This document shows, one piece after another, positions 1 through 38,285 of a stretch of DNA of 38,285 bases. The translations under genes and the position numbers were made by a program. The stretch spans positions 1 through 38,285 of the forward strand of contig JAKBAV010000012.1 of assembly GCA_021826225.1 (NCBI GenBank), written 5' to 3'. Numbering within the stretch: position 1 is the stretch's first letter; each line of letters opens with the position of its first letter. The DNA is from Pseudomonadota bacterium (GTDB lineage Bacteria > Pseudomonadota > Alphaproteobacteria > Acetobacterales > Acetobacteraceae). A model generated the notes under the pieces. That model was not told where the DNA came from and made no database searches. It saw nothing but the letters and a program-made list of their open reading frames with translations.

Positions 1-2
1 TC

Positions 3-488
3 GAAGCCGTGAACGGCGGCGCCAAGCGCATAACCTTGCCGGATGGCCAGGGGCTGGACGTTAAAATCCCGCCCGGTACCAAGGAGGGCGACGTGTTGCG
101 GCTGCGCGGCAAAGGCCAGCCTGGGCGCAATGGCGGCCCGCAGGGCGACGTGCTGATCGAGGTCCAGATCGCCCCGCACAGGCTGTTCCGCCGCGAGGAC
201 CGCAACCTTTATATCGAGTTGCCAATTACGCTGCGGGAGGCGGTGCTGGGGGCAAAGGTAACGGTGCCGACGCCAAGCGGCGATGTGGTGATGACGGTAA
301 AACCGCATACCGAAAGCGGCCTGGAAATGCGCCTGCGCGGCAAGGGCGTGCCAGGGCATGGCCATGCCCATGCCGGAGATCTGCATGTGAAGCTGAACGT
401 GGTGGTGGGGCCGGTGGATGCCGCGCTGGAAGCGTTTTTACGGGGTTGGGAGCAGGCCGGGTTCAACCCTCGGGCGGGGCTGGGGTGA
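3..488 (+). CDS. DnaJ-family co-chaperone, C-terminal part (5' end outside window)
   Basis: This is the C-terminal substrate-binding half of a DnaJ/CbpA-type Hsp40. The frame is open to the window edge, so the J-domain lies upstream and is not visible. The GTG that could open the visible frame is internal: the residues before it (Glu-Ala) and after it (VNGGAKRITLPDG) form the usual start of DnaJ C-terminal domain I. The hallmarks are IPPGTKEGDVLRLRGKG, GDVLIEVQIAPHRLFRREDRN, then domain II with LRGKGVPGH and GDLHVKLNVVV. No CxxCxGxG zinc repeats are seen in this part, so a type II (CbpA-like) protein is likely, although the region before the window cannot be checked. Its role would be to hold unfolded clients and pass them to DnaK in the cytosol. 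It converges on the Hint-domain gene with a 67-bp gap. Confidence 0.9.
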   Translation, partial: EAVNGGAKRITLPDGQGLDVKIPPGTKEGDVLRLRGKGQPGRNGGPQGDVLIEVQIAPHRLFRREDRNLYIELPITLREAVLGAKVTVPTPSGDVVMTVKPHTESGLEMRLRGKGVPGHGHAHAGDLHVKLNVVVGPVDAALEAFLRGWEQAGFNPRAGLG

Positions 489-555
489 GATGCGCGTCCT
501 CTTGCCCTGAAGCAGTCCCTGAAGCAGCCCCCGAGGCACCCGTGAGGCGGCCCGC

Positions 556-1806
556 TCAGGCGGCGTGGGTGGCGCCGAACAGGGTTATGGCCCGTGCGTT
601 GAGGCGCGCGCGCGTGGCGAGCGGAATCTGACGTGCGGATTTGGCGCGCGGCAGGTCCATTTCCGCGAGGCTGTCCGTGCTGCCATGGAGCGCCTCATGC
701 TCCGCCCAGTTATCGAAGGCCAGGCGGTCGACATTGTCGATGAAGGTTTCGGCCGGCGTGTTCTCGGCCAGGATCAGGGCATGGCTGGCGAGTTCGATGT
801 GGTAATAGGTGAAGATTTCCGGCATCGCGGTTTCCTGTACGATGGTCTGGCCGTTTACCAGCGCAAGCGCCTGGATCAACAGGCCGTCGACCAGCAGGGC
901 ATGGTCCGGCGAAACCAGCAGATCCCGTGATGGCACGCCATCGGCCAGCGCGCCGGCCCGCACGCGCACCGGCATGACACGCAGCGGGTCCGCGAACCGG
1001 CTATGGACGGTCTGCACGCCCATCCAGCGGATCGGCGCCGTGCCGCCCTCGTTCAGGCAGACAAGTTCGTTCATGGCCAGTGTCTCGATGCGCCGCTCGC
1101 CAGCCGGGGTGCTGATCCGCGTGCCGGCCAGCAGGCAGAGCGTGCCCGATGTTGCCGTTGCGTTGATGACTTTGGGCGTGCCGCTGGCGGGGGTGGCGTT
1201 TTGTGAATAGATCACATTGGCGAACTCAAAGGCTGGATTGACGGTCGTAACGGTGACCTTGTTGAAGCCCTTGGGTACGGAAATGGTGACATAGAAGGAA
1301 CCGGCGGCGGTTTGCAGGCCGGATTTGCTTGGCAGCTGGCTGCCGGTGATCGTGTAGGTTTCGCCGGTTGTCGTGTTGGTGAAGGTGAGGGTATTTCCCG
1401 CATCCGCCGAACCCCAGAGCAGCCCGAAAAAATTCTGCGGCTGGTTGAAGTTGAATGTTATGGGGTCGCCCGGTTCGGCGGCAAAATAATTCGCTGTGTC
1501 CTGCTGCGATGACGAAATGAAGGGCGAGGAGGCGGTGCCGGCGATCGAACCGTCATAGACGCCCGACTCGATGGGCTGCCCGTTGACCGTGCTGGTGCCG
1601 CCGCCGGCAAATGAGACGGTACCGCCCGTCGCGGTATTTACCGTACCGAAATCAAGCGTATGCGCGTTCACCAAGATGTTCGGGGTGGCGCTGGTATACA
1701 GGTTGATCAGGTTCACGGCCACGGCCGGATAGGCTTCGGCCGCTACGACGGTATAGCTGGCGGTATCGCCCGAAGAGCCTGAGATTGAACCTGTAGTGCC
1801 TGACAT
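556..1806 (-). CDS. Hint-domain surface/secreted protein
   Basis: This is a 416-residue protein in two parts. Residues about 1-225 are Gly/Ser/Thr/Asn-rich and beta-like, with no Cys before the Hint domain; they include an NYFAAEPGDPITFNF stretch resembling exosortase-associated surface-protein domains. Residues about 228-370 form a Hint (Hedgehog/intein) module: CLLAGTRISTPAGERRIETL at its start, then PIRWMG, LLVSPDHALLVDG and YYHIELASHALILAENTPAETF. Cys at the CLLAGT start and the His of SPDHALL are the expected autoprocessing residues. Hint_2 proteins of this kind are common in Acetobacteraceae, and their targets are mostly unknown. No Sec signal is evident at the N terminus, so type I or another secretion route is possible. 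The start at 1806 is supported by a strong GAGGAG ribosome-binding site about 8 bases upstream. Confidence 0.8.
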   Translation of the reverse strand: MSGTTGSISGSSGDTASYTVVAAEAYPAVAVNLINLYTSATPNILVNAHTLDFGTVNTATGGTVSFAGGGTSTVNGQPIESGVYDGSIAGTASSPFISSSQQDTANYFAAEPGDPITFNFNQPQNFFGLLWGSADAGNTLTFTNTTTGETYTITGSQLPSKSGLQTAAGSFYVTISVPKGFNKVTVTTVNPAFEFANVIYSQNATPASGTPKVINATATSGTLCLLAGTRISTPAGERRIETLAMNELVCLNEGGTAPIRWMGVQTVHSRFADPLRVMPVRVRAGALADGVPSRDLLVSPDHALLVDGLLIQALALVNGQTIVQETAMPEIFTYYHIELASHALILAENTPAETFIDNVDRLAFDNWAEHEALHGSTDSLAEMDLPRAKSARQIPLATRARLNARAITLFGATHAA

Positions 1807-1924
1807 TGACCCTTCTCCTCATTACGCGCATCGAATAATGAGGAAACCTCTGGATGACCGCCGGGTATTGGTAAATAGCGGCACCGGCCGCGTCCGATCA
1901 CTTCTCTGTGTCCGGAGCGCCGGC

Positions 1925-2644
1925 TTACAGCCGGGCTTCGATCATCAGTCGTTTCATCTCGGAAATAGCCGTGGGCAGGCCGATGAGCAGGGCTTCGCCG
2001 AGGAGGTAGTGGCCGATGTTGAGCTCCGTCACCTCGGGCAGTGCGGCGATGGGCTGGACATTGGCGAAGGTCAGCCCGTGGCCGGCATGGCACTCTAATC
2101 CGAGCCGGGTGGTCAGCGTGGCGGCATTGGTCAGGCGGGCAAGTTCGCCGGGGCGGCCGTTGGCGTAGGCGCCGGTGTGCAGTTCGACCACATCCGCGCC
2201 GATTTCGGCGGATGCTTCGAGCTGGGCGGGGTCGGGGTCGACGAAGAGCGAGACGCGGATGCCGGCATGCTGGAGTTGGGCGATGGCCGGGCGGAGCAGA
2301 TGGCGGGTGTTGACCACGTCCAGCCCGCCTTCGGTGGTGATCTCGGCGCGGCGTTCCGGCACGATGCATGCACCATGCGGTTTGAGCCGGGTGGCGATGG
2401 CGAGCATTTCGCTGGTGATCGCCATCTCGAAATTCACCGGCTTGCCGGCCCAGGCGCAGATGGCCTCGGCATCGGCGTCGCGGATATGGCGGCGGTCTTC
2501 GCGCAGATGGATGGTGATGCCGTCCATGCCGGTGCCGATAAGCGCTTTCGCCACGCTCAAAGGGTCCGGGTGGTTGCCGCCGCGGGCATTCCGCAGCGTG
2601 GCCACGTGGTCGATATTGACGCCGAGGCGGATTTTTCCGGGCAT
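1925..2644 (-). CDS. pdxJ: pyridoxine 5'-phosphate synthase
   Basis: PdxJ condenses 1-deoxy-D-xylulose 5-phosphate with 3-amino-2-oxopropyl phosphate to give pyridoxine 5'-phosphate, the last ring-forming step of DXP-dependent vitamin B6 synthesis. The 239-residue product matches the family length and has the N-terminal LGVNIDHVATLRNARGG motif, the HLREDRRHI loop, the catalytic-Glu region NFEMAIT, FVDPD, VELHTGAYA and the phosphate-binding C-terminal ELNIGHYLLGEAL. The start at 2644 (MPGKIRLGVNID) is preferred to an upstream in-frame ATG because it gives the family N terminus. It begins 10 bases after the lpd stop on the same strand, so the two are probably co-transcribed. Confidence 0.96.
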   Translation of the reverse strand: MPGKIRLGVNIDHVATLRNARGGNHPDPLSVAKALIGTGMDGITIHLREDRRHIRDADAEAICAWAGKPVNFEMAITSEMLAIATRLKPHGACIVPERRAEITTEGGLDVVNTRHLLRPAIAQLQHAGIRVSLFVDPDPAQLEASAEIGADVVELHTGAYANGRPGELARLTNAATLTTRLGLECHAGHGLTFANVQPIAALPEVTELNIGHYLLGEALLIGLPTAISEMKRLMIEARL

Positions 2645-2654
2645 GAAAGGCGGC

Positions 2655-4046
2655 CTAGATATGGAGCGGCCGGCCATCCACGGCGAGGGCGGCTTCCTTT
2701 ACCACCTCGCTGAGGGTGGGGTGGGCGTGGCAGGTGCGGGCCACATCCTCGGCCGAGGCGCCGAATTCCAGCGCGAGGGTGCATTCGGCGATAAGCCCGC
2801 CGGCATCCGGGCCGATGATATGGGCGCCGAGCAGCTTGTCGGTTTCCTTGTCGGAGAGCAGCTTCACATAGCCATCCAGCGCGCCCATGGCGCGGGCGCG
2901 GCCATTGGCCATGAAGGGGAATTTGCCGACCTTATAGGCGAGCCCGGCAGCTTTCAGCTCTTCCTCGGTCTGGCCGACGGCGGCAACCTCGGGCCAGGTG
3001 TACACGACCGAGGGGATGGCGCCGTAATTTACATGGCCGTGCTGGCCGGCCAGGATTTCGGCCAGGGCCACGCCCTCCTCCTCGGCCTTATGCGCCAGCA
3101 TGGGGCCGGCGATGACATCGCCGATGGCGTAGATGCCCGGCACGTTGGTGGCGTAATGCGCGTCGGTTTTAACCCGGCCGCGCTCATCTGTTTCGACTCC
3201 GGCGGCTTCCAGGTTGAGGCCGGCGGTGTAGGCGTTGCGGCCGATGGCGAGCAGCACGATGTCGGCGGCGATGGTTTCGGCGTCGCCGCCTTTGGCGGGC
3301 TCGATGGTGACGTTGACCTTATCGCCTTCGACCGTTGCCCCGGTGACCTTATGGCCGAGCTTGAACCTGAACCCCTGCTTGGTGAGAATTTGTTGGAAAT
3401 TTTTGGAAATTTCGGCATCCAGCCCAGGCGTGATGCGGTCGAGATACTCGATGACCGTGACCTCGGCGCCAAGCCGGCGCCAGACCGAGCCAAGCTCCAG
3501 CCCGATGACACCGGCGCCGATGACGAGGAGATGGCCGGGCACCTTGTCCAATTCCAGCGCGCCGGTGGAGGTGACGATGCGCTGCTCATCGACGGTCACG
3601 CCCCGGAGCGGCGCGGAATCCGAGCCGGTGGCGATGATGATGGACTTGGCGGCATAGGCGGTGCCGGCCACCTCGATTTCCGTGGGGGAGGAAAATTTGG
3701 CCTCGCCCTTGAGCCAGGTGACCTTGTTTTTTTTGAACAGGAACTCGATGCCCTTGGTGTTGGCGCCGACGACTTCGCCCTTGCGGGCCTGCATGCGGGC
3801 CAGATCGATGCCGATATTGCTGGCGGTGATGCCGTGATCGGCGAAGCCATGCTGCAGCTCGTGGAAATTCTCGGAGGATTGCAGCAGCGCCTTGGACGGG
3901 ATGCAGCCGATATTGAGGCAGGTGCCGCCCAGCGTGGCGCGTTTTTCGACGCAGGCGACCTTCATGCCCAGTTGCGCCGCGCGTATGGCGCAGACATAGC
4001 CGCCCGGGCCGGAGCCGATCACGATGATGTCGAAGGTTTCGGCCAT
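2655..4046 (-). CDS. lpd: dihydrolipoamide dehydrogenase (E3)
   Basis: This FAD enzyme reoxidises lipoyl groups of 2-oxoacid dehydrogenase complexes and the glycine cleavage system, passing electrons to NAD+. The 463-residue chain has the FAD Rossmann motif GSGPGGY at residues 11-17, the redox disulphide [13 protein letters not shown] with Cys43 and Cys48, an NAD-binding segment ([15 protein letters not shown]), the second FAD motif AIGDV, and the C-terminal [10 protein letters not shown] with the catalytic His-Glu pair. The start at 4046 is set by an AGGAG box about 10 bases upstream and by alignment to the family start; the longer upstream frame is rejected. It lies alone with pdxJ rather than beside E1/E2 genes. 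It is the only E3 in the window and could serve the lipoyl protein encoded near 32.1 kb. Confidence 0.96.
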
Positions 4047-4162
4047 GGGCAGGCTCCTGGCGGTTGGATGTGACGCCTGCTCAATAGCCGCGCCACCGGG
4101 CGCAGGCAATCCGCGCCGCAGCGCGGCTGCCTTGCCGTTATCGTCCAGGCCGCGCGGCCTGA

Positions 4163-4564
4163 TCAGCCGCGCGGTTTATCGGGGGTGGCGAAATATTCGG
4201 TCACGGCGCCGGCCAGCAGGGCGAACAGCAAGGCACGCTTGGGGTCGGCGCGGACCAGCAGCCCGGCCAGGCTGGTCATCGAGGCGAGGCTCTCGGCCGC
4301 CGCGGTGAGCAGATGCGGGGTGCGGCGGCGCAGGCGGCCCAGGATGAGCCCGCCAGCCGCCAGCGTGAGCAAAGCGAGCAGGATGAGCGTGCCGCCGGTG
4401 ATGGCGGCGGCACCCGGCGCGCCGAGCCGGGTTTCCAGCCACAGGAAGAGGGCCGCCATGAGGAAGCCGAGCCCCCCCAGGGACAGCAGCAGCACGCTGG
4501 CCGCCAGCGAGACCGAAAGGATGGCGCGCTGCAGCAGCCTTCCGGCATAGGTGGCGGCCGTCAT
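4163..4564 (-). CDS. holin-like small membrane protein (Phage_holin_3_6/DUF1469 type)
   Basis: This is a 133-residue protein with two strong hydrophobic segments (about residues 15-42 and 53-76) separated by a short [10 protein letters not shown] loop, followed by a basic RLRRR patch and an amphipathic C-terminal tail. It resembles the chromosomal 'phage holin family' proteins of alpha- and actinobacteria, which are not known to be lytic and are usually found next to DUF883-like proteins, as here. Its ATG follows the stop of the upstream gene after a single base, so translation is probably coupled. The function is not known; an envelope or stress-related role is inference. Confidence 0.7.
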
Positions 4565-4565
4565 G

Positions 4566-4907
4566 TCAGCGGTTGCGGCGCAGCAGGCTGGCGGCGAGCA
4601 GGCCGAGGCCGAAGGCCAGGGCGATGCTGGCGAGGGGTTTTTCCGACACGCGGCCTTCGAGCTTCGTGGCGGCGTCGCGCCCGGTATCCTTCAGCCGGCC
4701 GCCAAGCGCGGCTAGCTCGTCCTCAATGCCGCCGAGCCGGGCGGAGAGATTGCCGCTTTCAAGCTGGGCGGAGATGCGGTCCAGAATATCATGGGCGTTT
4801 TCGCCCAGTTTATCCTTCACCGCATCCAGGCTGGCGCGCAAATGCAGGAAGTCGCGCTTCAGGGTTTCGGTATCGGGGGTTTTGCGGTCAGTATAGCTTT
4901 GGTCCAT
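4566..4907 (-). CDS. DUF883/YqjD-like tail-anchored protein
   Basis: This is a 113-residue, largely helical, charged protein. Heptad-like segments span residues about 15-85, and a C-terminal membrane anchor (ASIALAFGLGLLAASLL) is capped by RRNR. This is the architecture of ElaB/YqjD/YgaM-type proteins, which in E. coli are inner-membrane, stationary-phase, ribosome-associated proteins. I choose the ATG at 4907 rather than 4913 because the AGGAGG box lies 8 bases from 4907 but only 2 bases from 4913. The gene forms a pair with the holin-like gene downstream and is divergent from the htrA-like protease. Confidence 0.7.
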   Translation of the reverse strand: MDQSYTDRKTPDTETLKRDFLHLRASLDAVKDKLGENAHDILDRISAQLESGNLSARLGGIEDELAALGGRLKDTGRDAATKLEGRVSEKPLASIALAFGLGLLAASLLRRNR

Positions 4908-5051
4908 CGTCATGGCCTCCTATGAAACTTCATCGCTATGTGATGCGTGATCGCCGATGGTACAGGGTGTGAGATTGAATCTTTTCGGATGTTAATGGAT
5001 TTTATGGTTTTCCGCCATGACGCAGAACAAACCGCGCCGGGCAATGGCGGC

Positions 5052-6119
5052 ATGAGCGGGCGGCTGGTGCTGGCCGGCCTGGTGTTGGCCGCCCTGCTCC
5101 CCATGTGTCATGCGGCGCGGGCGCAGTCCGGGCCGCTCGATGCGCCGCCGGCCTCGCTGGCGCCGCTGGTGCGGCTGGTGGCGCCGAGCGTCGTCGGCAT
5201 CGCGGTCACCGAGGCTTCAGGGATTGCGGCGGCACCCCCGTCCAGGCCCGCGCCCAGGCCGGCGCCGCGCCTGGGGCGGCTGCCGCAGCCGCCGCTCAGC
5301 GAGGCGGCGGGCTCGGGCTTCATCATCAGCGCGGATGGCATGATCGTGACCAACGACCATGTCATCGCCGGCGCGTCGCAGATTACCGTGACGCTCGATG
5401 ACGGCACGCGCTACCCGGCCATACTCGCCGGGGCGGATGATCTGACCGATATCGCAATCATTAAAATATCGTCATCTTCTCCCCTCGTACCGGCGCATTG
5501 GGGCAATTCCTCTCAGGTGCAGGTGGGCGACTGGGTGCTGGCCGCGGGCAATCCGTTCGCGCTCGGGAATTCATTCACCCTCGGCATCGTTTCGGCCGAG
5601 GGGCGGGATATCGATGACGGGCCGTTCACGCATTTCCTGCAGCTCGACGCGCCGATCAATCCCGGCAATTCGGGCGGGCCGTCATTCAACATGCAGGGCC
5701 AGGTGATTGGCATAAATTCAGCAATTGTCTCACCTTCCGGCGGCTCGGTGGGTATCGGCTTCGCGATTCCGAGCAATGATGCGGCGGCCATCGTGGCGCA
5801 GCTGATCGCCCATGGCGCGATTGCCCGGGGCTGGCTGGGTGTGGGAGTGGGCGATCCGCCGGCCGGGCCTGACGGGCCGGGCGCCGGGGCGGTGATAACG
5901 GGGCTGGAGCCCGGGGGGCCGGCGGATGTGGCGGGGCTGACGCCCGGCGAAATCGTGCTAACGGTTAACGGTAAGGTTGTTTCTGGTGCAGATGGACTGA
6001 CCCGGGCCATTGCCGGATTGCAACCCGGCGTTAAGGTAATTCTTGGGGTGAGCGAAAATGCACATATATTCCATATACTGGTCACTGTAGGTCGCAGGCC
6101 GGCACAATTGGGGGAATGA
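5052..6119 (+). CDS. HtrA/Deg-like periplasmic serine protease (S1C family)
   Basis: This is a trypsin-like protease with one PDZ domain. From the ATG at 5052 there is a signal peptide (hydrophobic LVLAGLVLAALLPM, cleavage likely after ARA). A Pro/Arg-rich linker follows, then the protease core with His in TNDHVIAG, Asp in DLTDIAII and Ser in NPGNSGGPS, and a C-terminal PDZ with GWLGVGVG and GLTPGEIVLTVNG. At 355 residues it is shorter than two-PDZ DegP/MucD, so it resembles DegS or single-PDZ Deg proteases. Earlier in-frame starts (4989, 4995, 5004) exist and none has a strong ribosome-binding site; 5052 is chosen because the signal peptide begins there. Its stop overlaps an ATG just before the regulator gene, so the protease is probably co-transcribed with, or sensed by, the two-component system. 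Confidence 0.88.
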   Translation: MSGRLVLAGLVLAALLPMCHAARAQSGPLDAPPASLAPLVRLVAPSVVGIAVTEASGIAAAPPSRPAPRPAPRLGRLPQPPLSEAAGSGFIISADGMIVTNDHVIAGASQITVTLDDGTRYPAILAGADDLTDIAIIKISSSSPLVPAHWGNSSQVQVGDWVLAAGNPFALGNSFTLGIVSAEGRDIDDGPFTHFLQLDAPINPGNSGGPSFNMQGQVIGINSAIVSPSGGSVGIGFAIPSNDAAAIVAQLIAHGAIARGWLGVGVGDPPAGPDGPGAGAVITGLEPGGPADVAGLTPGEIVLTVNGKVVSGADGLTRAIAGLQPGVKVILGVSENAHIFHILVTVGRRPAQLGE

Positions 6120-6121
6120 GA

Positions 6122-6805
6122 ATGCGCATACTCGTCGTGGAAGACGACAAGGACGTTGCCGGGTTTGTGGTCAAGGGGCTACGCGAGGCCGGGCATACGG
6201 TGGAGCATGCTGATAACGGGAGGGACGGGCTGTTCCTCGCGGCGTCGGAGAATTTCGACGCCATCATCCTCGACCGCATGCTGCCGGGAGGGATTGACGG
6301 GTTGCGGCTGATGGAGACGTTGCGGGCGCAGGATAACGCGACCCCCGTGCTGTTCCTCTCGGCGCTCGGCCAGGTGGATGACCGGGTGAAGGGGCTGAAG
6401 GCCGGGGGCGATGATTATCTCACCAAGCCATTCGCTTTCGCCGAGCTGCTGGCGCGGGTCGAGGCGCTGACGCGGCGGGGCAAGACCGAGGGGCCGATGA
6501 CACGGCTCGCCGTCGGGGATCTGGAGATGGACCTGCTGTCGCGTTCGGTGCGCCGGGGCGAGCAGAAAATCGACCTGCAGCCGCGCGAGTTCCGCCTGCT
6601 GGAGTACCTCATGCGCCATGCCGGGCAGGTGGTGACCCGGACCATGCTGCTGGAAGGCGTGTGGGACTACCATTTCGACCCGCAGACCAACGTGATCGAC
6701 GTGCATGTCTCACGGCTGCGCCAGAAGATTGACAAGCCGTTCGAGCTGCCGCTGCTGCACACCGTGCGCAATGCCGGCTATATGTTGCGCGCCGAAGACG
6801 TGTGA
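6122..6805 (+). CDS. OmpR-family response regulator
   Basis: This is a two-domain DNA-binding response regulator. The receiver has the acidic VVEDD pocket, phospho-acceptor Asp in IILDRMLPGG, Ser in FLSALG and Lys in DYLTKPFAF. A winged-helix output domain follows (LQPREFRLLEYLMRHAGQVV, VIDVHVSRLRQKID). Two ATGs are close together: 6116, which overlaps the protease stop as ATGA, and 6122. A GGGGG box sits 7 bases from 6122 and only 1 base from 6116, so 6122 is preferred. It is expected to be phosphorylated by the downstream kinase. The genomic link to a periplasmic protease suggests an envelope-stress regulon, by analogy with CpxR and similar systems; the actual signal is unknown. Confidence 0.92.
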   Translation: MRILVVEDDKDVAGFVVKGLREAGHTVEHADNGRDGLFLAASENFDAIILDRMLPGGIDGLRLMETLRAQDNATPVLFLSALGQVDDRVKGLKAGGDDYLTKPFAFAELLARVEALTRRGKTEGPMTRLAVGDLEMDLLSRSVRRGEQKIDLQPREFRLLEYLMRHAGQVVTRTMLLEGVWDYHFDPQTNVIDVHVSRLRQKIDKPFELPLLHTVRNAGYMLRAEDV

Positions 6806-6948
6806 CGGCGGGCGACGGGACGACCCGGCGGAGAATGGCGTCCAGCAACAGGAGAAGCTAAGGTGCGGACTGCGTGTACCAGCCGCCGGCAGAGTTGACG
6901 GGCCAGCCGGAGGAAGCAGCGGGCAAGGCACCCCGCAGGGGCGAGCGG

Positions 6949-8304
6949 ATGTTCCTGCGTTCGGCGGGGCGGCGCTTTGCCGTGCTCTACGCGCTGATGT
7001 TCGGCCTGTCCTCGTGTATTCTGGCATTCTCCCTGTGGTACTCCACCATCGGGCTGGTGCAGCGCCAGGTGGAGGGCGCCATACGCAGCGATGTGGCCAC
7101 GCTGACCGCGCTGGCGGCGGCACCCTCGGGCGGGCTGGCGGCGCTGCAGGGCGCCATTGCCGAGCGGCTGACGGCGCCGGCTGATCTCGGCGGTATTTAT
7201 CTGCTCACCGATGACCAGGGCCGGCGCATCAGCGGCAATCTCGATGCCTGGCCGAAGAGCCTGACCCAGATGGACGCCTGGTACCAGTTGCCGGTGAGCC
7301 GGGCCGGCCATGCCTCGGTGGCGCTGCTGCGGGCGGAGGCGCTGCCCGGCGGGGCGAAGCTGATCGTGGGGCGCGATGTCGAGGTGCGGGCGGAGCTGTG
7401 GCATGTGCTGCGCAACGGGTTGATCTGGACCGGCTTTCTCATGGTGATTCTCGGGCTGCTCGGCGCCGTGGTCATCCGCTCGATGTTCCGCCGCATGATC
7501 AGGGATATCTCGATCACCAGCCGTGCCATCGCCAAGGGCGATCTGTCGCGCCGCCTGCCACTCGGGGTGGGCGAGGAATTCGACGAGCTGGCCGTTATCA
7601 TCAACGACATGCTGGACCGTATCTCGCGGCTCATGGATGGCGTGCGCCAGGTTTCCAATGCCATCGCGCATGATCTGCGGACGCCGGTGACGCGCGCGCG
7701 CACGCGGCTGGAGGATGCCTCGCTGCATGCGTCCACGCCCGAGGAGCTGCGTGCCGCGATCGACCGCGCGATCCTCGATCTGGACGGTATCGTGGGGGTG
7801 TTCGAGGCGCTGCTGCGGATTGCCGAAATCGAGGCCGGCTCGCGCCGCGCCGCCTTCGCGCTGGTCGATCTGACCCAGACGCTATGGGATATGGATGAGC
7901 TTTACCGCGCCGTGGCGGAGGAGCGCGGGCTGCATCTGCGGACCATTATCGCCGCCCCCCTGCCGGTGCTGGGCGACCGCGAGCTGCTGCAGCAGGCGAT
8001 CGCCAATCTGCTCGACAATGCGCTGAAATTCTCGGCTTCCGGCATGGTGATCGATCTTTCCGCGCAACTGGAAGACAATGTGGTGGAAATCGTGGTGGCG
8101 GACCGGGGGCCCGGCATCGCCCCGGGTGACCGCAAGCGGGCAACGGAGCGGTTTTACCGGGGCGAGGCGGCGCGCAGCACGGGCGGCTCGGGGCTGGGGC
8201 TGGCGCTGGTTTCGGCCGTGGCGCAACTGCATAACGGCACGTTGCAGCTCTGCGACAACCAGCCCGGGCTGCGCGCCGTGATCTCGCTGCCGACCCAGGG
8301 ATAG
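6949..8304 (+). CDS. sensor histidine kinase, HAMP-containing
   Basis: This membrane histidine kinase is the partner of the preceding regulator. From the ATG at 6949 (AGGGGC box 6 bases upstream) it has a TM helix (FAVLYALMFGLSSCILAFSL), a periplasmic sensor of about 130 residues, a second TM (GFLMVILGLLGAVVI) and a HAMP domain. The dimerisation/phospho-acceptor helix reads AIAHDLRTPVTR with the active His, and the HATPase has N box LLDNALKFS, G1 DRGPGIAP and G2 [10 protein letters not shown]. An upstream GTG at 6874 would add 25 hydrophilic residues and cannot be excluded. The 143 bases before the chosen start contain no other gene. The phosphotransfer motif and domain order resemble the QseC/PmrB/TctE type. 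Confidence 0.9.
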   Translation: MFLRSAGRRFAVLYALMFGLSSCILAFSLWYSTIGLVQRQVEGAIRSDVATLTALAAAPSGGLAALQGAIAERLTAPADLGGIYLLTDDQGRRISGNLDAWPKSLTQMDAWYQLPVSRAGHASVALLRAEALPGGAKLIVGRDVEVRAELWHVLRNGLIWTGFLMVILGLLGAVVIRSMFRRMIRDISITSRAIAKGDLSRRLPLGVGEEFDELAVIINDMLDRISRLMDGVRQVSNAIAHDLRTPVTRARTRLEDASLHASTPEELRAAIDRAILDLDGIVGVFEALLRIAEIEAGSRRAAFALVDLTQTLWDMDELYRAVAEERGLHLRTIIAAPLPVLGDRELLQQAIANLLDNALKFSASGMVIDLSAQLEDNVVEIVVADRGPGIAPGDRKRATERFYRGEAARSTGGSGLGLALVSAVAQLHNGTLQLCDNQPGLRAVISLPTQG

Positions 8305-8318
8305 CAAGTGTGGATAAC

Positions 8319-8349
8319 GCATGCCAGGGGCTGCCAGCCCCTGGCATGC
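8319..8349. terminator. perfect 14-bp hairpin between convergent genes
   Basis: The arms 8319-8332 (gcatgccaggggct) and 8336-8349 (agcccctggcatgc) are exactly complementary around a 3-base loop. The site lies between the stop of the sensor kinase and the stop of the permease, which converge on it. There is no T-run on either side, so it is a strong symmetric hairpin, probably working as a bidirectional terminator or 3'-end stabiliser rather than a textbook U-tract terminator. Confidence 0.7.
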
Positions 8350-8356
8350 GCCATGC

Positions 8357-9775
8357 TTATTCGCCGGCGGCGATGGCGGCGTTTTCGATATGGCCGATGG
8401 CGATGGCGGCACCTTCAAGGTCGTGCTGGATGCCGGACAGCACCTGCGGCGAGCGCCGCTTGACGAAGCTGAACCAGGCGAAGCCGAGGAGCATGTAGGC
8501 GGCGAAGGCGTAGGGGAAGTAGTTATACGGTGCCGCGGGTACCGGGTAGACGCTGCCGCCGAGGGCGAACAGCATGAACAGCACGCCGAGCACGCCGGTA
8601 ACGGCATGCTTGGGCTTCATCTCGCCGGTACGCCGGAGCAGCACGGGTGCTGCGATGGAGCACATCAGATACACGATGATGAAGCCGAAGGAGGCGAGCG
8701 TGCCGTACCAGCCATAGGTGTTGGGCTCGGCATTATTGGCGAAGATGGCGCAGATGATGAAGTTCAGCACGACACCGACGGAAAGCGCGGCGATGGGGGT
8801 GTGCTGCTTTTTATGCACCACGCCCATGGAGCGGTGCACGAACTGGTAGCGGCCGAGCGAGAAGAGCATGCGGCCGAAGGCGTTAATGGAGGCGAGCGCG
8901 CAGGCGAAGGAGGACACCGTGGCGCCGAAATACACAGGCGCGGTCATCCATTTGCTGAAATGGTTGGTGATGTCGCCGATCGGCGCGGCGCTGGCGCCGA
9001 GGGCCGTGGCATTATCGCCGAAGCCCTGGGTGATGACATAGGCGGAGATCATGAAGAAGATACCCGAGGAGATGGCGGTCCAGATGATCGCCTTCGGGAT
9101 GATGACTTTCGGGTTTTTGGTTTCCTTGCCGAGCGAGGCAGCGGATTCAAAGCCGACGAAGGAGAAGATGCCGAACACGATGGCCTGGGTGATGCCGCCG
9201 AAATTGGCGCCCTTCAGCGTGATCTGCGTGGTGTCCGGCGCGAAATGATAATGCGCGAGGACGATGGCGAGCACGATGACGATGATGGTGACCGAGATGG
9301 CCTCCAGCGTCAGGCCGATGCGCGAGGAGATGCGGATGTCGCGCGTCGCGAAAATCCAGATCAGTGCTGAAATGATGAGGTACATCAGAATATTGGGAAC
9401 GGCGATCGGCATGCCGATGGAGGTGAAGAAGGTCTTCACGAAAATCGAGGTGGCGATGGTGAGCGCCAGGGCGGTGAAGAGGTATGCCGCCAGCATGGCC
9501 CAGCCGGAGAGCACGCCCCAGACCGGCCCCAGGCTGCGCGAGACATAGATGAAGAACGAGCCCGCGGCGGGGATGCGCCCGGCAAGCTCGCCGATATTGA
9601 GCGCCACCATGACGAGGGCGACCGTGCAGAGCAGGAACACGAACCATGAGGCGTTGCCGGCGATGCTGGCGACGACCGCGACCGACAAAGCCGGTGTTAG
9701 AGTAGGTGAGACATTGGCCACGGACTGGCCCAGAGCCTCAAAAAACGATAGGCTATCCTTGCGTAATTCCGACAT
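8357..9775 (-). CDS. APC-superfamily amino-acid permease
   Basis: This is a 472-residue integral membrane transporter with about 12 hydrophobic segments. The N terminus fits the APC fold (SFFEALGQSVANVSPTLTPAL, then GELAGRIPAAGSFFIYVSRSLG, the conserved TM2-TM3 region), with FGIFSFVGFESAASLGKETKNP in the TM6-7 region. It is a probable proton- or amine-coupled importer of an amino acid or polyamine; the substrate cannot be told from sequence. The ATG at 9775 is set by a GGGAG box about 8 bases upstream. It lies 142 bases downstream of ntrX on the same strand, so it could be read from the nitrogen-regulatory operon or from its own AT-rich upstream region. Its 3' end is the perfect hairpin at 8319-8349. 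Confidence 0.88.
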   Translation of the reverse strand: MSELRKDSLSFFEALGQSVANVSPTLTPALSVAVVASIAGNASWFVFLLCTVALVMVALNIGELAGRIPAAGSFFIYVSRSLGPVWGVLSGWAMLAAYLFTALALTIATSIFVKTFFTSIGMPIAVPNILMYLIISALIWIFATRDIRISSRIGLTLEAISVTIIVIVLAIVLAHYHFAPDTTQITLKGANFGGITQAIVFGIFSFVGFESAASLGKETKNPKVIIPKAIIWTAISSGIFFMISAYVITQGFGDNATALGASAAPIGDITNHFSKWMTAPVYFGATVSSFACALASINAFGRMLFSLGRYQFVHRSMGVVHKKQHTPIAALSVGVVLNFIICAIFANNAEPNTYGWYGTLASFGFIIVYLMCSIAAPVLLRRTGEMKPKHAVTGVLGVLFMLFALGGSVYPVPAAPYNYFPYAFAAYMLLGFAWFSFVKRRSPQVLSGIQHDLEGAAIAIGHIENAAIAAGE

Positions 9776-9917
9776 TGATATGCTCCCGTGGCGCCATCTG
9801 GACCCCGTGGAACAAGCGCGAAAGCCCTGAAACGCCGCTGGCACATTAAGGCTCCGCCGGTCGTAGTGTTTCTTTTAGTGCAATTTTATTTCTTTGCAAG
9901 CAGGTTTTTGCAAAACT
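9776..9917 (-). promoter_or_regulatory. AT-rich permease upstream region with repeated TTGCA boxes
   Basis: This short intergenic region between ntrX and the permease is clearly more AT-rich than its surroundings. Read on the minus strand just after the ntrX stop, it contains three TTGCA boxes within about 36 bases (TTTTGCAAAA, CTTGCAAAG, ATTGCACT). It lies where the permease promoter or its control sites would be. The boxes are seen directly; their function is inference, and I find no clean -24/-12 sigma-54 promoter. Confidence 0.35.
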
Positions 9918-11312
9918 TCAGGCGCCGACCCTGTCATCCGCGCCGATGCCGAGCTGCTTCAACTTGCGGTGCAGCGCGCTGCGTTCCATGCCGACGAAAT
10001 TCGCGGTGCGCGAGATATTGCCGCCGAAACGCAGGAGCTGGGCCTGGAGATATTGTGTTTCGAACACATCCCGCGCCTCGCGCAGGGGCAGCGCCATGAG
10101 GTCGGCCTGGGGGTCTATGGCGAGCGCGCGTGGCGCGTGGACGGCGAGTTCGGTGGGCAGATGCTCGGCGTGGAACAGCTCCTCGGACTCAGCGGCGCGC
10201 ATGATCATCAGCCAGTCCATCACGTTGCGCAGCTGGCGGACATTGCCCGGCCAGTCATGCGCCTGCAGCGCGGCGACGGCATCCGAGGCGAGGCCGCGCG
10301 CCGGCAGGCCGGAAATTTCGGCGGCGTGTTTGAGAAAGCCTTCGGCGAGCAGCGGAATATCCTCGCGGCGCTCTTTCAGTGCCGGCACGCGCAGCGGCAC
10401 CACGGCCAGGCGGTAATACAAATCCTCGCGGAAGCGGCCCTCGGTGATGGCGGCGGGCAGGTCGCGGGCGGTGGTGGTGAGCACGCGAATATCCACCTTA
10501 ACCCGGGTGGTGCCGCCGACGCGCTCGAAGCTCTGGTCTTGCAGCACGCGGGCGATGCGGCCCTGCATGTCGAGCGGCAGCTCCGAGACCTCATCGAGCA
10601 GCAGCGTGCCGCCATGGGCGCGCTCCAGCACGCCGATGCGGCGTGGCGTGCCGGGGCCTTCGGCGCCGGGTTCCACGCCGAACAGCTCGGCATCGAATTT
10701 CTCGGGCGCGAGAATGGCGCAGTTCATCGCCACGAAGGGCCCCTCGGCGCGGCGCGAGCGGCTATGGATCAGCCGTGCCACGGTCTCCTTGCCGGAGCCG
10801 GGCGGGCCGGAGATGAGCACGCGCGAGCCGGTGGGGGCGACTTTTTCAATGGCGTGGCGCAGCGCGGAAATGCCGTTGCCCTCGCCGGTGAGCTGCATCT
10901 CATTGCCGACGCGCAGGCGCAATTCCGCGTTCTCGGCCTGGAGCTTGGCGTTTTCCAGCGCGCGTTTGACAACCAGAAGCAGGCGGTCGGAATTGAACGG
11001 CTTCTCGATGAAGTCATACGCGCCGCGCTGGATGGCGGCGACCGCGGTTTCAATGGTGCCGTGGCCCGAGATCATCACCACCGGGACGCGCGGGGTTTCC
11101 TGGTGCAGCGCTTCGAGAATGCCGATGCCGTCAAGCTTGGAGCCCTGCAGCCAGACATCGAGGATGACGAGGCTGGGGCGGCGGGCGCGATAGGCGGCCA
11201 GCGCCTCGTCCGAGGTGCCGGCGCTGCGCGCCTCGTAACCCTCATCCTTGAGAATCGCTTCGACGAGCAGGCGAATATCCGGCTCGTCATCGACGATCAG
11301 TATTTCTGTCAT
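9918..11312 (-). CDS. ntrX: nitrogen-assimilation response regulator NtrX
   Basis: This is the NtrC-family regulator paired with NtrY. The receiver (acidic DDE at residues 8-10, phospho-acceptor Asp52 in VILDVWL, Lys in FIEKPFN) is followed by an AAA+ domain with Walker A-like GPPGSGKET, and a C-terminal helix-turn-helix (GGNISRTANFVGMERSALHRKL). The sigma-54-contacting GAFTGA loop is absent: at the equivalent place the chain reads FGVEPGAEGPG. This is typical of alphaproteobacterial NtrX and implies action without classical sigma-54 activation. The length of 464 residues fits the family. Its ATG overlaps the ntrY stop as ATGA, so the two are translationally coupled. NtrX controls nitrogen, redox and envelope genes in several alphaproteobacteria. 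Confidence 0.95.
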   Translation of the reverse strand: MTEILIVDDEPDIRLLVEAILKDEGYEARSAGTSDEALAAYRARRPSLVILDVWLQGSKLDGIGILEALHQETPRVPVVMISGHGTIETAVAAIQRGAYDFIEKPFNSDRLLLVVKRALENAKLQAENAELRLRVGNEMQLTGEGNGISALRHAIEKVAPTGSRVLISGPPGSGKETVARLIHSRSRRAEGPFVAMNCAILAPEKFDAELFGVEPGAEGPGTPRRIGVLERAHGGTLLLDEVSELPLDMQGRIARVLQDQSFERVGGTTRVKVDIRVLTTTARDLPAAITEGRFREDLYYRLAVVPLRVPALKERREDIPLLAEGFLKHAAEISGLPARGLASDAVAALQAHDWPGNVRQLRNVMDWLMIMRAAESEELFHAEHLPTELAVHAPRALAIDPQADLMALPLREARDVFETQYLQAQLLRFGGNISRTANFVGMERSALHRKLKQLGIGADDRVGA

Positions 11313-13576
11313 TCCTGGGTCATCTCCTTTGGTTCGCGCGTCACCGCGGGCAATTCGCGCGCCACCGCCGGCTGCAGGGGCAAATGGAGCGTGACTTCCG
11401 CGCCAATGCCGGCGGGGGCCGGCCTCAGTGTCAGGCTGCCACCATGGTCCTCCATGATCTTGGCGACAATGGCAAGGCCGAGCCCGGTGCCTTTTGGCTT
11501 ATGCGTCACATAGGGCTCCACCAGCCGCGCGCGATCCTCGGGCAGGCCGATGCCGTCATCGGTCACGGTGAGTGCCGCCAGGCCGGCCTCGGCCGCGAGG
11601 TGCAAGGTGACGCGGCTGGCGCCCTCACGCATGTTCACCGCATCCGTGGCGTTCTGCAGCAGGTTCGTCAGGGCCTGGCCGATGAGCCGGCGGTCGCATA
11701 TGGCGGTCAGCGGCGCATCGACGATGACCTCCCATTTGATGGTGGGATGCGCCACGCGTTGCAGCACCATGGCCTCGCGCACGATGACCTCCAGCGATTC
11801 CGGGCGCATCTGCGGCGCCGGCATGCGGGCAAAGGTGGAAAACTCGTCGACCATGCGGCCGATATCCCCGACATGGCGCACGATGGTCTCGGCGCATTGC
11901 GTGAAGCCCTCGGGGTCCGAGGTGATTTCCTTGGCGAAGCGGCGTTTCAGCCGCTCGGCGGAAAGCTGGATGGGGGTGAGCGGGTTTTTGATCTCATGCG
12001 CGATGCGCCGCGCGACATCGGCCCAGGCGGCTTTGCGCTGGGCCGCGAGCAGCTCCGTCACATCGTCAAAGGTGACGATGAAGCCATCCGGCTCGCCCGA
12101 TTTCAGCTCCGCGCCGATACGCACCAGCAGCATGCGCTTGGCCATGGCGCGGCCATGCTCGATCTGTGCCACGGCGGGGCGGTCCGGATTGTTCATCACG
12201 GCGTTGATCAGAGGCGCGAATTCGGGCGCAATATCGGCGAGAGTCTGGCCGATCTGCGGCGCCAGGTCGAGCCGCAGCAATTCCGAGGCGGCGCGGTTGG
12301 GCAGCTCGATGCGGCCTTTGGCGTCCAGCCCGATCACGCCCGCGGAAACGCCGGCCAGCACGGTTTCGGTGAAGCGCCGGCGCTCATCGAGCTGGTTGTT
12401 CACATCGAGCAGCTCGCCGCGCTGGGCGGCAAGCTGCGCGGTCATGCGGTTGAAGGCGCGCGAGAGCCCGGCCATCTCATCGCCGGTCGCCTTTTCCGGC
12501 ACGCGCACGGAAAGATCGCCGGCACGCACGAGCTCGGCGGCGCGGATGAGATGGGCGATGGGCCGGGCGATCTGGTTGGCGATGACGAGGCCGAAGCCGA
12601 CCAGAGCGGAGAGCACCAGCAAGGCGAGCACGGCAATGAGGAGCGCGAAGGAGATTTCCAGCCCGGCGCGATTTTTCGATAGGCGCTGATATTCCGCCAC
12701 CGCCTGCTGCGTCTTGTTCACATGGTCGAGAATCGCCGGGTCGATCGGCTTTTCGATCATCAGCATCAAGGGCGGGGTCATGTCGAGCTTGATGACCGCC
12801 TGCTCCACCGTGCTGCCCGCCGGGCTGTAGACCGGGACCTGCCCGGTCTGCGCCGCGGCGATGTAGCGCGCATCCGGCAGGCTCGCCGCCATGCCGGCGA
12901 ACAGCCCGGCCTGGGCGACGATCTGGTTGCCGAAAATCGGCTGGCTCGGCGAGCCGGGCTGGAAAATCACCGCCTGGGTGAGGCCGCGCACGGAAGCCTG
13001 GGTGACCAGATAGGAGGCGAATTCATTGGGGTTTTCGAGGAAGATGCCGCCATTCTGCGACAGGTCGTTCGCCATGGTCAGCGCATCCAGGCGGATCTGG
13101 TTGTTATGCTCCTGCAAATAGCCCTGGGCGACCTGGTTGCTTTCATCCAGCGCCGTCTGGACGCGCTGGTTGAACCAGGCCTGGATGCCGTAATTGAAGA
13201 ACACGATGGCGAATATCGCCACCAATATGGCCGGCACCGCCGCCACGCCGCCGAACAGCGCCACCAGCCGGACATGCAGCCGCGCGCCCGCCGCGCCGCG
13301 CCTGTGCTCCAGCACCACCCGGGTAACGCGGCCCGCCAGCACCACCATGAGCCAGAGCAGGGCGGCGAAATCAGCCACGATCATCCCGACCGCCACGCCG
13401 GAATGGACGGCGAAGCGCACCCGCCCGGCGAGCACGGCGAAGGAGGCAATGCCCAGCGCCAGCGCCACCGAGGCGACCAGCAGCGTCGCCACGCGGCCCA
13501 GCAGCAGGTCCACCACATAGGCGAAGCCAGAGCGGGCGAAACCCGAGCGGGGCGCGGTGTCGTCGCCGGGCGGCAT
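11309..13576 (-). CDS. ntrY: nitrogen-regulation sensor kinase NtrY
   Basis: This 755-residue membrane histidine kinase is the partner of NtrX. Hydrophobic segments are at residues about 22-50, 61-81, 104-128 and 308-333, with a large extracytoplasmic sensor between the third and fourth. They are followed by HAMP (about 334-386), PAS (about 400-510), the phospho-acceptor helix with His527 in RRIAHEIKNPLTPIQ, and an HATPase ending in KPKGTGLGLAIVAKIMEDHGG. Order and length match NtrY of Azospirillum, Brucella and Caulobacter. It starts 3 bases after the ntrC stop and its own stop overlaps ntrX. A role in sensing nitrogen or redox state is known for the family; the direct ligand is not. Confidence 0.95.
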   Translation of the reverse strand: MPPGDDTAPRSGFARSGFAYVVDLLLGRVATLLVASVALALGIASFAVLAGRVRFAVHSGVAVGMIVADFAALLWLMVVLAGRVTRVVLEHRRGAAGARLHVRLVALFGGVAAVPAILVAIFAIVFFNYGIQAWFNQRVQTALDESNQVAQGYLQEHNNQIRLDALTMANDLSQNGGIFLENPNEFASYLVTQASVRGLTQAVIFQPGSPSQPIFGNQIVAQAGLFAGMAASLPDARYIAAAQTGQVPVYSPAGSTVEQAVIKLDMTPPLMLMIEKPIDPAILDHVNKTQQAVAEYQRLSKNRAGLEISFALLIAVLALLVLSALVGFGLVIANQIARPIAHLIRAAELVRAGDLSVRVPEKATGDEMAGLSRAFNRMTAQLAAQRGELLDVNNQLDERRRFTETVLAGVSAGVIGLDAKGRIELPNRAASELLRLDLAPQIGQTLADIAPEFAPLINAVMNNPDRPAVAQIEHGRAMAKRMLLVRIGAELKSGEPDGFIVTFDDVTELLAAQRKAAWADVARRIAHEIKNPLTPIQLSAERLKRRFAKEITSDPEGFTQCAETIVRHVGDIGRMVDEFSTFARMPAPQMRPESLEVIVREAMVLQRVAHPTIKWEVIVDAPLTAICDRRLIGQALTNLLQNATDAVNMREGASRVTLHLAAEAGLAALTVTDDGIGLPEDRARLVEPYVTHKPKGTGLGLAIVAKIMEDHGGSLTLRPAPAGIGAEVTLHLPLQPAVARELPAVTREPKEMTQE

Positions 13577-13579
13577 CGC

Positions 13580-15037
13580 CTAACCCACCCGGCGCTGCAC
13601 GCCGATGCCGTGCTCGCGGATTTTTTTGCGCAAGGTGTTGCGGTTGAGGCCGAGCAGGGCGGCGGCGCGGATCTGGTTGCCTCTGGTTTCAGCCAGGGTC
13701 ATGCGGATGAGGGGGCGTTCAAGTTCGGCCAAAGCGCGTTCGTAGAGCACGCCCTCTTCGCCGGATTCGCGCAAGGCCGCGAGCAGGCGGGCGATATGGC
13801 GTTCGACGACGGTGGTCATGGTATCGGCATCGTCGGAGAGGGTGATGGGGGTGGGGTCTTCGGCGATGGCGTAATCGGCGAGTTCCTGGGCCAGGATGGT
13901 TTCCGTGATGACCGGCTGCGGCACCAGAGCGGCGAGCCGGCGGATGAGGTTTTCCAGCTCGCGCACATTGCCCGGCCAGCGATAGGCGGAGAGCATGGCC
14001 ATGGCGCCCGCATCGATGGTCTTGGTGGGCAGGCCCTCGGCCTGCGCCTTGTTGAGGAAATGCTGGGCGAGGACGGGGATGTCGTCAGGGCGCTCACGTA
14101 ACGGCGGGAGCCGGATGGGCACGACGTTGAGGCGGTAGAACAAATCCTCGCGGAACTGGCCGGAGCGGATCAGGGCGCGCAGGTCCCGGTGCGTGGCGGC
14201 GACGATGCGGGCATTGGCGCGGATCGGCGAGCGGCCGCCGACAGTGGTGTATTCGCCTTCCTGCAGCACGCGGAGCAGGCGGGTCTGGGCTTCGGGCGGC
14301 ATATCGCCGATTTCATCCAGGAACAGCGTGCCGCCGGCGGCCTGCTCGAAGCGGCCGACATGGCGGTTCGTGGCCCCGGTGAAGGCGCCGCGCTCATGGC
14401 CGAAAAGCTCCGATTCGATGAGCTCGCGTGGGATGGCGGCCATGTTGATGGCGACGAACGGCCCGGAGCGGCGGCGCCCGTAATCATGCAGCGCACGGGC
14501 CACGAGCTCCTTGCCGGCACCGGATTCGCCGTTGATCATCACCGTGAGGTCGGTGGTCGTGAGGCGGGCGATGATGCGGTAGATTTCCTGCATGGCCGGG
14601 GAGCGGCCGATGAGGGGCAGGTTGTCATCCGGGTGCGGCTCGGGCGCCTTCATCGGCTGGCCCAGGGCCGTGGGCTGCTTCAGCGCACGGTCGACCGTGG
14701 CAAGCAGGTCGGCGAGGTCGAAGGGTTTCGGCAGATATTCAAAGGCGCCGCGCTGGGTGGCCTGGACGGCGGTGGTGAGGGTGGATTGCGCGCTCATCAC
14801 GATGACCGGGAGTTCCGGGCGGATGCGGCGGATGCGCGGGATGAGGTCGAGCCCGTTTTCATCGGGCATCAGCACATCGGTGATGACGACGTCGCCCTCG
14901 CCATCCTCGACCCAGCGCCACAGCGTGGCGGCCGAGGCGGTGGCGCGCACCTGGTAGCCGGCGCGGCCCAAAGCCTGGGTTAGTACCGTACGGATGGAGC
15001 GGTCGTCATCGGCTATGAGTATGGTGGGCAGGGTCAT
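13580..15037 (-). CDS. ntrC: nitrogen regulator NtrC (sigma-54 activator)
   Basis: This is the response regulator and enhancer-binding ATPase of the Ntr system. The 485-residue protein has receiver Asp54 in VITDVLMP, Walker A GESGAGKE at 170-177, an intact GAFTGA sigma-54 loop at 217-222, Walker [14 protein letters not shown], and a Fis-type C-terminal helix-turn-helix ([21 protein letters not shown]). It is phosphorylated by NtrB under nitrogen limitation and activates glnA, glnK/amtB and similar genes from -24/-12 promoters. The ATG overlaps the ntrB stop (ATGA). The intact GAFTGA here contrasts with NtrX two genes on. Confidence 0.97.
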
Positions 15038-16179
15038 GTCTGGCTTTCGTCTGGGTCTTCATAGACCGGCAGATGGATACGGAATTCGGTCCGGCCGGGG
15101 CGGCTGTCGACATCGATGAGCCCGCCATGGTCGGCGGTGATTTTGGCGACGAGGGCAAGGCCCAGGCCCGATCCGGCGGCCTTGGTCGAGATGAAGGGTT
15201 CGAACAGGTGGCGGCGGATATCCTCGGGGATGCCGGGCCCGTTATCGCGCACGGCGACGAATATAGGCAGGTTGGGCCGGGTGCGGCCGGCCGAGGCGGA
15301 GAGGCGGACGCCATGCTGGAAGCCGGTGGTGATGCAGATCTCGCCATCCTGGCGCTCGGTGCCGGCAATGGCCTCGGCGGCATTTTTCACGAGGTTGAGC
15401 AGCACCTGGATGAGCTGGTCGCGATTGCCGAGGACATGCGGGAGCGAGGGGTCGTAGGCCTCGGTGATTTTGATGCGGGAGGCAAAGCCGCTGCCCGCGA
15501 GCCGGCGGACATGTTCGAGCACGCGGTGGACGTTGACCGACTGGCGCTCCAGCTTCTTCTCGCCGAAGGTCTCCATGCGCTCGACCATGGCGCGGATGCG
15601 GTCGGCCTCGTCGCGGATCAGCACGGCGAGCTCGCGGTCGGCGGGCGGAGCGCTCGATTCGAGGAGTTGCGCCGCGCCGCGAATGCCCGAGAGCGGGTTT
15701 TTCACCTCATGGGCCAGAATCGCCGCCATGCCGGTGATGCTGCGGGCGGCATTGCGCGCGGACATCTGCTGGTCGAGCGTGCGGGCGGCACTTTCATCCT
15801 GCAGGGTGATGGTGACGCAGCCGGGCTGGTCCGGCATGGGGGCGGCCTGGACCGAGCAGCCGCGCCGCGCCATGCGCGGGCCTTCCAGGCTGAGATCATG
15901 CTCCGAGATGGTGACGCCGGCGCGCCGCGCGCGTTCCAGCATCAGGAAGATCGGATGGTCGAGCGGCAGCAATTCGGACAGGTTGGTGTGGAGCAGCATG
16001 GTTTTGGAGGCGCCGAAAAACTCCTCCGCCGCGTAATTGACGGCGCAGAACACATCCTGGTCGTCGAGCACGGCCACGGCGAGGGGCAGGGAGTCCAGAA
16101 TTTGCGCCGCGTCGAGGCGGATTTCCTTCTGGCGCGGCGAGCGCTTGACCAGGCCGAAGGCCTTCTTGAAGCCGCTCAT
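15034..16179 (-). CDS. ntrB: nitrogen-regulation sensor kinase NtrB
   Basis: This soluble kinase/phosphatase is controlled by the PII protein. The 381 residues comprise a PAS domain (about 25-130), the phospho-acceptor helix with His157 in [23 protein letters not shown]-like context, and an HATPase with [10 protein letters not shown] (N box), [10 protein letters not shown] (G1), and [14 protein letters not shown] (G2). No transmembrane segment is seen, as expected for NtrB. The stop of dusB and the start of ntrB overlap by 4 bases, and ntrB overlaps ntrC the same way, giving a tightly coupled dusB-ntrB-ntrC block. Confidence 0.96.
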
Positions 16180-17231
16180 GCCGCCAGCGCCATTTCATCC
16201 TGGCGGACGAAGCCCTGGGCGATCAGCGGGTCGTAGAATTCATGGATCAGCGCCTCGACGGCCGGGCCGTTATCGATGCGGTTCATCGCGGCGCGGAAGG
16301 CGGCCGAGCCGCGCAGGCCGTGGCTGTACCAGGCGACATGCTTGCGCCCGAGCCGCACGCCGGGGCCCTCGCCGAAATGCGCGCGGATGGCGCGGTAATG
16401 GCCGAGCAGGATGTCCTTCTGTTCCGCCAGGCCGGGCGGCGCGAGCGTCTCGCCGGTGGTGAGGGCCGCGATGACCTGGCGCAGGAACCAGGGGCGGCCA
16501 TAGGCGCCGCGGCCGATCATCACGCCATCGGCGCCGGAGCGGCGCAGGGCCTCGGCGGCTTTTTGTTCCGTGGTGATGTCACCATTGACGATGACGGGCA
16601 GGCTGGTGGCGGCTTTGACCCGTGCCACGAAATCCCAGTCGGCGATGCCCTCATAAAATTGCTGGCGGGTGCGGCCGTGGACGGTGAGCATGGTGATGCC
16701 GGCGGCTTCCGCGATGCGCGCGAGGGTGGGGGCGTTGAGGCTGGCATGGTCCCAGCCCATCCGCATTTTGAGCGTGACGGGGACCGGCACGGCGCGGGCA
16801 GTGGCTTCCAGGATTTTGCCCGCCAGAGCCTCATCGCGCATCAGCGCGGAGCCGGCGGTTTGCCCGACCGCCACTTTTTTCACCGGACAGCCGAAATTTA
16901 TATCGATGAGGTCCGCCCCCAGCCCGACGGCGATGCGCGCCGCCTCAGCCATGGCGGCGGGGTCGCAGCCGGCGAGCTGGACGGAGGAGGGGCCGCCGCC
17001 CGCAACCACCTCGGCCATGCGCAGGGTGTTGCGATTTTCCCGCACCATGGCCCAGGATGCAATCATTTCAGAGACAACCAGGCCGGCACCCTGGGTCTTG
17101 ACCAGTGCGCGGAAGGGCAGGTCCGTAACGCCGGAGAGCGGTGCCAGAATCACCGGATGTGCCAGCGTGACCTGATGCGCGCCGCCGCCCAGCGTGATGG
17201 GTTTGATCATCGGAGAAAAATCACTGCTCAT
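16176..17231 (-). CDS. dusB: tRNA-dihydrouridine synthase DusB-type
   Basis: This FMN enzyme reduces uridine to dihydrouridine in the tRNA D-loop. The 351-residue product has the TIM-barrel markers VILAPLSGVTDLPFR (FMN), IDINFGCPVKKVAVGQTAGSAL-like segment with the catalytic Cys in GCPVKK, KMRMGWD, TVHGRTRQQFYEG and VNGDI, then ADGVMIGRGAYGRPW for phosphate binding. Two starts are possible: 17231 (MSSDFSPM) and 17210 (MIKPITLGG). The promoter-like hexamers just upstream would give an almost leaderless transcript for 17231. The gene heads the ntr operon, an arrangement also known from other bacteria (nifR3-ntrB). Confidence 0.94.
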   Translation of the reverse strand: MSSDFSPMIKPITLGGGAHQVTLAHPVILAPLSGVTDLPFRALVKTQGAGLVVSEMIASWAMVRENRNTLRMAEVVAGGGPSSVQLAGCDPAAMAEAARIAVGLGADLIDINFGCPVKKVAVGQTAGSALMRDEALAGKILEATARAVPVPVTLKMRMGWDHASLNAPTLARIAEAAGITMLTVHGRTRQQFYEGIADWDFVARVKAATSLPVIVNGDITTEQKAAEALRRSGADGVMIGRGAYGRPWFLRQVIAALTTGETLAPPGLAEQKDILLGHYRAIRAHFGEGPGVRLGRKHVAWYSHGLRGSAAFRAAMNRIDNGPAVEALIHEFYDPLIAQGFVRQDEMALAA

Positions 17232-17240
17232 GATTTGGGC

Positions 17241-17269
17241 AAATTAGAGCCGCGACGGTTCCGGCGCAA
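17241..17269 (-). promoter_or_regulatory. candidate promoter of the dusB-ntr operon
   Basis: On the minus strand a -35-like TTGCGC (17269-17264) and a -10-like TAATTT (17246-17241) are separated by exactly 17 bases. Transcription would begin near 17234, only about 3 bases before the first dusB ATG, or about 24 before the second. The match is moderate and based on hexamers only. Confidence 0.45.
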
Positions 17270-17288
17270 TGACCAGGGTGGATAAAGG

Positions 17289-17316
17289 TTGACGCTTTGC
17301 GGGCAGCCCGTACATC
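17289..17316 (+). promoter_or_regulatory. candidate ispF promoter
   Basis: A -35-like TTGACG (17289-17294) and a -10-like TACATC (17311-17316) are separated by 16 bases, on the strand opposite to the dusB promoter. The ispF ATG is 27 bases after the -10 box, preceded by GGGGAG and AGAGG ribosome-binding sequence. Together with the minus-strand candidate this makes a compact divergent promoter region. Confidence 0.4.
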
Positions 17317-17342
17317 TGGCGGCGAAACTGGGGAGCAGAGGC

Positions 17343-17837
17343 ATGATTCCGCGAATTGGCAGCGGTTTTGACGTTCACGCCATGGCGGCGGGACGCCGCA
17401 TGATCATCTGCGGCGTGGAAGTGCCGCATGAAATGGGGCTGGCCGGACATTCGGATGCGGATGTCGGCATCCATGCGCTATGCGATGCGATTTACGGCGC
17501 GCTGGCGGAGGGCGATATCGGGCGGCATTTTCCGCCCAGCGAGAGCGACTGGAAAGATGCCGACAGCGCGCGCTTCCTGCGCCATGCTGCGGCGCGCATC
17601 GCGGCGCGCGGCGGGCGTCTTGGCAATGCCGATATCACCATCATCTGCGAGCGGCCGAAGATTACGCCGCATGCCCCGGCCATGCGGGCGCGGCTGGCGG
17701 AGCTGCTGGGGGTGGGGGTGGGGTGCATCTCGGTAAAGGCGACGACGACCGAGAAACTCGGCTTTACCGGGCGAGAGGAAGGGATAGCGGCGCAGGCTGT
17801 GGTTGTGGTTCTGGTGCCCGATGATGAGAAAACTTAA
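17343..17837 (+). CDS. ispF: 2-C-methyl-D-erythritol 2,4-cyclodiphosphate synthase
   Basis: IspF cyclises CDP-ME-2-phosphate to MEcPP in the non-mevalonate isoprenoid pathway. The 164-residue protein has metal ligands Asp10 and His12 in SGFDVHAM, the [10 protein letters not shown] motif with His44, the [10 protein letters not shown] loop and the C-terminal [22 protein letters not shown]. The start at 17343 is given by family alignment and a ribosome-binding site (GGGGAGCAGAGGC); the longer in-frame extension is rejected. Many alphaproteobacteria carry a bifunctional IspDF next to dusB. Here IspF stands alone, and no IspD domain or gene is seen in the window. Confidence 0.97.
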
Positions 17838-17960
17838 CAGTACCCAAAGAAAACTGCATGATACGGCGTGAGTCACATAAAGATGTGTAAAAAATTTCAT
17901 CATCACCGGCAATTCGGCATTGCTGCGCTGCGAAATCATGAGTGTCGCGGGAGGATTTCT
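17838..17960. other. gene-free stretch after ispF
   Basis: No coding frame of credible composition is present. A short inverted repeat CACAT-AAAG-ATGTG at 17874-17887, followed by TAAAAAATTT, may act as a weak ispF terminator. The rest is AT-richer than its neighbours and would hold the promoter of the small RNA that follows; I could not identify convincing -35/-10 boxes. Confidence 0.35.
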
Positions 17961-18057
17961 TGGGATATATGATTAACCCATAGGATGAGCTTGCTCTCCT
18001 ATTTCTTGGACGTTTCCTCCCTAAACTTGGCGGCGCTTTATGCGCCGCCTTTTTTTT
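17961..18057 (+). ncRNA. candidate small RNA with UCCUCCC motif and strong intrinsic terminator
   Basis: Three things are visible in order. First, TGGG...CCCA can pair around ATATATGATTAA (17961-17980). Second, there is a hairpin at 17980-18002 (ATAGGA.GAGC / GCTC.TCCTAT with one bulged T and a 2-base loop). Third, a pyrimidine-rich unpaired segment with TTTCCTCCCTAAACTT at 18013-18028 runs directly into a terminator. CCTCC is complementary to Shine-Dalgarno sequences, and exposed copies of it characterise several alphaproteobacterial sRNA groups. The 5' end is uncertain (about 17950-17980), and the RNA could also be released from the ispF mRNA. I cannot assign it to a named family. Confidence 0.5.
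18029..18057 (+). terminator. intrinsic terminator of the candidate sRNA
   Basis: A perfect 8-bp GC stem (GGCGGCGC 18029-18036 with GCGCCGCC 18042-18049) and a TTTAT loop are followed by eight T residues (18050-18057). This is a textbook Rho-independent terminator for plus-strand transcription. It is too far (about 190 bases) from ispF to be a tight 3' UTR and so suggests a separate RNA. Confidence 0.85.
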
Positions 18058-18059
18058 CG

Positions 18060-18181
18060 CGAAAACGGATTATGGCGGCCGGCTGGAGGCGATTTCTTGC
18101 GTTCCAGTGCTCACGTACTTACGTACGCTCCGCTCCGGTGCTCGGAAATCACACCAGACGACTCACCATAATCCGTTTTCG
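18060..18181. repeat. large palindromic repeat element, copy 1
   Basis: Perfect 16-bp terminal inverted arms (cgaaaacggattatgg at 18060-18075 and its complement at 18166-18181) enclose about 90 bp. Inside there is a second pairing, GATTTC (18091-18096) with GAAATC (18145-18150), and a central ACGTA-CT-TACGT palindrome within GTGCTC... and GCTCCGCTCC flanks. It has no open reading frame. Its arms resemble those of the element at 18219-18326, which suggests a dispersed REP/MITE-like family. The family itself cannot be confirmed from one window. Confidence 0.65.
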
Positions 18182-18218
18182 ACAGTGGGGAGCGATCTTT
18201 TGTTTGTGGGGCGGGGAT

Positions 18219-18326
18219 CGAAACGCGTTATGGCGAGTCGATTACGGGCTTTGGGCAGGGCGCCGCGTAGCGGAAGCTACGCAAGCCCGGCCCAAAGCCT
18301 GCAAGCGGCCGCCAGAACGTGTTTCG
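18219..18326. repeat. large palindromic repeat element, copy 2
   Basis: Terminal arms of 17 bp (18219-18235 and 18310-18326) pair with two mismatches. A perfect 10-bp inner stem (GGCTTTGGGC 18247-18256 with GCCCAAAGCC 18290-18299) and a terminal hairpin GCGTAGC-GGAA-GCTACGC (18265-18282) complete a nested structure. The left arm (cgaaacgcgttatggcgagtcg) matches both arms of copy 1 around TTATGG, and the TTATGGYGAGTCG stretch is shared with the right arm of copy 1. The element lies just downstream of the ssrA coding piece on the minus strand and may form its 3' boundary. Confidence 0.65.
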
Positions 18327-18334
18327 AGAGTGGG

Positions 18335-18683
18335 GGGTTTCTGTTGCCCGGTACCCCCCGAACCGCGCTTAGCTGTTTTTAGGCAGCGACGGCGAATGCA
18401 ACGTTGTTATCGTTCGCATTTAAGATATAGCCCGATGACGGCGGTACAATGCCGGGCAAAAGATGGGTCTTTACCACACATGTCGAGTCTATTTCGCCCC
18501 CCTATAAGCTTGGCCGGCCCGATTCAGACTACGCGCTGCGCGCTTCGTCATCGGGGCGGCAGCGCCGGGAGCCATAACAAAGCCCCGCCGCCGCAAACTC
18601 GTTTGGTGGAGGCGCCGGGTACTGCCCCCGGGTCCATAATGTTTATTCCACGCACCGTTTATCACCATAGCCGGCAAGCCGGC
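18335..18683 (-). ncRNA. ssrA: permuted two-piece tmRNA (acceptor piece + spacer + coding piece)
   Basis: tmRNA rescues stalled ribosomes and tags the nascent chain for proteolysis. On the minus strand the gene order is permuted, as in alphaproteobacteria. First comes the acceptor piece, ending at 18604 with a T-arm (CCGGG-GGCAGTA-CCCGG) and CGCCTCC-A-CCA. A spacer of about 100 bases (18502-18603) follows. Last is the coding piece, beginning at 18501 with GGGGGCG and a GACTCGAC tRNA-like element. GGGGGCG pairs with CGCCTCC, giving the third-position G-U pair recognised by alanyl-tRNA synthetase. The tag frame lies at 18379-18417. Outer limits are approximate: 18683 is from the candidate promoter, 18335 from the end of the last hairpin. 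This explains a stretch without real protein genes. Confidence 0.92.
18379..18417 (-). other. tmRNA proteolysis-tag reading frame
   Basis: Beginning with a GCG resume codon, the frame reads ANDNNVAFAVAA followed by TAA. The AND start and the hydrophobic VAA ending match ssrA tags of alphaproteobacteria (ClpXP-degradable, SspB-type N-terminal recognition). The exact resume codon is inferred from the tag pattern. Confidence 0.9.
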
Positions 18684-18689
18684 ACAACC

Positions 18690-18718
18690 TATATAGGCGC
18701 GACTCGCGAGATATGAAA
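18690..18718 (-). promoter_or_regulatory. candidate ssrA promoter, overlapping thyX leader
   Basis: On the minus strand TATATA (18695-18690, inside the palindrome CCTATATAGG) sits 17 bases from a weak -35-like TTTCAT (18718-18713). The -35 box is one half of the inverted repeat ATGAAA-GACTGG-TTTCAT (18713-18730), whose other half contains the thyX start codon. Hexamer evidence only. Confidence 0.4.
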
Positions 18719-18728
18719 GACTGGTTTC

Positions 18729-19631
18729 ATGACCCTGACATCAGACCAGGCATCGGAAATCGACGCCGCCCGCGCCAGCTCCCACACCACCCTGCGCCCG
18801 ACCGTGCCGGCGCTGGAGGAATATCTGTTCAAAGCCGTGCCGGTGCTGGACCATGGCTTCATCCGGGTGGTGGATTACATGGGCGATGACGCCGCCGTGG
18901 TGCAGGCGGCGCGCGTCTCCTACGGCCGGGGCACACGCAAGGCGCTGGAGGATGAGGGGCTGATCCGCTACCTCATGCGGCATTATCACTCGACGCCGTT
19001 CGAGATGTGCGAGATCAAATTCCATGTGAAATTGCCGATTTTCGTGGCGCGCCAGTGGATCAGGCACCGCACCGCCAATGTGAACGAGTATTCGGCGCGG
19101 TATTCGATCATGGATAAGGATTTTTATCTGCCGGAGCCGGCGCAGATGGCCGTGCAGTCATCCGATAACCGGCAGGGGCGGGGCGAGGTGCTGGATGGCG
19201 CGACCGCCGAGCGTGTTTTGCGCCTCCTGCGCGACGATGCGGACCAGACCTACGGCCATTATGAAGAGATGCTGGGCGAGGAGATTGGCCTGGCGCGCGA
19301 GCTGGCGCGGATGAACCTGACGCTGAACACCTATACGCAATGGTACTGGAAGACGGATTTGCACAATCTGTTCCATTTCCTGCGGCTGCGGGCGGATGGC
19401 CATGCGCAATACGAGATACGGGTATACGCCGAGGCGATGCTGGAAATGGCCGCCGCCTGGGTGCCGCTCTCCTATAAGGCGTTTTGCGATTACCGGCTGG
19501 GGGCGGTGACTTTTTCCGCGAAGATGATGGAGAGTTTGCGGAAGATACTGGCTGGCGAGACGGTGGAGCAGGCGGGGTCTGGGTTGTCGAAGCGCGAATG
19601 GACGGAGTTTTCGGCGGCGATTGGGCGGTGA
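18729..19631 (+). CDS. thyX: FAD-dependent thymidylate synthase ThyX
   Basis: ThyX makes dTMP from dUMP using methylene-tetrahydrofolate and reduced FAD, replacing ThyA. The 300-residue protein carries the signature [13 protein letters not shown] at residues 112-124 (family pattern RHRxxxxNExSxR) and the FAD/dUMP-contacting [19 protein letters not shown] region. The length is at the upper end for the family because of about 35 N-terminal residues before the conserved core. The start at 18729 lacks a clear Shine-Dalgarno and lies inside an inverted repeat; no better in-frame start precedes the core. It is divergent from ssrA, and its stop overlaps the next gene's GTG. Confidence 0.95.
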
Positions 19632-20365
19632 GCAAAAAGTATAAAGGGAAAGATTGTGCTTATTGTGGTAAGGTAGGGGCATCGGATACGGCTGACCACG
19701 TAGTTGCGAGTAGCTTCTTTTTAATAGAAGACCAAGGCAATCTTCCTAAGGTGCCTTCTTGTGGGCCGTGCAACAACCAAAAGTCGAAGTTGGAACATTA
19801 CGTATCCGCGGCATTTCTTGCGGGCAGTCAGCTTCATGAGGACGGGCGCTACGTGCGAGAATTGGTGGTGCCGCGTCTAGCCAAGAATAAAAAGCAGATG
19901 GCAGAAGTGGGTTTTTTCAACCCACCTGTATGGATCAATTCGGACGGTCTTCCTCGGTTGGCCCTAGAACTCAAGGTTGATGCCGCGAAATTACTGCAAT
20001 TGATGGCGTTGGTCGTTAAAGGATTGTATTGTTTCCATTTTCAGAAGCCGCTGGACACCCGTTTTTGTCCGGAAGTATTTGTCCTGCCACCTGATAAAGT
20101 TGCAGCTAGCTTGGCGCCCTTTGCGCAATACATCACTCATACCTCTCCAAGAATAAGCGGCGATATTGGAAATGGAAGCTTCAGATATGAAGGCGTGCGC
20201 AGTGATGCCTATGAGGCGTTTTCCATATGGTCGATGGGGTTTCACAACGGTATTCCCCTTCACGGCGCGGGCTCACCACCTCAAGGTATTGCAACATTTT
20301 TGTCTGTAACAGTGCCAACAGCTGAGGCTTGCGCCCGAAAGATCGCAGATTCGACTCACACGTAA
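19628..20365 (+). CDS. HNH-endonuclease-like protein
   Basis: The 245-residue product begins [15 protein letters not shown] and has the layout CxxC (CAYC, about residues 10-13), a DHVV catalytic-type motif (about 25-28) and CGPCNNQKS (about 48), i.e. a Cys4 zinc-bound HNH fold. A long C-terminal region without a recognised domain follows. I choose the GTG at 19628, whose last bases overlap the thyX stop (GTGA); an upstream frame inside thyX is a shadow. The gene is visibly AT-richer than the flanking genes, with codons such as AAA, TTA and AAT that neighbours avoid, suggesting later acquisition. Its target (phage defence, mobile-element homing or other) cannot be told. Confidence 0.72.
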
Positions 20366-20385
20366 GGGACTGATCGCCCTGCGTG
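20359..20385 (+). terminator. possible weak terminator after the HNH gene
   Basis: An interrupted hairpin (CACG...CGTG outside, AGGG...CCCT inside) spans the HNH stop codon and is followed by AAAGTTTTG. It lies between convergent genes. It is imperfect and the T-run is short, so confidence is low. Confidence 0.3.
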
Positions 20386-20406
20386 AAAGTTTTGAAGCGC
20401 CTTTCC

Positions 20407-20922
20407 TCAAACTTCCAGCCCCGTCGAAATATCCACCATGATCTCGTCGGCGAGTTTCTCCAGCACGCGGCGGACCTCATCGGCCGGGACGTGTTCGGGG
20501 AGGCGTAGTTTCAGCGTGGCGCGGAACATTTCCTCGCCGGTGAAGGCCGCGCTTTCGATGGCGGAGCAAAAATCCTCGATATTCACGCCAAGCCGGTTCA
20601 AAGCTTGCGTCACGTCGCGGACGATGCCGGGGCGGTCATGGCCGAGGAGTTCCAAGGTAAGGGGCTCATGCGGCGGCTCGGGCTCGGTGGTGCCGCGGGC
20701 GAGGGTGACGGAGAGGCCCGGCAGGGATTGCAGGGCGGCGGTGAGGGCCGGGATGTTTTGCTCCGGCAGGCGGAGGAGCAGAATACCGGCGAACTGGCCG
20801 GCGAGGTGTTCGAGCTTGCTTTCCAGCCAGTTGCCGCCCGAGGCCGCGACAGCCTCGGAGATGGCGTTGACGAGACCGGGGCGGTCCTGACCGATGCAGG
20901 TCAGGACCGCTACGGTATTCAT
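20407..20922 (-). CDS. tandem ACT-domain protein (GcvR-like)
   Basis: This is a 171-residue protein consisting of two ACT domains: residues about 3-75 (VLTCIGQDRPGLVNAISEAVAASGGNW-type start) and about 91-165 (LELLGHDRPGIVRDVTQAL). Both carry the DRPG turn typical of ligand-binding ACT repeats, as in GcvR, the glycine cleavage repressor, and related 'ACT-ACT' regulators. No DNA-binding or catalytic domain is present, so a ligand-sensing or protein-protein regulatory role is likely. It overlaps the stop of the upstream Bax-inhibitor-type gene as TAATG and is probably co-translated with it. A perfect 12-bp inverted repeat occupies codons 5-14. Confidence 0.82.
   Translation of the reverse strand: MNTVAVLTCIGQDRPGLVNAISEAVAASGGNWLESKLEHLAGQFAGILLLRLPEQNIPALTAALQSLPGLSVTLARGTTEPEPPHEPLTLELLGHDRPGIVRDVTQALNRLGVNIEDFCSAIESAAFTGEEMFRATLKLRLPEHVPADEVRRVLEKLADEIMVDISTGLEV
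20881..20910 (-). repeat. perfect 12-bp inverted repeat just inside the ACT-domain gene
   Basis: The arms GCGGTCCTGACC (20881-20892) and GGTCAGGACCGC (20899-20910) are exactly complementary around a 6-base loop. On the mRNA the hairpin spans +13 to +42 from the start codon. It is coding sequence, but such a stable stem so close to an initiation site may influence translation or coupling. Confidence 0.6.
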
Positions 20923-21701
20923 TAACGGTTGTTCCGTTGGCCGAAGAGCTGCAGCAGGAAGAGGAACAGGTTGATGAAGTTCAGATAGAGCTGCAGCGCG
21001 TCATAGACCGAGCGCTTGCCCGCCATTGCCGTGCCGTAGGACGAGCCGAACTGCATGTAGTCGGCCTTGATGCGCTGCGTGTCATAGGCGGTGAGGCCGG
21101 TGAAGATCAGCACGCCGAGGATGGAGATGGCGAACTGGATCGCGGGTGAGTGCAGGAACATGTTCACCACCATGGCGATGATGATGCCGATCAGCCCCAT
21201 CATCATGAAGCTGCCCATGCTGGCGAGGTTACGCCCCGTGGTGTAGCCGTACAGGCTGGTGCCCGCGAAGGTGCCGGCGGTGATGAAGAAGACTTCCGCG
21301 ATGGAATTGCCGGTATACACCATGAAGATGGTGGTCAGGCTGGCGCCCATGGCGCCGCAGAATACCCAGAACAGGGCTTGCACCGCCGTGGTTGAAAGCT
21401 TGTTGACGCCGAAACTCAGCACCAGGACGAAAGCCAGCGGCGCGAAGATGGCGATATAGGAGAGGATGGTGGGCGCCTGCACCATATAGCCGGCGGCATT
21501 CATCTGCGTGGTGTAGAACAGCGCATGCAAGGCCGGCACGGCGAAAATGGCGTAGGCGATGAGCCCGGTGAGGACCAGGCCGGAGGCCATCCAGTTATAC
21601 ACGCGCAGCATGTAGCTGCGCAGCCCGGCATCGAGCGCCGCCGAGTCGTAGCCGGCATAGGCTTGCGCCGTGCGGTAGGAATTATTCGGGTTGATAGCCA
21701 T
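20922..21701 (-). CDS. Bax inhibitor-1/YccA family membrane protein
   Basis: This is a 259-residue integral membrane protein with about seven hydrophobic segments and the family C terminus (ISILGVLIFTGLTAYDTQRIK, then ALQLYLNFINLFLFLLQLFG). Homologues include E. coli YccA, which modulates FtsH, and the pH-dependent calcium-leak channel BsYetJ; the TAYDTQRIK segment carries one of the Asp residues of that channel pair. The start at 21701 (MAINPNNSYRT) is chosen for the AGGAG box about 12 bases upstream and the typical short cytoplasmic N terminus. The longer frame upstream is rejected. It probably forms an operon with the ACT-domain gene. Confidence 0.9.
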   Translation of the reverse strand: MAINPNNSYRTAQAYAGYDSAALDAGLRSYMLRVYNWMASGLVLTGLIAYAIFAVPALHALFYTTQMNAAGYMVQAPTILSYIAIFAPLAFVLVLSFGVNKLSTTAVQALFWVFCGAMGASLTTIFMVYTGNSIAEVFFITAGTFAGTSLYGYTTGRNLASMGSFMMMGLIGIIIAMVVNMFLHSPAIQFAISILGVLIFTGLTAYDTQRIKADYMQFGSSYGTAMAGKRSVYDALQLYLNFINLFLFLLQLFGQRNNR

Positions 21702-21730
21702 TGACTTCAATCGCTCCTGAAAATGGCGCC

Positions 21731-21745
21731 CTGATGATACATCAG
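21731..21745. promoter_or_regulatory. operator-like palindrome upstream of the Bax-inhibitor gene
   Basis: CTGATG-ATA-CATCAG is a perfect 6+6 dyad with a 3-base centre, 30 bases before the start codon in the 145-bp rne/BI-1 intergenic region. It is of a size and position suitable for a dimeric repressor. No regulator is assigned. Confidence 0.3.
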
Positions 21746-21846
21746 AATGCCCCGGCACTATGATTGGCCTGTTTCTCCGGCAATTCAAGTGAACCGATGG
21801 CGGGGGGCACCATCAGTTCGCTACGAATTGTAAATTTAATGCTAGT

Positions 21847-24654
21847 TCAGCGCCGCCACCAGCCTTGTTTTTTCTCCGCCGGGCGTTCGGCTGCACCGAT
21901 GACGATGGGCTTTACCGCCGGTCCGGCTGCGGGTCCGGCTGCGGGGGCGGCGGGCGCCGATGGGGCGTGCGGCTCCCGCGGCACGGGAATTTCCGCCAGT
22001 GCTTCAGGTGCCAGTGCTTCAGGCAGAGGAACGGGCGCTTCCGGCATTTCGGGTGCCATTACGGGCGCTTCCACCGCTGTGGCCCGGGCCGGTTTGGCAC
22101 GGCGGGCGGCGCGGGCGATTTCCTCGGCGCGCTCGGCGGCCTCGAAAATATCCGCGATATCGGTGAATACTGGCGCCGGCGCGGCGGCGGCCGTGGCTTC
22201 ACCCTGGGCTTCGCTTTCCGTGCCATCCGCGCGGCGGCGGCGGGTGCGCGGGCGGCGGCGCTTGGGTGTGGCTTCCTCAGGCGCGGGCTCGCTGAGCATC
22301 GGCTCCGGCTCATCCGCCGGAGCGCCGAGGGCGGCTTCCAGGATCAGGTCAATCTCGCTGGGCTGCTCGGCCGGGCTGGATTCGTAGCCAGGTGAGGCAT
22401 CCCCCTCATCCGCGCCGGCTTCCTGGCGCCCGGGTGCCGCGTCGTGGCCCGTGTCACGGGCAGCATCGCGGGTCGCATCGGGGGCCGGACGGTCATCACG
22501 GCGCTTGCCACGGCGGCGGCGACGGCGCTTGCGGTCGGCTTTTTCCTCGGCCGTGCCCTCGCTCGTATCGGTGGTCTCGGTCTCGGTCTCGTCCTCGATC
22601 TCCTCGGCATCCGGGGTAACGGGGGCGGCAATCTGGCGCTCCGGGCGGACCGGGGCCGGCACGGGCGGCGGCGCGGTTTGCGCGCGCAGGCGCTCGATGC
22701 GGAAATTCGTGCCGGCCATGGTGGCATCCGGCGTGAACAGCACCCGCATGTTATAGCGCGCCTCGATAACGCTGAGGCGCTCGCGCTTGTGATTGAACAG
22801 GTAGAACGCGATTTCCTGCGGCAGCACGACCGAGATTTCGGCGGCGCGGAACTTGCCGCCTTCATCCTCGATGGCGCGCAATATGTGCAGCGCGGCACTC
22901 TCGGGGCTGCGGATATGGCCCTGGCCGGCGCAATGCGGGCAGGCGATCAGCGAGGCCTCGGTGAGCGAGGGGCGCAGCCGCTGGCGCGACATTTCCATGA
23001 GGCCGAAATGGCTGATGGAGCCGACCTGGATGCGCGCGCGGTCGTGCTTCAGCGAATCCTTCAGCTTGCGTTCCACCGCCGCGTTGTTCTTGCGGGACTC
23101 CATGTCGATGAAGTCGATGACGATGAGCCCGGCGAGATCGCGCATACGCAACTGCTTGGCGGCCTCCTCGGCGGCTTCCATGTTGGTCCGCAGCGCCGTG
23201 TCCTCGATGCTGCGTTCGCGCGTCGAGCGGCCGGAGTTCACGTCGATGGCGACGAGCGCTTCCGTCTGGTTGATGACGATATAGCCGCCCGAGCGGAGCT
23301 GCACGATCGGGTTGAGCATGGCGTCGAGCTGGGCCTCGACCTGGTATTTGGCGAAGAGCGGCTGGCCGTCGCCCCAGGCCTGCACCTTGTTGGCGTGGCT
23401 CGGCATGAGCATGCGCATGAAGTCGCGCGCGGCGCGGAAGGCTTCCTGGCCATCGACGAGGATTTCCTCGACATCGCGCGTATACACATCGCGGATGGCG
23501 CGCTTGATGAGATTGGCTTCCTCATAGATCAGCGCCGGGGCGGTGGATTCCATCGTTTTGTCGCGGATATCGTCCCACAGCCGGAGCAGATATTCACAAT
23601 CGCGCTTGATCTCGGGTTTCGGCCGGTTGGCGCCGGCGGTGCGCACGATGAGCCCCATCCCCTGCGGCACATCCAGCTCGTTCATCGCCTCTTTCAGGCG
23701 GCGGCGGTCGGCCTGGCTGGTTATCTTGCGTGAGACGCCGCCGCCCGTGGGGGAGTTGGGCATGAGCACGGAGAAGCGGCCGGCCAGGGAGAGATAGGTG
23801 GTGAGCGCCGCGCCCTTATTGCCGCGCTCTTCCTTGACCACCTGGATCAGCATGATCTGGCGGCGGTGGATGACATCCTGGATTTTATAGTTGCGCAGGA
23901 AGCGCTGGCGCATGCGGCGCTCGCGGGCTTCGGCGGCATCATCGCCATCGCCGCCGAGCTGTTCGGGGCTGGGGCCGTCATCCTCGGGGGTGATGGTCTC
24001 CACTGCCTCGTTGCTCTCGACCGTCTCGATCATGGAGTCGTCCGAATCGGCGGACAGCTCCGGCACGGCATCGAATGTCAGCGCCTCGGCACCCTCGGGA
24101 GCGCCGGGGGTGAGGGGCTCGGCGACGATTGCCGCGGGCATGGCCTCGGCGGCGGGGGCGGCGCCGGAGGTCAGCTCCTCGGTCAGCGCCGTGGGGGTGC
24201 CGGACGGTTCCGCGAGGCTGCCGGCTTCCGGGTGCAGCTCGGCCGGGGGCGGGGCGGAGACGATCTCGATCGGCTTGATTTCGAGCGCCTGGGTGGATTC
24301 CAGCACCTCGGTACGCAGCGGCGCATCATGGTCGCGCGCGGCGTCCTCGCGGGAGTCCTCGTCATCTTCCTCGGCCTGCATGGCCAGGAGCTTCTGGCGG
24401 TCGGCCACGGGGATCTGGTAATAATCCGGGTGGATTTCGCCGAAGGCCAGGAAGCCGTGGCGGTTGCCGCCATATTCGACGAAGGCGGCCTGCAGGCTGG
24501 GTTCGACCCTTATAACCTTGGCGAGGTAGATATTGCCTTTGATCTGCTTGCGGCCCGCCGTCTCAACGTCGAAATCCTCAAGCTTGGAGCCATCCAGCAT
24601 TACCACGCGGGTTTCTTCCGCATGGCTGGCGTCGATTAACATTCTTTTGGTCAT
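21847..24654 (-). CDS. rne: ribonuclease E/G family endoribonuclease
   Basis: RNase E starts decay of most mRNAs, processes rRNA and tRNA, and scaffolds the degradosome. The 935-residue product has an N-terminal S1/RNase H-like region interrupted at residues about 93-240 by a long acidic, Pro/Ala-rich insertion. The 5'-sensor and DNase-I-like catalytic domain follow, with metal ligands Asp471 (AIDVNSGRS) and Asp514 (VIDFIDM), 43 residues apart as in E. coli Asp303/Asp346. The Zn-link is CPHCAGQG at 572-579. The C-terminal tail is disordered, with Arg-rich RKRRRRRRGKRR and RRRPRTRRRR blocks for RNA binding. The start at 24654 has a GGAG box 6-9 bases upstream. The mature tail may bind DEAD-box helicase or Rho, as in other alphaproteobacteria; no binding motif can be named. 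Confidence 0.96.
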   Translation of the reverse strand: MTKRMLIDASHAEETRVVMLDGSKLEDFDVETAGRKQIKGNIYLAKVIRVEPSLQAAFVEYGGNRHGFLAFGEIHPDYYQIPVADRQKLLAMQAEEDDEDSREDAARDHDAPLRTEVLESTQALEIKPIEIVSAPPPAELHPEAGSLAEPSGTPTALTEELTSGAAPAAEAMPAAIVAEPLTPGAPEGAEALTFDAVPELSADSDDSMIETVESNEAVETITPEDDGPSPEQLGGDGDDAAEARERRMRQRFLRNYKIQDVIHRRQIMLIQVVKEERGNKGAALTTYLSLAGRFSVLMPNSPTGGGVSRKITSQADRRRLKEAMNELDVPQGMGLIVRTAGANRPKPEIKRDCEYLLRLWDDIRDKTMESTAPALIYEEANLIKRAIRDVYTRDVEEILVDGQEAFRAARDFMRMLMPSHANKVQAWGDGQPLFAKYQVEAQLDAMLNPIVQLRSGGYIVINQTEALVAIDVNSGRSTRERSIEDTALRTNMEAAEEAAKQLRMRDLAGLIVIDFIDMESRKNNAAVERKLKDSLKHDRARIQVGSISHFGLMEMSRQRLRPSLTEASLIACPHCAGQGHIRSPESAALHILRAIEDEGGKFRAAEISVVLPQEIAFYLFNHKRERLSVIEARYNMRVLFTPDATMAGTNFRIERLRAQTAPPPVPAPVRPERQIAAPVTPDAEEIEDETETETTDTSEGTAEEKADRKRRRRRRGKRRDDRPAPDATRDAARDTGHDAAPGRQEAGADEGDASPGYESSPAEQPSEIDLILEAALGAPADEPEPMLSEPAPEEATPKRRRPRTRRRRADGTESEAQGEATAAAAPAPVFTDIADIFEAAERAEEIARAARRAKPARATAVEAPVMAPEMPEAPVPLPEALAPEALAEIPVPREPHAPSAPAAPAAGPAAGPAVKPIVIGAAERPAEKKQGWWRR

Positions 24655-25230
24655 AAAAACTCCGGAGCGCGCGCATGACCGAGGCCCGAGCAATGCTGTT
24701 AACATGGCTGCTCAGGGCGGTGGTGGCGCGAAAAAGGGATGAAAACAGGGAAGAACACAGGGAAACGGAACCGTGCCGCGCCTTGACCAGGTGGAATAGG
24801 GAAGCTCTGGCAGGCGAAGCGGTCATCGGTCCTTAAACTTGCCGGGCTAATCCCGGCCATGGCAGTTTTACCATGGTGGCTGCTTGTGGCGGCGCATGGT
24901 CGCGTTTTTGTCTTCAACGGGCGTCAGGGAGGGTGCGGAACCGGCCGCATAAAGCTGGTCTCCGCCGCTATCCTTGGCGCCTGTGTTATTAGATGACCCA
25001 AAAACCCCAACTCCGCAAGAGCTTTAAGGCGGCCGGATAAGCGCGGGATTACAAGGCCGTAATTTGATAAACCAGCATTTCAAGCCGCGTGGCATGTATT
25101 GCCCGCGCCGGAAACTCAACGAAAACGTGCAATGCCGCAAAACGGGCTGGACAGCGCCGCCGCTGCGGGACAGATGTTATGCCGCCGCCCCGCCGGACGA
25201 TGATTTATTTGAACCAAGAGATCAGCCCTC
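24655..25230. other. 576-bp divergent intergenic region (rne leader and glycosyltransferase upstream region)
   Basis: No credible coding sequence is found; the short frames here have poor composition and no ribosome-binding site. It should contain the rne promoter and 5' UTR on the minus strand and the glycosyltransferase promoter on the plus strand. Two adjacent small hairpins, GCCGGG-CTAAT-CCCGGC (24841-24857) and CCATGG-N8-CCATGG (24857-24876), lie about 190-220 bases upstream of the rne start. They could be part of an autoregulatory leader, since E. coli rne mRNA is controlled by its own 5' UTR. I see no clear promoter hexamers. Confidence 0.4.
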
Positions 25231-26358
25231 ATGAAATGGTACTTCTGCTGGTCGCAGGACAGCGACTTCCGCCGCGACCATGACTGGAAGAACCTGATCA
25301 GGGCGGCGGTGGAATCGGCGCGCCGGAACACCGCGCTGGAGCCGCATTTCATTTATGATGGCGAAAACTCGGCTTTTATCGAGGAATTGCAGGGCTGTGG
25401 CGTCAAGGTCATCTTTCATCGGGTGTCGTTCGCGGCGGCGCTCGCCCGGCATAATCCGGAGCCCGGGTTCCAGGCCGTGGCGCGCGGGGCGTTTCTGCGG
25501 TTCGACATCCCCCTGGTCGCCGATCCGGCGGATGACTACGTGCTGTACACGGATGCCGATGTGATATTCCGGCGGAACCCCGATCTGCGTGGTTACACGC
25601 CCTGGTTCTTCGCGGCGGCGCCGCAGTTTGACCGGGGGCAGAAGGCTGATCTCAATTCCGGCGTCATGCTGCTCAACCTGCGGAGCTTCCGGGCGCTGCA
25701 CAGCCAGCTGGCCGCCTTCACGGTGCAGAACCTGCATCTCGGGCTGGACCAGGAGGTGTTGCGCGCGTTTGTTGGCCAGGATTACCTGCTGCTGCCGGAT
25801 ATTTATAACTGGAAGCCCTATTGGGGCGTCGATTCCGGTGCCGCGATCATTCACTGGCACGGGCCGAAACCGGAAACCGCCGCCGGTTGGCTGAACGGGA
25901 CCGTGACCAGCACGCATGAGGCGTGGCAGGTGCTGCTGGAGCGGGACCGGGAGGCTTATCGCTATTATCTGGGCATCCAGCAGGAGGCGCTGGATTCCTA
26001 TAATACCCCGGCTGATATGGCCCGGCCGGACCATATCAGCCGGGGTAGGCCGGCCATGCCGGGCGGGCATCAACAGGATCAGCCGTGGTGGCAGGTTGAT
26101 CTCGGCGGCATCGCGACGGTGACCGAGATCCATATCCTCAACGCCGTGCCCGGGCAGCTCAGAGATTTCATGGTGAGTGTCTCGATTGATGGCGCCTCCT
26201 GGGTGGAGCTTGTGGAAAAGCGTGACGGGCTGATGGTGGAGGCGCCCTATAAATGGACCGGGCCCGGTACGGCCTGGGCGCGTTACGTGCGGGTGGCGCC
26301 GCTGGGGGCGGATTCCGCGCACCTGAATCAGATCGAGGTGTTCGGCCGGCTGCCGTGA
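25231..26358 (+). CDS. glycosyltransferase (GT8-like fold) with C-terminal discoidin/F5-8C-like domain
   Basis: In this 375-residue protein, residues about 1-235 look like a GT-A nucleotide-sugar transferase. The DxD metal motif is YTDADVIF (about 109-116), LNSGVMLLNLRSF marks the acceptor-side loop and IIHWHGPKP gives the C-terminal His-x-His-Gly metal/phosphate motif. Residues about 265-372 form a beta-sandwich of the F5/8-type-C (discoidin, CBM32-like) kind (WWQVDLGGIATVTEIHIL, VSVSIDGASWVEL, ARYVRVAPLG, LNQIEVFG). No signal peptide is present, so it probably acts on the cytoplasmic face. The sugar donor and acceptor are unknown. The start has only an imperfect AAGAGA box. It is divergent from rne. 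Confidence 0.82.
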   Translation: MKWYFCWSQDSDFRRDHDWKNLIRAAVESARRNTALEPHFIYDGENSAFIEELQGCGVKVIFHRVSFAAALARHNPEPGFQAVARGAFLRFDIPLVADPADDYVLYTDADVIFRRNPDLRGYTPWFFAAAPQFDRGQKADLNSGVMLLNLRSFRALHSQLAAFTVQNLHLGLDQEVLRAFVGQDYLLLPDIYNWKPYWGVDSGAAIIHWHGPKPETAAGWLNGTVTSTHEAWQVLLERDREAYRYYLGIQQEALDSYNTPADMARPDHISRGRPAMPGGHQQDQPWWQVDLGGIATVTEIHILNAVPGQLRDFMVSVSIDGASWVELVEKRDGLMVEAPYKWTGPGTAWARYVRVAPLGADSAHLNQIEVFGRLP

Positions 26359-26444
26359 AGCCCTTGCTTTTTCATGCTGCTTTGCGGCATCACGGGGCCT
26401 GACGGTCCTCACATTCGACGATCCCGTTGCCATAGGAGTTGCGC

Positions 26445-28610
26445 ATGCCCTTACCCCGGATTTCGCTGCACGGTCTCAGCATCGCCGGCGAGCTTTACGG
26501 TTTCGTCAATGAGGAGGCGCTGCCCGGGACCGGGCTTGAGGCGGAAAAATTCTGGGCCGGTTTCGCCGCGCTGCTGCAACGTTTCGCCGCCAGCAATGCC
26601 GCTTTACTGGCGCGGCGCGATGGATTGCAGGCGCAGATCGATGCCTGGCACCTGGCGTGCCGGGGCCAGCCGCATGATGCGGCGGCCTATGAGGCGTTTT
26701 TGCGCGAGATCGGGTATCTGTTGCCGGAACCGTCGCCGTTCAGCATCGATACCGAAAATGTCGATGACGAGATCGCCCGCATCGCCGGGCCGCAGCTGGT
26801 CGTGCCGGTTTCCAATGCGCGTTACGCGCTGAATGCCGCCAATGCCCGCTGGGGCAGTTTTTACGATGCGCTCTACGGCACGGATGCGGTGCCGGATGAG
26901 GCCGCGACCGCCCGTGGCAAGGGCTTCAACCCGGCGCGGGCGGATGCCGTCATCGCGCGGGGCCGCGCCTTTCTCGACGCGCATTTTCCGCTGGCCGATG
27001 GCAGCCATGCCGATGCTCTGATCTATAAGGTGCACAATGGACATCTCGCCGTGGTGCTGCCCTCTGGCGAGGTGGGCCTGCGCGATGGCGCGCAGTTCGC
27101 GGGCTATACTGGCCCGGCGGCGGCCCCCCTCAGCGTGCTGCTGCGCCACCATAATCTGCATGCGGACATCATGATCGATGCGGCGCATGCGATCGGCAAA
27201 GGCGACACCGCGCACATCGCCGATATCATCCTGGAATCGGCGATCAGCACCATCATGGATGCCGAGGATTCGGTTACGGCGGTTGATGCCGAGGACAAGG
27301 TGGGGGTGTACCGCAACTGGCTGGGGCTGATGCAGGGCACGCTGACGGCGCCGGTGGAGAAGGGCGGGAAAATCATCGAGCGGGCACTGAACCCGGACCG
27401 TGAGTATACCGCGCCGGATGGGAGCGGGAAACTGACCCTGCATGGCCGCGCGCTGCTGCTGGTACGCAATGTCGGCCACCATATGCTGACCGATGCGATA
27501 ACCACGGAAGCGGGCGTGTTGCTGCCCGAGACCGTGATCGATGCGGTGCTCACATCGCTGGTCGCGCTGCACGACCTGAAGGCGCGGCGTAATTCGCGCC
27601 AGGGCTCGGTCTATATCGTAAAGCCCAAGCTGCACGGGCCGGAAGAGGTCGCGCATGCCGAGGCGCTGTTCGGCGCGGTGGAGGCGCTGCTGGGCCTCGC
27701 GCCGAACACGCTGAAAATGGGCATTATGGATGAGGAGCGCCGCACCTCGGTTAATCTGAAGGCCTGCATCGCCGCCGCGAAGAGCCGTGTGGTGTTCATC
27801 AATACCGGCTTCCTCGACCGGACCGGCGATGAGATTCATACCTCGTTCGAGGCCGGGGCGTTTTTGCGTAAAAACGACATCAAGACGCAGCCCTGGATCA
27901 AATCCTATGAGGACCGCAATGTCGATTTCGGCCTGGCCTGCGGGTTGCAGGGCCGCGCGCAGATCGGCAAGGGCATGTGGGCAGCCCCGGACCAGATGGC
28001 GGCGATGCTGGAGCAGAAAATCGCGCATCCCCGGGCCGGGGCGAATACCGCCTGGGTGCCTTCCCCCACTGCGGCGACACTGCATGTAACGCATTACCAC
28101 GAGCTGGACGTGTTCGCCCGCCAGGATGAGCTGCGCGGCCGGGCGCCTGCGAAACTCGCCGACCTGCTGAGCATTCCGCTGGCCAATGGCGTGAACTGGA
28201 GTACCGAGGAAATTCAGGCTGAGCTGGATAATAACGCGCAAGGCCTGCTCGGCTATGTCGTGCGCTGGGTGGATCAGGGGGTGGGCTGCTCGAAAGTGCC
28301 GGACATCCACGATGTCGGGCTGATGGAGGACCGCGCGACATTGCGGATATCCTCGCAGCATATTGCCAACTGGCTGCATCATGGCGTGGTGACCAAAGAG
28401 CAGGTGATGGCGACGCTGAAGCGCATGGCGCTGGTCGTGGACCGGCAGAATGCGGGCGATGCGGGGTATACGCCGATGGCGCCCGGTTATGACGGCCCGG
28501 CCTTCCTGGGCGCCTGCGAGCTGGTATTTGAAGGCCGCGCTCAGCCCAACGGCTATACCGAGTTCGTGCTCACCCGCCGCCGCCGCGCGGCCAAGGCCGC
28601 CACCGCTTAG
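26445..28610 (+). CDS. glcB: malate synthase G
   Basis: The enzyme condenses glyoxylate with acetyl-CoA to give malate, feeding C2 compounds or glycolate-derived glyoxylate into the TCA cycle. The 721-residue monomeric G-type enzyme has the characteristic [65 protein letters not shown] and NCV-type C-terminal VDRQNAGD segments. An in-frame TTG at 26439 exists. The ATG at 26445 is preferred because AGGAG lies 8 bases upstream. Isocitrate lyase is not in the window. Its stop overlaps the stop of the convergent membrane-protein gene by 4 bases (TTAG). Confidence 0.97.
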
Positions 28611-28987
28611 CCGGGCGTGTCGTCCTCGGTCTGGTTGACCAGCACCTCGCCGATTTTGACATGTAGGTCGATGTGCAGCTGATGGATCTCGCCCATCAGC
28701 TGGCGCATCGATTCAACGGTTTCCATCACCGCGTCATGCTGCTCCTTGCCCTGCGCGTCGGATGAGCGGGCGGCCAGGATGGTGCCGACGCCGATCAGCG
28801 GCAAGGCGATGAGCTGCAGCACGCCGGAGCTGGCATATTGCACGAACGGCATCGAGGCCGGCCATTTCAGCGGCAGCAGCGAGAAGATGAGGCAGAACCA
28901 GAAGAAGCCCATGGTCGCGAAAATCGCGTTGGCGCGGACGGCGATCTGGTCGTTGAGCCAGGATAGTTTTTGTTTCAGTTGGGGCAT
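28607..28987 (-). CDS. small two-TM membrane protein
   Basis: In this 126-residue protein a basic N terminus is followed by a hydrophobic hairpin ([18 protein letters not shown] and [19 protein letters not shown]) and a soluble, coiled-coil-like tail (about residues 75-115, His/Gln/Glu-rich). The pattern is reminiscent of low-affinity iron-permease/DUF1003-type small membrane proteins, but I cannot assign it firmly. The start at 28987 (MPQLKQKL) is chosen over an upstream ATG because it directly precedes the conserved-looking basic helix. It is the last gene of a minus-strand series after the NagA-MurQ fusion. Confidence 0.6.
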
Positions 28988-29038
28988 GCGCCGGCCTTTC
29001 CAGGGTTTGGCGCAGCTAACCACGTTTCCGGCGATTCG

Positions 29039-29566
29039 TCAGCGCACCGGAATGGTGGCGAGGCGGAATTCCCCGGAATAATTGCGTTCCGGCGGCGGCG
29101 CGGCGCGGCAGCAGATGATCCAGTAGGGCCCGACCAGAAGCACGGTCCAGATGAAATTGCCGAGCAGCTCGCCATGCGCCTCGACCGGCCATTGCGAGGG
29201 GAACAGCACCAGATCGGCGAGCCACAGGGTGCGCCAGAGCAGGCCGGTGAGGCGAACCGCCGGGGCGAGCTGGGCGCGGCGCGGCGCGTTGGCCTCATGC
29301 GCGCGGATCTGCATGAAGGCGGCGGCGGCCATGATGGCGAGGCAGAGCAGGTCCTCCCAGAAATCCGCGGTGAAGGGAGGGTCGTAAACATGCACCCAGA
29401 GCAGGCCGATGCCCGCCCCCAGCGCGGCGCAGAGCCGGGCCAGGCCGTGCGGCGTTATGCCGAGATGCCAGTCCGCGCGGTTGATGACCGGTTGCAGCAG
29501 CCTGTCGATGATGAAATCATCCAGTTTGCGCGCACCGCCGATGATTTTGTCCGATTTACCCGTCAC
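29039..29566 (-). CDS. uncharacterised multi-pass membrane protein
   Basis: In this 175-residue protein an amphipathic N terminus (KLDDFIIDRLLQPVINRADWHLG) is followed by four hydrophobic segments: around LCAALGAGIGLLWV, LLCLAIMAAAAFM, LLWRTLWLADLVLF and FIWTVLLVGPYWIICC. The GTG start at 29566 is supported by AAGGA nine bases upstream. It follows the NagA-MurQ stop by 32 bases, so co-transcription is likely. I do not recognise the family; association with cell-wall recycling would be inference from position only. Confidence 0.6.
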   Translation of the reverse strand: MTGKSDKIIGGARKLDDFIIDRLLQPVINRADWHLGITPHGLARLCAALGAGIGLLWVHVYDPPFTADFWEDLLCLAIMAAAAFMQIRAHEANAPRRAQLAPAVRLTGLLWRTLWLADLVLFPSQWPVEAHGELLGNFIWTVLLVGPYWIICCRAAPPPERNYSGEFRLATIPVR

Positions 29567-29598
29567 CCTAAAATCCTTGGAAGTCCCGGAGGTTCCCC

Positions 29599-31602
29599 TT
29601 AATTCCGCAAGGCCCGGCGGAGCGACCCCGCCGCCGCGTCGAGCGCCTGTTCCGCCGCGATGGGCGAAACCCCGCGCAGCAGCATCAGCGCCGCCCGCTT
29701 AACATGCATATTGCAGGCCTCGAGCGCAAGTATTGCGTCATCCGGGCTGGCGGCGGTGATGGCGGTGAGCATGCCCAGGGCGCGGCGGCGCAGCTTGGCG
29801 TTGGTGGCGCGCATATCCACCATATAGGGGCCGTAGGTCTTGCCGAGGCGGATCATCACGGTGGAGGACAGGATGTTGAGCGCGATTTTCTGCGCCGAGC
29901 CGGCCGAGAGGCGGGTGGACCCGGCGATGATTTCCGCTCCGGTGAGCAACACCACGGGATAGGTAGCGGCTTGTGCCATGGGTGAGCCGGCATTGTTGAC
30001 GATGGCGCCGGTAAGCCCGCCTTGGGCGGCGGCATGGCGTAAGGCGGCCAGGGTGTAAGGCGTGGTGCCGGAGGCGGCGATGCCGACCAGCGCATCGGCG
30101 GCGGTAAAACCATGGGCATCGAGTGCGGCGATGGCGGCGGCCTCGTCATCCTCGGCGCCTTCGGCGGCGGCGATGAAGGCGGTCGGGCCGCCGGCCAGCA
30201 GGGGGATGATGAGACCCTCTTCGATGCCAAAGGTCGGGCCGCATTCCACCGCGTCGAGCAGGCCGAGGCGGCCGGATGTGCCCGCCCCGGCATAGAACAG
30301 GCGGCCGCCATCGCGCAGCTTTGCCGCCACGGCATCGGCAAGGCGGGCCAAAGCGGGGGCGGCACTGGCCAAAGCGCGCTGGGCGGCCTGCTCCTGGGCG
30401 AGGAAGGTCTCCACAAGGGCGATGGTGGCGCGCTCATCCAGGTCGGCCAGCTCCGGCCGGGCGGCTTCCGTGCCGCGCGGCGTGGCGGCGGGAGCGGCGC
30501 TGTGCCCGGCAGTCCAGCTTTGGAGAGGGGTAAAATCATCACTCCACCACACCAGGTCAGCGCGTTGGCCGGGGGTGAGGCTGCCGCGATCGGTAAGGCC
30601 CAGAGCGGCGGCGGGGCGCGAGGTGGCGGCGGCGAAGGCGGTGGCGGGCGGCACCCCGGCGGCGATGAGGCGGCGCAGGCCGGCATCGAGGGTGATGGCG
30701 GCGCCGGCTAGGGTGCCATCCGCGCGGAGGGCGGCACCTTGGGGGCCGAGCGTGGCGGGGGCACCGCCAAAGATGCGCGTTTCCCCGGGGGCCAGGCCGG
30801 CGAGCAGGATGGAGTCGGTAACGGTGATGGCGCGCGGGCAGGCGGCGAAGGCGAGGGCCAGAATGGCGGGGTCGACATGCACGCCATCGGCGATGAGGCA
30901 GGGGGAGAGGCGCGGATCTGTCAGCGCCACGCCGGGGGCGCCGGGGGCGCGGTGCGACAGGGCTGACTGGGCGTTGAACACATGGGTGACGAGGCTGGCC
31001 CCGGCGGCGGCGGCGGCGCGCATGGTTGCAGCATCCGCCGCCGTATGGCCGAGCGAGACCAGCACCCCGGCGGCGCGCAAGGCGGCGATGGCGGCCAGCG
31101 CGCCGGGCAGTTCCGGGGCGAGGGTGACGAGGCGCAAGGCCGGGCCGCAGCGCAGCAGCTCGGCCACGGCCCCGGCATCGGGCAGGCGCAGATGCGCGGC
31201 GGGGTGGGCGCCGCGTTTGTCGTCGCTGAGAAACGGGCCTTCCAGATGCAGGCCGAGAATGGCGGGGTGACGCGCCATGGCCGCCGCCACGGCTGCGGCC
31301 ATGGCGTGTAAATCCGCCAGCGGTGCGGTAATGGCGGTGGCGAGCACGGAGGTGACGCCGCGCAGGGAAAGTTGCGCGACGAATAAATCCCACTCCGCCG
31401 GGCTGGCGGTGGCGCAATCCACACCGAAGGCGCCGTTATTGTGGATGTCGATGAGGCCGGGGGCGAGAAAGCCATGGCCCAGCACGATATCACCGCTGGT
31501 GATCCCGGGCAGGAGCGCGGTGATCAGCCCGTTTTCCACGACGACCGCGCCGGGGCCGGTGAAGGCGTGCCCGGTGAAAATCCGCGGGGCTGCGATGATC
31601 AT
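29599..31602 (-). CDS. NagA-MurQ fusion: GlcNAc-6-phosphate deacetylase + MurNAc-6-phosphate etherase
   Basis: In this 667-residue bifunctional protein, residues about 1-370 are NagA-type amidohydrolase: GLIDIHNNGAFG (metal-site region), GLHLEGPFLS (metal Glu), LGHTAAD and VTHVFNAQ (metal His), IADGVHVDP, TDSILLAG (catalytic Asp). After a linker of about 30 residues rich in Ala/Pro, residues about 400-667 are MurQ: a SIS domain with GAGTSGRLGLLDAVECGPTF (catalytic Glu), AAEGAEDDE (second acidic residue) and GSTRLSAGSAQKIALNILS. MurQ splits MurNAc-6-P into GlcNAc-6-P and D-lactate; NagA deacetylates GlcNAc-6-P. One chain thus does two consecutive peptidoglycan-recycling steps. The start at 31602 has a GAGG box five bases upstream and lies 13 bases after tRNA-Thr. 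Confidence 0.93.
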   Translation of the reverse strand: MIIAAPRIFTGHAFTGPGAVVVENGLITALLPGITSGDIVLGHGFLAPGLIDIHNNGAFGVDCATASPAEWDLFVAQLSLRGVTSVLATAITAPLADLHAMAAAVAAAMARHPAILGLHLEGPFLSDDKRGAHPAAHLRLPDAGAVAELLRCGPALRLVTLAPELPGALAAIAALRAAGVLVSLGHTAADAATMRAAAAAGASLVTHVFNAQSALSHRAPGAPGVALTDPRLSPCLIADGVHVDPAILALAFAACPRAITVTDSILLAGLAPGETRIFGGAPATLGPQGAALRADGTLAGAAITLDAGLRRLIAAGVPPATAFAAATSRPAAALGLTDRGSLTPGQRADLVWWSDDFTPLQSWTAGHSAAPAATPRGTEAARPELADLDERATIALVETFLAQEQAAQRALASAAPALARLADAVAAKLRDGGRLFYAGAGTSGRLGLLDAVECGPTFGIEEGLIIPLLAGGPTAFIAAAEGAEDDEAAAIAALDAHGFTAADALVGIAASGTTPYTLAALRHAAAQGGLTGAIVNNAGSPMAQAATYPVVLLTGAEIIAGSTRLSAGSAQKIALNILSSTVMIRLGKTYGPYMVDMRATNAKLRRRALGMLTAITAASPDDAILALEACNMHVKRAALMLLRGVSPIAAEQALDAAAGSLRRALRN

Positions 31603-31615
31603 GACGCCTCGATTC

Positions 31616-31690
31616 TGGTGCCGGGTGAGGGATTTGAACCCCCGACCTTCGGTTTACAAAACCGCTGCACTACCACTGTGCTAACCCGGC
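31616..31690 (-). tRNA. tRNA-Thr(TGT)
   Basis: On the minus strand the 75-nt cloverleaf starts GCCGGGT and pairs with ACCCGGC, followed by A and an encoded CCA (31618-31616). The anticodon arm has loop TTTGTAA, anticodon TGT (Thr, ACA codons), and the T-arm is GGGGG-TTCAAAT-CCCTC. It is immediately upstream of the NagA-MurQ gene on the same strand, so 3' processing must separate the two if they are read together. Confidence 0.95.
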
Positions 31691-31767
31691 ATATGCCGCC
31701 CGGAAGGAGGGTGGCGGGGCGTGACTTAACATATTTTGTGCCGTGTTCCATCCCCGCGCCTCCCCCC

Positions 31768-31797
31768 TTGATCTCTGTGCCAAGCCCGGTCTATATG
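31768..31797 (+). promoter_or_regulatory. candidate tRNA-Ala promoter
   Basis: TTGATC (31768-31773) and TATATG (31792-31797) are separated by 18 bases, and the tRNA begins 17 bases after the -10 box. The 123 bases between the divergent tRNAs hold no gene; no equally clear promoter is seen for tRNA-Thr. Confidence 0.5.
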
Positions 31798-31813
31798 CCG
31801 CTCCCACGGGTGA

Positions 31814-31889
31814 GGGGCTATAGCTCAATTGGTAGAGCGTCTGCATGGCATGCAGAAGGTCAGCGGTTCGATTCCGCTTAGCTCCACCA
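31814..31889 (+). tRNA. tRNA-Ala(GGC)
   Basis: This is a 76-nt cloverleaf with acceptor GGGGCTA pairing TAGCTCC, including a G3-U70 wobble pair (the alanyl identity element). The anticodon loop is ATGGCAT (anticodon GGC, Ala GCC codons), the T-loop TTCGATT, and A plus CCA are encoded at the 3' end (31887-31889). Confidence 0.97.
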
Positions 31890-31941
31890 CCGCCCTTCCG
31901 AAAAACCCGGTTTCCGCCTGCATGGCTGTGCGCACACGTAA

Positions 31942-31971
31942 AAACGGCGCCCGCGAGAATGGGCGCCGTTT
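31942..31971. terminator. bidirectional terminator after tRNA-Ala / lipoyl gene
   Basis: A perfect 11-bp stem AAACGGCGCCC (31942-31952) / GGGCGCCGTTT (31961-31971) with an 8-base loop, flanked by A-runs on the left and TTT on the right. It lies between the plus-strand tRNA-Ala and the end of the minus-strand acyl-CoA cluster, so it can stop transcription from both sides. Confidence 0.75.
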
Positions 31972-31993
31972 GCAATGCGTACGCGCGCAGGCT

Positions 31994-32221
31994 TCAGGTA
32001 ATCTTGCCGATCAGCGTGCCAACCTCATAGGTCTGGCCCTTGGCGGCGATCTGCGTGAGAACACCGGCGGCGGGCGCGGAAATATCCTGCGTCGCCTTGG
32101 CCATTTCCAGCGTGTAGATCGGGTCGCCTTCGGCCACGGTGGCGCCGTCCGCGACGAGCCATTCGACGAGGTCGCCTTCGGTCATCGACATTTCCAGGCG
32201 GGGGATCAGCAGGTCTGGCAT
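31994..32221 (-). CDS. free-standing lipoyl-domain protein
   Basis: This 75-residue protein is essentially one biotinyl/lipoyl domain: LIPRLEMSMTEGDLVEWLV, GATVAEGDPIYTLEMAKATQDISAPAAGVL-type core. The modified Lys lies in LEMAKA, closest to the E2 lipoyl motif (ExDKA) and unlike the biotin motif (AMKM) seen in the carboxylase of this cluster. No peripheral-subunit-binding or acyltransferase domain is attached. The start at 32221 (MPDLLIPRLEM) gives the normal domain start; an in-frame ATG seven codons upstream lacks a better ribosome-binding site. It directly follows the fused E1 gene (10-base gap), so it probably is its lipoyl carrier. Confidence 0.85.
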   Translation of the reverse strand: MPDLLIPRLEMSMTEGDLVEWLVADGATVAEGDPIYTLEMAKATQDISAPAAGVLTQIAAKGQTYEVGTLIGKIT

Positions 32222-32231
32222 TATATGGTTC

Positions 32232-34265
32232 TCACTTTGCAATCATCTGGCGGACGCGCGCGGCGATCGAGCGGGCGTTCGGGATCTGGTTGGTTTCAAT
32301 TTCGCGCGAATAGGCGATGGGCGCAAACGCCGCGCCGAAGCGCGAGGCCGGGGCTTTGAGGGTGGTGAACAGCTCCTCGTTGATGGTGCTGGCGATTTCG
32401 CCGCCGAAGCCGCAAAACTCGGTGGCGGCGTGGACCACCAGAGCGCGGCGGGTTTTCTTCACGGAGTCGAGCACGCGGTGATAATCGAGCGGCACCAGTG
32501 AGCGCAAATCAATGATTTCGGCGCTGATCTCCTCTTTCGCCAGCTCCTCGGCGGCCACCATGCACTGGTTAACCTGCCAGCCATAGCTGATGAGCGTGAT
32601 ATCCGTGCCGGGGCGGCGGATTTTGGCCACACCGAGCGGGATGCGGTAATCCTCCACGGGCACCTCGCCCTTGAGCGAACGCAGCAGAGCCATGGGCTCC
32701 AGATGGATGCAAGGGTCTTCATCGAAAATACAGCTCAGCAGCAGGCCCTTGGCGTCGAACGGCGTGCTTGGATACACGACCTTCAGCCCCGGCGTGTGCA
32801 GCAGCCAGGCTTCGAGCGATTGCGAATGTTGCGCCCCGGTGCCGCCCAGGCCGCCGCCGACGATCATGCGGATGGTGAGCGGCACATGGGTGGCCGCACC
32901 GGACATATAGCGCTGCTTGGCGGCGTGGTTGAAAATCTGGTCCATGCAGACGCCGGCGAAATCGTTGAACATGATTTCGGCCACGGGGCGCATGCCGGCG
33001 ATGGCGGCGCCCGTGCCGCAGCCGATGATCGCCTGCTCGGCGATCGGGGTGGGGCGCACGCGCTTGCCGAATTCGGTCTGCAAGCCCCGCGAGGTGGCGA
33101 ACACGCCGCCCGGTGGGTCGCCGATATCCTCGCCGAGCAGGAACACGCCGGGGTCTTTCAGCAAGGCGGTGCGCTGCGCGTCGCCTATGGCTTCGGCCAT
33201 CAGCATCACTTTTGTCTCGCCCGTGGGCGTGCTCTCCGCCGCGCGCACCGGGTATATGCCGCGCTGCGGCGGCACGGTGGCGTCGGCATACACATCCAGC
33301 AGGGTTTCCTCGACCGGGGTGATCTTGCAGGCCAGAGCGCGGATGATGGCGTCCTCCACCTCAGCGGCGGCGGCGGTTTCCATGGCCGCCAGCTCCACCT
33401 CGGTACAGATGCCGGTCTCCAGGAGCAGCGCCCGGGTGCGCGGCACCGGCCATGCTTCCTTGGCAAGCGCCAGGGCCTCGGCCGTGATGTCCTTGGAATC
33501 ACCGACACCGGCATGGGGCCCGTGGCGATGGGTGATGGCCTCGACGAAGACCGGGCCGTTGCCGGCGCGGACCTGCGCGATGACCGCCTGCATGCCCTTG
33601 TAGAAGGCGATGGGGTCGCGGCTGTCGAGCTTTACCCCGGTAAAGCCGTAGCCGGCGGCGCGGCCGGCGAAATCCGGGCTGGCGGTGTAGTCGGGAATAA
33701 ACGTGTATTCGGCGATCTGGTTGTTCTGGCACATGAAGATGACCGGCAGTTTCCAGGCCCCGGCCAGGTTCATGGCCTCATGCACCGCGCCGATGGAGGT
33801 TGCGCCATCGCCGAAATTCACGATGGTCACGCGGTCCTCGCCGCGTGCCTGGGCGGCGAAGGCCAGCCCGTTGGCGATGGGTGCGCCGGCGCCGACAATG
33901 GCGGTGGTGAGCATGGAGCCCGAGGCGGGGTCAGAAATATGCGGCGCGCCGCCCTTGCCCTTGTTCACGCCGTCGATGCGGCCCATGGCCTCGGCGAAAA
34001 GCTTGAACAGGTCGACACCCTTGGCGACCTGGTCGTGGATGCCGCGATAGGTGGTGACCATGTAGTCGCGCGCGCCGGTGAGCTGCGAGACGACCGCGGG
34101 GATCGCCTCCTGCCCGGTCATCGGCCAGTAGGTGAAGAAGAACCGCCCGCTGAGCAGCCCGCTCTGGATGGCTTTATCGGTCGCGCGGATGCGCGCCATC
34201 TGGCGGTAGATTTCAGTCAGTACGACCGGATCGATCGCTAGATTGGTCTTGGTGTCTTGGCTCAT
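32232..34265 (-). CDS. fused 2-oxoacid dehydrogenase E1 alpha-beta (ThDP-dependent)
   Basis: This is a 677-residue chain carrying both E1 subunits. Residues about 1-325 are the alpha part with the thiamine-diphosphate motif GDGATSIGAVHEAMNLAG...NN, GMQAVIAQVRAG and EAITHRHGPHAG. Residues about 340-677 are the beta part with GEDIGDPPGG, PIAEQAIIG, MIVGGGLGGTGAQHSQSLEAWL, LHTPGLKVVYPSTPFDAKGLL and ITLISYGWQV. It would decarboxylate a 2-oxoacid and acylate a lipoyl domain. The substrate is unknown; a branched-chain oxoacid is suggested by the neighbouring carboxylase genes. The start at 34265 has GGGAG about 8 bases upstream; a longer frame is rejected. Separate alpha and beta genes are the usual arrangement. 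Confidence 0.88.
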   Translation of the reverse strand: MSQDTKTNLAIDPVVLTEIYRQMARIRATDKAIQSGLLSGRFFFTYWPMTGQEAIPAVVSQLTGARDYMVTTYRGIHDQVAKGVDLFKLFAEAMGRIDGVNKGKGGAPHISDPASGSMLTTAIVGAGAPIANGLAFAAQARGEDRVTIVNFGDGATSIGAVHEAMNLAGAWKLPVIFMCQNNQIAEYTFIPDYTASPDFAGRAAGYGFTGVKLDSRDPIAFYKGMQAVIAQVRAGNGPVFVEAITHRHGPHAGVGDSKDITAEALALAKEAWPVPRTRALLLETGICTEVELAAMETAAAAEVEDAIIRALACKITPVEETLLDVYADATVPPQRGIYPVRAAESTPTGETKVMLMAEAIGDAQRTALLKDPGVFLLGEDIGDPPGGVFATSRGLQTEFGKRVRPTPIAEQAIIGCGTGAAIAGMRPVAEIMFNDFAGVCMDQIFNHAAKQRYMSGAATHVPLTIRMIVGGGLGGTGAQHSQSLEAWLLHTPGLKVVYPSTPFDAKGLLLSCIFDEDPCIHLEPMALLRSLKGEVPVEDYRIPLGVAKIRRPGTDITLISYGWQVNQCMVAAEELAKEEISAEIIDLRSLVPLDYHRVLDSVKKTRRALVVHAATEFCGFGGEIASTINEELFTTLKAPASRFGAAFAPIAYSREIETNQIPNARSIAARVRQMIAK

Positions 34266-34386
34266 GCTGCGCTCCCGGAATCTCTTGTCACCGCATGTAG
34301 CCGATTTTGGCTGGCGGGACACGCCGGGGGCGCGGATGGCTTGTCCCAGCGTGATGTGAGATTTACCGCATGTGGCCAGACCGGGG

Positions 34387-35235
34387 TCAGGCGGCGCTTT
34401 GTGCCAATATGCGCCGTGCCTGTTTCAGATGCGGGGCATCGACCATCTTGCCGTCGATCTGCAGCACGCCGGCATCGGGGGATGCCGCAAAGGCATCGAC
34501 GATTTTCCGGGCATGGGCCAGTTCCGCCTCGGACGGGGTGAAGGCCGCGTTGATGATGGCGATCTGCGCCGGGTGAATCGCCATCATGCCGGTAAACCCG
34601 TCGCGCCGGCCGCGCGCGGCATAGGCGGCGAGGCCTTCGGTATTTTTGATGTCGGGGAACACGGTTTCGATGGCGAGCACGCCGGCGGCATGGGCGCCGA
34701 ACAAAGTGAGGGAGCGGGCGAGTTCATAGGGCTGGGTATAGGAGCCATCGGCCTCGCGGGCGGTGGCGGCACCTATGGCGGCGGGCAGGTCCTCGGCACC
34801 CCAGCTCAGGGCGCACAGCCGGGGCGAGATGCCGCCAAAACTGCCGATGGCGAAGATGGCGGCGGGGGTTTCGGTGGCGAGCGGGAAGATCAGCGTGCTG
34901 TCATTGCCGAGTTTGGTGAGGCGGTCGATCAGCGCGACCACGGATTTACCGCCCTCGGCTTTCGGCAGCATGATGCCGTCCGGCCTGGCGTGGATGACGG
35001 CGGCCAGATCGTCATCGACGAAGGCGCTGTCGAGCGGATTGATGCGCACGAACAGCGGCAGGCTGCGGTTGGGGCGGCGCAGAAAATCCGCGATGGCGTC
35101 GCGGGCCAGAGTTTTGGCCGAGGCGGCGACGGAATCCTCAAGGTCGAGAATCAGCGCATCGGCCCCCGAGGCGGCGGCCTTATCGAAACGCTCCGGCCGG
35201 TCGCCGGGGACGAAGAGCAGGGAGCGGAGCTTCAT
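34387..35235 (-). CDS. CitE-like CoA-ester lyase (HpcH/HpaI family)
   Basis: This 282-residue TIM-barrel lyase is of the citrate-lyase-beta/CLYBL/malyl-CoA lyase type: MKLRSLLFVPGDRPERFDKA start, DALILDLEDSVA (metal-binding acid region), RINPLDS, IMLPKAEGG, LIFPLATETPAAI and the C-terminal GMMAIHPAQIAIINAAFTPS (CoA/phosphate). Family members cleave 3-hydroxy-3-methyl- or 3-hydroxy-dicarboxyl-CoA esters such as citramalyl-CoA and methylmalyl-CoA. No classical HMG-CoA lyase is in the window, so this may serve that step. The ATG overlaps the hydratase stop (ATGA), so the two are coupled. The substrate is not determinable from sequence alone. Confidence 0.85.
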   Translation of the reverse strand: MKLRSLLFVPGDRPERFDKAAASGADALILDLEDSVAASAKTLARDAIADFLRRPNRSLPLFVRINPLDSAFVDDDLAAVIHARPDGIMLPKAEGGKSVVALIDRLTKLGNDSTLIFPLATETPAAIFAIGSFGGISPRLCALSWGAEDLPAAIGAATAREADGSYTQPYELARSLTLFGAHAAGVLAIETVFPDIKNTEGLAAYAARGRRDGFTGMMAIHPAQIAIINAAFTPSEAELAHARKIVDAFAASPDAGVLQIDGKMVDAPHLKQARRILAQSAA

Positions 35236-35687
35236 GGCGCGTTTTTCCGTTTCACCAGCGCCATGCGCAGGCATTGGCAGACGATTTCGCCGCGCTGGTT
35301 CAGCATCTCGTGGCGGAAGGTGACGATGCCGGCCTGCGGGCGGGATTTTGACTCTTTGAGGTCCACGATTTCCGTCGTGGCGCGCAGCGTATCGCCGATG
35401 AAGACGGGTTTGGGCATGACCAGTTTGTCATAGCCCAGATTGGCGACCAGTGTGCCCAGCGTGGTGTCGCCCACGGAGAGCCCGGCCATGAGCGCAAAGG
35501 TGAAGGTGCCGTTGACGAGGATCTGGCCGAATTCGCTGTTTTTGGCGAATTCCGCGTCGATATGCAAAGGCTGCGGGTTGTAGGTCATCGCTGAGAACAG
35601 GACGTTATCCGTCTCTGTCACCGTGCGGCGGATCTCATGCTCCATCTTGTCACCGATGGTCCATTCGTCGAAATATTTGCCGGCCAT
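35232..35687 (-). CDS. MaoC-family hot-dog-fold hydratase
   Basis: In this 151-residue protein the MaoC pattern is seen: YFDEWTIGD, TVTETDNVLFSAMTYNPQPLHIDAEFA (hydratase-2 motif with Asp/Asn and His), ILVNGTFTFALMAGLSV, and GDTLRATTEI, with R-R-Q-A-G-I-V-type beta strands at the end. Such enzymes hydrate enoyl-CoA or mesaconyl/itaconyl-CoA type substrates. AAGGAAGCG before the ATG is a good ribosome-binding site. Two bases separate it from the biotin carboxylase stop and its own stop overlaps the lyase start, so carboxylation, hydration and cleavage are in one transcription unit. Confidence 0.86.
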   Translation of the reverse strand: MAGKYFDEWTIGDKMEHEIRRTVTETDNVLFSAMTYNPQPLHIDAEFAKNSEFGQILVNGTFTFALMAGLSVGDTTLGTLVANLGYDKLVMPKPVFIGDTLRATTEIVDLKESKSRPQAGIVTFRHEMLNQRGEIVCQCLRMALVKRKNAP

Positions 35688-35689
35688 TT

Positions 35690-37561
35690 TTACGCTTCCT
35701 TTTCGATGAGGGCGAGCAGCACGCCTTCGGCGATTTGGGCATCGAGTGCGGCGGTAAAGGTTTTTACCACGCCGTCAAAGGGGGCAAGGAGCTGCTGCTC
35801 CATTTTCATGGCTTCCAGGACCAGGAGTTTCTGGCCCTTTTTCACATGGTCGCCCGCCGCCGCATGCACGGCGATGATGCGGCCGGGCATGGGCGAGAGG
35901 ATGGCGCCGTCCGAGGCGGCGGCGCCACCGGCCGCATGGTCGGCGCGGGCGAGGCCAAAGCTCCAGGCCTCGCCCTGGACGAACACCATGGTTTCATCGG
36001 CGATGGTCGCGGTGGTGTAGGCCGGGGGATTGTCGAGGGTGACGACATGGGTTGAACCGGCGATGTCCACGGCGACGCGCATATCCGGCGGTGCGGCGAT
36101 ACGCAGGCCGGTCAGGGTCTCCCAGGGGCCGGTGCCATGGGCGGGCAGCAAAGCATGGGCGGCGGCCTGGAGCACGGGGGCCGAGGGTTCCGTGCCGGGG
36201 ATGAGCGCCTCGGCATGGCGTTCGATGAAGCCGGTATCGATGCGCGCGCTCAGAAAATCGGCATTGGCGGCGGTGCGCGCCAGAAAACCGGCATTGGTTT
36301 TCACCGGCCAGACTTCCACGGCCGCGCAGGCCCGCGCGAGTTTGGCGGCGGCCCCGGCGCGCGTGGTGGCATGGGTGATCAGCTTGGCGATCATCGGGTC
36401 GTAATAGGGCGTGACCTCGCCGCCTTGCTCGACCCCGCTATCGACGCGGATATTATCCGGCAGGCGCAGATGCGTGAGCGGGCCGATGGAGGGCAGGAAG
36501 CCGGTGGCCGGGTTTTCCGCGTAGAGCCGGGCTTCCATCGCCCAGCCGTTGATGCGCAAGCTCTCCTGGGCGCGCGGCAGTTTTTCGCCCGAGGCGATGC
36601 GGAGCTGCCACTCCACCAGGTCCTGGCCGGTAATGGCCTCGGTGACCGGGTGCTCGACCTGCAGGCGGGTGTTCATTTCCATGAACCAGATGCGGTCCGC
36701 ACGCAGGCCTGCGCTCGCATCGGCGATGAATTCGATGGTGCCGGCGCCGACGTAATTGATGGCGAGCGCGGCTTTCACCGCGACGGCGCAGAGCGCGGCG
36801 CGGGTGTCTTCATCCATGCCCGGCGCCGGGGCTTCCTCGATGACCTTCTGGTGGCGGCGCTGGAGCGAGCAATCGCGCTCGAACAGATGCACGGCATTGC
36901 CATGGGTATCGCCGAATACCTGCACTTCGATATGGCGGGGCGCCAGAATGTATTTTTCAATCAGCACGCGCTCGTCGCCGAATGAGGCGGTGGCCTCGCG
37001 CTGGCAGCTCGCCAGGGCGTCCAGAAAATTCTCGCGCGCATCGACGCGGCGCATGCCTTTGCCGCCGCCGCCGGCTACGGCCTTGATGAGGACGGGGTAG
37101 CCGATTTTATCGGCCTCGGCATGCAGGTGCTCAGGCGTCTGGTCATCGCCCATATAGCCAGGTGTGACAGGCACGCCGGCGGCGATCATCAACTGCTTGG
37201 CGGCATCCTTGAGTCCCATGGCGCGGATGGCGGCGGGTGGGGCGCCGACCCAGATCAGCCCCGCCTCCTGCACGGCCTCGGCGAAGGCGGCATTCTCCGA
37301 GAGAAAACCGTAGCCTGGATGGATGGCGGCGGCGTTGGTGGCGCGTGCCGCAGCGAGAATTTTCTCCGGGAGCAAATAACTCTCGCGCGCAGGCGCCGGG
37401 CCGATGCACACCGCCTCGTCCGCCTCGCGCACGAAGGGAGCGGAAACATCGGCCTCGGAATACACCGTGATGGTGCGGATGCCGAGACGCGAGGCGGTGC
37501 GGATGATGCGGCGTGCGATCTCGCCGCGATTGGCGATGAGGAGGGAGGAAATCATCGCCAT
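35690..37561 (-). CDS. mccA: acyl-CoA carboxylase alpha subunit: biotin carboxylase + BCCP (methylcrotonyl-CoA carboxylase-like)
   Basis: This 623-residue protein runs in the order: biotin-carboxylase N domain (LLIANRGEIARRI, GYGFLSENAAFA), ATP-grasp (IKAVAGGGGKGMRRV, YILAPRHIEVQVFGD, MNTRLQVEHPVTE), C-terminal BC domain, and a biotinyl domain with VLEAMKMEQQL (biotin Lys). This fits the alpha subunit of methylcrotonyl-CoA carboxylase and related carboxylases. The ATG at 37561 overlaps the carboxyltransferase stop (TAATG); an alternative ATG at 37555 (MISSLLIANRG) is equally good by alignment. Identification as MCC rests mainly on its partner and cluster, not on a unique residue. Confidence 0.85.
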   Translation of the reverse strand: MAMISSLLIANRGEIARRIIRTASRLGIRTITVYSEADVSAPFVREADEAVCIGPAPARESYLLPEKILAAARATNAAAIHPGYGFLSENAAFAEAVQEAGLIWVGAPPAAIRAMGLKDAAKQLMIAAGVPVTPGYMGDDQTPEHLHAEADKIGYPVLIKAVAGGGGKGMRRVDARENFLDALASCQREATASFGDERVLIEKYILAPRHIEVQVFGDTHGNAVHLFERDCSLQRRHQKVIEEAPAPGMDEDTRAALCAVAVKAALAINYVGAGTIEFIADASAGLRADRIWFMEMNTRLQVEHPVTEAITGQDLVEWQLRIASGEKLPRAQESLRINGWAMEARLYAENPATGFLPSIGPLTHLRLPDNIRVDSGVEQGGEVTPYYDPMIAKLITHATTRAGAAAKLARACAAVEVWPVKTNAGFLARTAANADFLSARIDTGFIERHAEALIPGTEPSAPVLQAAAHALLPAHGTGPWETLTGLRIAAPPDMRVAVDIAGSTHVVTLDNPPAYTTATIADETMVFVQGEAWSFGLARADHAAGGAAASDGAILSPMPGRIIAVHAAAGDHVKKGQKLLVLEAMKMEQQLLAPFDGVVKTFTAALDAQIAEGVLLALIEKEA

Positions 37562-38285
37562 TACATCCTGAACAAGCCGAATTGCGGTTTTTGCGGGATC
37601 GGTGCGTTCAGCGTGGCCGAGAGGGCCAGGCCGAGCACATCGCGGGTCTGCGCGGGGTCGATGATGCCATCATCCCACAGCCGGGCGGTGGCGTAATAGG
37701 GGTTGCCCTCATCCTCGTATTTCTGGCGCACCGGCGCCTTGAAGGCCTCGGCCTCTTCGGGCGTCCATTTGGCGGCGTCGCGATGCACGGTGGCCAGCAC
37801 CGAGGCGGCCTGCTCGCCGCCCATGACCGAGATGCGCGCATTGGGCCAGGTGAACAGGAAGCGCGGGTTATAAGCTCTGCCGCACATGCCGTAATTGCCG
37901 GCGCCGAAACTGCCGCCGATGAGCACAGTGAGCTTGGGCACGGAAGCGGTGGCGACGGCGGTGACGAGTTTGGCGCCGTTCTTGGCGATGCCCTCGGCCT
38001 CATATTTGCCGCCGACCATGAAGCCGGAGATGTTCTGCAAAAACAGCAGCGGGATGCGGCGCTGGCAGGCGAGCTCGATGAAATGCGCGCCCTTGAGCGC
38101 GGATTCGGAGAACAGCACGCCGTTATTGGCCAGTATGGCGACCGGCATGCCCCAGATACGGGCAAAGCCGCATACCAGCGTGGTGCCATAGAGGCGCTTG
38201 AATTCATGGAATTCCGAGCCGTCGACGATACGGGCGATGACCTCATGCACATCGTAAGGGGCGCGCACATCCGAGGGCACGATGC
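37561..38285 (-). CDS. mccB: methylcrotonyl-CoA carboxylase beta (carboxyltransferase) subunit, C-terminal part
   Basis: This is the C-terminal about 240 residues of a biotin-dependent carboxyltransferase; the gene continues past the window end. The segments [93 protein letters not shown] are very close to those of MCC beta subunits (the oxyanion-hole Gly-rich loops). It transfers CO2 from biotin to 3-methylcrotonyl-CoA, in leucine/isovalerate degradation. It overlaps the alpha-subunit start. An isovaleryl-CoA dehydrogenase may lie beyond the edge, but that is inference. Confidence 0.9.

Follow-up and report, generated by a model that had tools for sequence, protein, structure and literature searches.

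A predicted bifunctional NagA-MurQ fusion for peptidoglycan-sugar recycling in Acidocella-like bacteria

Introduction

Detailed knowledge of peptidoglycan recycling comes from few bacteria. The stretch of DNA considered here (38,285 nucleotides of contig JAKBAV010000012.1, called the window below) contains a gene, nagA::murQ, at 29599..31602 on the minus strand, in which the GlcNAc-6-P deacetylase NagA and the MurNAc-6-P etherase MurQ are parts of one chain. The locus raises the question of whether such a chain is a real gene product and, if so, whether both halves work and what is gained by joining them. The original prediction proposed a working bifunctional enzyme that channels GlcNAc-6-P. 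Both enzymes are already known and each half is ordinary; it is the domain architecture that is new. No description of a NagA-MurQ fusion was found in the literature that was covered, which excluded most subscription papers, and the architecture may already be present in protein databases. Caulobacter crescentus is reported to be without MurQ (PMC13046382, PMC11980594), and a further paper concerns mycobacteria (PMC13041923).

The reading frame and its two halves

The gene, delimited by the open reading frame list, its translation and family matches, consists of one reading frame that starts with ATG and runs for 667 codons plus stop, without internal stops. Residues 1-366 (30505..31602, minus strand) form the NagA half, an amidohydrolase recognized as GlcNAc-6-P deacetylase by TIGR00221 and PF01979, by likeness in sequence and fold to PDB entries 2vhl, 6fv4, and 1ymy, and by its active-site residues. 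The gap between the profile ends leaves an Ala/Pro-rich linker of 11 residues (367-377; 30472..30504, minus strand). The MurQ half, residues 378-667 (29602..30471, minus strand), is a SIS-fold MurNAc-6-P etherase according to NF003915, PF22645, and PF13580, PDB entries 4s12, 4lzj, and 1nri, and the catalytic Glu pair. By sequence alone, the closest PDB entries are 4s12, 4lzj, and 1nri for MurQ and 2vhl, 7nut, and 1ymy for NagA.

The profile scores differ between the halves. For NagA, the match to TIGR00221 (222.6 bits, residues 3-358) is about 3 bits short of the curated cut-off of 225.65, and that to NF008371 (163.3 bits) is far below its cut-off of 483; the Pfam Amidohydro_1 match (73.9 bits) passes the cut-off of 25. 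The MurQ half passes NF003915 (333.5 bits, residues 378-666; cut-off 168) and NF009222 (281.6 bits; cut-off 255) and is below the cut-off of TIGR00274 (285.1 bits against 302). SIS-type Pfam domains are also found on this half above their cut-offs. The ORFs of four Acidocella-type fusions (L015, L016, L017, and L046) are 642-649 aa long, and their MurQ match stops some 24 residues before the usual C-terminus.

Occurrence of the fusion in related genomes

A search for the NagA-MurQ junction was made in 41 genomes, the window's own and its relatives, with all or nearly all candidates scored. A single match crosses the junction in 23 of the 25 genomes of the window's genus, its own included; the two genomes with no match are 85% and 82% complete. 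The original prediction would have been refuted by a missed stop near residues 370-400 or another sequencing or assembly error, and this is excluded, since the junction is spanned in independent genomes. The idea that a sequencing or assembly artefact fused two genes could draw on the state of the window's own genome, which is fragmented (2.59 Mb, 86.9% complete), but it is contradicted by those 23 genomes and by the open junction in named isolates, e.g., Acidocella aromatica, A. aquatica, and A. facilis, so that its probability is negligible and the idea was dropped. The NagA-MurQ fusion is thus confirmed as a real gene. The named relatives in the genus are Acidocella, and the named matches of the collection scan include also A. 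aminolytica, again with an open junction; the window's genome is therefore Acidocella-like; the carriers of the fusion form a group of acid-loving bacteria. No stand-alone nagA or murQ was found in the window's genome or the other 24 searched genomes of its genus, the extra hits in three of them (G008, G014, and G016) being pieces at contig edges. This answers the question about single copies elsewhere.

In two wider searches, no more than three candidates were scored for each genome, and a weaker second copy could escape them. At the family level, 230 of 397 genomes had any match. A junction-spanning frame was present in all 14 matched genomes of the window's genus in the table of that search and, in g112, a second genus of Acetobacteraceae, in 12 of the 13 genomes with a match. 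Another genome, G063, also has such a frame; the NagA part of its locus L135 is split over two frames, which indicates a frameshift or an assembly error. The fusion in a record titled Acidiphilium sp. (L059) is identical to that of a g112 genome (G391). At the class level, 86 of 385 genomes gave a match, and among the matches listed both halves were covered only in the window's own genome. Several loci considered as fusions were rejected: in Oceanicaulis (L092) the genes appear fused in tblastn and are separated by a stop, in L101 and L106 both genes share one frame in which stops are present, and the remaining loci with consecutive murQ and nagA, marked as separate, do contain separate genes. 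Where annotation relies on single domains, counts of nagA or murQ in Acetobacteraceae can be wrong.

Catalytic residues, selection, and structure

The residue survey included 40 distinct fusion rows, 39 of full length and one (L125) that a contig edge truncates ahead of most NagA sites. The MurQ glutamates E453 and E481, which correspond to E83 and E114 of E. coli MurQ, are present in all 40 rows, and so is D263, the catalytic Asp of NagA. The NagA metal residues (Glu/His/His) E121, H186, and H207 are kept in 39 of 40 rows, as are the substrate-site Arg and two His; in both cases the exception is the cut row. His54 is less strict (36/40, with Gln in three rows), and so is Asn210 (32/40, with Thr in seven). 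The claim that both halves keep their catalytic residues thus holds for nearly all of the 40 rows. Comparison with four relatives gave dN/dS ratios, calculated from listed values, of 0.21-0.30 for NagA and 0.16-0.27 for MurQ, which places both halves under purifying selection. The linker gave no sign of constraint in a test of just 13 codons, and its length and sequence differ among the fusions.

The AlphaFold2 model, built on a 31-row alignment, has a mean pLDDT of 92 and a pTM of 0.67, with the residue block 371-380 in the linker region at pLDDT 66. The two domains are predicted well, but their relative placement in the model is not firm. The best fold matches are crystal structures of NagA and MurQ: with TM-scores normalised by target length, the SIS fold of the MurQ half matches 4lzj_A at 0.97, and the TIM-barrel of the NagA amidohydrolase matches 6fv3_A at 0.92 and 2vhl_B at 0.88. 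The MurQ half has its whole fold (best chains at target TM 0.95-0.97) and both catalytic glutamates in common with the MurQ proteins of H. influenzae (4lzj/1nri) and Yersinia (4s12), at an identity of 39-45%; the difference is that in the fusion, MurQ supplies the C-terminal half of a larger chain. In the same way, the NagA proteins of E. coli (1ymy/2p50), B. subtilis (2vhl), and M. smegmatis (6fv3) share the whole fold (target TM about 0.9), roughly 30-35% identity, and the metal and catalytic residues with what is in the fusion an N-terminal half. B. subtilis NagA has a second His in the first metal motif, whereas the fusion has Asn there, as does E. coli NagA. In the known enzymes, NagA and MurQ are each dimeric.

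Pathway partners

The survey of partners took in a selection of 20 genomes: 12 from the window's genus, four from g112, and four others. AnmK is above the cut-off in all 20, and in the window's own genome it is located on contig 7. AmpG-like matches were found in 18, including all 12 of the genus, nine of which exceed the cut-off; the window's own genome has two AmpG-like pieces below it, which lie on contigs 97 and 48 and are apparently parts of a single gene interrupted by contig ends. The original prediction noted that the kinase, transporter, and amidase partners are not adjacent to the fusion and considered a route with a different gene layout. AnmK and AmpG simply lie on other contigs, which fits an E. 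coli-type route whose genes are scattered. As for NagK, the third partner that was expected, no clear GlcNAc kinase was found in the genomes examined. BadF-type kinases above the cut-off are missing from all 12 genus genomes, five weak hits landing on ROK genes. All 20 genomes contain ROK proteins. The single ROK of the window's genome (PF00480) was rejected as NagK: it scores better as fructokinase-like (392.1, cut-off 443) than as NagK (251.6, cut-off 380), both below cut-off. The same order, again below both cut-offs, applies to the best ROK of G007, G017, G262, G361, and G270; additional ROKs in G017, G225, and G270 have their highest score as NagC-like, and one more in G225 has no match at 1e-20. 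The BadF survey took in all 12 genus genomes, and ROK proteins were named in five of the 12, together with the two additional ones of G225.

Classical NagB was found in none of the 12 genus genomes and, among the 20, is above the cut-off solely in G077 and G422. With neither classical NagB nor a clear GlcNAc kinase found, the route appears E. coli-like and probably anabolic, with GlcN-6-P probably going to GlmM/GlmU. Since no clear GlcNAc kinase was found in the genus, NagA may receive its GlcNAc-6-P mainly from MurQ. It is possible that NagB-II, other kinases, or a promiscuous fructokinase handle GlcN-6-P or GlcNAc instead.

Origin of the fusion

The near relative G046, from another genus of the family, has no fusion; nagA, murQ, and anmK lie there in a row on the same strand, and nagA overlaps the likely start of murQ by 8 nt. 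In G181, murQ precedes nagA with a 4-nt overlap. In a further Acetobacteraceae genome, G066, MurQ is joined to another sugar-recycling enzyme, a BadF-type NagK-like kinase in place of the window's NagA (L130:905-2767, minus strand), and this fusion lies beside nagA, its start overlapping that upstream gene. Quick trees, with neither bootstrap nor AU test, were made for each enzyme from 54 chosen rows; the MurQ of G181 is absent from the MurQ tree. In that tree, all fused halves of both genera cluster separately from G046 and G066 (SH-aLRT 92). In the NagA tree, the unfused NagA proteins of G046, G066, G098, and G173 are placed beside Acidocella, within the fused group (support 86). Due to these unfused members, a single gain of the fusion is likely but not settled. 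One g112 genome, G234, has a stand-alone MurQ nested among the fused ones, and its NagA is of a distant type and encoded on a different contig. Reversal of the fusion is therefore possible and the link is not indispensable; other relatives also have separate nagA and murQ.

The same enzymes joined in reverse order

MurQ and NagA are found in one open frame also in the opposite order, on two MAG contigs titled Actinomycetes (L065:5965-8058 of genome G793 and L082:5953-8010 of genome G792). Among 147 genomes, a set composed of G792 and its relatives, the reverse junction is spanned in six (G792, G804, G797, G796, G807, and G829), and it is spanned also in G793, and the aligned stretches of all seven are stop-free. 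G792 and G804 have a separate NagA-like match in addition, which means that the reverse fusion is not their sole NagA. In each of the two trees, six reverse-type rows cluster together and away from the group of the window; their carriers are a distant, actinomycete-like group. The two kinds of chain contain the same enzymes; they differ in domain order, clade, and neighbours. The reverse fusion in L065 is flanked by a PBP4B-like protein of the beta-lactamase family and a NagB-II-like SIS protein (102.3 and 212.3 bits, each below its NCBIfam cut-off), and in L082 it is followed by a gene for an enolase-superfamily protein. The best evidence that coupling the two steps is useful comes from their being joined in both orders, and the occurrence of this in groups so far apart is good natural evidence for their acting as a unit.

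Function of the fusion

The best explanation is that the product of nagA::murQ is a bifunctional etherase/deacetylase of peptidoglycan-sugar recycling, predicted to convert MurNAc-6-P to GlcN-6-P, to which we assign a probability of about 0.87. We infer both activities, the flow of substrate, and the anabolic fate of the product from the data above. It is proposed that AnmK, encoded elsewhere, makes MurNAc-6-P, from which the C-terminal MurQ half would remove D-lactate to give GlcNAc-6-P; the N-terminal NagA half would then remove acetate, and the resulting GlcN-6-P would probably be used via GlmM and GlmU for new UDP-GlcNAc. The fusion itself was probably derived from an overlapping nagA-murQ operon, and its main effect is probably to secure one-to-one production of two consecutive enzymes. 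The working bifunctional enzyme of the original prediction therefore remains the most likely reading, given the kept catalytic sets and the lack of single copies among the genomes searched. Several data count against it: the NagA half misses its equivalog cut-off and the MurQ half that of TIGR00274, some fusions end early in the MurQ half, the two genes are unlinked in G234, and G792 and G804 have an additional NagA-like match.

It could be argued that one half alone is active, the other being a remnant with a structural or regulatory role. GKRP in animals is a MurQ-like protein with a structural or regulatory rather than an active role, the PF22645 GKRP model also hits the MurQ half, and in some chains this half has lost its last 24 or so residues. 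The invariant MurQ Glu pair and NagA Asp, the near-complete retention of most other NagA positions, the purifying selection on both halves, and the lack of any spare copy found in the 25 genus genomes speak against a remnant and make it very improbable. Channelling, i.e., the handover of GlcNAc-6-P by the MurQ site to that of NagA with no mixing into the bulk pool, is less remote. The joining of consecutive steps in two opposite orders is in its favour, and so is the possible role of MurQ as main GlcNAc-6-P source. But opposite domain orders imply that no single geometry is required, the short linker is variable and shows no constraint, the modelled domains have no firm placement, and relatives manage with separate genes. 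Channelling, which was part of the original prediction, is in our view unlikely. A more tentative extension of the bifunctional reading, favoured by the apparent lack of both a clear GlcNAc kinase and NagB in Acidocella, is that the fusion became fixed as a dedicated one-way module after the loss of free GlcNAc assimilation. NagA would then serve only MurQ, possibly with local transfer of GlcNAc-6-P, and recycled muramate would be committed straight into amino-sugar synthesis. This extension is rather doubtful, if still more credible than channelling as such. As a ready test protein, the fusion of consecutive soluble enzymes may help to distinguish channelling from fixed stoichiometry only.

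Upstream tRNA and other features of the window

Directly upstream of the fusion, ARAGORN calls a tRNA-Thr(TGT) (31616..31690, minus strand), and the gap of 13 nt between it and the ATG (31603..31615, minus strand) contains a Shine-Dalgarno-like GAGG run, read from the sequence. A tRNA within 60 nt upstream was called for 17 of 29 distinct Acidocella-type fusions (13 tRNA-Thr and four tRNA-Arg). ARAGORN called none for the other 12, of which three (L007, L036, and L046) have a tRNA-like CCGGCACCA end visible by eye. None of the 10 g112 fusions with upstream sequence has an upstream tRNA. The arrangement suggests a single tRNA-mRNA transcript, and the tRNA-Thr and the fusion gene are probably co-transcribed.

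The window contains another composite chain, of 696 aa (31994-34322, minus strand), in which dehydrogenase E1 and transketolase-type (alpha and beta) parts occur together, and which is followed by a lone lipoyl/biotin domain of 82 aa. A tmRNA was called by ARAGORN at 18288-18696 on the minus strand, with the tag ANDNNVAFAVAA and with an asterisk, which marks the permuted type by the program's convention.
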